Virus record (IMG/VR): IMGVR_UViG_3300035156_000373
Span: 1 to 42,306 of that record
DNA length: 42,306 bases
Source of the DNA: a virus
Direction: 5' to 3' (one strand)
The notes below the pieces were generated by a model. That model saw nothing but the letters and a program-made list of their open reading frames with translations, was not told the origin of the DNA and did no database searches. Numbering within the stretch: position 1 is the stretch's first letter; every line of letters begins with the position of its first letter. A program made the translations under genes and the position numbers. Positions 1 through 42,306 of this stretch are shown here, piece after piece.

Positions 1-1023
1 TCAAATGCCGATGCCGATCCGGATTCGGATACGCTGCGCCATCGCGCGCAAGCCGGCGCCGACTCCGATCCCGAACGCCACGACGCGGCCAAGCGTCACG
101 ATCGTTGCTGCTGTGATCGGCACGGTCCGCGCGCGAATGATAGCGAGCGGGCTTCCGACGACGGAAAGCAAGCCCGCACCGACGTTGACGATGTAAGCGC
201 GCGCAAGGTTGGTAGGCTTGCCGGTCAGCGCCAGAGCCGCCGCCGCGATCGTCACGATGCGCGCCCGGATCACGCCGGTCGGGCTACCCGTCGAAGTAAG
301 CCCGCCAGCGTCGATCTGGATTGTCCGGCCCTTCACGGTCGGGACGGCCTGCCCAGCCAGGCCGAGGCTCGCGCCGCCCACCGCGATCGTAGTCGAAATC
401 GCAGCGCTCCACACGGCCAGGGTCCAGGACGACCATTGCTCCGTGACGGCGGTGAAGGCCCCGGGGTTTTCCGTCTGAGCGGCAACCGCACGGTAAGCGC
501 TCGCGATCTGCACACCGGTTGAATTTGTCTGAACCACGGTGGTCAGCCCGCCATAGCCAGCGGGCGGCGCGCTCGGGACGGCGGGCAAGCTGGACACGTC
601 GCGGCCGCACAGAGCGATCCAGAGATGATCGCGGACTGTGCCGGCATCGTGCAGGGGCGGGTCGGGATTGGTGCTGTCGCCCTGAGCCGAACTGCCGCCG
701 ATCGCGGTGGCGCCCGCTATTCGCAGCAGGATGCCGCCGAACTTTTCCGCGACCGTCGAAGCGATGGTCAGGGATTCGGTGCCGCCGGCCGCGACGGCCT
801 TGTAGAAAATCGCGGTGAGGCCGCCAACGGTGGGACCGGGCGAGTGGCCGAGCAGTGACCAACCGACCGACGCCGTGGAAAGCGTCGGATTGCCGTCCGC
901 AGCGCAGCCGAACACGAGGAAGTCGCCAGCCGAAACGGTTACCCCGGTGAACGCGGTCCAGCTGGTGGCGTCGGTATTCGGGCCTTGATAGCCGGTGGAG
1001 GACAGGACGGACGGGAAGGCCAT
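1..1023 (-). CDS. Tail-associated protein with C-terminal 22-residue repeats
   Basis: A 340-residue protein of unknown function and the last late gene in the window. Residues 1-210 are rich in Gly, Thr and Ser with predicted beta strands, like a carbohydrate-binding or adhesin-type sandwich domain (inference). From about residue 211 to 310 a unit of about 22 residues repeats four to five times, each unit holding a 'TG.P' or 'GSP' turn followed by 'RAR.V.I' or a close variant. The chain ends in an alternating Ile/Arg/Gly tail (IRIRIGIGI). Its place downstream of the tailspike and lysis genes suggests a tail decoration or receptor-contact protein. The ATG at 1023 lies 9 bases after the upstream gene. 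No clear Shine-Dalgarno site is visible. Confidence 0.75.
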   Translation of the reverse strand: MAFPSVLSSTGYQGPNTDATSWTAFTGVTVSAGDFLVFGCAADGNPTLSTASVGWSLLGHSPGPTVGGLTAIFYKAVAAGGTESLTIASTVAEKFGGILLRIAGATAIGGSSAQGDSTNPDPPLHDAGTVRDHLWIALCGRDVSSLPAVPSAPPAGYGGLTTVVQTNSTGVQIASAYRAVAAQTENPGAFTAVTEQWSSWTLAVWSAAISTTIAVGGASLGLAGQAVPTVKGRTIQIDAGGLTSTGSPTGVIRARIVTIAAAALALTGKPTNLARAYIVNVGAGLLSVVGSPLAIIRARTVPITAATIVTLGRVVAFGIGVGAGLRAMAQRIRIRIGIGI

Positions 1024-1032
1024 CGGGCCGCG

Positions 1033-1470
1033 CTAGCTGATCGCGAGCACGCCGGTCGCGGCCGATCCGTCGAATGTCAACGGCCCGTCCACATTCCCGA
1101 AATCGCTCGCTTCCGTCATATACTGGATCAGCGGCGACGTCGCGGCGGTGCCGGTCCACTTCGCCCAGACGATGGTTCGGCCATTTGCAAAGCCGGCCGC
1201 GTTCTGGGGGATCACGATGTCGTCGTGCACGAACTCGCCGACCGCTCCGTCCAGAGTGTAGGTCTTGCCGGTGACGGCAAGGCCGCTCACGCCAGGCGCG
1301 CCGGTCCCGGTGACATGGTTGGTCAGATCGTCGATGAAATCATGCGCCGCGTTATAGGCGTAGGCGCCGCTCACGATGAAGACGCGGATATCGTCGGTGT
1401 CGAGATCGACGACGGCCGTGCCATTGTACTGACGCAGCTTGTGCTGCGGATAGACGATCGGCGTTCCCAT
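1033..1470 (-). CDS. Hypothetical phage structural protein (145 aa)
   Basis: I do not recognise this 145-residue protein. It opens with GTPIVYPQHKLRQYNG and is rich in aromatic and Gly/Thr residues without membrane segments, typical of small beta-rich tail or baseplate proteins. It starts 5 bases after the gene at 1476-1757 and ends 9 bases before the repeat protein at 1-1023, so it is co-transcribed with both. A tail-tip role is inferred from position only. Confidence 0.7.
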   Translation of the reverse strand: MGTPIVYPQHKLRQYNGTAVVDLDTDDIRVFIVSGAYAYNAAHDFIDDLTNHVTGTGAPGVSGLAVTGKTYTLDGAVGEFVHDDIVIPQNAAGFANGRTIVWAKWTGTAATSPLIQYMTEASDFGNVDGPLTFDGSAATGVLAIS

Positions 1471-1475
1471 TCATT

Positions 1476-1757
1476 TCACTCCGGGCGCAGCAGCAGCGCG
1501 GCCTTGCGCGCCTGCCAATATTCGAGATTGCCTTGCAGCTCGGCTTCGCGCTCCGGCCCTTTCTCGCACTGGTCGATCGCGAGCATGAAGCGGCGGATGT
1601 GAAAATCGATCTTCTCGGCTTCGGTGCGTTCGGTTCTGCCGTCGGCGCCAATCTCAGTCCCGGTCCGCTCCGGCAGTTGAGCGACTTCGGCTTCGAGCTG
1701 CTCGATTCGCGCGATCGACAGAAACGGGAACAGCTTGGCGAGGAACCCGGCGCTCAT
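1476..1757 (-). CDS. Small coiled-coil phage protein
   Basis: A 93-residue protein with a hydrophobic N-terminus (AGFLAKLFPFLSI) followed by a charged, helix-forming stretch rich in Glu and Gln (about residues 17-90). This suggests a short membrane-touching or hydrophobic anchor and a coiled coil. It overlaps the spike base gene by 4 bases (ATGA), the usual sign of coupled translation. No family is recognised. A helper of tail assembly or lysis is possible but not shown. Confidence 0.65.
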   Translation of the reverse strand: MSAGFLAKLFPFLSIARIEQLEAEVAQLPERTGTEIGADGRTERTEAEKIDFHIRRFMLAIDQCEKGPEREAELQGNLEYWQARKAALLLRPE

Positions 1758-2017
1758 AGCGCAATGATATCCTGGGCGGTGGTGCCGGTTGCGCGCACGA
1801 ACTTGGCGCGCACGGGCAGGATGCTGCCCGCCGGGACATTCTTGAAGAGCACGTCCTGGGAGGCGCTGAGCCCCCGGACGGCAAGATTGCCGGCGGTGCC
1901 GACATAGAGCCCCTTGGGGATGCTCGCGAGCGGCACGATGTCGTCCGGCACGACCGCGACCGGTGCCGCGGACGGCCCGGACACGGACTCATATTCATGG
2001 GCGAAACGGTCGGACAC
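1754..2017 (-). CDS. Spike base protein, RCAP_rcc01079-like
   Basis: An 87-residue protein that resembles the small spike base protein family known from the Rhodobacter gene transfer agent and from many alphaproteobacterial prophages. Visible family features are the motif 'IPKGLYVGTAGNLAVRG' in the middle and the ending 'VRATGTTAQDIIAL'. In the GTA the family member sits at the base of a receptor-binding spike on the capsid or tail. The same role here, as a platform for the spikes encoded nearby, is inference. The gene lies 62 bases after the lipoprotein gene and is coupled to the next gene by ATGA. Assignment is from remembered family sequence, not from a search. Confidence 0.7.
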   Translation of the reverse strand: MSDRFAHEYESVSGPSAAPVAVVPDDIVPLASIPKGLYVGTAGNLAVRGLSASQDVLFKNVPAGSILPVRAKFVRATGTTAQDIIAL

Positions 2018-2079
2018 GATCTATCTCCTGTTGCAAGCTTTGGCTGGAAGGGGCCGGGAGCGAGCGGCCCCATCGTCGT

Positions 2080-2493
2080 TCAGACGGGCGCGGCGGGCGG
2101 GATCGCGGCTTCGGCCAGGCGCTGGGCGAGCCGCCTCTTGGCGCGCGCGTAAGCGGCATCCGACGCCGCCCGAAGTTCGCCCACCAGGTGGCGCGTTCCG
2201 GCCGACGCCGGCCGCAGCAGCGACGCCGCGTCATAAGCCGCGCGGGCAAGTCCGAGCGCGAGGAACGACCGGTCCACGGACGCATCCGCGCGGCGAAGGT
2301 CCTCGGCCGTGCGCGGCTCGGCATCCTGTTCGATCTCGCCCGCCACCACCGCGAACCGCGCTTCGACCGCCGCTACCGCCGGCACCTCGATCGCGCCGAC
2401 GATCCCGCCGCCATCGCCGCCGGGCAGGCTCGCGCAACCCGTCAGCAGCGCCGCCGCCATCAGCACCAGTCCGAAACTTCGTAACATCTTCAT
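2080..2493 (-). CDS. Small lipoprotein, possible outer-membrane spanin
   Basis: A 137-residue protein with a lipoprotein signal: MKML, a hydrophobic core, and the lipobox LLTGC with Cys20 as the acylated residue. The rest is Ala-rich and helical, with a Pro-containing tail. Its place just downstream of the endolysin gene suggests an o-spanin-like role in the last step of lysis. It is longer than classical Rz1 and not especially Pro-rich, so this is inference. I chose the ATG at 2493 because GGAGG lies 8 bases upstream. A GTG at 2499 is also in frame but too close to that site. Confidence 0.7.
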   Translation of the reverse strand: MKMLRSFGLVLMAAALLTGCASLPGGDGGGIVGAIEVPAVAAVEARFAVVAGEIEQDAEPRTAEDLRRADASVDRSFLALGLARAAYDAASLLRPASAGTRHLVGELRAASDAAYARAKRRLAQRLAEAAIPPAAPV

Positions 2494-2529
2494 CGTCACA
2501 CCCTCCCAATCGCGGCACGATGCCGCTTC

Positions 2530-3069
2530 TCATCCGATCCGGTTGGCGAGCCAGCCGTACAGGAATGCCTCATTGCCCGGCCGTTCTTCGGCCAGGCGCA
2601 GGTATCGCTCGCCTTGCAGGGCCTCGACGCCCTTCAGCAGCACAGCCTCGCCGCGCTCCCCGCGCACGCGCAGGAAGCCAGCCAGCGCCCCCAGCGTCGC
2701 CGGCCCGATCCGGCGATCGACCGCGACGTCACGATAATCGGTCGCGCCGCGGTTAAGCGCGTTGAGCGCACGTTGCAGAAATCCAATCCCGACGCCCGGC
2801 CCCATGTTGACGCCGGTGTCGAACAATTCGGCGGCGAGCTTGGGGGCCAGCGCCGCGACCCCGTCGAAACCGGGTCCGGTCCAGTAGAGCTTTCGGTAGA
2901 TCGCCACCGCCGTTTCGCGCGGCAGCGACCGCATGTCGCCACGATAGCCGAAATCGCGCGCGACCTTCTCGGTGATACCCCAGCGTGTCGGCCCGCCGCG
3001 ATCGGCGGGATGATTTGAATAGCCGCCCTCGCGGCCGATCACGTCGTCGATCAAAGCTTCGACGTTCAT
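2530..3069 (-). CDS. Endolysin, GH108-type N-acetylmuramidase
   Basis: A 179-residue lysozyme. The N-terminal glycoside hydrolase family 108 domain shows the motif 'REGGYSNHPADRGGPT' with catalytic Glu14, followed by 'RWGIT'. The C-terminal part (about residues 95-175) matches the peptidoglycan-binding domain usually paired with it, including 'GVNMGPG' and 'FLQRALNALN'. It cleaves peptidoglycan to release progeny. There is no signal peptide, so it needs the neighbouring membrane protein to reach the wall. The start ATG overlaps the stop of the upstream gene (ATGA). The reading frame extends another 35 codons upstream, but that stretch is basic, unlike the family, and overlaps the upstream gene. 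Confidence 0.9.
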   Translation of the reverse strand: MNVEALIDDVIGREGGYSNHPADRGGPTRWGITEKVARDFGYRGDMRSLPRETAVAIYRKLYWTGPGFDGVAALAPKLAAELFDTGVNMGPGVGIGFLQRALNALNRGATDYRDVAVDRRIGPATLGALAGFLRVRGERGEAVLLKGVEALQGERYLRLAEERPGNEAFLYGWLANRIG

Positions 3070-3263
3070 TTGAGGTCTCCCAGCAAGGTTTCGAGGATGG
3101 ACGGCACCGGCTCGTCGAGGATCGAGGCGTAGAGCGCGCGCAATCCATCGCCCAGACGGTCGGCCACGAAGCAAACCCGCCGCGCGCCGACACAGGCGGT
3201 CAGCAGTCGGTCCGCCGCGAACTCGACATGGCCAAGACCGTCATCGCCCGCGCCCGCGATCAT
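3066..3263 (-). CDS. Small hypothetical protein of lysis cassette
   Basis: A 65-residue protein (begins MIAGAGDDG, ends LLGDLK) with 4-base ATGA overlaps at both ends, to the membrane protein upstream and the endolysin downstream. This tight coupling is the main evidence that it is real. It has no membrane segment and no recognised family. Its position inside the cassette suggests a role in lysis timing, but nothing in the sequence proves it. Confidence 0.6.
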   Translation of the reverse strand: MIAGAGDDGLGHVEFAADRLLTACVGARRVCFVADRLGDGLRALYASILDEPVPSILETLLGDLK

Positions 3264-3496
3264 CGGGATTGACCGATCATCTCTTCCGCGCCCTGTCCGG
3301 TAATCCGGAAGGTCAGCGCGACGATCGCGGACGTCATCTTGAGATCGGCCGCGAGCCGGCGCTCATCGTAGTCGAGCCGCTTCTGCTCGGCTTCCTTGCG
3401 ATCGGACTTGTCCGCCTTCCGCTCGTTCAGCAGATACAGGATCAGCAGCCCGAGCGGACCCGATCCAATCAGCGCTTGCACAATTCCCGCTTCCAT
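3260..3496 (-). CDS. Single-span membrane protein, holin or i-spanin candidate
   Basis: A 78-residue protein with one N-terminal membrane segment (about residues 4-23, IVQALIGSGPLGLLILYLL) and then a highly charged helix (ERKADKSDRKEAEQKRLDYDE). This layout fits either a small holin with one span or an Rz-like inner-membrane spanin. It lies two genes before the GH108 endolysin and is coupled to the next gene by ATGA. The C-terminal part (SAIVALTFRITG) is mildly hydrophobic and could be a second membrane contact. The lysis role is inferred from place and topology. Confidence 0.65.
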   Translation of the reverse strand: MEAGIVQALIGSGPLGLLILYLLNERKADKSDRKEAEQKRLDYDERRLAADLKMTSAIVALTFRITGQGAEEMIGQSR

Positions 3497-3539
3497 GACC
3501 CCCAGCCTCTTTCGCCGCCGACCCCCGCCGGCCGCATCC

Positions 3540-3740
3540 TCAGATATCGTCGAGCGCGCGCGGCCGCGTCGCCTCGATCACTTCGACCATGGTCGCGAGC
3601 CGGTAATATTCGACGCGATCCCAGGGCGCGCGATGCGCCCAGCAGAACAGGGTCGAACCATCGGTCAGCCTCACTTCCAGCGGCGTCGGCCGCCGCGCCG
3701 TTGCCTCATTGCGCGTTGTCTTGATCCGCCAATCGCTCAT
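3540..3740 (-). CDS. Small hypothetical protein
   Basis: A 66-residue protein with a short beta-rich core ('LEVRLTDGSTLFCWAHR') between the tailspike gene and the lysis cassette. The ATG follows a GAGGGAAG stretch that can serve as ribosome binding site, and the start is 10 bases from the end of the tailspike gene. No family is recognised. It may be a tailspike chaperone or a lysis accessory, by position only. Confidence 0.6.
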   Translation of the reverse strand: MSDWRIKTTRNEATARRPTPLEVRLTDGSTLFCWAHRAPWDRVEYYRLATMVEVIEATRPRALDDI

Positions 3741-3750
3741 CGTTCTTCCC

Positions 3751-6126
3751 TCACGGTGCCGTCACGATCGTCGTCCAGACGCCGGCGATCTTCTGCGCGA
3801 TCGACCATTGGCCGGAGGCCGGCGCCTTGTTCCAGCGCAGCTCGCCATTGCCGCCTTCGTCGTTCGGCGGCAGCGCGGCGGCGGCGCTGATCGCGCTGTC
3901 GTTGAGGAAAAGCTCGGGCATGAACGCGCGCGCGGGTTGCGGCCCGGCGCGGCCGCCGGTGCGCTGCGTGTCGCCACCCGAAAAGACGATCGGGACCAGA
4001 TTGTCGGCACCCGCATATTGCCAGCGCCAATCCTGCGTGTTTGCGTCCATCATCCGCCGCCAGTTGGGCGCGTCGAACGGCTCGATCCCGAAAATCTCAA
4101 GCTGCCCGCTATTGGGGCTGCCGCCCAAGAGCATAGTCAGCACCTTGCCATCGGTGCGCTTCTCGAAAGCCCCCATCGACTCGGCGACGAAAGCGCCGTT
4201 CTTCGGGCGGACGCTGACGCCGCCGCGAACGCCGGACGCGGTGAACGATTTCAAGAAGATCGTGTGCTGGACGCCCTGGCAGGCGGGCTGTCCGCCCTCG
4301 GCATAGCAGGCGTCGAAATTGACGGAGCCGGCCAGGCTGGTCGCGGCCAGGCCGCCGCCCGCATGATAGTCTCGCGCGCCGCTCACCCAGGCCGGGTTGG
4401 CGACATCCGGCGCGCCGACGTCGCGCTCGTAGATCCAGTAGGGCGAGTCGAAAGCTGGGGCGGTGATCTTGGCGAGCGCCTCCTGGCCCATGATCACGGA
4501 GAACAGGCGCCACACCCCGCCGATCTGATAAGAGCACCAGGCGCCGTCCGCGTTTCGCGCGTAGCTTGGCCCGCACAGACCGCCACCGGCGCCGTTGAAA
4601 TCGACATGAGCGGCGAAGTGCGCGTTGCCGAGGCCCGACGCATCCATGATGCCGAAGCGACCGTTGCCGTAGCAGTTGAGGCCGAGCGTATAGCCGGCGT
4701 TGGCATCGGACAGGTGGAAGAAGACGCCGTGACGGCCGTTGTCGCGGAAATTGCCGCCCGAAATCTGGACCTGGTTGGCGTTGCCGAGCAGCGCACCCGA
4801 GAGGGTGACGTCCGCTTCGACATGAACGCCGTCGCGAATGAAATTCTCGGCCGAGCAGTCGATCAGGCGCCCATAGGTGCGGACCCTGAAGCCGTCGCAA
4901 TCGGCCGCGCCGCCATGACCGGTGGTGCGGACCTTGATATTCTCGATCCGGAAGCCCGTGGCGCTGACCCCGCCGGGCCGCTCGCCATTGCTGGCGGTGT
5001 TGTAATTGTGGAAGCGAAGCCCGGTCTGCCCCCCGTCGAACGTGATGACGACCGGGTTGCCGCCGTTCTGCGCACCGAGCCCGTCACCCTCGATGAACGG
5101 GGTGCCGAAATCGAACTCCCACGTCTTGGACGAATAATAATGCGCGAGCGGCATGCGCAATTTGGGCAGCGCGCGGTAGAAGATCGGGAAGGCGTCATTG
5201 TCCTGCCGCGCCCACAAGCAAAAACTGCGATAAGTTAAGAAGGCGGCATAATCATCGCCGCCGATAATGCCGTCATGCGCGCCCGTGCGCTGGTAATCAC
5301 CCCAGGCGCCGAGCTGGAATATATCCAGGCTGTTCGGATCGAGATACCAATAGGCGCCGTCCTTGGACTGCACCCACCAGGCATGTTCGCCGGCGCCGAC
5401 CGCCGGCAAGGCTGGCAGGGTCGCATTCCACCGGAACAGAGTGGCGCTCCCCTTGCCGGTGATCCGGCGGCCTTCCGTCGTGATCCGGTTGACGCCGGCG
5501 GGGATGAACAGGTTGGCGATAGTGTCGAACAGGCCGACTGCTTCCGTCGTGCCGCCCGGATCGCCTTTGAAATGGGCCGGCAACAAGGCCAGGATCGGCC
5601 CGGCCAGCGTCGTCGCCAGCGCCGACGCGGTAAACAGCTTGACGGCCCCGTTCAGCACGAAGCCGAGAAAACTATTCTCGCGTTCCGCCTTGGGTGGCAG
5701 ATCCAGCAGTTGCTCGCCGGCGGGAACGCGAAGGCCGCGCTGCGCTACCATCGTCAGGTCGTCGGCCAGCTCTTCGTCAACCAGGCTCAAGCGGTCGAGT
5801 TGACGCTCATGCTCGTCGGCGGGAAAGCCGTCATTGGGAACGTAATCGGCGGTCTGCGCCCGTCCGGTGAGACGGTAGCGCGTTACGCGCTTGGGCGCCG
5901 GATAAGCGGCCGTGGTGACGATCGAGGCGGTGCCGGCCCGCCCTGATCCGGTCACCGCATAATGGACGCCTTCGGTCAGCAAGGTCGCGGTCGCCGGGTT
6001 GAACTCGCCTTCGTGCAGGTAAACCCGCACGTCCGCGCTGGCGATGAACTGAAAGCCCGCGGCGAACGTCCGGGTCACCCCGTTGCACAGGCTGGTCGTC
6101 CGGCGCCCGCTCGCCACTGTCGTCAT
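3751..6126 (-). CDS. Tailspike with T7 gp17-like N-terminus and beta-helix body
   Basis: A 791-residue receptor-binding protein. Residues 1-160 resemble the tail-fibre N-terminal domain of T7-like phages that docks on the tail, with 'GVTRTFAAGFQFI', 'VRVYL' and later 'HERQLDRLSLVDEEL'. The middle (about residues 340-620) has the repeating Asn/Gly/Val pattern of a right-handed parallel beta helix, for example 'GGNFRDNGRHGVFF' and 'NCYGNGRFGIMDASG', as in pectate lyase-like tailspikes that cut surface polysaccharide. The C-terminal 60 residues ('NDEGGNGELRWNKAP') look like a trimer-tip or carbohydrate-binding module. It holds the T7 gene 17 position, right after the ejection proteins. Host-range function and depolymerase activity are inference. 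Confidence 0.88.
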   Translation of the reverse strand: MTTVASGRRTTSLCNGVTRTFAAGFQFIASADVRVYLHEGEFNPATATLLTEGVHYAVTGSGRAGTASIVTTAAYPAPKRVTRYRLTGRAQTADYVPNDGFPADEHERQLDRLSLVDEELADDLTMVAQRGLRVPAGEQLLDLPPKAERENSFLGFVLNGAVKLFTASALATTLAGPILALLPAHFKGDPGGTTEAVGLFDTIANLFIPAGVNRITTEGRRITGKGSATLFRWNATLPALPAVGAGEHAWWVQSKDGAYWYLDPNSLDIFQLGAWGDYQRTGAHDGIIGGDDYAAFLTYRSFCLWARQDNDAFPIFYRALPKLRMPLAHYYSSKTWEFDFGTPFIEGDGLGAQNGGNPVVITFDGGQTGLRFHNYNTASNGERPGGVSATGFRIENIKVRTTGHGGAADCDGFRVRTYGRLIDCSAENFIRDGVHVEADVTLSGALLGNANQVQISGGNFRDNGRHGVFFHLSDANAGYTLGLNCYGNGRFGIMDASGLGNAHFAAHVDFNGAGGGLCGPSYARNADGAWCSYQIGGVWRLFSVIMGQEALAKITAPAFDSPYWIYERDVGAPDVANPAWVSGARDYHAGGGLAATSLAGSVNFDACYAEGGQPACQGVQHTIFLKSFTASGVRGGVSVRPKNGAFVAESMGAFEKRTDGKVLTMLLGGSPNSGQLEIFGIEPFDAPNWRRMMDANTQDWRWQYAGADNLVPIVFSGGDTQRTGGRAGPQPARAFMPELFLNDSAISAAAALPPNDEGGNGELRWNKAPASGQWSIAQKIAGVWTTIVTAP

Positions 6127-6150
6127 GCACCGCCCCCGAACTCACCCCCA

Positions 6151-6175
6151 AACCGGTCGGGAGCGACGACCGGTT
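6151..6175. repeat. Perfect 8-bp inverted repeat upstream of tailspike
   Basis: AACCGGTC and GACCGGTT are exact inverted copies separated by 9 bases. The element lies 25 bases upstream of the tailspike start (minus strand) and about 120 bases upstream of the membrane-protein gene (plus strand). It has no following T-run, so it is not a standard terminator. An operator or an mRNA hairpin that tunes tailspike expression is possible. Confidence 0.45.
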
Positions 6176-6216
6176 CAGCTAATCGCGCATAGCACGACCC
6201 AGAGTTAAACCGATAG

Positions 6217-6222
6217 TAGAAT
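6217..6222 (+). promoter_or_regulatory. Possible -10 box for the embedded membrane-protein gene
   Basis: TAGAAT matches TATAAT at five of six positions and sits 75 bases upstream of the plus-strand gene at 6298, in the most AT-rich part of a 170-base gap. The -35 region at normal spacing (ACGACC) is poor. A separate promoter is expected because this gene opposes the surrounding late operon. Confidence 0.3.
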
Positions 6223-6297
6223 TATTGCGGGTCCTTGGGGCGTGCGCGGAAGGATGTAGGATGACGCCTCTGCGACTCGGTTGCGATCAGAGGGTGT

Positions 6298-6489
6298 ATG
6301 GACGGCATCGGCGGAAAAGCGGTTTTCTGGAGCTGGCAGATCGGTTCGGTCGCGACTTTCGTGTACCTGACCTTCTTCGACAATTACCCATATACATGGT
6401 GGAATTGGTTGATCGCCGTCCCGGTGAACATGATCCTCGGCGAAATCTGGCCGATTTACTGGCTCATTCTGCGCCCACTCTTTGCCTAG
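6298..6489 (+). CDS. Small two-span membrane protein, candidate moron
   Basis: A 63-residue, very hydrophobic protein with two likely membrane helices (about residues 8-26 and 36-58), rich in Trp, Tyr and Phe ('YPYTWWNWLIAVPVN', 'EIWPIYWLILRPLF'). It is the only plus-strand gene between 1 and 26452 and ends directly against the stop of the minus-strand gene at 6490. AGAGGG lies about 4 bases before the ATG. Gene orientation, separate promoter region and lower GC than its neighbours are signs of a moron, a gene that can be expressed from the prophage. I recall similar small Trp-rich proteins in alphaproteobacterial genomes, but no function is known to me. Confidence 0.7.
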   Translation: MDGIGGKAVFWSWQIGSVATFVYLTFFDNYPYTWWNWLIAVPVNMILGEIWPIYWLILRPLFA

Positions 6490-8898
6490 TTATTCCGGCA
6501 GCTCGCCCTCCCAAGCATTGGCGAAGTCCGGCCCGCGATCCGGCCCGTCATCCCCCGGCCGCCACCACATCTCCTGCCCCTGCTGCTCTGCCCGCTCCTC
6601 CATCCGCGACCAGGCGGTGGCGTAATCCGGATCTGTCCATTCGGACATGAGGTCGATCGCGAGCCGGTCATAGGCCAGCCGCGCATACCAGAGCGATCCG
6701 CCCGGCACGTAGCGTTTCGCGAGCTTGGCCGCTTCCCGCCCCGGATTGGCCTCCTTGTCCGGATCGAGCGCATCGCCCACCAGCCGCTTGCCCGATCGGA
6801 TCAGGTCGCCGGCCGTCCCCACCACCGGCCCGGCCAGAGTCTCCGCCGGCCCACCGTCAAATTCGTTGGTCGCGCCGTTCAGGAAGTCGCCAAAGATACC
6901 ATAACCGCCGCCTTGCAGCACCGCCCGGCCCCAGAAGCTCGCATTGGTCATCGGCTTGGGATCGCGCCCCTTGCTGATTTCCTTGAGCTGCATCGCCACG
7001 CCGCCGAGCAGTGTGGTGGTGACGGTCAGGCCCGCGAAATAGGCGGCTCGGTTCCAGCCCTTTTCACCCATCATCCGCGCCCCGTGCATCAGCACCACCG
7101 ACACGCCGAAGCTCTTGAACAACGCGCCATTGCGGATGATTTCGCCGCCCCACGTCCCCGGCCTTTGTCCAAATGACAGCGCCGCGCGCCCGCGCGCGGT
7201 CGAGGCCGGCACCGCATAATCGGTTTCCTGCAACACCATCCGCATCAGGGCGTCGCCATGCGCTTCGTCCGCCACGTCGTCCGGCCGCAGAAACTCCGCT
7301 CCGCCATGCTTGTAGGTTTCCGTCGCCCGGATCGCGTCCCACGCGCCGTGATCGATCCCGTATCGCTCCAGTGTCCGCCGCAGCGCCCCGTCCAGCTCGC
7401 CCAGGCTCTTGCCGCGCTGGTCGGCCAGATGCCCCAGAAACTCCATTCCGAACGCCCAGCGACCCGCCTGCGTCCATGCCGACAATCCCGAGGCGCGCAG
7501 CACCGCGTCCGACAGCCGCCGCGCGACTTCCGGCCCGTGCGTGCCGTCGATGAATCGGTTCAGGCTCGCCGCCATCTTGCTGGCTTCCTCCGCGATCAGC
7601 CCGAGCCGCACCGCCACCCGCCGGTCCTCCGCGTTGAGCGGGTTGAGCAGCTTGAGATAGCCGGTGATCGCGCCGGTCACCGGCAGCCCGGCATAGGCCC
7701 GGCTCACCGCCTGGAAGCCGACGTCCGTGATCGCGGACAACGCCGCCGATCCGAGGAACGCACTGGTCAGCACCGCGCGCGTGCCGCCCATCCGCCGCGC
7801 CCATTTGCCGTTGACCGGCGAATTGAGATTGCCGGACACGACGTCGAACAACTGGCCCAATTTGTGCTCCGTGCCGCGCGCCAGGCTCAGCCCTTCTTCG
7901 CCCGGGCTGCGGTCCAGCGCCGCCGCTTGCTTGACCCCGTCCTGCATCCATTTGAGCGTCGCCGCCGGGTTCGGCCCCATCACTTCCATCAGCGCGATGT
8001 CGCGCGCCATGCCTTCCACATGCCCCATCATCGCGTCGAACGGATTGCCGGTGCCGAACTTCTCCTGATAGGCCAGCCAATCGTCCGCGCTCTTGAACAC
8101 CAGGAAGCGGTGATCCGCCCGGCGCGATGCCAGCTTGCCGATCCCGCCGGCGCCGGGGCTTCGCTTGTTCCACCCGTCCGATCGGATGCTTTCCCACACT
8201 TCGCGAAGTGCCAGCTCGAGCGAGCCCGGATTGAACGGCAGCCCGCTCTGCTCGTCGATCATCCGCTCCAGATCGAGCCGCGGCGCCACTTCCGCCCGCC
8301 ACGCGTCGAAACCGGCCGCGCGCACCTTCAGCATGTCGTGGCTTTGCGGCAGCCCCCAATCGCCGCGCTTGCCGATCGCGCCGCCCGCCCGGTTGAACCG
8401 TTGCCGCAGCATCTCGGCCGCGTCCCGCCACGCGCCAGCGAACTCGCGCGCGCTGGCATTGTCCGTCTTCGTTCCGAACAGCTCGCGCACGATGTCGTTC
8501 AGCCCGCTCTTGTCGCGCGCTTCGCCCAGCAGGTTGCGGCTGTGCCGGTCCAGCACGCCTTCGATCTTGCCATGCGCCTGGCCGATGATCCGCCGCGTCT
8601 GGTAATCGACCCGCTCGACGATCCGCACCGGCGTCTTGTGGCGGTCGCCGGCCTTGATCTCGTCGCCGATCGCCATCTGCCTTTTCACTTGCAGCAGGGT
8701 CTGCCTTTTCTTCAGCCGCGCCGCATGCTCCCATTCCCGCAACGCCGCTTCGCTCGCCTCGGCCGCCGCCGCTTCCGGGCTCATCCCGCGCGACAGGTGC
8801 GCGTAATGGCGGCGATACATCGCCTCCATCCGCGCCGCCTGCTCGGGCTTCATCTTGCCGGCCTCCACCAGCCCCGGAATGCAGTTCAACAGGCTCAT
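6490..8898 (-). CDS. Large ejection (internal virion) protein, C-terminal gp16-like part
   Basis: An 802-residue protein in the position of the second half of T7 gp16. It begins with a Cys-containing short segment (LLNCIPGLVEAGKMKPEQAARMEAMY is the start region, residues 3-28), then long amphipathic helices. Short Ala/Gly-rich hydrophobic stretches follow (for example 'TSAFLGSAALSAITDVGF', about residues 372-390). Such proteins are packed in the head and injected to form a channel across the envelope. It overlaps the upstream 1041-residue gene by 4 bases (ATGA), which suggests that one large ejection protein is here encoded as two coupled genes. Function is inferred from size, composition and gene order. 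Confidence 0.78.
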   Translation of the reverse strand: MSLLNCIPGLVEAGKMKPEQAARMEAMYRRHYAHLSRGMSPEAAAAEASEAALREWEHAARLKKRQTLLQVKRQMAIGDEIKAGDRHKTPVRIVERVDYQTRRIIGQAHGKIEGVLDRHSRNLLGEARDKSGLNDIVRELFGTKTDNASAREFAGAWRDAAEMLRQRFNRAGGAIGKRGDWGLPQSHDMLKVRAAGFDAWRAEVAPRLDLERMIDEQSGLPFNPGSLELALREVWESIRSDGWNKRSPGAGGIGKLASRRADHRFLVFKSADDWLAYQEKFGTGNPFDAMMGHVEGMARDIALMEVMGPNPAATLKWMQDGVKQAAALDRSPGEEGLSLARGTEHKLGQLFDVVSGNLNSPVNGKWARRMGGTRAVLTSAFLGSAALSAITDVGFQAVSRAYAGLPVTGAITGYLKLLNPLNAEDRRVAVRLGLIAEEASKMAASLNRFIDGTHGPEVARRLSDAVLRASGLSAWTQAGRWAFGMEFLGHLADQRGKSLGELDGALRRTLERYGIDHGAWDAIRATETYKHGGAEFLRPDDVADEAHGDALMRMVLQETDYAVPASTARGRAALSFGQRPGTWGGEIIRNGALFKSFGVSVVLMHGARMMGEKGWNRAAYFAGLTVTTTLLGGVAMQLKEISKGRDPKPMTNASFWGRAVLQGGGYGIFGDFLNGATNEFDGGPAETLAGPVVGTAGDLIRSGKRLVGDALDPDKEANPGREAAKLAKRYVPGGSLWYARLAYDRLAIDLMSEWTDPDYATAWSRMEERAEQQGQEMWWRPGDDGPDRGPDFANAWEGELPE

Positions 8899-11800
8899 GC
8901 CTCGCCCCCCGGCTTCATGCAGCCGCGGGCGGTGCCGCCCACGTCCAGATCGTCGTCCACCTCGTCGAGCAGGGCGGGCAGGGCGGTCGCGTCGCCATCC
9001 TCGTCCAGCCGGAAACCGGCCTGGCCGTCCGGCGCATCGAACAGCCCGCCATCGCTCCCCGGCGGCTTCTGCGCGGCCTCCCCCTTGGCCCGGCCTTCGC
9101 CGCGCCGCTCCAGCGCCGCCCGCCTGTCGCTGGCGGTCGCCCCGCCAAACGCGTCCATTTGCAGATCATGCTCGATCGATTCGGCCTGGCGCTGTGCCTC
9201 AGGCCCGTTGGGATGCTCGAAAGGCTCTAGTCCTCGCGCAGCAGACGCTTCTGCAAAACCATCAGGTTGCGCGCCGATCGCTCCATCTTGGCCCGCAGCT
9301 CCGGCGGCAGCCTCGGATCGTCCGATCCCAGCTGCGCCCGCTGGATCATCTGCGGCAACTGCCGCCTCGCTTCCGGTCCAATCCCCATAGTCCATCACCC
9401 ATTCGCGGCCGTCATCGTCTCTAACGTAGAAGTCACCCTCGGTCCAATCGTCGGATCGGGCGGCGGCATGGTCGAACGCCGCCATCACCGCCGCGTCCAG
9501 CGCATCCTCGTAATCCTGCCCGTCCATCGCCCGCGCCAGCGCGTCGGCATGGACTTCCGCATCCAGATCGTAGCCCATCCGCTCCGCCGCACTCGCGATG
9601 TAGGCATCCAGCTCCGCTTCCTGCTCGCTCGCGGCTTCCCTGAGCGCCTTGGCCTCCAGCGCCTCGGCATCTTCCACCCGGTAGAGCGGCCTGCCGCGCA
9701 GCTCGTTGTCGATCGCCGCGTAGAATTCGTTCAGGTCGGGTAGGTCCGCATAGCTGCTTTCTCCCATCCGAAACCGTGCATGTTGCGGGAAATAGCCGGC
9801 CTCGATCGCCGCTTCGAACATCGTGTCCGGCGCATGATCGACCGATTCCGCAATGTTGTTGGGCGTGGCCGGATCGCGCGGCCGCAGCAGCTTGCGCCGT
9901 CCCACCGCGCCGCGATGCCAGCTCTCGCCGTCCATCGATCGGACATTTCCGCCGACATCGTCCAGTCCGCCACCATCGGCGATGAATTCGAGCAACGAGC
10001 GCGGGCGGGCCGAGACCTTGGGCCGGCGCCGGATCTGGCTCGGCTTGCCCGGATCGACGACATTGCCCTCCGCGTCGAACTTGGGCTCGCGCCCGCGCGT
10101 GATGTAGATCGGCGAATCCGGGTGCCGCGCCAGCGCCGCCGCCACCAGCCTCGCCTGCCCTTCACTGACGCCGAGCGTTTCCGCCAGCACCTCGGGCTTC
10201 AGGCTCCCGCCCGCCTTCACATGATCGCCCAATCCCGGCACATGATCCACCGGCTCGAAGCTTCGCGCCGCCGCGCCCAGCGACGCCGGCTGCGGCTCCT
10301 CGCCCAGCCACGCCGCCATGATCGAGCCTTCGTTCGCGGCGATCACGTCGGCGCGAAGCTCCGGCGCCGGTGCCGGGTCGAAAGCGTGGGGTTCGCCGTC
10401 CGGGCGCGTCTCGACACTGTTGATGCCGTCCAGGTCCGGCGCGTCCGCCTCGCCGCTCCCGGTCAGTTTCAGCCGCCGCGCAAGCTTGTCGACCCGGTTG
10501 TTCCAGCCCTTCTTGTATTTGGCTTTGCCCGGCACCGTGTCGGCGATCCGATTGAGATGCGCGCGGTAGAGCGCCAGCGCCCGTTCGGCATCGCCTCCCG
10601 CCTGGGCGAGGATGCGCTTGCCGATTTTCGTGCCGGAGATGTAGCCGGCGTCGAACGCCACCGCCGCCACGTCCGGATCGGCTCCGCTCAGGCCGGCGAA
10701 CCAATATTGCTTCACGGCGATCCCGATCGCCTGATCCTGCGTCAGCGCCGCCACGTCCACGCCGGGATTGAATTTCGCCGCGACGCCCCACTTGGTCGTG
10801 CCGCCGTCCGCATGGCTGTAGTGGACGACCTTCGCTCCGCCCTCCAGGTCGTTGATCACGAAGCGGATGATCGATTGCCGCTGAATCGCCGATGTGCCGC
10901 CGCCGCTCGGTTGCGCGCGCGCCGGCGTCGGCACCGGGGCCGGCGCTTCGAAGTCGGGCAGCTTTTCGTTCCGTTCGATCGCCGCCAGCATCTCCTCCAG
11001 CCGCGTCCGGTGCGCGTCGTCGCCCGCCGGCGTCGCTTCGAAGGGCGAGCTTTCGACGATCTCCGCCTCGCGCCGCACCACGTCCGCCGCCGCCTGCTGG
11101 TCGGGGGTTCGCGCCTCGCGCGGCAGCGCCTCGTCCAGCGCGTCCAGCGCCGCCCGGTCCGGCGCCGTGCCGGCCTGTTCCGCCCGCGCTTGCCGGCGTC
11201 GGACATCGGCAAAGGCGGCGGGGTCGATCTCGGCATCGCGGATCGCGCCCGCCACCCGCCGGTCCAGCGGCATCGCGCGCTCGATGCCGATCGCGCCCGC
11301 CTTGAAGCCCGCGCCCAGCACCCCGCCCAGCCCACCGGCGACGCCCAGGTCGATCAGCACGTCGCGCGCGCCGCGCTCGATCCCGAGTTCGCCGGCATCG
11401 GCATGGACCAAAGGTTCCAGCCCGGCGGTCAATGCCATGTTGAACCCGGCCTGCTTTGCCCCCACCGTCAGGATCTGCCGCCCGACGCTCAGCGACTTCG
11501 CAGCGCCCCCGCCGAACGGGATCAGGTTCACGGGATCGGTGATGCCCGCTCCCAGCATGCCGATGAATTGCCCGCCAAGGCCCGCGCCGGCTTCGTCCGC
11601 ATCTTTTTGCGCGGCGCTCAACTCGCGCTTGCGCTGTTCCAGCACCCACGCCCGCAACGATTTGCCGTCCGTGATTCCCGCATATTCGGGCAGCAGGTTG
11701 GGGTCGCGCCGCCGCTCCGCCGCCATGAACGCGAACAGGCTGCTGCGCGTCTGGCCATAGGCTTCGGGATCGCCGTCGAGCGGCAGCGGTTGGCGCCACC

Positions 11801-12020
11801 CCCGCTTCAGCGCTTGGTCGCGCATCGCGTCCAGCACCCGCCCCTCGTGAACGGTCTGGTTCCACCCCCAGTCCGGCCCGGATTTGCCCATCCGGTAGCC
11901 CGGCCCCACGCCGCCGAACACATTGTCGAAGAAGCCGGGGGAGGGTGCCTGCGCGCCCGCCGTTCCCATTCCCCGCGCGCGATCCTGCTCGATCGTCGGG
12001 TTGGAATAGATGTCGCTCAT
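8895..12020 (-). CDS. Ejection protein with internal GH108 muramidase domain
   Basis: A 1041-residue internal virion protein. Residues about 384-520 form a second GH108-like domain: 'NDLEGGAKVVHYSHADGG' with Glu393 at the catalytic position, then 'KWGVAAKFNPG' and 'AVKQYWF'. This is the counterpart of the lytic transglycosylase domain in T7 gp16, which opens the peptidoglycan during DNA entry, but a different enzyme family has been used. The N-terminal 250 residues contain Gly/Ala-rich hydrophobic segments suited to membrane insertion. The C-terminal 400 residues are acidic with low complexity. It is coupled at both ends by ATGA overlaps. The catalytic role is inferred from the retained motif. 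Confidence 0.82.
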   Translation of the reverse strand: MSDIYSNPTIEQDRARGMGTAGAQAPSPGFFDNVFGGVGPGYRMGKSGPDWGWNQTVHEGRVLDAMRDQALKRGWRQPLPLDGDPEAYGQTRSSLFAFMAAERRRDPNLLPEYAGITDGKSLRAWVLEQRKRELSAAQKDADEAGAGLGGQFIGMLGAGITDPVNLIPFGGGAAKSLSVGRQILTVGAKQAGFNMALTAGLEPLVHADAGELGIERGARDVLIDLGVAGGLGGVLGAGFKAGAIGIERAMPLDRRVAGAIRDAEIDPAAFADVRRRQARAEQAGTAPDRAALDALDEALPREARTPDQQAAADVVRREAEIVESSPFEATPAGDDAHRTRLEEMLAAIERNEKLPDFEAPAPVPTPARAQPSGGGTSAIQRQSIIRFVINDLEGGAKVVHYSHADGGTTKWGVAAKFNPGVDVAALTQDQAIGIAVKQYWFAGLSGADPDVAAVAFDAGYISGTKIGKRILAQAGGDAERALALYRAHLNRIADTVPGKAKYKKGWNNRVDKLARRLKLTGSGEADAPDLDGINSVETRPDGEPHAFDPAPAPELRADVIAANEGSIMAAWLGEEPQPASLGAAARSFEPVDHVPGLGDHVKAGGSLKPEVLAETLGVSEGQARLVAAALARHPDSPIYITRGREPKFDAEGNVVDPGKPSQIRRRPKVSARPRSLLEFIADGGGLDDVGGNVRSMDGESWHRGAVGRRKLLRPRDPATPNNIAESVDHAPDTMFEAAIEAGYFPQHARFRMGESSYADLPDLNEFYAAIDNELRGRPLYRVEDAEALEAKALREAASEQEAELDAYIASAAERMGYDLDAEVHADALARAMDGQDYEDALDAAVMAAFDHAAARSDDWTEGDFYVRDDDGREWVMDYGDWTGSEAAVAADDPAGAAGIGRSEAAAGAAGQDGAIGAQPDGFAEASAARGLEPFEHPNGPEAQRQAESIEHDLQMDAFGGATASDRRAALERRGEGRAKGEAAQKPPGSDGGLFDAPDGQAGFRLDEDGDATALPALLDEVDDDLDVGGTARGCMKPGGEA

Positions 12021-14065
12021 TTGCGCCCCGCCGCCAACCGGGCGAGGTGCCGCACGTCGAGCACGAAATTCTGCGACGGCGCCCGCTGCGACCGCGCGAA
12101 GCCGGTGTCAGACCGGAACATGTAACGCCCGTCCGACACCATCACCGGCGTCAGCTCGCGCAACTGGTTTGCGGACATCGTCTTGCCGCCCCACAGCGGC
12201 GCGTCGCTGCCCGCCGCCGTCACGATTTCGCGCGGGGCGGCCAGCGCGATCGTGTTGAACAGATCATCGCCGGTCATTCCGCGCGGCACCACCACGAGGG
12301 CGCCCCGTCGCCCGCGCACGATCCCGCCTGTCTCGCCTGCCCGTCCAAGCGCCGCCTGGAAGCTCGCCCGCCACAGCTCCCGATCGAACCCGCTCCCATT
12401 GCCGTTCGCGGCCCGGTTGGCGTAAATGCCCTTGGCGACGTTCAGCAGGCCCTCGCGCGCTTCGCCCGCGATCATGCTCAGCGCCGCGCCATATTCGCGA
12501 TCGAGATCGCTTCCCATCTGCCCGTGGTCGATCAGCTTGGGGTTCGCGCCCAGCTGCGCCCAGCCGTTCAGCGCCTCACGCATCAGCTGGTTGCCCGCGC
12601 GCCGGTCGCGCATCGTCGCCAGATCGGCCAGCACCGCGAAATGGGGCTGGGCGGGCGCCACCTGCCGCATTGCCGCCTTGGCCGCTTCATTGCCGCCGGC
12701 CGCGAAAAAGGCGATCGTGTCCGCCCGGGTGCCGGCGTCGCCCCGTGCGAACTGGTCGCGGAGCGGCGCCGCTTCCGCTTCGGTCAGCACTTGCAGCGGC
12801 CCGCCATAGCGCGCCTGCGCCGCCCGCGCCTCGGTCGTCCGCTGGCGCCAGGACGCGGCGTCGTTCGGATCGAACGGCGATACCCGCCCGCCATTCTCGC
12901 TGAACAACGACAATTTGTCGTTGCGCGCGCGGTCCCGCGTCCGGACGATCAGCACGCCCAATTGGTCATGCCCCGCCACCAGCTCGCGATTGCTCCGCCA
13001 GTCGCCGCTTTGCTCGATCTGGCGCTGGGCTTCTTCCAGCTCCGGCACGCTCGCGCCCGAATATTTGGTCGTCACCCGGTTCTTGATCGCCGCGACTTGC
13101 AGGTCGCGGGCCAGGTCGGTTTCGCCCGCCGCCGCCGCTTGCGCGGCCTGCGCGCTCAGCCGGTCGGCATCCACCGTCACGCCTTCGTTGACATCCTCGA
13201 TGTCGGCGCGGGCCTGCTCGCGAAACCCGCTCAGTTGCGCCGCCTGCGTCGCTCGCGTCTTGGCCTCGCGATGCTCGATCTGGGATACGCCCCATTGCCG
13301 CAGCGCGATCAGCTCATTGCCCTGCGCGGCATCGTTCAGCGCGCCGTCGTCCAGCGCCTTGACCGCCGCGACGGGGTCGCGGTTCGCCGCGCCCTGCCAG
13401 CCGCGCACGCGCAAAAGCTTTACGCCGGCGTCCAGATATTTGGCTTTCACGTCGTCGGGCAGCACCGCCGCCCCCACCGTCTTCGCCCACAGGCCGGTGG
13501 CGGTGGCGAGGCTTTCCGGCGACGGGTCGGTATAGACGTTGTTGGCGAGCGTGCTTTGCAGCGTCTCGAAGTCGCCGACGGTCTTGTCCGCCCGCTTCTC
13601 GATCGCGAACCGCCGCTCGCCCAGCCGCATCGATCCGGCCACCCGCGCCACGTCGGGCGTGAACGCCTCGATCAGCCGCGGCTCGTCCAGCGTCGCCATG
13701 AACTCGGTCGACCATTGCTCGACCAGCTGGCCGACCGCTTCCTCATGGCCGGCCGCGCCCGGCGCCGCCGTGCTGCGCAGGTCCGTGATCTTCTCCAGCA
13801 GCGCGGTCTGCCCCGTCGCCAGCGCCGCCGCCCGGTCGGCGGTTTTCGACGAAAGCGCGCGGCGATCCTCGATCTCGGCAATCTGCGCGTCGGCATCCGC
13901 GCTTCGCTCTGCCAGCTCGCGCCGGCCCTGTTCGCGCGCTTGCAGTGCCTGGCCGATCGCGCCGATCCCGCGCGCCAGCTCCGCGCCGTGCGCGGCGGGG
14001 TCCACGCCGGGCAATCGCGCCGTCCGCGCGGGGTCGGCGGAACGATAGGATGGGGGCAGGGCCAT
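12017..14065 (-). CDS. Ejection (internal virion) protein, gp15-like
   Basis: A 682-residue, largely helical protein with long Ala/Glu/Gln-rich stretches ('QALQAREQGRRELAERSAD', 'AQAAAAGETDLARDLQ'). It occupies the T7 gene 15 position between the small ejection protein and the GH108 protein. There is no signal peptide and no enzyme motif. It likely forms part of the internal core and the periplasmic tunnel during infection. The ATG is preceded by the small ejection gene with a 3-base gap. The assignment rests on synteny, length and composition. Confidence 0.75.
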   Translation of the reverse strand: MALPPSYRSADPARTARLPGVDPAAHGAELARGIGAIGQALQAREQGRRELAERSADADAQIAEIEDRRALSSKTADRAAALATGQTALLEKITDLRSTAAPGAAGHEEAVGQLVEQWSTEFMATLDEPRLIEAFTPDVARVAGSMRLGERRFAIEKRADKTVGDFETLQSTLANNVYTDPSPESLATATGLWAKTVGAAVLPDDVKAKYLDAGVKLLRVRGWQGAANRDPVAAVKALDDGALNDAAQGNELIALRQWGVSQIEHREAKTRATQAAQLSGFREQARADIEDVNEGVTVDADRLSAQAAQAAAAGETDLARDLQVAAIKNRVTTKYSGASVPELEEAQRQIEQSGDWRSNRELVAGHDQLGVLIVRTRDRARNDKLSLFSENGGRVSPFDPNDAASWRQRTTEARAAQARYGGPLQVLTEAEAAPLRDQFARGDAGTRADTIAFFAAGGNEAAKAAMRQVAPAQPHFAVLADLATMRDRRAGNQLMREALNGWAQLGANPKLIDHGQMGSDLDREYGAALSMIAGEAREGLLNVAKGIYANRAANGNGSGFDRELWRASFQAALGRAGETGGIVRGRRGALVVVPRGMTGDDLFNTIALAAPREIVTAAGSDAPLWGGKTMSANQLRELTPVMVSDGRYMFRSDTGFARSQRAPSQNFVLDVRHLARLAAGRK

Positions 14066-14068
14066 CGC

Positions 14069-14596
14069 TCAGCGCCCGCCCAAGGCCGCCGGGATCGGCA
14101 GGCTCTGCCCGCCCGGCAGCCGCGCCGTTCGCAGTCGCGCGCTGGTCGCGGCGGATGCGGCCGCATTTTGCACATCGCCGATCCCGGTCAGCGCCTGCGC
14201 GCCGGCCCGCATCAGCCCCCCGATCAGCGCGAACTTACCGGCCTTCTTCTTCTGCGCGGCGGCGGCGCGCAGCGACGTGGCTTCGCTCGAAGCCGAATAG
14301 CGCCGGTTCAGCACGTCATATTCGATCTCGACTTGGTTCTGCCACAACAGGTCCAGCGCCGATCCGGTGCCGATCCGCCCGCCATTCGCGCCCAAAGCGG
14401 CGATTGCCTCGCCCTGGACGGCACGGCCCTGCCGGCGGATCGCTTCCTCGGCCAGCGCCCCGTCCAGTTCCGTCCGACGCGCATTTTCCAAATCCGCCCG
14501 CGCGCCGGCATCGTAGGCGGATTTCTCGCCAGCCGCGCCCATCACGCTGCTGCCAACCGTCATCGCCACCGCCGCGATCGGTGCCACCGCCCCCAT
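14069..14596 (-). CDS. Small ejection protein, gp14-like
   Basis: A 175-residue protein with a hydrophobic N-terminus (VAPIAAVAMTVGSSVMGAAG), a central helix ('LENARRTELDGALAEEAIRR'), and the motif 'GANGGRIGTGSALDLL', which is typical of small internal proteins of this phage group. A second hydrophobic segment lies near residues 124-140 ('FALIGGLMRAGAQALTG'). It holds the T7 gene 14 position and probably acts at the outer membrane in DNA entry. Function is by synteny and topology. Confidence 0.78.
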   Translation of the reverse strand: MGAVAPIAAVAMTVGSSVMGAAGEKSAYDAGARADLENARRTELDGALAEEAIRRQGRAVQGEAIAALGANGGRIGTGSALDLLWQNQVEIEYDVLNRRYSASSEATSLRAAAAQKKKAGKFALIGGLMRAGAQALTGIGDVQNAAASAATSARLRTARLPGGQSLPIPAALGGR

Positions 14597-14598
14597 CT

Positions 14599-15024
14599 TC
14601 AGGTCCTCCGCTCGTAGATCGCGAACCGCTCGCCGTTCAGGTCCAGCCCGCCGACCCGATCGAAGCCGAGCAGGCGGGCGAAATGGTGGGCGCGCGCGAA
14701 GCCGTCGCGCACCAGGATGTCGATGACGGGATAGCCGCCCGCCGCCAGCACCCGCCGGATCGCGCGCGTCAGCGCGGTCAGCGACACGCCCGCGTCGCGC
14801 CCGAACAAGGCCCAGGCGCTCGCGCCGTATGGGGTTTCGATCAGGCCCGCGCAGCCGATCGCCCGTCCGTCCCGCAACGCGGTAAAGGCCGGCCCGTGCG
14901 CGGCGCCCAGCCGCACCGCGTCCAGCCCGCCCAGCGCCGCCAGTTCCGGCGCCTGCGCATCCTGCGGCCGCACCTGCGCCAGATGGTCCGGCGCGAACGG
15001 CTCGATTTCGATCCGGGCGCTCAT
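14599..15024 (-). CDS. GNAT-like protein in T7 gp13 position
   Basis: A 141-residue protein with the fold signature of GCN5-type acetyltransferases: 'ALRDGRAIGCAGLIE' (strand-turn-strand), 'YGASAWALFG', and the end 'ARLLGFDRVGGLDLNGERFAIYERR'. In T7 and many podoviruses the gp13/DUF2833 family has the same size and sits in exactly this place, between the tail nozzle and the first ejection protein. The gp13 protein helps internal-protein assembly and is not known to acetylate. The acetyl-CoA loop here is weak, so enzymatic activity is doubtful. It overlaps the nozzle gene by 4 bases. Confidence 0.75.
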   Translation of the reverse strand: MSARIEIEPFAPDHLAQVRPQDAQAPELAALGGLDAVRLGAAHGPAFTALRDGRAIGCAGLIETPYGASAWALFGRDAGVSLTALTRAIRRVLAAGGYPVIDILVRDGFARAHHFARLLGFDRVGGLDLNGERFAIYERRT

Positions 15025-17237
15025 CGCTCGCCCACCTCCAGCCCGGGGATCAGGGCGAGCAGGGTCGCGGGCAGGGGCTGGAACCGCTCGACGACCATCT
15101 GCCCGCCACGTTCATAGGCGCCGATCGTCGGCACGATGATGTCGCCGCTGTAGAGCGGCAGCGCGCGGTCCATCGCGTCCGCGGGCTTTCGCGTCTCGAC
15201 CGGGATCTGCTCGCCATTCTGGACGGCGACCCGAATGCCGAGCGTTTCCAGCACGCGCAGGGTCAGATCGATGATCCGCTTGATCTTGCCTTGCGCACTG
15301 CCTTCGCTCGCCACCGCTTCGATCCGCAGCGTCCGCATCACCGCCGGATAGGGCAGGCCGGCCTGGACCTTGGAGGCCGGGTAATCGAGCGTGATCGCGC
15401 CGCCGGAAACGGTCAGGGAACGATGCGGCTTGCCGTCCGCCAGCGCCTCGATCGCGCGGCCCTCCAGATGCTGCAACCCGGCGAACTGAGCGGTCGGCGC
15501 GCCGTCGTGACTAAGGCCCGCATCGACGAAGAAGGCGTCCCGGCGGTCGTCTCCGACTTCCCAGACCTTGTGCATCCGCAACACCCAATGCGCCGCGCCG
15601 CCGCCCGCCGCCGGCGCTTCCACCGCCAGCCACAATTGGTCGAGCCGTCCCTCCGGGTCGGTGATCCGGCACGCGCTGCGCGCCTTCAGTCCGCCGCCGA
15701 GCGCGCGGCGGCTCCACCCCATCACTTCCTGCTCGGGATCGTAGGTCAGCGCCGCCAGCGCGCCATTCGCCAGCACCACCCAAAGCAGTCGCTCCGGCTC
15801 CTGCTGCCATGCGATTTCGACGATCCCGGGCTTGGCGATATGCTCCGCGAGCCGGGTCAGGTCTGACACGCGGTAGCGATCCTTGATCGCGTCGAAGTCC
15901 AGCTCGAGCAGCTTGCGGCCCGCGCGCTGGACGAACACCAGGCGCCCGGCCGCCGACACCGGCTTGGTTCCGTGACTGCCGCTGCCGCCATGGGTGCGCA
16001 CTTCGAAGATCGGCGGACCGGCGGTGCCGCTCTGGGTCAGCAACCGCTCGACCGTATATTCGCCTTTCTCGGTGCCGAGGATCAGCACCCGGTCGGCCAC
16101 GCTCCATTTGATCCGGTCCGGATTGGGCAGGGTGAAGCTGCCGGACAGGTCGCGCTGGAAATCGCCGCTCGAATCGCGCCGCTCGAAATTTTCCAGATCG
16201 CCGACCACGCTGACATAGCCGGTCGCGCCCTTGGTCAGCACCAGGCACTCACCCCACAGGCAGACCGTTTCCGGCCAGCCCCTTGTGTCGCTGAACGCCC
16301 CGAACGCCCAGCGCCAGCTGGGGCTGGTGGTCAGGCTGTCGGCGAGCGGCTTGCTGACCTGCGCGCTGACCTGCGTCGCGCTGGTGAAGCCGGTAATCTT
16401 CGCCAGGCCGTGGCGTCCGTACAGGAACGTCCATTTGACGCCGAACGGCCCCTTGTCGTTCACATCCTTGCCGGCGCCCATCCCGTCCCACTCGGTGCCT
16501 TCGTCGTGGATCGGGGCCACCGTGCCGGTTCGCGTCGCGCCGCCGGCGCATTGATAGACCTTGCCGGCCCAGCTGCGTTTCTGCCCGGCCGCGATCTCGA
16601 TCCCCGGCTCCCAGCTCGGAACGTCGTTATAATCGGTCGCCTCCAGCTCGAAATGGCTGCCGACGTCGCCCGCCGCGAAGATCGGAACATTGGCGGTCAG
16701 CGTGATCGCGCCGGTCGTCCCGCTGGCACTCACCGTCTTGCCTTGGTCGCCATTGGCATCGCCGATCGGGCCGCCCACCAGGTCGAGCAGGTCCAGGATG
16801 AACGAAGCCGCGCCGGTCCGGCCGAGCTTGCGCGGCGCCTTGTCGCCGCCGACCAGGTAAAGCACGTCGGCGCTCTGCTGGTAATCGAGCGCCAGCACCT
16901 GCGCATGGCTCCACGGGGTCGCCACTTCCAGCGGCACTCCCGGCGCCGTCTCCAGACGGACGTCGTTGGTGTAGAAGCGGAAGGCTCCGGCGCTCGCCTC
17001 GATCGCATAGCCTTGCGTGACGTTATATTCGAACGGGATCAGCCGGCACGGCCCGGCCGCCACCTCGACGAAATGGGTGCCGGGCGCCGCGGTGATGCAG
17101 CCCTGGATCAGCGGCAGCCAGCCCAGCAGGGTGTCGCAGCCGATGCCATAGACATTCTGGTCGATCCGGGCATGGAGCCGGGGCGACAATTCGCCGCCGT
17201 TGAAGCTTGGCTGGATCGCGGTGCGCCGGGCAGGCAT
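15021..17237 (-). CDS. Tail nozzle protein, tail tubular protein B (gp12-like)
   Basis: A 738-residue tail protein. The N-terminus 'IQPSFNGGELSPRLHARID' and the next block 'GWLPLIQGCITAAPGTHFV' are the usual start of the nozzle or stabilisation protein of podoviruses. The long middle has the alternating Trp/Gly/Tyr-rich pattern of a beta propeller ('GWPETVCLWGECLVLTKG', 'DRIKWSVADRVLILGTEKG'). It forms the distal tube that carries DNA out of the virion. The start overlaps the stop of the preceding tube A gene (TGATG). Length fits the family. Confidence 0.88.
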   Translation of the reverse strand: MPARRTAIQPSFNGGELSPRLHARIDQNVYGIGCDTLLGWLPLIQGCITAAPGTHFVEVAAGPCRLIPFEYNVTQGYAIEASAGAFRFYTNDVRLETAPGVPLEVATPWSHAQVLALDYQQSADVLYLVGGDKAPRKLGRTGAASFILDLLDLVGGPIGDANGDQGKTVSASGTTGAITLTANVPIFAAGDVGSHFELEATDYNDVPSWEPGIEIAAGQKRSWAGKVYQCAGGATRTGTVAPIHDEGTEWDGMGAGKDVNDKGPFGVKWTFLYGRHGLAKITGFTSATQVSAQVSKPLADSLTTSPSWRWAFGAFSDTRGWPETVCLWGECLVLTKGATGYVSVVGDLENFERRDSSGDFQRDLSGSFTLPNPDRIKWSVADRVLILGTEKGEYTVERLLTQSGTAGPPIFEVRTHGGSGSHGTKPVSAAGRLVFVQRAGRKLLELDFDAIKDRYRVSDLTRLAEHIAKPGIVEIAWQQEPERLLWVVLANGALAALTYDPEQEVMGWSRRALGGGLKARSACRITDPEGRLDQLWLAVEAPAAGGGAAHWVLRMHKVWEVGDDRRDAFFVDAGLSHDGAPTAQFAGLQHLEGRAIEALADGKPHRSLTVSGGAITLDYPASKVQAGLPYPAVMRTLRIEAVASEGSAQGKIKRIIDLTLRVLETLGIRVAVQNGEQIPVETRKPADAMDRALPLYSGDIIVPTIGAYERGGQMVVERFQPLPATLLALIPGLEVGER

Positions 17238-17842
17238 CAGCCGCCGCCCCCGCGCGCGTCCAGCCAGGAGCTGCGAAAGCGGGCGTTGCGGTCGCGCCGC
17301 CCGCTCGCCAGCCCGTCCTGGCGCTTGGCATCGGTCAGCGCGCGGCGATACAATGCGTCCATCCGGTCGATCATGCCGCTCTGCCCGGTCACTCCGGTCG
17401 CCATGTAAGCGGCAAGCTTGGTCGCGATCGCCGCCTGAAAGCCCGGCGACCAGCGCGCGATATCCTCCACCCGGGCGATGCCGCGCGCGACGATCGGCGC
17501 CGCCGCGTTGGACAGGATGCAGCGCCCTTCCTGCTCGCCGGCGAAATGGTCCGGATGATCGTCCGACCAGGGCAGCCAGCGCAGCCAGCCCGCCGGCAGC
17601 TCATAGGCGAACGCCCATTGCGCGCCCGCCACCGCCACGTCCGCGCTCTGCGCCAGCGCTTCGCGCGCCAGCGCGAAATTCCAGGGATGATCGGCCAGCA
17701 CTTCGTCGCGCGTTTCGTCCCACAGCGCCTCGGCCAGCCGCGCCGGCGGGCTTCCGTCCGTGATGCTGGTGATCCGCGTCACGGTGCCGAGCAGGGCGAG
17801 CGCCTTGTTGACGATCCGCGTCTGCGATGGTGCTGCCGTCAC
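17237..17842 (-). CDS. Tail tubular protein A (gp11-like adaptor)
   Basis: A 201-residue protein with the family features 'RIVNKALALLG', 'AEALWDETRDEVLADHPWNFA' and 'YELPAGWLRWL'. In T7-like virions this protein forms the ring between portal and nozzle. It starts with GTG at 17842, about 24 bases beyond the terminator hairpin, and its stop is fused to the start of the nozzle gene. Length and motifs agree with the family. Confidence 0.88.
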   Translation of the reverse strand: MTAAPSQTRIVNKALALLGTVTRITSITDGSPPARLAEALWDETRDEVLADHPWNFALAREALAQSADVAVAGAQWAFAYELPAGWLRWLPWSDDHPDHFAGEQEGRCILSNAAAPIVARGIARVEDIARWSPGFQAAIATKLAAYMATGVTGQSGMIDRMDALYRRALTDAKRQDGLASGRRDRNARFRSSWLDARGGGG

Positions 17843-17865
17843 GCGTCGCCCCCTTCAAAACAAAA

Positions 17866-17897
17866 CCGCCCGGCGGGTCGCTCCTCCCGCCGGGCGG
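17866..17897 (-). terminator. Intrinsic terminator after the capsid genes
   Basis: A perfect 12-bp stem (CCGCCCGGCGGG and its exact complement) with an 8-base loop. Read on the minus strand it is followed at once by GGTTTTGTTTTG, a U-rich tract. It lies between the small head gene (ends 17946) and tail tube A (starts 17842), exactly where T7 has its terminator after gene 10. Partial read-through would give high capsid and lower tail expression. Confidence 0.85.
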
Positions 17898-17945
17898 CCG
17901 TGAACGCGCCGGATGTGCCGGCGCGCTCCCCCCTTGCGGGAACTG

Positions 17946-18389
17946 TCAGCGCGCGGACGCGAAGACGACGATCGTGACGATGCCCGCCGCCGGCAGCGCC
18001 GCCGTTCCGATTGTCAGCAGCACATCCTCTTCCGCCCCCAGCGGCAGGTCGTCGCTGGCGGACGAGAGCATGAACAGCTGCGGTGCGTCGGGCACGGTGT
18101 GGGTCGCCGCCGCGCGATACTTGCCCGTCGCGCCGGTGGTGCCGACCGACACGGTCGACGCGCCCAGCGAAACGGACGAATTGATGAATCCGTAAAGCGG
18201 CTTGCAGCCCGGCGGCAGCCGGAACAGCCCATTGTCGTCGCCGATCGCGCGCTTGACGCTGGCGTCGGCCAGGTCGAGCACCCCTTCGAACGCACGCACC
18301 TTGGCCCCCACCACGCGCCCGTCCGCCTTGGCGCCGGCGGTCGAACCGTCCAGCACCCCAACCGCGCCTCTTGCATATCCCCGTGCCAT
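17946..18389 (-). CDS. Small head protein, possible decoration or fibre protein
   Basis: A 147-residue protein rich in Gly, Ala, Val and Thr with short beta strands ('VVGAKVRAFEGVLDLADASV', 'GIVTIVVFASAR'). It follows the major capsid gene and precedes the terminator, so it belongs to the strongly expressed capsid block. Position and composition suggest a capsid decoration protein. No family is certain. A 72-base gap with a stem-loop (18430-18452, no T-run) separates it from the capsid gene. Confidence 0.7.
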   Translation of the reverse strand: MARGYARGAVGVLDGSTAGAKADGRVVGAKVRAFEGVLDLADASVKRAIGDDNGLFRLPPGCKPLYGFINSSVSLGASTVSVGTTGATGKYRAAATHTVPDAPQLFMLSSASDDLPLGAEEDVLLTIGTAALPAAGIVTIVVFASAR

Positions 18390-18460
18390 CGCCCCGTTCC
18401 TTCCTGTTGGTTTCCATGTCCACCCGCGCGTCGCGAGGGGTCACCCCGCGACGTCAGGCG

Positions 18461-19408
18461 TCAGCCCTCCTTGCAGAGGATCTGAAAGCACTTGTCCTCG
18501 TTGGTGCGGGTCGCCGTGCCGCACGTCTCGGCATAGACCTGCCACGACATGTTCTTGTCGTCGCGCTGGCTGATCTTGCCCATGAACTCCTCCCAGGTTC
18601 CCCAATGCATGCCGGACGGCACGAACACGGGCAGGCGGCGGATGCCGGCCGCGGCCAGCGTCAGGGTCGATCCCTTGGCATAAGCGCGCGGATTGCCGAT
18701 CTCGGCGGGAACGAAGCGGAAGCCCATGAAGTCGGCGACCTTGCCGTCCTGCAACGCCTGCGTCGCGAGCGGGTTGAAGTCGCGCGACTGCACCTGCGCG
18801 ATCTTCAGCAGGTCCGATTTCTGCTTGGCGGTATAAACGATGATCGGCCGCTCGGCTTCCAGATCGACCAGCGCCGATTCCATCATTTCCTGCATGCCGA
18901 TCAGCTTGTTCAGCGTCAGCCCGCTGTCCGTGCCGGTCGTGGTGTAATCGGTCGCCATCACGTTGGCGGCCTTGAACGCCACCGCCGTGGTGCCGGTCTC
19001 GCCGGTATAGGCGGTCCCGAAAAAGCCTTCCAGGAAGCGGTCGTCCTGAGCCCGGCGAACCGCCTTGGCGGTCTGCGTCGCGATCGGCGACTTGAGGTCG
19101 ATCTGCGTCGTCATCATGTCGTCGGGATCGATCAGCGGCGCGACGTTCTGGCGGCGCGGCTTTAGGATGAACCGGCGCTCGACATCGATGTCGGTGTTGA
19201 CGGTATCGCCGTTGCGGGTGGTGACTTCGCGCACCTGGAGGTCGTCGAACCGATCCTCGATCTGCGCGGACTTGGACGAGTAGGAGCCGGAGCTGCCGCA
19301 CAGCACCTTGAGCTTGCCGACCTGCTCGTTGAGCTGGAAACCGACCGCGAGCCGATATTCCACCGTGCGGGTGGCCTCGATCGCCTCGGGCGTGCCTGGA
19401 ACTGCCAT
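18461..19408 (-). CDS. Major capsid protein
   Basis: A 315-residue protein of the HK97-fold capsid family found in many podoviruses of proteobacteria. Visible features are the N-terminal helix region with 'LNEQVGKLKVLCG', the central 'TRNGDTVNTDIDVERRFIL' loop, 'VRRAQDDRFLEGFFGTAYTG', and the end 'YAETCGTATRTNEDKCFQIL'. The order scaffold-capsid and the matching size support the call. The ATG at 19408 has GGGGGA 8 bases upstream. The upstream 300-base gap contains a possible promoter. Confidence 0.88.
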   Translation of the reverse strand: MAVPGTPEAIEATRTVEYRLAVGFQLNEQVGKLKVLCGSSGSYSSKSAQIEDRFDDLQVREVTTRNGDTVNTDIDVERRFILKPRRQNVAPLIDPDDMMTTQIDLKSPIATQTAKAVRRAQDDRFLEGFFGTAYTGETGTTAVAFKAANVMATDYTTTGTDSGLTLNKLIGMQEMMESALVDLEAERPIIVYTAKQKSDLLKIAQVQSRDFNPLATQALQDGKVADFMGFRFVPAEIGNPRAYAKGSTLTLAAAGIRRLPVFVPSGMHWGTWEEFMGKISQRDDKNMSWQVYAETCGTATRTNEDKCFQILCKEG

Positions 19409-19709
19409 GATATGATCCCCCGATCAGAAACTGCGAATTGGTGCGGTTTCGATCGGGGTGTCGGGCAGGAGCCCGGGCCGGTCTGGCGTATCGCGGGACG
19501 CTTGGCCCGCCGCTGCTTTCGCGGATGCACCGGAGCCGAGCTTGCGCGCGGGGTGGCCGGATCGGGAACCCGCCAAAGGGTGACTTCGGTGGGAACCCAC
19601 AGCCGCCGAGGGGTGCGTTACGCTTCGAAAACTGGAACACCCCCCGGCGCCCGTCGCAATGGCTAATATGCCGACAGCGAAACTGTCAACGTGGTTTTTC
19701 GCTATTCGT
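19409..19709. other. Non-coding gap between scaffold and capsid genes
   Basis: No convincing gene is present on either strand. The gap holds a possible leftward promoter at 19663-19689, a hairpin that overlaps it (GACAG-TTTCG-CTGTC on the minus strand), and two GGGAACCC octamers 25 bases apart near 19564 and 19589. The length is unusual for this otherwise compact operon and suggests separate control of capsid expression. Confidence 0.5.
19663..19689 (-). promoter_or_regulatory. Possible promoter for the capsid genes
   Basis: On the minus strand a perfect TTGACA (19689-19684) is followed after 15 bases by TATTAG (19668-19663). The spacing is 2 bases shorter than ideal, so strength is uncertain. 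It would give a capsid transcript with a leader of about 250 bases. The spacer can also fold into a short hairpin. Confidence 0.4.
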
Positions 19710-20576
19710 TCAACGTTGCCGCGTTGCCTGCGCTTTGGCCGCGTCCAGCAGCCTCTTCTGTTGCGCGGCGGCGACAGAATCGCCCGCGTTCAGCTTCTCA
19801 CGCCAGCTCTTGTCCGCATAAAGGGCGGTGAGCTGCGCTTCGGCATTCTCCAGCCCCGCGCCCAGCCCGGCCTCGCCATCGCCGTCCACCCGGCGGTGTT
19901 CGCCGGTCGCTTCCGCAAGCTTGATGAAGCCGCGCATCAGCGCGCCGCTGCCAACCTTCTGGTCGAGTTCGTCGGCGAATTCCGGCGGCAGGCCGAGCTT
20001 GAGATAGGTCGCTTTCGCCGCCGCCTTCTTGGCCTCGTAATCCGCCCCGAGTTCCGATTTGAGCGCGCCGATCTCTTCTTCGCCCTTTGCGAAATAGGCC
20101 GCTTGCGTGGCGTCCATCTGCCCGTTCCAGAATTCGGCCAAGCCCTTCGCCTGGCCGGGCAGCAGCCCCAGCTGGTGCGCAATCGGTCGGAACGCGTCCG
20201 CAACCGGGCTCGCCTCCTGGCCTTGCGGCAGCGGGATGTCGTATTTGTCCGGGCTGTCCGGCCGCCCCAATTGGTCGAACACCGCATTCCACGCTTCCGC
20301 CGGCGCGTCCGCCGCCGGCACCGCCAGCTTGGAGGACGCGATCCGCCGGGCCTCGATATGTCCGCGCGCCAGCGCCTCGACATCCTTGTAGCGGCTCAAC
20401 GTCGCATCGCCGCGCAGTTCGTCCGGCAATCCGCCCAGCCATTCCGGCGCCGCGCTGCCGGCCTCGCCGCCGCTCGCGGCACCAGCGCCGGCCCCGCTTC
20501 CCGCATCCGCCGCGCCCAATCCAAGCTCCGCGCCGCCCGCGCTTGCCCCACCCAAAGCCTCACTCACTGTCTTCAC
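19710..20576 (-). CDS. Scaffolding protein
   Basis: A 288-residue protein with a low-complexity Gly/Ala/Ser N-terminus (residues 8-45), a conserved block 'EWLGGLPDELRGDATLSRYKDVEALARGHI' (about residues 45-74), the segment 'PDKYDIPLP', and a helical, charged C-terminus that ends 'LLDAAKAQATRQR'. These are typical of scaffolds that assemble the procapsid and leave before DNA entry. It lies directly upstream of the capsid gene, as in T7 (genes 9 and 10), and overlaps the Bbp19-like gene by 17 bases. Confidence 0.85.
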   Translation of the reverse strand: MKTVSEALGGASAGGAELGLGAADAGSGAGAGAASGGEAGSAAPEWLGGLPDELRGDATLSRYKDVEALARGHIEARRIASSKLAVPAADAPAEAWNAVFDQLGRPDSPDKYDIPLPQGQEASPVADAFRPIAHQLGLLPGQAKGLAEFWNGQMDATQAAYFAKGEEEIGALKSELGADYEAKKAAAKATYLKLGLPPEFADELDQKVGSGALMRGFIKLAEATGEHRRVDGDGEAGLGAGLENAEAQLTALYADKSWREKLNAGDSVAAAQQKRLLDAAKAQATRQR

Positions 20577-20898
20577 TCCTCAGTTCACGCGCCAGGCGGT
20601 CCAGCTTCGCCTGGTCGAGCCGCACCGATCCCAAGATGTCCATGGCGAGCGCGCGCCTGCCCTGGTTGAAGGCGTCCACCCTGGGATCGGCGTGAAAGGT
20701 GGAGCGATTGACGAAATTGCGGTCAGCCAGCTCGGCGAACCATTCGGCGGCGTCGGGCCGAAGCTTGCCGTCGTCGCCGAAGAACAGGCGCGCGGCGAGC
20801 CGGTGCCGGTCGAGCAGCCCGCGGATCATCCGCCGCAGCTGCTGCGCCTTGCTCAGCCCGCCATAAGCGATGCGGCGGATATCGGCATCAAGCGACAT
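20560..20898 (-). CDS. Bbp19-like small phage protein
   Basis: A 112-residue protein that resembles the Bbp19 family of Bordetella phage BPP-1 and other temperate podoviruses. The tell-tale stretch is 'NRSTFHADPRVDAFNQGRRA' near residues 63-82, preceded by 'LFFGDDGKLRPDAAEWFAEL'. The family role is unknown; it is found between portal and scaffold genes. I chose the ATG at 20898, because the frame upstream of it lies inside the DUF4326 gene and is unlike the family. The start overlaps that gene by 11 bases. Confidence 0.7.
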   Translation of the reverse strand: MSLDADIRRIAYGGLSKAQQLRRMIRGLLDRHRLAARLFFGDDGKLRPDAAEWFAELADRNFVNRSTFHADPRVDAFNQGRRALAMDILGSVRLDQAKLDRLARELRSEDSE

Positions 20899-21310
20899 CG
20901 GCGCGCTTCGAAGTGGTGGCTTGGAGCGGGGCGGGGACGTTCGCCAGTTCGAGCAACACGTCCGCATGGCAGGGCTGATTGAGCGGACACCAGCAGGCGA
21001 GGCACTTGCCCTCCAGATCGGAGAGCCTAGCCCGGCCAAGCACACCGTGCTTTCCGCTTATCCAATCTCGGAACGCGTCTCTGGCGATCTCGCGAGCTTC
21101 TGACAGACCAGCGGCCCAGCGGGCGTCGTCGTCCCGATCGGCGGGGTGTTGCGGCCACCGGGTTACTCGAAAGCGCCCATCATCTTCGGCAACAATCACG
21201 AAGGCGTTTCCGTGAGGCGATGGCCGCGCAACACTCACCGTGTTCGGCGGCATCCTCCAGCCCTTGGTGCGCCGAAGCTGGACGCGGAGTGTCGCGTTTT
21301 GCCCACTCAC
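20888..21310 (-). CDS. DUF4326 domain protein
   Basis: A 140-residue protein with the full DUF4326 signature: 'VQLRRTKGWRMPPNTVSVAR' at the N-terminus, 'WISGKHGVLGRARLSDLEGK' in the middle, and 'CLACWCPLNQPCHADVLLEL' near the C-terminus. The Cys and His residues of the last block suggest metal binding or a nucleotide-modifying role, but no activity is established. It starts with GTG, fused to the stop of the portal gene (GTGA), and so is part of the late operon. A DNA-modification or packaging role is speculative. Confidence 0.82.
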   Translation of the reverse strand: MSGQNATLRVQLRRTKGWRMPPNTVSVARPSPHGNAFVIVAEDDGRFRVTRWPQHPADRDDDARWAAGLSEAREIARDAFRDWISGKHGVLGRARLSDLEGKCLACWCPLNQPCHADVLLELANVPAPLQATTSKRADVA

Positions 21311-22962
21311 ATCGCCACTCCCGCAATGCCGCCCAGATTCTTCGCGATCACGCTCGCGCGGTCGCCGACCTCCAGCAGCTGCTGCGTTTGCGCCTGCGCC
21401 GCTTCCGCCTCCGCCCGTTCCTGCGTTTCTTCGTCGTTCGCTTCCCAGCTCGCCGGCACCGCATGGATCTTGCCCAGCCCGTCCAGCACCTTTGCCGGCG
21501 GATATTTGGCGATGAACGCCTTGGTCGCCTCGCCAGACTGGTCGAGCTGCATGATCGGCGTGAAGCCCTGGACGAGCTGGTAGAAGCCGCCGGCCTGCTC
21601 GGCCTTGCGCGCCCGGGCGAGCGGATTCTCATAGGCGATCTGATACAGGCCGCCCGCTTCCGCCACTTCCGGCGGCATGTCGTCCAGCATCCCCATTTCG
21701 TCCATCAGGTCCAGCTCGACTTCCGTCATCGGCGTGAACCACTCGGTTTCCTGGCGCTTGAGCGGCGCCAGCATGATGCCCTTTTCCTGCTCGCGCTTCA
21801 TCATCTCGGTCGCGGTGATGTGGCTCTTGAGCTCCTGCCTCACCGTGTAAAGATCCTCGAAAAAGGCGCGCCGGATCACGCCGCGCGTTTCGCCCAGCAG
21901 GTCGCGCGCCTGCGCGATGTCGGCATTCTCGAACATCGGGCGGACCATCGGGTTGCCGCGATCGTCGAGCCCGCCATAGCTGACCCCGCCCGGCGAGTAA
22001 TTGAGCAGCTGGTCCTGCATGTCGTCATGGGCGAGCAGCGCGGGGCGGGCCATGAACTCGGTCGCGGTCACCACGTCGCGCATCATCGCCTGGCAGGCTT
22101 TCACCGCCGGCAGCACGTTGATCGCGGGGCTGCGGCCATAATCCTCGGTCGGGCTCTTCTCATACCTGGAGGCGATCAGCCGCCGCGTCCGATACCCGCC
22201 CGTGTCGAAGACCTGCCGGTCCGCCACCGAAACATAGGCGCTCGCGATCGGCTTGCCGGCAGCGTCGATCCGGTCGGGATCATGGGCGCGATTGGGCTCC
22301 AGCACGTGCAGGTAGCAGTTGCGATCGTCCAGCCGCTTGCCGTCGCGCGCCGCGCGCTTGGCGCATTCCGGCGCTCCGTCGCCCCATTTGCCGAGCGCCT
22401 GGCGGTTGGTGAGGTGGAACTTGCGGTGCGTCCCCTCGACGATGCCGCGATGATCCTCCCACACGTAAAGCTGGCCGATATGCTCCGATCTGTAGGCAAG
22501 CCCGATCGGCTGCCGCCGGGCATCGCGCAGATGCTCGACCCACATGCCCTGAAAACCGAACGACAGCAGGCTCGCGATGCTCTCGTGCGTCTGGTTCGCG
22601 AAGCCCGAATAAGGCGAATTGCGCAGCGCGAACAGCCGGTCGGTCAGGGCTTCGAACCACATCCGCACCCGCAGATTGTTCATCAGCAGCGGGTCGCGCG
22701 CTTCCAGCCTTTGCCATTGCCCGCCTTGCGGGATCACTTCGCCCTCGAACACCGCGACGCCATGATCCAGGCTCAGCATCGCCGTTTCATCGAAGATGCG
22801 ATCCGTCCGGCTCCGCCCGCCGGCGCCGAACCCGTCCGTGCCGAGGAAGTCGGCCTGGCGCGGCAGCAGCAATTGCGCGACTTCGTGCCACAGGCTTTCG
22901 AACCCGCTCCGCGCGCTCTCCATTCGCCCTTGACGGGCAAGAATATCGTCCGCGTTGAACAT
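21307..22962 (-). CDS. Portal protein (head-tail connector)
   Basis: A 551-residue portal protein of the podovirus head-tail connector family. Features include 'SARSGFESLWHEVAQLLLPR' near the N-terminus, 'WFEALTDRLFALRNSPYSGF', 'YVWEDHRGIVEGTHRKFHLT', 'SRYEKSPTEDYGRSPAINVL', 'TATEMMKREQEKGIMLAPL' and a Glu/Ala/Gln-rich C-terminal helix. It forms the dodecameric ring for DNA entry and exit. Length and gene order (terminase upstream, scaffold downstream) match the family. Confidence 0.92.
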   Translation of the reverse strand: MFNADDILARQGRMESARSGFESLWHEVAQLLLPRQADFLGTDGFGAGGRSRTDRIFDETAMLSLDHGVAVFEGEVIPQGGQWQRLEARDPLLMNNLRVRMWFEALTDRLFALRNSPYSGFANQTHESIASLLSFGFQGMWVEHLRDARRQPIGLAYRSEHIGQLYVWEDHRGIVEGTHRKFHLTNRQALGKWGDGAPECAKRAARDGKRLDDRNCYLHVLEPNRAHDPDRIDAAGKPIASAYVSVADRQVFDTGGYRTRRLIASRYEKSPTEDYGRSPAINVLPAVKACQAMMRDVVTATEFMARPALLAHDDMQDQLLNYSPGGVSYGGLDDRGNPMVRPMFENADIAQARDLLGETRGVIRRAFFEDLYTVRQELKSHITATEMMKREQEKGIMLAPLKRQETEWFTPMTEVELDLMDEMGMLDDMPPEVAEAGGLYQIAYENPLARARKAEQAGGFYQLVQGFTPIMQLDQSGEATKAFIAKYPPAKVLDGLGKIHAVPASWEANDEETQERAEAEAAQAQTQQLLEVGDRASVIAKNLGGIAGVAM

Positions 22963-22984
22963 GGGTCCGGCCGCTTTCTGGTTG

Positions 22985-23642
22985 CTAGAAGATCAGGTGG
23001 AACGAGGGAATGCGCGCGGACGCGCCGCCGCCCGTCTTGAGCGTGCCGCTGATTTCACAGCGCACCGCCTTGTCCCCGGCCACCAGCCAGGCCGCGTTGA
23101 CGATCGCCGGCGGCGCGTCGCTCGCGAACTCGACCGGCAGCGGATACAAGGCCCGCCCGCCGCGCGCTTCGAGCTCGTCGGCGCTCACTGAAACCGGCGG
23201 GAGATGCGGCACGAAACTATTGCCGTCCGCGAACCGCAAGTGCAGCGCCTCACCCTCCGGCAGCTCGGCATGGACGGCCACTTCGCCCGCCACCGCCCGG
23301 TCGTAATCGGCCCGCGCATCCTCGCTCGCCTTGCGCTCCGCCTGCCGTGCCGCGCGCGCCGCGAACGCCTCGGCCCGTTCTTTCGATTGCTCGGCTTCGC
23401 GGGCCTCCGCTTCCTGCGCGCGCCGCGTCCGTTCGGCTTCTTCGGCCTCCGTCCGCATGGCGGCATCGCGCTCGGCCGCCTGTTCCGCCGCCACCGCCGC
23501 CAGCGCGGCGGGCAGCATCAACGGCAGCAGTCCGCGCACATGGTCCTCGACGGCGGGCCGAAAAAACTTTCGGGTCGGACAGGTCAAGTGCCTGTTCGCG
23601 CTTGGTTTCGCCTCCCGCATTTTGACTTTCAACATTCGCCAT
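22985..23642 (-). CDS. Coiled-coil head protein, reading frame broken at a T6 run
   Basis: The natural gene seems to start at the ATG at 23642 (MANVESQNAGGETKREQAL), with a weak GGGA site upstream. This frame reads '...LSDPKVF' and then turns to Arg-rich nonsense, while the +1 frame continues as 'RPAVEDHVRGLLPLMLPAAL'. After this come a long Glu/Ala/Arg coiled coil (about 60 residues) and a C-terminal beta-rich domain that ends 'RIPSFHLIF' at 22985. The change falls at a run of six T on the minus strand (about 23567-23572). Five T would restore one frame. The alternative single-frame start at 23635 gives an unlikely N-terminus. The cause could be a mutation, a base error, or slippage. Function is unknown; it lies between terminase and portal. 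Confidence 0.6.
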
Positions 23643-23683
23643 TCGCTTATTCCCTTTCGTGCGAAGCCTCCTCGCGGCGGACT

Positions 23684-23920
23684 TCATTGACCAAGCAGGG
23701 TTTTGCCGCCCGGGGTGGATGCTTCGGCGCCGCCGCCGGTCAGTTCGTTCGCGCCCGCGCCCCGCCGCTTGCGCAGCAGGCCCTCGCGATGGGCAGCCTC
23801 CGCCGCCATGTTGCGCGTCGCCACCGGCTGCGCGGCGGGCTGGGGCGCCGCCTTGGGCTTCTTGAACGCGCCCGCCAACGCGAGCACGGGAGACACCAGG
23901 AATTTGCCGACGCTCGCCAT
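23684..23920 (-). CDS. Small head-assembly protein
   Basis: A 78-residue basic protein that begins with a short hydrophobic segment (ASVGKFLVSPVLALAGAF), continues with 'RRGAGANELTG', and ends 'STPGGKTLLGQ'. Small proteins with such a tail are frequent between terminase and portal genes of podoviruses and siphoviruses. The role is unknown. It starts 3 bases after the large terminase gene. Confidence 0.7.
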   Translation of the reverse strand: MASVGKFLVSPVLALAGAFKKPKAAPQPAAQPVATRNMAAEAAHREGLLRKRRGAGANELTGGGAEASTPGGKTLLGQ

Positions 23921-23923
23921 TAT

Positions 23924-25516
23924 TCACCCTCTCTTGCGCTGACGGGCCGGCAGGCGCGGTGTCGCGCCCGGCATCCCCGAAAAATAGCTGTCGCCGAAGC
24001 TCACCCGCTCGGCGCTGCGCCGCCGGGCCGCGCGCGCGTCCAGTTCCTGCGTTGGGTTGCCCCGCTTCTTGAAGCCGCAGACCAGATATTGCAGCGCGTC
24101 GTGGACGTGGCTGAAATCGTTCTTGTCGGGCTCGTCCTTCCACCGGCCCGATCCGTTGGACAGTTTCACCCGCTGGATCACATAACCGTTGTTGAAGCCG
24201 CGCCGCAGATGCTTGGCGGTCGGGCTGACCAACAGCCCCGGCTTCGATCCGACGTTGATCGTCAGGCAGGAGCGCACCGCTTCCAGCCGCAGCGTCAGCC
24301 GGTTGCCCTTCACTGGCGACGGCTTGACCCGCAGGCCGAATTCCTTGCCGAACGTCTGCGCCCAGCTCAAATCCTCGTCGTCGCCGCCGAAAAAGGCCGC
24401 GGGATCGCCCCACAATTCGCCGAACCTGGCGCCCGGCCACCGCCGATCGACGAACTCGCGCGCCACCCGCGCGAAGGCGGTCGGCCCGAGCTTGCTCAGC
24501 TGGCGGGCTTCCTCCGCGTTGAAGATCACCAGTTCGTCCAGCACCCGGATCTGGCCGTCCGCATCCTCCTGGCCGAACAGCATCGCCGGGGTCATTCCGC
24601 CGTCCAGCGCGGCCGAGATCGGCACGCCCGGGATCGCCTTCAGCGGCTCGCGCGCGACATGGAAACCATCATTGAACTCAGGATAGACCGGCTGCCCGTT
24701 ATTGACCGCGCCGAACTCGTTATCGACGAACCGCCGGACCTCGTTTTCCGACATGCCGATCGTCATCCGGTCGTAATAGCCGTCCGGCAGGTTGGTGAGA
24801 TTCTCGGCTTCCGGCTCGCGCCCGCCCGGCTGCCGGTGAAACTCGATCCCGAAATTCTGTCCGTAGCTCGCCTGCAACTGCGCCAGCAGCTCGTCGGGAA
24901 TGTCGAGCTGCTTGTTGACCAGCAGGTCATAGGTCCAGTTATCGACGTCCGGCGCGTTCATGTCGGCGATCAGGCCCGACCAGGCGCAGCCCCCGTCCTT
25001 GGCCGCCGGATAGCGGCCGACGCGCGGCAGCCCGAATTTCAGCACTTGCAGGTCGAGCGTATCGACTTCGTTGAGCCACAGCAGGGTCAGCTGCATGCCC
25101 TTGAACACCTGTTCGGCTTTCAGGTCGCCCATCGCCCGGAACAGCATCTCGATTTCGATCCGGCCGAAATTGGGGATGTCGATCACGATCCGGTGCTTGT
25201 TCTGCTCGCCGTTCCAATTGTCCTTCGTCTTTGGAAACCAGCTGAACCAATCCTCCATGACGTTGGTCTGGAGCTGCGCGTAGGTGGCGCGGATGACGCA
25301 CACCCGGATCCGGCGCACCCCGTCGATCGGCGACGGGTGCTGCCACATCGCGACGTTGAGGATCTTCTGGAAACAGGTCGTCGTCTTGGCCGAACCATAT
25401 GGCCCCATGATCGTCGAAATGAACTTGGCGCATTTGCGGAACCGGTCCGCGACCGGCCCGACCGGCATCATCGTCACCGCCCGCGCCTCGCCCTCGTCGG
25501 GATCGAACATCAGCAT
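23924..25516 (-). CDS. terL: Terminase large subunit
   Basis: A 530-residue packaging motor. The ATPase shows Walker A 'GPYGSAKTT' (residues 38-46) and a Walker B-like 'LTLLWLNE' (143-150). The nuclease domain shows acidic motifs 'AALDGGMT', 'ELWGDPAAFFGG' and the late 'DFSHVHDALQYL'. It cuts concatemeric DNA and pumps it through the portal. The start is fused to the stop of the 57-residue gene (TGATG). The length is typical of podovirus TerL. Confidence 0.93.
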   Translation of the reverse strand: MLMFDPDEGEARAVTMMPVGPVADRFRKCAKFISTIMGPYGSAKTTTCFQKILNVAMWQHPSPIDGVRRIRVCVIRATYAQLQTNVMEDWFSWFPKTKDNWNGEQNKHRIVIDIPNFGRIEIEMLFRAMGDLKAEQVFKGMQLTLLWLNEVDTLDLQVLKFGLPRVGRYPAAKDGGCAWSGLIADMNAPDVDNWTYDLLVNKQLDIPDELLAQLQASYGQNFGIEFHRQPGGREPEAENLTNLPDGYYDRMTIGMSENEVRRFVDNEFGAVNNGQPVYPEFNDGFHVAREPLKAIPGVPISAALDGGMTPAMLFGQEDADGQIRVLDELVIFNAEEARQLSKLGPTAFARVAREFVDRRWPGARFGELWGDPAAFFGGDDEDLSWAQTFGKEFGLRVKPSPVKGNRLTLRLEAVRSCLTINVGSKPGLLVSPTAKHLRRGFNNGYVIQRVKLSNGSGRWKDEPDKNDFSHVHDALQYLVCGFKKRGNPTQELDARAARRRSAERVSFGDSYFSGMPGATPRLPARQRKRG

Positions 25517-25689
25517 CAGCAGCCGCCCTTTGCGCGCAGCCGGGTAATCGCCTTGAGCAGGGCCGCCGAACCCAGGGCCGCGTCCCTGCGGCGATTCTCT
25601 TCGTCATGGATGCCGGACAGGGCCGGCAGGTCGGACGGCCGCGCCGACTGGCGCCCGGATCGACGGCGCTGGGGTGACGGCTCAGTCAT
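25516..25689 (-). CDS. 57-residue protein between the terminase genes
   Basis: A short gene with ATG at 25689, inside the end of the small terminase gene (8-base overlap), and TGA fused to the terL start (TGATG). The protein has a basic, Pro/Ser-rich N-terminus and then a clear helix, 'GIHDEENRRRDAALGSAALL'. Codon use is as GC-rich in third positions as its neighbours. The perfect coupling on both sides is the main evidence. It may help terminase assembly; that is inference. Confidence 0.65.
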   Translation of the reverse strand: MTEPSPQRRRSGRQSARPSDLPALSGIHDEENRRRDAALGSAALLKAITRLRAKGGC

Positions 25690-26452
25690 CCCCGACCTCG
25701 CACCCGTCGCCCTCGATCAGCGTCATGTTTTCAAGATCGACCGCTTCCAGCCCCCGCGCCCGCACTTCGGATTCGAGATGCTTGGGATCCATCACCGGCG
25801 CGTTCAGGCCCGGCACCAGCAGCACCATGTCGGCCTTGCCATGCACGTTGACGCTCACCGGCTGCTTGCCGTGGACATATTCGGCGACCGCCTGGGCGGC
25901 CTGTTTCTGCAACGCGAGCGCCTGCACGGCCAGCGCCCCCGGCTTGGTCCGCAGCACCTTTGAAATGTCGCCGAGCCGATCGACCAGGCTTTCGAGCTGC
26001 TTGCGCGCCGCCGCCGTCGCGGTCCCCGTGTCCATTAGCACCGCGATCTGCCGCTCGACCGATTCCGCCAGGCGGAACAGCCGATCTTCCATCGCCGCGC
26101 TGTCATCCGCCAGCTTGAGCAATTCGACCAGCTGGTCGGTCGGCATCGAATAGATCGACGCCATGAACAGCACCGGGTCGCCATGCTCCTGGCAGATCAG
26201 CTGCGCGAGCTTCTGGTTGCGCTTGTTGCCCGCGCCGGCGGGACGCCCCGGCCCGCGCGCCTTGCCCTGGCGAACCAGCTGGAAGACGTTGCCGGGCAAC
26301 TTGCCGTCCGGGCCGCGCAGCATGTCGAGCTGATGCGCGTCCGCCTCGCCGCCGGCGATCCCGGAAGAGCCTTGGGCGCACTGATCGCGAAAGGCGCGCT
26401 CCAGGCTAGACCCCTGCGTTGACATGCGGATGCCCCCCGGCATAGCCTCCAT
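25682..26452 (-). CDS. terS: Terminase small subunit (putative)
   Basis: A 256-residue protein, first gene of the late operon and two genes upstream of terL. It has the sequence pattern of small terminases: a basic 'GKARGPGRPAGAGNKRNQKL' segment (DNA contact), a region of helices ('DQLVELLKLADDSAAMEDRL', 'VERQIAVLMDTG') for the ring, and a C-terminal tail with short beta segments. It should select the phage DNA for packaging. Start choice is open: ATG at 26452 has GGAG 7 bases upstream, and ATG at 26425 (MSTQGSS) has a run of G 7 bases upstream. Confidence 0.78.
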   Translation of the reverse strand: MEAMPGGIRMSTQGSSLERAFRDQCAQGSSGIAGGEADAHQLDMLRGPDGKLPGNVFQLVRQGKARGPGRPAGAGNKRNQKLAQLICQEHGDPVLFMASIYSMPTDQLVELLKLADDSAAMEDRLFRLAESVERQIAVLMDTGTATAAARKQLESLVDRLGDISKVLRTKPGALAVQALALQKQAAQAVAEYVHGKQPVSVNVHGKADMVLLVPGLNAPVMDPKHLESEVRARGLEAVDLENMTLIEGDGCEVGDD

Positions 26453-27106
26453 CGCTTCGCTCCACCCGGGCTCCCCGCCCAGCCAAGGTCATCAGCCGAT
26501 CATCGTCCCCGACCCGGTTCCGGCGCGCCAGCGGACCCCCGTCCGCCGCGACTGAGATCGTCGATCGGCGGTGCCCGCACCCCGACCCGGTAACCCGACG
26601 TGAAGTTTGGCGATTGGGGTGGATCGAGCAGGTGGGGGCGGCACCGGTCCGGCCGCTTTTTTCATGCGATCCAGGTCCGCCGCGCGCGACGGTGGTGAGG
26701 GAAGGGCGCGCGCGGAAAGGGGGGCGCCCCCCGGCACCGGCCCGGCCGGCCCGGGCGGCGGCGCCGCCCCGATCGGCCAGGCGCCCGCCCGTCAAATTTG
26801 CAATTAGACGACGCGATCCCGAAAACCCAGCAGCCGCAACAGCTTGCCTCACCCCGTTCGACGCCCGCCGTGCGACGGCGCCCAGCTCGATGCAGCTAAC
26901 CCACTGAAATCCCAAGCGCAGCACCCCCGCCGCCGACTTCGCGGCCAGCACCACCGATCGCGCCCGCGATTTCCCCCAGGACCCGCCCCCCCCCACCCAA
27001 ACTGCCCGTCCGGAGAGCGCCACGGCATATTCGCCCCATAGTTTATTCGGGCAGCTGAGCGCGCTCGGCGCAATCTGGAGAGAGGCGGTCACCATTGAGC
27101 CGCGAG
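26453..27106 (-). other. Long untranslated leader of the late operon
   Basis: No convincing gene lies here: open frames on both strands have poor composition (long Arg/Gly/Pro runs) and no ribosome sites. It separates the leftward promoter-operator at 27107 from the small terminase gene. The DNA is very GC-rich and contains strong dyads, such as the 14-base palindrome GGGGGGCGCCCCCC (26719-26732) and GGCGCC/GGCCGGCC clusters to about 26766. These could be terminator or antiterminator elements, or part of a packaging start site next to terS. None of these roles is proven. Confidence 0.5.
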
Positions 27107-27134
27107 ATTAAACATATAGTTCAAAGTGCCGCAA
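27107..27134 (-). promoter_or_regulatory. Leftward late promoter with 19-bp operator
   Basis: On the minus strand, TTGCGG (27134-27129) and TTTAAT (27112-27107, five of six bases of TATAAT) are separated by 16 bases. The dyad ATTAAAC-ATATA-GTTCAAA (27107-27125) covers the -10 and most of the spacer. The same layout occurs at 35164-35191. Repressor bound here would block polymerase and silence the whole late operon. Confidence 0.65.
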
Positions 27135-27148
27135 GAGCGCTTCCAAAT

Positions 27149-27409
27149 GTTCCTTGATGCCGGAGCCCGGAACGCGGCGGGAACGACACAACGGAACAAT
27201 AATGCTTAACCTTAACAACAGCTTAGCTCTGTCTCTGATCCATTGTTCCGCATGTTCCGCGTCTTTTGCGCGCACGTAAGCCGCGCGCATGCACACATAC
27301 CCAAGACTTGAACCGCCAATCGCGGAACAGGCGGAACGCTGCGGCAAGTCATTGACATGTAACCATAACTCCGTTCCCGCCGCTGCGAGTGAAGGCAGAA
27401 CACAGGAAC
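27149..27409. repeat. Cluster of ten GGAAC/GTTCC pentamers
   Basis: GGAAC (plus) starts at 27169, 27180, 27193, 27324, 27333 and 27405; GTTCC starts at 27149, 27245, 27254 and 27373. About 0.5 would be expected by chance in 261 bases. Two tandem pairs with 9-base spacing form a long inverted repeat: 27243-27261 and 27321-27339 agree at 16 of 19 positions when one is reversed. The cluster lies between the divergent late and early promoters. It may bind a regulator or act as a replication origin. Confidence 0.6.
27170..27184. promoter_or_regulatory. LexA-type box GAAC-N7-GAAC
   Basis: GAAC GCGGCGG GAAC is an exact match to the direct-repeat SOS box of alphaproteobacterial LexA (GTTC-N7-GTTC on the other strand). 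It is part of the GGAAC cluster and lies about 36 bases upstream of the -35 of the leftward late promoter. It is followed by ACACAACGGAACAATAAT (27186-27203), a motif repeated at 30313. An exact match can arise by chance about once in a window this size, so position is the main argument. Confidence 0.45.
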
Positions 27410-27412
27410 ACC

Positions 27413-27574
27413 CCCCGACCCGAGATCACAGGCAAAACAGGCCCCAATTCCTGCTTGCAGCCAAGGGTCGGGGCCGCGGGACGGACGCGCGAAAAGCGTC
27501 GCTGCGAGAGAGGAGGATCGGCAGGAAAGCGGGCGCACCGGCGCGGCTGCGCCGCACCTGCCCGCTTGCGTTTT
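27413..27574 (+). ncRNA. Possible structured RNA ending in a terminator
   Basis: A 9-bp perfect stem, CCCCGACCC (27413-27421) with GGGTCGGGG (27465-27473), encloses an inner stem CAGG/CCTG (27438-27441 with 27450-27453), extended by GCAA/TTGC. Further right a terminator-like hairpin ends in TTTT. No coding potential is evident. An AATAAT -10-like box at 27198-27203 could start a rightward transcript. All of this is fold-by-eye inference. Confidence 0.3.
27527..27574 (+). terminator. Probable rightward terminator before the early promoter
   Basis: AAGCGGGC (27527-27534) pairs with GCCCGCTT (27560-27567); inside it GGCGC pairs with GCGCC around a GGCT loop. GCGTTTTG follows. It would stop rightward transcripts from the regulatory region and insulate the promoter at 27612. 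Confidence 0.5.
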
Positions 27575-27611
27575 GCAGCTAAGCTCCTCTGCCATATGCA
27601 AAACAAATCGC

Positions 27612-27659
27612 TTGACTTGAACAAATGGCAGAGTTTAGTCTTTAAACCATCAGTTCAAA
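27612..27659 (+). promoter_or_regulatory. Rightward promoter with 19-bp operator
   Basis: TTGACT (27612-27617), 16 bases, then TTTAGT (27634-27639). The perfect dyad TTTAAAC-CATCA-GTTCAAA (27641-27659) lies directly after the -10, over the expected start point. It drives the small operon that begins at 27680. The spacer of the dyad (CATCA) is the same as at 35718-35736. Confidence 0.7.
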
Positions 27660-27679
27660 ACCATACCGGGAGACACCCT

Positions 27680-27826
27680 ATGAGGATCGATCACAAGGCC
27701 ACTGCCCAGGCCCTCGCCAAGGCCGTCGCCTACAAGCAATGCGGCAACGACCAGCTCGCCAACACGTGGGCAAGGCGCCTGGTCGAGCTGCTCGAATGCC
27801 ACGACATCCTGGAGATCCAAAAGTGA
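27680..27826 (+). CDS. 48-residue early protein
   Basis: A small helical protein (MRIDHKATAQALAKAVAY...), first gene of the operon behind the operator-controlled promoter. GGGAGA lies about 8 bases before the ATG. The stop is fused to the GTG of the next gene (GTGA). There is no known family. A basic-acidic helix of this size could be an antirepressor or host-takeover peptide, but this is only position-based. Confidence 0.7.
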   Translation: MRIDHKATAQALAKAVAYKQCGNDQLANTWARRLVELLECHDILEIQK

Positions 27827-28044
27827 GCGCCGCCACGGTTCGTTGCGCCAGCCACGGCTTCACCGGCAACGGCCGCGCCTGCCCGCATTGCGAACGCGAT
27901 CGCCAGCGCCTCGCGCTCGCTTCCCGCGCTTCGCTCCGCGCCACCAAGCCCTTCAGCCGCCGCCAAGAGCGCGGGCGTGTCGAGGCGATCGACGTCGACG
28001 GCCTCGCCCTGTTCGACGCCCACCGCTCACCAACCCTGTTCTGA
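27823..28044 (+). CDS. 73-residue protein with zinc-ribbon-like Cys pairs
   Basis: The protein starts with GTG at 27823 (MSAATVRCASHG) and contains Cys8, His11 and the pair 'ACPHCERD' (Cys20 and Cys23), which could bind one zinc. The rest is basic ('RASLRATKPFSRRQERGR') and ends 'FDAHRSPTLF'. It is coupled to the gene before it and lies 10 bases before the ComM-like gene. Nucleic-acid binding is likely but unproven. Confidence 0.65.
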   Translation: MSAATVRCASHGFTGNGRACPHCERDRQRLALASRASLRATKPFSRRQERGRVEAIDVDGLALFDAHRSPTLF

Positions 28045-28054
28045 AGGAATGAGG

Positions 28055-28729
28055 ATGCCACTGGCTCAGCTCGACCTGTTCGCCGGCCCGCTCTTCGATT
28101 GTGCACCCCTTTCGATCGACCGCGCCGACGACGCCCGCGCGACGCAGACGTTCGGCACGGTGTCGCATGCCGTCGAGCCCGCGCCCGATTTCGCCGCCGT
28201 CCACGGACAGGAAACGGCAAAGCGCGCGCTCGAAATCGCGATCACCGGACGCCACGCGATTGCGCTGCATGGACCGTCCGAGCCGTGCAGCGACGCCCGC
28301 CACTGCCGCGCCGCGGCGTTGGCGCTGGCGTCGGGTCATGGCCTGAACGGTCGGATCGACATCTTGACGGTCGGACCCAATCGCAGGCAGCTCGACCAGT
28401 TCGACATGCACGTCGTTCTTGCGCCCGTGCCGCAGATCGATCGACGGCTTCCGCCCGCTTGCGACACGAACGCGGTCATTGCCGCCCGGATCGCGCCGGC
28501 GCGCGCCATCCTCGATGGGTGGAGCACGAGCGGCTGCCCGCCGCTGACCGAGCGCGCTGAGCGCCTGCTCGACCAGGCGGAGGCCGCTTGGCAATTGTCG
28601 CCCGATCGGCGCCGTCGCGTGCTTGCTGTCGCCCGCACCATCGCCGCGCTCGCGTCGGGCCTCACCCTCGATCGCGTCCACGTCGCGGAGGCGCTGAGCT
28701 ACGTCCCGGCCGATGAGCGGATCGCTTGA
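28055..28729 (+). CDS. Degenerate ComM/YifB-like protein without ATPase motifs
   Basis: A 224-residue protein. Residues 45-74 match the region just before Walker A in ComM/YifB (Mg-chelatase-like AAA+): 'DFAAVHGQETAKRALEIA' and 'HAIALHGP'. The expected GPPGSGKT is replaced by GPSEPCSDA, and about 200 residues of the ATPase core are missing. Residues 108-125 ('RRQLDQFDMHVVLAPV') match the later 'LLDRIDIHV' segment, with Arg changed to Gln. Residues 160-220 match the C-terminal domain ('RRRRVLAVARTIAAL', 'HVAEALSY'). Host ComM is a branch-migration helicase used in DNA uptake. This protein can probably still bind the hexamer partner surface but not ATP. I chose ATG 28055, because AAGGA is 6 bases upstream; ATG 28049 is also possible. 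Confidence 0.75.
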   Translation: MPLAQLDLFAGPLFDCAPLSIDRADDARATQTFGTVSHAVEPAPDFAAVHGQETAKRALEIAITGRHAIALHGPSEPCSDARHCRAAALALASGHGLNGRIDILTVGPNRRQLDQFDMHVVLAPVPQIDRRLPPACDTNAVIAARIAPARAILDGWSTSGCPPLTERAERLLDQAEAAWQLSPDRRRRVLAVARTIAALASGLTLDRVHVAEALSYVPADERIA

Positions 28730-28818
28730 GCCCAGCAACCCGTCTTCGCCCGCCGCTGTCAGCCGGGCGACCAAATTGGGACTAGCCCGCAGCTTGCGCG
28801 TTCCGTATCTGTTCTGGA

Positions 28819-29169
28819 ATGGACGAGCGAATCAAGGTCAACGAACGGCAGCTGGCGGCGGCACTCTCGAACTGGCTGAGGACGATCCCCAAGCAGGTCT
28901 GGGATCGGTTCATCGAGCACAAGATATTGCAGCATTACAAGCGGTCCAGCTTGCAGGCCCAACAGCTCGAAGGGCAGATCGCCGATCATGTCGCATCCGA
29001 GATGACGCGCCTGGACTGGCAGGTGACGCACCCGGCCAACGGCAACATCTTCTCGGACGCCAACCGCCACGCCCGTCAGCATCACGACGATCGGTCCCGG
29101 GCGCTACAGGATGAGCGCGCCAACGCTGCTCGTGCGCAGGGCGGCGACGGCGCCGAACGAAACGTCTGA
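28819..29169 (+). CDS. Hypothetical early protein (116 aa)
   Basis: A helical, charged protein: 'MDERIKVNERQLAAALSNWL' and 'WDRFIEHKILQHYKRSSLQ' are convincing protein-like stretches with amphipathic helices. The C-terminal 35 residues are Asp/Arg/Ala-rich and less ordered. No family is recognised. It lies 89 bases after the ComM-like gene on the same strand and may belong to the same transcript. The ribosome site is weak. Confidence 0.55.
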   Translation: MDERIKVNERQLAAALSNWLRTIPKQVWDRFIEHKILQHYKRSSLQAQQLEGQIADHVASEMTRLDWQVTHPANGNIFSDANRHARQHHDDRSRALQDERANAARAQGGDGAERNV

Positions 29170-29224
29170 GGCCGTCCACCATGCCCGCATGCGCCACGGG
29201 TCGGGGCAGGCGGGCAAGCCGCGT

Positions 29225-29584
29225 TCAGCCCCGCCGGCACAGCCGCCGATCGCGATCGAACCGTGCCACCCGCACCGCCTGGCCGGCGCGCAGCTGGGCG
29301 CAGCTCAGGTCCACGCCGCCGGCCGCGCAGAATGCCGTCACCCGCTGGTAGCTCTTCCCCGTCCGCCGACAGCGCAGTGTCTTGCCCAGTGCCAGGCCAC
29401 GGAGGCTCGCGCGCGACCGGTAGGGATCGCCGGCCACGCAGCGCCGCCCGCGGCGGCACGCGCCCGGCATCTCGGGCGCGTCGATCGCGTGCAGCCGCAC
29501 CGCCGGTCCGCCCCGGCAGCGCAGCGTGTCGCCGTCATGCACGGCCGCGACCTGGCACAGAAAGAACAGGGATACGATCAGCAC
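29225..29584 (-). CDS. Small secreted nuclease-like (SNase/TNase) protein
   Basis: A 119-residue protein with a short N-terminal hydrophobic signal (LIVSLFFLCQVAA) and the staphylococcal nuclease core: 'VHDGDTLRCRGG', 'VRLHAIDAPEMPG', 'YRSRASLRGLALGKTLRCRR' and 'RVTAFCAAGGVDLSCAQLRA'. It has six or more Cys residues, fit for disulfides outside the cytoplasm. The Asp and Arg positions of the TNase active site are partly visible. It could degrade DNA at the cell surface, or be a remnant: it is shorter than most family members. It lies 11 bases after the S24 repressor gene on the same strand, so it may be expressed in the lysogen. Confidence 0.75.
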   Translation of the reverse strand: MLIVSLFFLCQVAAVHDGDTLRCRGGPAVRLHAIDAPEMPGACRRGRRCVAGDPYRSRASLRGLALGKTLRCRRTGKSYQRVTAFCAAGGVDLSCAQLRAGQAVRVARFDRDRRLCRRG

Positions 29585-29595
29585 GGGGCGGGGCT

Positions 29596-30234
29596 TCAGC
29601 CCAGCCGCCTGGTCGCGCCGATCACCCGGCCGACCGGATCGACATCGCCGATCGGGCAGGCTTCGAAATCGGGATAGGCGGGATTGTCGCTGCGGATCGC
29701 GATCGTGCCGCGGCCCGGCGCCACCGCCACCCGCTTGACGATCAACAGGTCGTCGCTGCGCAGCACGTAGATGCCGTCGCGCAGTCGCCGCGCCGCCGGG
29801 CTGCGGTCGATCAGCACGTCGTCGCCCGGCGCCAAGGTAGGGGCCATGCTGTCGCCGACCACTTCGATCAGCGACACGTGCCGGGGCTCGCTCGCGCCTA
29901 GCGAGCGCAGCCAGCCGGCATCGAAGCGCACGTGGCCGATCGGCCGCTCGGCGCCGACCACCGCCCCGGCGCCCGCCGCCGCCTGCATTCCAAAGCGCGG
30001 CACTTCCACCAGCCCGGTCGGCGGAGCCTCCGCTTCAGGCCCGCCCAGCACGGCTTCGGGCACGTCGAAATAGCGCGCCAGGATTTGCCGCTCGCGCTCC
30101 GGCAGCCGCTTGGGCACACCGCGCCGGATGAATTGCTGGACGTAGGCGACGTTGCGGCCGAGCAGCCGCGACAGGCCGGAATAATCCTCGCCCCGTTCGT
30201 CGATCAGCTGCTGCAGGGCTTGGCGCGGGTCCAT
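29596..30234 (-). CDS. S24-type phage repressor (HTH plus LexA-like peptidase)
   Basis: A 212-residue repressor. Residues about 1-60 form a short helix-turn-helix ('YSGLSRLLGRNVAYVQQFIR'). A possible Ala-Gly cleavage site is near residues 87-88 ('MQAAAGAG'). The peptidase domain has Ser129 in 'VVGDSMAPTLAPGDDVL' and Lys167 in 'LLIVKRVA', the complete catalytic dyad. Proteins of this family cut themselves when RecA is activated, which links the gene to DNA damage. It is divergent from the 57-residue gene at 30358. Its start codon lies only 8 bases from the proposed -10, so the mRNA may be leaderless, as for lambda cI. Confidence 0.88.
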   Translation of the reverse strand: MDPRQALQQLIDERGEDYSGLSRLLGRNVAYVQQFIRRGVPKRLPERERQILARYFDVPEAVLGGPEAEAPPTGLVEVPRFGMQAAAGAGAVVGAERPIGHVRFDAGWLRSLGASEPRHVSLIEVVGDSMAPTLAPGDDVLIDRSPAARRLRDGIYVLRSDDLLIVKRVAVAPGRGTIAIRSDNPAYPDFEACPIGDVDPVGRVIGATRRLG

Positions 30235-30241
30235 GCCGCTC

Positions 30242-30270
30242 GCCTTACGGCTAGGAGGAGCCTAGGACAA
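30242..30270 (-). promoter_or_regulatory. Promoter and dyad operator of the S24 repressor
   Basis: On the minus strand TTGTCC (30270-30265), 17 bases, TAAGGC (30247-30242). The dyad CTAGG-AGGAG-CCTAG (30251-30265) lies in the spacer. A further AGCCTAG half-site occurs at 30279-30285, 20 bases from the same heptamer at 30259. This fits autoregulation by the S24 repressor. The -10 is poor, so the promoter is tentative; the dyad is directly visible. Confidence 0.5.
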
Positions 30271-30310
30271 CAGGAATCAGCCTAGATCGGCGGCGTCGTT
30301 CCAGCTACAG

Positions 30311-30325
30311 GAACACAACGGGAAC
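30311..30325. promoter_or_regulatory. LexA-type box GAAC-N7-GAAC before the 57-residue gene
   Basis: GAAC ACAACGG GAAC matches the alphaproteobacterial SOS box exactly. It lies 32 bases before the ATG at 30358 and next to AGTAAT (30326-30331), a -10-like box. It is part of a 19-base motif shared with 27186-27203. Host LexA binding here would keep the rightward gene silent until DNA damage. Confidence 0.5.
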
Positions 30326-30357
30326 AGTAATCCCGAGTCGCTTAGGAGAATGGCCCG

Positions 30358-30531
30358 ATGGAGCCTGTGGATCGCGAACTCGAACCCTTCCTGGTCCGCG
30401 ACGCCCTTCGCGGCCTCGATCATCTGCTGGCCGGCCAGCGCGGTGGCGGGCAGGTCGCGGCGGCCGAGCTGTGGGCCTTGATCCACCTCGTCCGGCGCGG
30501 CGCCGAAATCGCCTGCGCCGCGCCCGATTAG
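30358..30531 (+). CDS. 57-residue protein divergent from the repressor
   Basis: ATG at 30358 with AGGAG 9 bases upstream. The protein (MEPVDRELEPFLVRDALRGL... ending ACAAPD) is helical, with an Ala/Leu-rich amphipathic C-terminal half ('VAAAELWALIHLVRRGAEIA'). It occupies the place of cro or an antirepressor, divergent from the S24 repressor, but no HTH is evident. Its end overlaps the convergent helicase gene by 4 bases. A role as SOS-induced antirepressor is a hypothesis from position and the LexA-type box. Confidence 0.65.
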   Translation: MEPVDRELEPFLVRDALRGLDHLLAGQRGGGQVAAAELWALIHLVRRGAEIACAAPD

Positions 30532-32450
30532 CCGTCGCCCTCGAACATCGCGATCTGGGCGGCGTCGATCTTGGCCTGCTCGACGTCGATCATCTCGGCC
30601 AGCGGCACCAACACGCAGCCCTCCGCCGGCCCGCCGAAGCGCGATTTCTTGTTCACCACCGCGCCCGGCGTCAGCGCCAGGCTCTGCGTCCACACGCCGC
30701 CATGCCACATCGACCCTGCGAAGATTTCGGCCACGCCCTTGTTCGTTTTGTTGGCGACCGCGAGGTAGAGCGTGTCGGGCAGGAAGGCTTCGACCAGCCC
30801 GCCCTGGCCGTTGCCGCGATCGTGGTCGGGCGCCAGATTGACCAGCCTGAGGCCGTGGGTCAGCAGCTTGTCGCGCGGTCCCCGGACGTCGTTCTTGTTG
30901 ATGACGTTGTGGAACGCCTTGGCGATCCAGCGCCCGATCGTTTCCTGCTGGTCGCCGCCGCGCGCCGGCAGCCGGTGCGAGGCGAGATATTTGAGCGCCC
31001 GCTCCGTCGTGTCCTCGGCTTCCGCCCGCGCCGAATCGAGCACCCGCGCCAGGTTGCGGACCAGGGCGGCGCACCGGTCCGGATCGCCGTTGAGGCTCGC
31101 CTGGATCGCCTCCGGGGGCGCCTCGTCGTGCAGGATCAGGTCGCCGCAGGCGAGCAGGGTGCCGTAAGTGTCCTGTTCGCGCCCGGCATAGCCCTGGCGC
31201 AGCATTTCGGCCTGGTAGAGCGCCAGGGTCTGGTCGAAGCGCGGCCATTGCTCCGCGATCCGGCGGCGAAGGCCCGCGCCCCAATCCTTGAGCATCGCCG
31301 GCAGCATCAGCTGCGGGGTCTGGGGCGGGAACTTGGACAGGTTCAGCACCGCGATCCGGTTGCGGTCCTGCGCCGGCAGCTCGTGGTGGTGGATCGATGA
31401 AAACAGGAAGCAGGATTTGGCCACGAACTGCTTGGCCTTGTGGTCCTGGCTCCCGCGCACCGATCCACCGCCCGAATAAGCCAGCCGGGCGAGCTTGACG
31501 ATCTTCATGTGGACTTCGCCATTGCCCTCGTCCGGCTCGATCTCGTCGAACATCACCGCCAGCGTGTCCTGGTCGAGCAGCTGGCGGACGCCCGCTTCGG
31601 TCGCATCCTCCGTGAACACGCCCCAATCGCCCATCAGCTCTCGCAGCAGCCGTTGCAGCGTCGTTTTGCCGGCGCCCGACGGTCCGGTCACCCAAATGTG
31701 AGGCCGGTTGCGAAGCGCGCCGCCGATCGTCGCCGCCACCATCCAGCACAGCAGCAGATAAGCGTCGATCGCCACTTCGCCCGCCGCGCTGGACACGCGG
31801 CCGCGCGCCTTCCAGTTCCACGAATCGAGCAGCTTGAGCACTTGCGCGCCGACGCTGCTGCGCGCCGGCTCGTCGGCGGGATGGGCAAGGCCGGGCGCGG
31901 TTGGGTAAACGTAATCGCCGATCAGGCCGGGCTTCATCCACGAGGATTTGAGCAGGTTGTTGCGGGTGCCGCGCCGCCCCGACAGCAACACCGCGTCGCC
32001 GCAATGCAGCGCCAGCTCGCCGCCGTCGCCGCGATGCGCGCCGCGCCCCCGCGCCTTGCCGGTCGGATCGAACAGGCCCCGGCAGGCGCAGGCCATGATC
32101 AGCCCTTCCTGCGCCAGCTTCTGGTCGAAGCCGATCACAATCCATTCCTCGCCCTGCTTGGTTTCGATCTTCTTCTTCTGCGGCCAGCGATGCTCCAGCC
32201 ACTTCATCTTGAGGCCGAACAGCTGCATCACCTCGCCCTTGCGAAACTCGGTGCCGAGGTCGATCAGCTGGCCCTTCCAGTCGAGGAAATAGTTCTTCTG
32301 CTTGAGGAAGCCGAGCGGCTGCACCGGGCAATCCTCGCCCAGATGCGCGACGTCGAACGCCTCCGACCCGTCCGGCGCCGCCCCCCGCAGATCCGGCGCG
32401 TCCCGCGGCGCAGACGCCAGCGAGGCGATCTGGTCAAGCGGATCGCTCAT
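30528..32450 (-). CDS. Phage replicative helicase (P-loop ATPase)
   Basis: A 640-residue ATPase. Walker A is 'GPSGAGKTT' (residues 256-264) and Walker B 'LAVMFDEIE' (297-305). A downstream 'CFLFSSIHHHELPAQDRNRI' (347-366) resembles the sensor and arginine-finger region of superfamily 3 or AAA+ helicases. The N-terminal 240 residues include 'RCRG'-type and aromatic motifs like those of prophage DNA-binding helicases. It is the last gene of the leftward replication operon that starts with the primase and probably unwinds the phage origin. Exact superfamily is not settled. It starts with an ATGA overlap to the 41-residue gene. Confidence 0.8.
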   Translation of the reverse strand: MSDPLDQIASLASAPRDAPDLRGAAPDGSEAFDVAHLGEDCPVQPLGFLKQKNYFLDWKGQLIDLGTEFRKGEVMQLFGLKMKWLEHRWPQKKKIETKQGEEWIVIGFDQKLAQEGLIMACACRGLFDPTGKARGRGAHRGDGGELALHCGDAVLLSGRRGTRNNLLKSSWMKPGLIGDYVYPTAPGLAHPADEPARSSVGAQVLKLLDSWNWKARGRVSSAAGEVAIDAYLLLCWMVAATIGGALRNRPHIWVTGPSGAGKTTLQRLLRELMGDWGVFTEDATEAGVRQLLDQDTLAVMFDEIEPDEGNGEVHMKIVKLARLAYSGGGSVRGSQDHKAKQFVAKSCFLFSSIHHHELPAQDRNRIAVLNLSKFPPQTPQLMLPAMLKDWGAGLRRRIAEQWPRFDQTLALYQAEMLRQGYAGREQDTYGTLLACGDLILHDEAPPEAIQASLNGDPDRCAALVRNLARVLDSARAEAEDTTERALKYLASHRLPARGGDQQETIGRWIAKAFHNVINKNDVRGPRDKLLTHGLRLVNLAPDHDRGNGQGGLVEAFLPDTLYLAVANKTNKGVAEIFAGSMWHGGVWTQSLALTPGAVVNKKSRFGGPAEGCVLVPLAEMIDVEQAKIDAAQIAMFEGDG

Positions 32451-32572
32451 TTCAGAACAGGTCCCCTCGGGTGCCGCGCCTCACGCGCCAGCGCGTAGCC
32501 GGCCAGCAGCAGGAACGGGTGCAGCGGCCGATCAAACGCCAGCCACGGACAGACACGCCGCGACCGGCTCAC
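32447..32572 (-). CDS. 41-residue protein coupling PAPS-like and helicase genes
   Basis: A short gene with GTG at 32572, fused to the stop of the upstream gene (GTGA), and TGA fused to the helicase start (ATGA). The protein is MSRSRRVCPWLAFDRPLHPF followed by LLLAGYALAREARHPRGPVLK: a hydrophobic centre with basic ends. Perfect coupling on both sides supports reality. It may be only a translational link or a small helicase partner. Confidence 0.55.
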   Translation of the reverse strand: MSRSRRVCPWLAFDRPLHPFLLLAGYALAREARHPRGPVLK

Positions 32573-33465
32573 GTTGCCTCTCCCGCGCACCAGAGACCGC
32601 ATTCAGCGTCGAACTCGTCGTCGTCATTGTTGTCGAGTGGGAGCAGCGGACTTGCGAGAACCGAATGACGAAGCTGCTCAACGCTCTCGTCGGCATCGAA
32701 GCGGGCGTTGCTCTCGCCATTGATCTTCACCGAGCACTTGGCGTTTCGTTCGGCGGCAATCCACCAGTCAGCGGCAGCGGGGTTCTGCCGAATATATCGA
32801 GCTCGGCTCTGGCGCTTCTTCAGAAAGCAGAGGTCGCAATTGCCATCGGCACTATGCAGGCCGAGGTCGAAGGGCTGCGCTGTCCAGAATGTTTGGACGT
32901 CGGACTGGCGAACCATGCCACCGGCCTTTGTCGCCATCGGCATGATTGCGGTGAACGGGTCTTTGTTCGCGTGGTTGCGGGCGATCGCCTTCAACACACG
33001 GGCCATCTCATCGCCGCGCAGTCCGACCGCGTTGACCCAACGCTTATAGCCCCGCGCCCGCATGAAGTTCGCCATCACGCGGATCTTCAACTCGATCGTG
33101 CAGTAGCGCATTTGTGAGTTGGGAAGGTATTGCTTGCGCGCCAGAAGAGCTGCGAACGGCTCCCCGTCGCGGGAAGCGCTATTGTAGCCGACTTCAGTGT
33201 AGCCGCCCTCCCAGGGATCGCCGCGCTTCCTCGGCTGCCACTCCAGCCACCGAACACGCACACCCCACCGCGTCGCGCATTCATGCACAAACCGCAGCGT
33301 CTCTTCCCGCTCCTTGCCCGTATTGGCAAAGCAGACGTGCACATCGTCAGGCAGCTTGCCGTCATAGGCATCAAGTATGTGCCAGAGCATGTAGCCGCTG
33401 GTGCGGCCGCCGCTGAAGCTGATAAGCGCAGGGCCTTCGATGCGGTAGGGATTGCCGCCGCTCAC
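32569..33465 (-). CDS. PAPS-reductase-like PP-loop protein
   Basis: A 298-residue protein of the phosphoadenosine phosphosulfate reductase/PP-loop superfamily. The ATP-pyrophosphatase loop is 'SFSGGRTSGYML' (residues 16-27). 'VHVCFANTGKEREETLRFVH' follows. Cys122 ('RYCTIELKI') and the pair Cys210/Cys213 ('GNCDLCFLKKR') could hold an iron-sulfur cluster, as in DndC-like sulfur transferases. Such proteins occur in many phages, but their role is unknown. Thiolation or other modification of DNA or tRNA, or antidefence, is possible. It lies between primase and helicase and is coupled to both sides by 4-base overlaps. Confidence 0.82.
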   Translation of the reverse strand: MSGGNPYRIEGPALISFSGGRTSGYMLWHILDAYDGKLPDDVHVCFANTGKEREETLRFVHECATRWGVRVRWLEWQPRKRGDPWEGGYTEVGYNSASRDGEPFAALLARKQYLPNSQMRYCTIELKIRVMANFMRARGYKRWVNAVGLRGDEMARVLKAIARNHANKDPFTAIMPMATKAGGMVRQSDVQTFWTAQPFDLGLHSADGNCDLCFLKKRQSRARYIRQNPAAADWWIAAERNAKCSVKINGESNARFDADESVEQLRHSVLASPLLPLDNNDDDEFDAECGLWCAGEAT

Positions 33466-34622
33466 GCCGCCTTCCTCTTGCCGAGCAGCTGGTCGTTGAA
33501 ATCCTTGTAGGCCGGGTCCGGGTAATAGGTCCGGACCGCGCGGTTCGAGCCGTCCTGGGCGGCGCGTTCCTGCTGGCGCGCGACCGCCCGCTCCAGCGCC
33601 GCGATCGTTTTCGGATTCTCGTCATTCTGCCCGATGAACGAAAAGGGGCCGGCCTGCGGCGGCAGATCGAGCCCGCCCAGATTGGCGAGCGCCACCCCGG
33701 CGACGATCCTCTTGTCGGGGCAGGCCAGCGCGATCGTGAGCCCGTCCTCGACGCCTTCGCTGGCATCGACCGGCGTCCCGGCCGCGATCTCGCGCAACGT
33801 GCGCCCGCAGGCACCCTTCCAGAGCGGAATGCACCCGCCCTGATACTGCCCCAGCGTCTGCTTGTGCGATTTGACCCGGCCCTTGGCGTCCGGCGGCAGC
33901 TTCCAGACGACGACCGGCCCGCCTTTGCCGGCGCTCAGGTCCAGATAGGTGCGATGCACCGCCAGCAATTCGCCGCTCAGCGCGATGATGCAGGCCACCA
34001 TCGCGGGATGCTTGGCCCGCCGCACCGGACACCAGACTTCGGGGTGGAAGCGCAACGACGCCGGCAGCCGACCCAGCCGCTCAAGCCCCGGCACCCGGCC
34101 GAGTAGATAGGCGAGGGCAGGGGTGCCGGGCAGCGAGAAGCTGGAATGCCACAGCTGGCCGGCGCTTTCGCGTCGCTTCTCCTGCTCGCGCGCGCCCGCT
34201 TCGGCTTGCGCCTGCCGCTTCTGCGCCGCCTCCCGCCGGATCGTCTTGAACCGGTCCGGCGACAGATTGTCCCAGCCCAGCCAGCTCTTCGCCCAGCCGA
34301 TCGCCGGTCCGCGATTCGCCTCGATCGACCAGCCGCCGAATTTCACGGCCGCGACCAGTTGCAGCATGTCGCCCGAATAGGAATCGGAGCCCTCGGCCGC
34401 CGAGAAGTCGGTCCACAGCCCCTGACGCGGGCCGCGCCGATTTACCTTGAGCGACTGCCCGGCTTCGCCCGCGACGGAGCCAGCGCACCAGAAGCCACCA
34501 TCGGGACGCGCGTCGGACAACAATTCGGGAACCAGGCTGTCCACGCGGGCTCGCAGCTCCGCCTCGATCTCCCGCGCGCCGATCTGGTGCAGGCCGTCCC
34601 GGGCCAGGCTCGACACGGTCAC
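33462..34622 (-). CDS. Phage primase with toprim domain
   Basis: A 386-residue protein. The N-terminal half has the block common to prophage primases of the DUF7146 type ('GPRQGLWTDFSAAEGSDSYS'; 'LAYLLGRVPGLERLG', 'LRFHPEVWCP'). The toprim domain holds 'DASEGVEDGLTIALAC' with Glu289 as the expected catalytic residue and 'VALANLGGLDLP' and 'GPFSFIGQNDENPKT' as the acidic metal site. It lays RNA primers for phage DNA replication. There is no clear zinc-binding domain at the N-terminus. It starts with GTG at 34622, fused to the stop of the membrane-protein gene. Confidence 0.85.
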   Translation of the reverse strand: MTVSSLARDGLHQIGAREIEAELRARVDSLVPELLSDARPDGGFWCAGSVAGEAGQSLKVNRRGPRQGLWTDFSAAEGSDSYSGDMLQLVAAVKFGGWSIEANRGPAIGWAKSWLGWDNLSPDRFKTIRREAAQKRQAQAEAGAREQEKRRESAGQLWHSSFSLPGTPALAYLLGRVPGLERLGRLPASLRFHPEVWCPVRRAKHPAMVACIIALSGELLAVHRTYLDLSAGKGGPVVVWKLPPDAKGRVKSHKQTLGQYQGGCIPLWKGACGRTLREIAAGTPVDASEGVEDGLTIALACPDKRIVAGVALANLGGLDLPPQAGPFSFIGQNDENPKTIAALERAVARQQERAAQDGSNRAVRTYYPDPAYKDFNDQLLGKRKAA

Positions 34623-34807
34623 AATCCGCCTCGCTCGCGCAGGCGGCGCAATTCGCTCTCGGCGTCGATCGGCGGGGAGGTGTCTTCGCCGAGCATGTTC
34701 GCGAACGCCCGCTCCGTCGCCCGCGCCACCGCCGCGAACAGCAGCAGCAGCGCGACGATCCCGATCGCCACCAGCACCAATCCGCCTAGATCGACCCCCC
34801 GGCCCAT
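34619..34807 (-). CDS. Small membrane protein of the replication operon
   Basis: A 62-residue protein with one membrane helix ('LGGLVLVAIGIVALLLLFAAV', residues about 7-27) and a charged cytoplasmic tail ('PPIDAESELRRLRERGGL'). ATG at 34807 is preferred, since GGAGG lies 8 bases upstream. A start at 34831 would overlap the HTH gene. Role unknown; membrane attachment of the replication complex or an exclusion function are options. Confidence 0.65.
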   Translation of the reverse strand: MGRGVDLGGLVLVAIGIVALLLLFAAVARATERAFANMLGEDTSPPIDAESELRRLRERGGL

Positions 34808-34808
34808 C

Positions 34809-35156
34809 CTACGCGCCTCCGCCCCGGTCACGGGCGGACAGCACGCCCCTCGGCGGGATCAGTCCTGCCCGTTCCGCCGCGCCGATCGCGCCGCGCAGCT
34901 CGGCCAGCCCGTAGAAATGATCGGGCCGGACCTGTCCGCGCGTGTACAGAAACAGCTTCTTCATGTTGTCGCGGTCGGGAATGGCGTCGCCCATCTCCCA
35001 CTTGCGCCAGGTCTGGTAGGGAACCCCGATCGCCTTCGCGGCTTCGGTGATGCCGAGCACTTCCGGCTCGCGCGTGCGATGATGCAGCCGGCGCTGCGTC
35101 TCGCGCCACGCCTTCAAAGGGTTGGTAATGTCCCGAACCGCAACAGGGGCTTCCAT
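34809..35156 (-). CDS. HTH regulator at the head of the replication operon
   Basis: A 115-residue protein with a Cro/CI-type helix-turn-helix ('LGITEAAKAIGVPYQTWRKW', residues 34-53, followed by 'EMGDAIPDRDNMKKLFLY'). It is divergent from the XRE gene at 35235, with one operator between them, like cro opposite cI. It is the first gene of the leftward early operon. It may repress the lysogeny gene after induction or control replication. No peptidase or other effector domain is present. The start ATG is 8 bases from the proposed -10, which would make the mRNA leaderless. Confidence 0.78.
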   Translation of the reverse strand: MEAPVAVRDITNPLKAWRETQRRLHHRTREPEVLGITEAAKAIGVPYQTWRKWEMGDAIPDRDNMKKLFLYTRGQVRPDHFYGLAELRGAIGAAERAGLIPPRGVLSARDRGGGA

Positions 35157-35163
35157 GCCCGGA

Positions 35164-35191
35164 GTTTTACTATTAGTTCAAAATATGGCAA
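35164..35191 (-). promoter_or_regulatory. Leftward early promoter with operator between divergent regulators
   Basis: On the minus strand TTGCCA (35191-35186), 16 bases, TAAAAC (35169-35164). The operator right half GTTCAAA is perfect (35176-35182), with spacer TATTA and an imperfect left half (35164-35170). Layout is identical to the late promoter at 27107-27134: the dyad covers -10 and spacer. It should control the replication operon and possibly the XRE gene on the other side. Confidence 0.6.
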
Positions 35192-35234
35192 TGGGGCGAG
35201 CCCAACAATTTATGTGGATGGTTTAAGACAGCCG

Positions 35235-35606
35235 ATGGGACGGGTTTTACAGTTTCGGCCTATGGCGGAGCTGCCCAACCGTATCCGAGAAATCCGCAAG
35301 GCCAAGGGGCGCGCCTGGACGCTGGAGAAGCTGGCGCTCGAAGTCGGCCTGTCGATCGCCTACATCAGCCAGCTCGAGCTGGGCAAGAAAAGCCTCGATC
35401 TCGATCACATGATCGCAATCGCCCGCGCGCTTGACGTCGCGCCCGGGGACCTGCTCAATCAGGAACATAACAGCCGCGCGCTGAGCCCCGACGAAATGGC
35501 GCTGCTCGATCGCTACCGCCGCGCCACCCCCGAACAGCGCGCCCAGATCGACCGCATGGCCGAAATCCTCGTTCCCGCTCCCATTCGCCGCTCCCGCGCG
35601 GCCTGA
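35235..35606 (+). CDS. XRE-family regulator, probable lysogeny repressor
   Basis: A 123-residue DNA-binding protein. The HTH covers residues about 13-70: 'IREIRKAKGRAWTLEKLALE', 'VGLSIAYISQLELGKKSLDL', then 'MIAIARALDVAPGDLL'. The C-terminal part ('LSPDEMALLDRYRRATPEQRAQIDRM') is a helical dimer or contact region. There is no peptidase domain, so it would not cut itself under SOS. It is divergent from the HTH gene and stands between two operators (35164 and 35718), the best candidate to bind TTTRAAC-N5-GTTYAAA. Start may also be the ATG at 35262. Neither has a strong ribosome site. Confidence 0.82.
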   Translation: MGRVLQFRPMAELPNRIREIRKAKGRAWTLEKLALEVGLSIAYISQLELGKKSLDLDHMIAIARALDVAPGDLLNQEHNSRALSPDEMALLDRYRRATPEQRAQIDRMAEILVPAPIRRSRAA

Positions 35607-35640
35607 ACCCACCTCCAGACCAGGCTTAAGACACACCGCT

Positions 35641-35655
35641 CCGGGCCGCGCCCGG
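35641..35655 (+). terminator. Weak terminator-like hairpin after the XRE gene
   Basis: CCGGGC-CGC-GCCCGG forms a perfect 6-bp stem 34 bases after the XRE stop. The following CGCCCATTTGCG has only a short T-run, so termination would be partial. It would separate the XRE transcript from the accessory operon. Confidence 0.3.
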
Positions 35656-35717
35656 CGCCCATTTGCGCGCGCTTTCCTGCTGTTTGAACAAATAGCATAA
35701 TAAATCGCTTGCGCTTC

Positions 35718-35736
35718 TTTGAACCATCAGTTTAAA
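35718..35736 (+). promoter_or_regulatory. 19-bp operator before the accessory operon
   Basis: Perfect dyad TTTGAAC-CATCA-GTTTAAA. It sits 29 bases before the TTG start of the next gene. TTGCGC (35709-35714) and TTAAAA (35732-35737), 17 bases apart, could be a promoter, though CATAAT at 35696-35701 is another -10 option. Blocks AAATCGCTTG and TTGAACAAATRGCA just upstream are shared with the promoter at 27612, but in the opposite order. Confidence 0.65.
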
Positions 35737-35765
35737 AACAGCCCTGTCATCGACAGGAGGCCGTT

Positions 35766-36170
35766 TTGCCAACCGCTCAAATCCTTTCGCTTCCGGGCGT
35801 GGAAGCGCCGCCGTCCGGATCCGCGCTTCCGCAACTCGCCCGGCGCCAGTCCGAAATCAACCTGGCCGGGCTCGCCCTGAAGCTCGGCATGGCTGATCGT
35901 CCAAGCCGCGCGATCATCGAAACGGTCCGCAAGCTAGTCGATCGGCATGGCTTCCCGCCGCCCAAGACGCCGCGCTTCCGCGCCGGCAAGCGGCTGACCG
36001 GCGGGCAGGCGGTTCACGCCGGCAGCATCTGGTGGCGCGATCCGGTCGAACAATGGTTCGACGACGATCTGCCTCCCGGCCAGGCCGCACTTTGCGCCGT
36101 CGCCAGAGCGACCGCCACCCGCGCCGATCTCGCCAACCGCGCCCGCCGCATTGCGGGAGCCGTCGCATGA
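35766..36170 (+). CDS. Possible DNA-binding protein, first gene of accessory operon
   Basis: A 134-residue protein that starts with TTG, supported by a perfect AGGAGG with 5-base spacing. The stretch 'LALKLGMADRPSRAIIETVR' and later 'FPPPKTPR' and 'IWWRDPVEQWFDDDLPPGQA' look like a winged-helix or excisionase-type binding domain common in sphingomonad prophages (memory-based). It is the first gene after the operator and coupled to the next by ATGA. As the integrase is the last gene of the same operon, an excisionase role is attractive but unproven. Confidence 0.7.
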   Translation: MPTAQILSLPGVEAPPSGSALPQLARRQSEINLAGLALKLGMADRPSRAIIETVRKLVDRHGFPPPKTPRFRAGKRLTGGQAVHAGSIWWRDPVEQWFDDDLPPGQAALCAVARATATRADLANRARRIAGAVA

Positions 36171-36571
36171 ACGCGCAACGCAAGATCGTCGCCGATCCCG
36201 ATTTCGTGGCGCTCAAGACCGTGATGACGGTCCGGGGCAGGGACGGGCAGCCCTGGTTCATGTTCGCCTTCCGCTCGGGAAGCGTCGGCATCACCAACGC
36301 CCCGATCCCGCCGTCCGCGATCCGGCTATTCCGCTTCGCCACCGCTTATCAGGCGCTTGCCGCCGGCGGCGTGATCGAAGCGCATGCCCGGCTCGCCCGC
36401 GACGGGGAGGTGCTGCTGGTGCCTGGCGTCGTCGAGGCGTGCGACGACGAGGAGGCGATCGACGCGCTGATCGCCTGGCACGATCGCATCGCGCCGTTGC
36501 TGGAACAGCGCCTCGCCGGCCAGCTGACCGGCTTCTACTCGATGCGCGCCCGCGCCGGAGCCCGGTCGTGA
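36167..36571 (+). CDS. Hypothetical protein (134 aa)
   Basis: The protein starts at the ATG that overlaps the previous stop (ATGA). It has an N-terminal beta-rich half ('DFVALKTVMTVRGRDGQPWF') and a helical acidic part ('CDDEEAIDALIAWHDRIAPL'). No known family. It ends with a GTGA overlap into the next gene. Part of the accessory operon. Confidence 0.65.
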   Translation: MNAQRKIVADPDFVALKTVMTVRGRDGQPWFMFAFRSGSVGITNAPIPPSAIRLFRFATAYQALAAGGVIEAHARLARDGEVLLVPGVVEACDDEEAIDALIAWHDRIAPLLEQRLAGQLTGFYSMRARAGARS

Positions 36572-36744
36572 AGCGCCGCCTGTCCACGCCGGATCGCCCG
36601 CTCCACCTGTCCGCCGACGACGGCGACCCGGCTCTGGTGCGCTGGGGACGCGGGCTCGCCCGCCGCATCGAGCTGGTGGCGATCGCTGCCGTCCTGCTCG
36701 CCGCCGCCACGATCGTCGCGCCGGCGCTGGCGGCGTTGCTGTGA
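36568..36744 (+). CDS. 58-residue single-span membrane protein
   Basis: GTG start fused to the previous stop. After a polar, basic first half the protein has one C-terminal membrane helix ('IELVAIAAVLLAAATIVAPA', near residues 35-54) and ends 'LAALL'. The stop is fused to the next GTG (GTGA). Role unknown; tail-anchored topology could point to exclusion or a toxin-like function (speculative). Confidence 0.6.
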   Translation: MKRRLSTPDRPLHLSADDGDPALVRWGRGLARRIELVAIAAVLLAAATIVAPALAALL

Positions 36745-37154
36745 GCGCGACCCGGCTTCCGCGCGAGGCGCCCGGCCTCAACGTCCACGAACCCTCCACA
36801 AACGAATCTCCCGTGGAGGCTCCCTGCGTCCCGGTCGCCGCCAGCGACCGGGACGGCTTTGTCCTTACCCGCGCCACCGATCGCGCGCTGGCGGCGTTGC
36901 TCGCTGCGCGCGAAGAACAGGCCCGTTTCGGCCACACGTCCGAAAGCGACCGCGAGCGGCCGCCTTATTGCCTCGCCCGCAAGCTGGGCGGCTATTGCAG
37001 CGACGTGTCCGACCTTCTGCTCGGCCGACCCTCCCTTGAGCAACTGAGCCTCGCCCTGCGCAAAACCGCCCGCCTCGGCGCCCTCGCCATCGCCCTCCAC
37101 GAACGGCTCAGCGCCGAACTCGGCTCGCATGCCTGCGGAGGCGGGCATGGCTGA
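36741..37154 (+). CDS. Hypothetical protein (137 aa)
   Basis: GTG start in the coupled series. A disordered N-terminus (about 40 residues) leads to a helical body ('RATDRALAALLAAREEQARF', 'YCLARKLGGYCSDVSDLLLG', 'ALRKTARLGALAIALHERLS'). Two Cys residues are in the middle block. No family recognised. It overlaps the DUF5131 gene by 8 bases. Confidence 0.65.
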   Translation: MSATRLPREAPGLNVHEPSTNESPVEAPCVPVAASDRDGFVLTRATDRALAALLAAREEQARFGHTSESDRERPPYCLARKLGGYCSDVSDLLLGRPSLEQLSLALRKTARLGALAIALHERLSAELGSHACGGGHG

Positions 37155-38058
37155 CGGCACCAAGATCGAGTGGACCGACGCCACTTGGAATATCATCACC
37201 GGCTGCTCGGTCGTGAGCCCAGGCTGCAAGCATTGCTATGCGATGAAGCTCGCCGGCACTCGGCTTAAGAACCACGAAAGCCGCGCCGGCCTCACGGTCG
37301 ATACGAAGGAAGGTCCGGTGTGGACGGGCGAAGTGCGGTTCAACGAGGGGTGGCTGGATCAGCCGCTGCGTTGGGCGAAGCCGCGCCAGATATTTATCTG
37401 CGCGCATGGCGATCTGTTCCATGCCGGCGTGACCGACGAGCAGTTGGACCGGATATTCGCGGTCATGGGGCTCGCATCGCAGCACATCTTTCAGGTGCTG
37501 ACGAAGCGGCCGGATCGCATGCGCGACTATCTCTCGAAGGCGACTGGCCGAATTGCGGACGCAATCATCAAGCTGCGCCGCGCGCGGAGCGATACGAGCC
37601 TGGTGGTACCGCTGCCTCATATCCGGCCGGGCGCCGCGTGGTGGCCGCTGGCAAATGTGTGGTGCGGCGTTTCGGTCGAGGATCAGCAGCGCATGCTGGA
37701 ACGCGCGCCGGTTCTGAAGGACACGCCCGCCGCCGTTCGGTGGTGGAGCGCAGAGCCCTTGCTTGGCGATCTTGGAACCATCCCGCCCGAGATGATGCCG
37801 GATTGGGTTGTCGTCGGCGGGGAGAGCGGGCCGGGCGCGCGGCCGATGCACCCCGATTGGGCGCGCTCGCTCCGCGAGCAATGCGCGCAGGCGGGCGTTC
37901 CGTTCCATTTCAAACAATGGGGCGCGTGGCTCCCCGCTGGGCAGATCGCGCGGCAAACCGGGCTGTGGGATCCGGCCTGTGGCTCGTCACTGCTCACAAC
38001 CAAGAAGAATGCCGGACGCCTGCTCGACGGCGTAGAGCATAACGGAGTGCCGGCATGA
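37147..38058 (+). CDS. DUF5131 (phage Gp37/Gp68) family protein
   Basis: A 303-residue protein of the phage Gp37/Gp68 family. The N-terminal 'IEWTDATWNIITGC' and 'SPGCKHCYAMKL' place Cys20, Cys27 and Cys30 as a C-x6-C-x2-C cluster, like a radical-SAM-type iron-sulfur site. 'RIFICAHGDLFH'-like and 'FQVLTKRPDRM' blocks and 'VVVGGESGPGARPM' are family hallmarks. The reaction is not known; nucleic acid damage processing or modification has been guessed for the family. ATG 37147 is preferred, with GGAGG 6 bases upstream. Codon use is less GC-extreme than neighbours, a possible sign of separate acquisition. Confidence 0.88.
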   Translation: MADGTKIEWTDATWNIITGCSVVSPGCKHCYAMKLAGTRLKNHESRAGLTVDTKEGPVWTGEVRFNEGWLDQPLRWAKPRQIFICAHGDLFHAGVTDEQLDRIFAVMGLASQHIFQVLTKRPDRMRDYLSKATGRIADAIIKLRRARSDTSLVVPLPHIRPGAAWWPLANVWCGVSVEDQQRMLERAPVLKDTPAAVRWWSAEPLLGDLGTIPPEMMPDWVVVGGESGPGARPMHPDWARSLREQCAQAGVPFHFKQWGAWLPAGQIARQTGLWDPACGSSLLTTKKNAGRLLDGVEHNGVPA

Positions 38059-38465
38059 CCGATCCGCTCGCCTACATCGAACGCGCGCTTGACGGCTTCG
38101 GCGCCGATCCGCCCGACAGCGATCATCAGAAGGGCTACCTTGCCGCCCTGCTCACCGTCCGCTTTGAAGCCTTCGAACTAGCCCCGGATGATCGGACGAA
38201 CGCGCTGACGAACGCAGCTGAGCGCACCACCACCGAGCAGCTCGGCCGCGCCGCCGCCCACCAGGCCGCTCGCGCCACGCAGGAGCTTGTTCGGTTCGTC
38301 GCCGAAGGTCCGCATGGCCACACCGCGTTCGAGGAAGACACGATCGAATACCTCGCCGACGCGCTCAAGATCGCGCTCGAAATCGATCACGCTGTCGGCA
38401 GCAGCGACCCCGAACGCGCCCAATTACACACCGCTCTCTCAACCTACTTGGGGGGCTGGGCGTGA
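38055..38465 (+). CDS. Hypothetical acidic helical protein (136 aa)
   Basis: Begins MTDPLAYIERALDGFG, coupled by ATGA to the DUF5131 gene. Mostly helical with many Ala, Glu and Thr ('AERTTTEQLGRAAAHQAARA', 'EEDTIEYLADALKIALEID'). No family known. It ends in a GTGA overlap into the next gene. Confidence 0.65.
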   Translation: MTDPLAYIERALDGFGADPPDSDHQKGYLAALLTVRFEAFELAPDDRTNALTNAAERTTTEQLGRAAAHQAARATQELVRFVAEGPHGHTAFEEDTIEYLADALKIALEIDHAVGSSDPERAQLHTALSTYLGGWA

Positions 38466-38710
38466 GCGGTCATCCGATCTTTTGCGGCTACTGCGGTATC
38501 GACATGGTTCCCAATAGCCGTCGCTACCGGCTGCACTGGACCCCGAATGGTTCAGTTAGAACCACCCGTATTGCCGCGCATTTTCACGAGGAATGTGGTG
38601 ATCGCATGCTGGCCGAATTGAGGGATCGGATTGCCGTCGCAGCTGCCGAACGGTTTGACCGCCAGTGGAGCCGTGGTCCGCGCTTCCGACTGCTGGACGC
38701 CGCAGAATGA
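38462..38710 (+). CDS. Small zinc-ribbon-like protein
   Basis: An 82-residue protein (GTG start) with 'IFCGYCGIDM' (Cys8, Cys11) and 'AHFHEECGDRM' (His40, His42, Cys45), enough ligands for one zinc ion. It is basic around 'NSRRYRLHW' and probably contacts nucleic acid or protein. Coupled to genes on both sides. Function unknown. Confidence 0.65.
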   Translation: MSGHPIFCGYCGIDMVPNSRRYRLHWTPNGSVRTTRIAAHFHEECGDRMLAELRDRIAVAAAERFDRQWSRGPRFRLLDAAE

Positions 38711-38985
38711 TCGTCGTCACGCCTCGCAAGCTCACCCGGGCGCAGCGGCAGCTGGTCGAGCTGGCCGCCGCCGGCTACCGGCAGGAGGAGATCGCCGCTC
38801 GGCTCAACATCCGCAGAAATGCGGTGGAAAGCTCTTTCTCCCGGATGCGGGCGCGGCTCGACGCGCGCAGCACGCTCCACGTCGTCGCCATCGCCCTCAC
38901 GCACGGCCTGATCGACCAAAAGGAAGTCGCCCGCCTGCCACTCCCGCCCTCGCGCCAGCCCAAGGGCGGCAGGAGGAAGAAGTGA
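38707..38985 (+). CDS. LuxR-type HTH protein
   Basis: A 92-residue protein. 'LTRAQRQLVELAAAGYRQEE' and 'IAARLNIRRNAVESSFSRMR' form the LuxR/FixJ (sigma-70 region 4-like) helix-turn-helix. There is no receiver or sensor domain. The C-terminal tail is very basic ('PKGGRRKK'). Such short proteins act as transcription regulators, here maybe of late or accessory genes. It is coupled to the methyltransferase gene by GTGA. Confidence 0.78.
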   Translation: MIVVTPRKLTRAQRQLVELAAAGYRQEEIAARLNIRRNAVESSFSRMRARLDARSTLHVVAIALTHGLIDQKEVARLPLPPSRQPKGGRRKK

Positions 38986-39683
38986 GCGGGGAGAAGGCCG
39001 ACTTGCTGGCGGGAACTCGTCTTGCTCCTGATCAACCGACCGGGCTCGGGTCCGCTATGGCGGGCGGCAAGGGCAAGCTCAATCACGACAAGACCGCACG
39101 GCGCGCGCTCGATTTCTACCCGACGCCCGCCGAGTGCACGAGGGCCCTGTTCGCGGCCGAATTGCCGTTCATGGCCGTGCACGGTTTCGATCTGTGGGAA
39201 CCGTGCGGGCGCGGCGGAGCGATTGCCCGCGTCGCCGACCGGCTCGGCTTTCGTGTAGCCGCTACCGACATCGTCGCCGATCCGGTCAACGCCGTGCTGC
39301 TGCTCGATCTGCTGGACGCGCGCGAGGCGAGGGCGCCTTTGGTCGTCACCAACCCGCCATTCGCTCTCGCCCGGCCGATGATCGCCCATCTGCTCGGCAA
39401 GCTCGACGTCCGCTACCTGGCCCTGCTGCTCAAGACCACCTTCTGGTCGGCCGACAATCGTCACGGGCTGTGGCGCGCGCACCCGCCAGCTCGGCGCTGG
39501 GACATGACCTTCCGCCCCGATTTCCTCGAAGGCGCGAGCCGCAAGAAGGGCTCGGGGTCGACCATGAATTGCAGCTGGTTCGTGTGGGACAGCCTCGCCG
39601 CCGGCCCGCCCGTCTGGGGCCTGCTCGGCCGCGACGGCCCGGTCTTGCCGACCGGCCCGGACCTGTTCGCGGCTGCATCGTGA
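38982..39683 (+). CDS. Phage DNA adenine methyltransferase-like protein
   Basis: A 233-residue class I methyltransferase. 'RALDFYPTPAECTRALF' leads to the SAM-binding 'LWEPCGRGGAIARVADRLGF' (motif I region; Glu73, Gly76, Gly78) and 'ATDI'. The catalytic motif is 'VVTNPPFALA' with Asn-Pro-Pro-Phe at residues 124-127, the N6-adenine type. No restriction partner is next to it, so it is an orphan enzyme that may shield phage DNA or change transcription. Starts with GTG at 38982. Confidence 0.85.
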   Translation: MSGEKADLLAGTRLAPDQPTGLGSAMAGGKGKLNHDKTARRALDFYPTPAECTRALFAAELPFMAVHGFDLWEPCGRGGAIARVADRLGFRVAATDIVADPVNAVLLLDLLDAREARAPLVVTNPPFALARPMIAHLLGKLDVRYLALLLKTTFWSADNRHGLWRAHPPARRWDMTFRPDFLEGASRKKGSGSTMNCSWFVWDSLAAGPPVWGLLGRDGPVLPTGPDLFAAAS

Positions 39684-39913
39684 AAGCGGACGCGATGCTG
39701 CCCGGCTACACGCTCCTGCCGATCGCCGACGCGCCGGGGGACGAGACGGTTTGCCTGGTCAAGGGCGGGGCGGACTACGCCGCCGCCTACCGGAAGAACG
39801 GCCGCTGGCTGCTCGGCCGCCCCGAACAGGGCACCCTCATCGAGCTCGATTTCGAGCCGACCCATTGGCTCCGACCGCCCGGAGCCGACGCTGACCAAGA
39901 GGAGACACGTTGA
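39680..39913 (+). CDS. Small hypothetical protein (77 aa)
   Basis: GTG start coupled to the methyltransferase stop. A compact beta-rich sequence ('MLPGYTLLPIADAPGDETVC', 'YRKNGRWLLGRP', 'FEPTHWLRPP') with several Trp and Tyr residues. This pattern fits small phage proteins of unknown role (DUF551-like in style, uncertain). Confidence 0.65.
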   Translation: MKADAMLPGYTLLPIADAPGDETVCLVKGGADYAAAYRKNGRWLLGRPEQGTLIELDFEPTHWLRPPGADADQEETR

Positions 39914-40215
39914 TGCCGAAGTTTCGCAAACGACCCGTCGTGATCGAGGCGTTCCAGATGACGCGAGCGCGCCGCGCGGACAATCGAGATTGGCCGGCTT
40001 GGATGCATGATGCTTGGAATGTTGGTCATGGCGAGCCCGGCGCTCTGCAATGCGCGAACTATCCCAATTCGGACGGCGCTGACGAACTGGAGATCGTCAC
40101 GCTCGAAGGTGTGCACCGGGTCAGCTGGAACGATTGGATCATCCAGGGCGTGAAGGGCGAACTTTACCCCTGCAAGCCCGACATCTTCGCGGCAACCTAC
40201 GAACCTGCTGATTGA
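39913..40215 (+). CDS. Conserved phage protein with PKFRKRPVVIEA start
   Basis: A 100-residue protein that opens with 'MPKFRKRPVVIEAFQMT', a widespread opening among phage and prophage proteins of unknown role. 'LEIVTLEGVHRVSWNDWIIQ' and 'GELYPCKPDIFAATYEP' complete the family pattern. Start ATG 39913 is fused to the previous stop (TGATG), with AGGAG 9 bases upstream. No enzyme is known in the family. Confidence 0.8.
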   Translation: MPKFRKRPVVIEAFQMTRARRADNRDWPAWMHDAWNVGHGEPGALQCANYPNSDGADELEIVTLEGVHRVSWNDWIIQGVKGELYPCKPDIFAATYEPAD

Positions 40216-40281
40216 CGCTGGAGCGCCAAGCTCAATCACGAAGCTCACAGAAGAACCGTTTCAATTTGGGAAATTATGATA

Positions 40282-40515
40282 ATGACCGACAAAGACACGG
40301 CTGACATGGCTCAACGTTGCATTGAAGAAATCTAGATGCTGCGTAACCAAGTGGCAGCACTAGCTCCGCAGGCAGAGGCATACGTCTTAATTTCTAAAAT
40401 CCTGAACCTCCTCCCTCAGCCGAGCCAAGGTTACGGCGAGGATATCATTTGGAGGCTCAAGAAGGAGATTGCTGAGCTTCAGCCTAAGGCCGAAGTGGCG
40501 GGCGCGACGGCGTGA
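40282..40515 (+). pseudogene. Small phage gene interrupted by an in-frame amber codon
   Basis: A 77-codon reading frame from ATG 40282 (an in-frame ATG also at 40276) to TGA 40515 with a single TAG at 40333-40335 (codon 18). Both sides look like one protein: N-terminal 'TDKDTADMAQRCIEEI', then after TAG 'MLRNQVAALAPQAEAYVLIS', 'LLPQPSQGYGEDIIWRLKKE' and 'IAELQPKAEV'. The TAG is directly followed by ATG 40336, so a 59-residue product could also start there. Base composition is less GC-rich than the neighbouring genes. It may be a nonsense mutation, re-initiation, or true read-through. Confidence 0.6.
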
Positions 40516-40571
40516 AACTCGTTGGCAAATTGATCGCCGACCGGCTTTCAAACTCTGGTCAACAATCATGA
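40512..40571 (+). CDS. Possible 19-residue coupling peptide
   Basis: GTG 40512 overlaps the previous stop (GTGA) and the TGA overlaps the ASCH start (ATGA). The peptide is MKLVGKLIADRLSNSGQQS. It may serve only to carry ribosomes from one gene to the next. Evidence is limited to these overlaps. Confidence 0.3.
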   Translation: MKLVGKLIADRLSNSGQQS

Positions 40572-40999
40572 GGGTGATCTCCCTCTGGCAGCCTTGGGCA
40601 TCTGCCGTCGCATTGGGCGTCAAGCGCGTAGAGACGCGTCATTGGTCGACAGCTTACCGCGGGCCCCTTGCCATCCACGCCGCGAAGCGGTGGGAAGCGG
40701 ACCAGCGTGAGTTCGCCAGTGTCGAGCGATCCTTGGGTCGCCTGCCCGCGCGCCTACCTTTCGGCGCTATCGTTGCGACCTGCATGCTTGTCGACGTGAA
40801 ATCGACTGAGGAGTTGAAGCTCAGCGTCGGTGCGATTGAGCGTCTGTACGGCAACTACGCACCGGGCCGCTTCGGTTGGGTGCTGGATGAGATCGTTCCG
40901 CTCGACGAGCCGATAGCCTGCCGCGGCGCTCAGTCCTTCTTTCAGGTGCCAGACCACTTATTCGCGGCGCCAAGTTCAGTTGACCCGCCGCCCTCCTGA
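40568..40999 (+). CDS. ASCH domain protein
   Basis: A 143-residue protein with the ASCH signature: 'MRVISLWQPWASAVALGVKR', 'VETRHWSTAYRGPLAIHAAK' and 'RLPFGAIVATCMLVD', followed by 'APGRFGWVLDEIVPL'. The ASCH fold is related to PUA and binds RNA or modified nucleotides; some members are nucleoside hydrolases or deaminase-like (amidohydrolase) enzymes. Start ATG 40568 fits the family's N-terminus; the open frame runs 33 codons further up but with no family likeness. Last gene before the integrase. Confidence 0.85.
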   Translation: MRVISLWQPWASAVALGVKRVETRHWSTAYRGPLAIHAAKRWEADQREFASVERSLGRLPARLPFGAIVATCMLVDVKSTEELKLSVGAIERLYGNYAPGRFGWVLDEIVPLDEPIACRGAQSFFQVPDHLFAAPSSVDPPPS

Positions 41000-41040
41000 T
41001 TGCAGACAGGGGCCGTCACCTTCTCGCTCCGGGGTGCGCC

Positions 41041-42306
41041 ATGCCGAAGAAGAACCAGATCCCGTTCCTGTGCGAGCAAAGGCTCGCGGGCGGCGCCGTT
41101 AAATATCACTGGAAGCCGTCGCCGCGCCTGCGCCGGGCGGGCTGGCAGAATCTCGATCTCGGCATTGATCGCAAGGCGGCGATCGGTGCCGCGCTCGCCC
41201 GCAACGACGAACTGGAGCGGTGGCAGGCCGGCCCCGCGGCGGCGCCGCGCGCGCCAGCCCAGCGCCCGCGCTGGCGCGATCTGGTCGCCCGCTACAAGGC
41301 GGACCCGCGCTACCTGGATCTAAAGCTCAAGAGCCGCGCCGAATATGACAGCCGCATTCGGACGCTGACCGCATGGGCACAGGACGGCGATTTGCTGCTG
41401 TCGCAGATCGATCGTCCGGTTGTGATCGAGCTGCGCGACGCGCTGGTCGGCGGCGACGGCAGCCGCCACCGCACCGCCGCCCTGCTGCGGGTGCTGTCGA
41501 TCCTGCTGAAGTTCGGCGCAGACAAGGGGCTGGTGGCGGAAGGGATCGGCCGCGAACTGGACATCCCGACGCCGCCCAAGCGCAAGCGCCGGCTGACCCG
41601 CGACCAGCTCGCGCCGCTGCTCCATGCCGCCGCCGAACTCGGCCACGCGCACGTCGCGCTGGGGATCACGCTCGGCTTCTACTCGATGCAGCGGGAAGGG
41701 GACCTGCTGTCCGCGACCGGCTTCCAGATCCGGCCCGTCGAGGACGTGAGCTCGGACGCGCGTCGAACCCTGGCGGGCGGCGACGGCAAGGTATCCGGCC
41801 TGTGGCTGCAACAGGAAAAGACCGATACCTGGGTGGCGGTCAGCCTCGCGCCGCCCGCCCGCGTGGCGGTCGAAGCGGCGATCGTCGCGGCCCGCGCCGA
41901 CGCGCGGACCTGCACCAACCTGATCCTCTATCCCGGCGGGGATCGGCCATGCCCGGAATGGCGTTTCCAGCGCGATTTCAGGGCCGTCGTCGATCATGCG
42001 GTGCTTCGCGCCACCGATTGTCGGGATCATGTCCTGGCGCGGCTGCTGGGCGGCGATCCGGCGAAGCCGAACGACGCGATCCAGTTCCGCGATCTGCGCC
42101 GCTCGGGCATGTGCTGGCTTCGCGAGTTGCAGGTGCCGACCGCGCTCATCGCCTCGATCAGCGGCCACTCGATCAAGGAAACCGAGGCAATCCTGGAAAC
42201 CTACATGCCCCGCGACACCCGCGCGGCGGCTGAAGGCATGGCGATCGCCGTCGCCCGCCAAGCGGAACGCGACGCCGCCGACGCCAATTCGGCGTCGCAA
42301 GGATGA
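41041..42306 (+). CDS. int: Tyrosine recombinase / phage integrase
   Basis: A 421-residue integrase. An N-terminal arm-binding part (1-70), a SAM-like core-binding domain (about 75-175) and a catalytic domain (180-400). Active-site residues are visible: Arg218 ('YSMQREGD'), Lys260 ('QEKT'), Arg353 ('FRDLRRSG'), His376 ('SGHSIKE') and the nucleophile Tyr388 ('ETYMP'). The usual His of HxxR is Arg350 here. It joins and excises the prophage. The gene is the last in the rightward operon, 41 bases after the ASCH gene, and lies at the window edge. The attachment site should be just beyond. Confidence 0.93.
   Translation: MPKKNQIPFLCEQRLAGGAVKYHWKPSPRLRRAGWQNLDLGIDRKAAIGAALARNDELERWQAGPAAAPRAPAQRPRWRDLVARYKADPRYLDLKLKSRAEYDSRIRTLTAWAQDGDLLLSQIDRPVVIELRDALVGGDGSRHRTAALLRVLSILLKFGADKGLVAEGIGRELDIPTPPKRKRRLTRDQLAPLLHAAAELGHAHVALGITLGFYSMQREGDLLSATGFQIRPVEDVSSDARRTLAGGDGKVSGLWLQQEKTDTWVAVSLAPPARVAVEAAIVAARADARTCTNLILYPGGDRPCPEWRFQRDFRAVVDHAVLRATDCRDHVLARLLGGDPAKPNDAIQFRDLRRSGMCWLRELQVPTALIASISGHSIKETEAILETYMPRDTRAAAEGMAIAVARQAERDAADANSASQG

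Follow-up and report, generated by a model that had tools for sequence, protein, structure and literature searches.

Why would a temperate phage that has an XRE/HTH pair at 35 kb also carry an S24 repressor facing away from a small gene, and does the second locus work through the first? The window, the whole stretch of 42,306 nucleotides analyzed here (IMG/VR virus record IMGVR_UViG_3300035156_000373), is a temperate podophage-like genome of 42 kb, with a tail tubular-type protein, a head–tail adaptor and a large terminase; the integrase gene is at its right end. The S24 gene and its 57-codon divergent ORF lie between the small terminase on one side and a D5/primase-like gene on the other. From the integrase through the replication genes to the terminase and head genes, the window is collinear with two sister phages, L040 and L041.

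The three genomes have a DNA methyltransferase in common (38631-39683 in the window). A PAPS-reductase-like protein among the replication genes (32569-33465) is not found in the corresponding stretch of the sister phages. The ORF at 27977-28729 in the window matches a magnesium-chelatase/ComM-like protein at its edges only (the start of Mg_chelatase and Mg_chelatase_C), the ATPase middle being apparently missing.

The S24 repressor and its operator

The repressor side of the locus is read from the minus strand and consists of the following features:

29596-30234, minus strand: S24 (CI/LexA-type) repressor gene, 212 amino acids, assigned by Pfam, PHROG, alignment, model and PDB fold matches
29225-29584, minus strand: small nuclease-like ORF immediately 3' of S24, with a DGDTL...AIDAPE motif; matches PHROG_18798, a PHROG of unassigned function
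30252-30276, minus strand: putative S24 operator/promoter core, TTCCT-N6-CTAGG-N5-CCTA, containing CTAGG-N5-CCTAG at 30251-30265
30272-30285, minus strand: second, upstream operator-like dyad, CTAGG-CTGATT-CCT, in a tandem layout as in some host loci (e.g., L065)
30270-30265 and 30247-30242, minus strand: possible −35 (TTGTCC) and weak −10 (TAAGGC) with a 17-bp spacer, an inferred assignment

The S24 ORF matches PF00717 (Peptidase_S24) over the curated cut-off (E = 7.6e-16) and the PHROG_4 transcriptional repressor family (E = 5e-34). Ser129, Lys167 and Ala87-Gly88 are invariant in an alignment of close relatives, and Ser129, Lys167 and Gly88 are still invariant in a wider alignment of 15 sequences. 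In an AlphaFold model built from 15 sequences (pLDDT 87.6), a five-helix domain at the N terminus is joined to an S24 beta domain, and the best PDB fold matches are phage 186 CI, LexA and lambda CI, with 13-22% identity to the solved relatives. There was no Pfam HTH match in the ORF, and the S24 profile found no sequence match in the PDB; the modeled five-helix domain, with full-length repressors as the best matches, points to an N-terminal helix-turn-helix domain. Self-cleavage is expected because of the invariant residues and the fold matches, and the initial annotation's description of a full Ser/Lys autocleaving repressor holds, with cleavage as a prediction. The protein thus shares with LexA, lambda CI and 186 CI a helical DNA-binding domain joined to an S24 domain, the Ser/Lys pair and the Ala-Gly motif, but its operator is made of CCTA/TAGG half-sites and its cleavage is predicted only. 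The downstream ORF probably shares a transcript with S24. By its motif alone it would be SNase-like, and Pfam gave no SNase match.

The CTAGG-N5-CCTAG dyad that had been pointed out in the promoter spacer was confirmed: it occurs a single time in the 42-kb window, where none is expected, and the longer TTCCT-N6-CTAGG-N5-CCTA is unique in the window with two mismatches allowed. Three of the 16 CTAG sites in the window are inside 35 bp at the S24 promoter, and the CTAGG sites are both found there. A scan for the sigma-70 consensus gave no match, nor did a search of the control-region DNA against phages.

A TTCCTACTTGTCTAGGAAAAATCCTA-like sequence is present upstream of S24 homologues in Sphingomonadales, where the homologous site reads CCTA-N6-TAGG-N6-CCTA; in the window, the inner spacing is five bases rather than six and the −10 is weak. 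Of 120 genomes, 13 have the strict operator pattern CCTANNTGNCTAGGNNNNNNCCTA, at one site each (reversed control, 0), and every one of these sites is immediately 5' of an S24 ORF. Because of this association, we read the CTAGG site as a putative autoregulatory operator serving a small regulon. The shorter dyad likewise matches the S24 promoter in 10/10 genomes, and other sites are few. In a weight-matrix scan, the window site was not ranked first, the matrix being biased by a fixed TCTAGG in the site collection and by the differing inner spacing; the scan is given no weight as evidence for the operator.

Sphingomonad relatives of the locus

S24 homologues (E ≤ 1e-10) are present, mostly as a single copy, in 238 of 298 genomes that sample the order Sphingomonadales, and the best of them are about 50-57% identical to the phage protein. 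The latter is on a long branch in the tree, where the phage copy is not reliably placed. Of 84 S24 loci, 78 have a divergent gene for a small HTH-like protein (...PTRFGRDAVGDPRFVFDLRKGREPR...), a label that reflects a reading of the sequence, as Pfam and NCBIfam give it no name. The divergent gene has been lost from several host loci, and the profile of the small HTH-like family has no match in the window.

In Erythrobacteraceae, the S24 locus adjoins TraG, a staphylococcal-nuclease-like gene and lineage-specific cargo, and for this reason looks like part of a conjugative element. The locus is also found on sphingomonad plasmids. These plasmid copies and the loci next to conjugative genes rule out that the host S24 is a purely chromosomal core gene. 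SetR of the SXT/R391 elements is an S24-type repressor that controls a mobile element. By this general description, the TraG-adjoining relatives of the phage S24 would be comparable to SetR, but the phage itself has no conjugation genes. Of two cargo stretches by S24 in Erythrobacteraceae (L005 8793-12240 and L010 8778-13666), one holds an AAA ATPase and an S8 protease and the other a Tle1-like gene and a ResIII helicase gene; both are possible defence cargo.

Ten viral contigs also contain an S24 locus with the operator, several of them with Mu-type portal and F genes. Since the phage ends in these contigs fall inside or just past the small HTH-like gene, we read them as insertions beside a host S24 locus rather than as phages carrying the repressor. 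The ends in L173, L193, L210, L219, L226, L237, L198, L203, L218 and L179 are at differing positions, with a common end sequence near GGCnnGnnACAC, and the small HTH-like gene by S24 may be a hot spot at which transposable phages insert in sphingomonads. Two of the Mu-type portal proteins (L219 2508-4547 and L193 6854-8872) have a C-terminal Acb1 anti-CBASS domain.

Judged by homology, then, the region in the window is not phage-specific but a copy of a repressor locus that is widespread among sphingomonads. It retains the order of GANTC, LexA-type box and operator found in its relatives, but differs from them in its inner operator spacing (5 vs. 6) and in having a 57-codon orphan for the HTH-like gene. 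By this comparison, it is the divergent gene that has been swapped. No S24 gene was found next to D5-type genes in other sphingomonad genomes (four stretches examined), and no published description of the sphingomonad S24 switch was found among open-licence papers.

The divergent gene and the LexA-type box

The opposite side of the control region has the following features:

30358-30531, plus strand: 57-codon ORF that points away from S24 and toward the D5/primase-like gene, with which it is convergent
30344-30348, plus strand: AGGAG, likely ribosome-binding site of the 57-codon ORF, nine bases before the ATG
30334-30340, plus strand: CGAGTCG, a GANTC in YGAKTCG form, conserved in position in almost every S24 locus
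30311-30325, plus strand: LexA-type box, GAACACAACGGGAAC, of the alphaproteobacterial form (GAAC-N7-GAAC/GTTC-N7-GTTC), at the same place in relatives
30298-30314, plus strand: GTTCC-AGCTACA-GGAAC, a perfect palindrome that shares bases with the LexA-type box; expected count in the window, 0.04

The 57-residue protein is an orphan. It has no match in Pfam, PHROG or NCBIfam, and no convincing homologue was found in phages, viral contigs or 398 sphingomonad genomes; five weak matches (E = 0.003-0.008), all within long frames, were taken as chance. That it could be a diverged form of the HTH-like partner was ruled out, as it does not match the family profile. A single-sequence model predicts a two-helix hairpin (pLDDT 82), and a structure search returned generic helical hairpins only (E ≥ 1). 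It may be asked whether the ORF is a gene at all. Such frame lengths are common in GC-rich DNA, and several host loci also lack a divergent gene, as would be the case if it had been lost on capture and S24 merely regulated itself. However, the ORF has a ribosome-binding site, a coding-like GC content by codon position (0.86/0.47/0.83) and a confident helical hairpin from the single sequence. That the ORF is not a gene is rather unlikely, and there is a good likelihood that the gene is real, tempered by the ease with which GC-rich DNA yields open frames.

The GAAC-N7-GAAC motif previously noted in front of the small gene is real, although the palindrome that overlaps it had been missed. By itself, the box is weak, since three such motifs are found in the window against 1.08 expected; it becomes meaningful because relatives carry the same type of box at the same place. 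Of 60 non-redundant control regions, 21 have a GTTC-N7-GTTC-type box no more than 130 bp from S24 (0.23 expected, with a maximum of 3 in 500 simulations), and the same type of box is found 5' of lexA in 10/10 sphingomonads. GANTC is present in 57 of the 60 regions (30 expected, maximum 42 in 300 simulations), and the order of GANTC, LexA-type box, CTAGG operator and S24 is common to the window and its relatives. YGAKTCG is the proposed form of GANTC at promoters that GcrA activates when methylated (PMC7987155). The comparisons of the box make it likely, on indirect grounds, that host LexA controls the divergent promoter through the putative box.

A further GTTC-N7-GTTC match (28800-28814) is 4 bp before the ATG of the ORF at 28819-29169 and is near chance by count. 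Ten GGAAC/GTTCC motifs are found in 300 bp 5' of the small terminase gene, at 27149-27410 in the window, 14149-14410 in L040 and 13676-13938 in L041. Their core spacing (9-70-9) is identical in the three phages, and the array is perhaps a packaging or replication site.

Since GGAAC repeats are thus conserved elsewhere in the genome, the LexA-type box might belong to a phage motif instead, in which case the GGAAC/GTTCC boxes at 30298-30325 would be bound by a phage protein and not by LexA. The conservation of the array by the terminase in all three phages fits this suggestion, as does a match to the LexA pattern at 27170, which falls in the array. On the other hand, the core repeats of the array are 9 bp apart, compared to 11 for the box at 30311-30325, and non-phage S24 loci, where no array is expected, have GTTC-N7-GTTC at the same place. 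Binding by a phage protein is consequently considered unlikely, though it is the strongest competitor of the LexA reading.

Small phage genes with a LexA-type box are also known from 186 (Tum), N15 (AntC) and the Gifsy phages (GfoA/GftA; PMC3121763), but here the 57-codon gene stands opposite an S24 repressor and no homology to these genes was found. The TF-smORF modules similarly pair a regulator with a small orphan protein encoded by a divergent neighbor; however, they are switched on by a transcription factor independently of SOS (PMC10432266), whereas the phage locus has a repressor and a LexA-type box.

The XRE switch and the proposed mechanism

Both sister phages share the XRE gene and its divergent gene (34809-35156) with the window. 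No S24 gene was found in the whole records of either phage, and the 57-residue and nuclease-like ORFs have no match in the compared stretches. As the sister phages have the XRE pair but no S24, the comparison indicates that S24 is an added, accessory module and not the core immunity switch, and the earlier view that it is separate from the pair at 35 kb is borne out.

The initial annotation went further and proposed two layers of control, the S24 protein and LexA, acting through the small protein on the main XRE repressor. The first part is upheld insofar as the phage has a second repressor switch that is self-contained, with a predicted operator of its own and a probable LexA input. For the second part, no sequence, structural or genomic link was found between the 57-residue protein and XRE, and neither the 35-kb switch nor the replication promoter near 35.2 kb has an S24 operator of the CTAGG type. 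By analogy with the small LexA-controlled antirepressors of Salmonella prophages, 186 Tum and N15 AntC (PMC3121763), the small protein could still be an SOS-induced antirepressor that inactivates XRE, which would place the main switch under the joint control of S24 and LexA. Its size, position and LexA-type box fit such a role, and small orphan proteins that inactivate cI have precedent (PMC10432266). However, it has no homology or common feature with known antirepressors in Pfam, PHROG, NCBIfam, phages or structure, and the XRE switch evidently does not need the gene, since the sister phages have the XRE pair and no such gene in the compared stretches. An antirepressor acting on XRE is thus a decidedly improbable explanation. 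That S24 is the main immunity repressor and the XRE pair secondary is very unlikely: it is the sole autocleaving CI-like repressor identified in the window by Pfam and PHROG, but sister phages whose integrase, replication and packaging genes are laid out in the same way lack it, and the replication promoter has no CTAGG-type operator.

The reading favored here, with moderate confidence, is that the accessory module is a copy of the sphingomonad S24 locus that has kept the bidirectional control region, exchanged the divergent gene and operates as a damage-responsive switch. The homology, the association of the operator with S24, the conservation of the box, the exchange of the gene and the absence of S24 from the sister phages were computed; binding, cleavage, induction and the effector role are inferred from them. 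S24 would bind the CTAGG half-sites of its own promoter and thereby limit its own synthesis and, from its position, probably repress the divergent promoter as well. Host LexA would probably bind the GAAC-N7-GAAC box and repress the divergent promoter. Cleavage of S24 and LexA, promoted by RecA once DNA is damaged, would then release the S24 operon and the 57-residue gene, whose product would be a damage-induced effector.

The recognition helix of the phage S24 and its operator half-sites are nearly the same as in the host copies. A tentative and rather unlikely extension is that an undescribed S24/LexA/GANTC divergent switch moves among sphingomonad chromosomes, conjugative elements, plasmids and phages, and that the phage S24, because of this similarity, may act in trans on the switches of its host or of rival elements while having its own damage-induced effector opposite. 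If true, these proposals would define both the operator and the gene arrangement of a damage-responsive switch carried by most sphingomonads, and would exemplify a phage that has put a control region of host type to work on a new output gene. A single short DNA site would then be enough to test for cross-talk among host, conjugative element and prophage.
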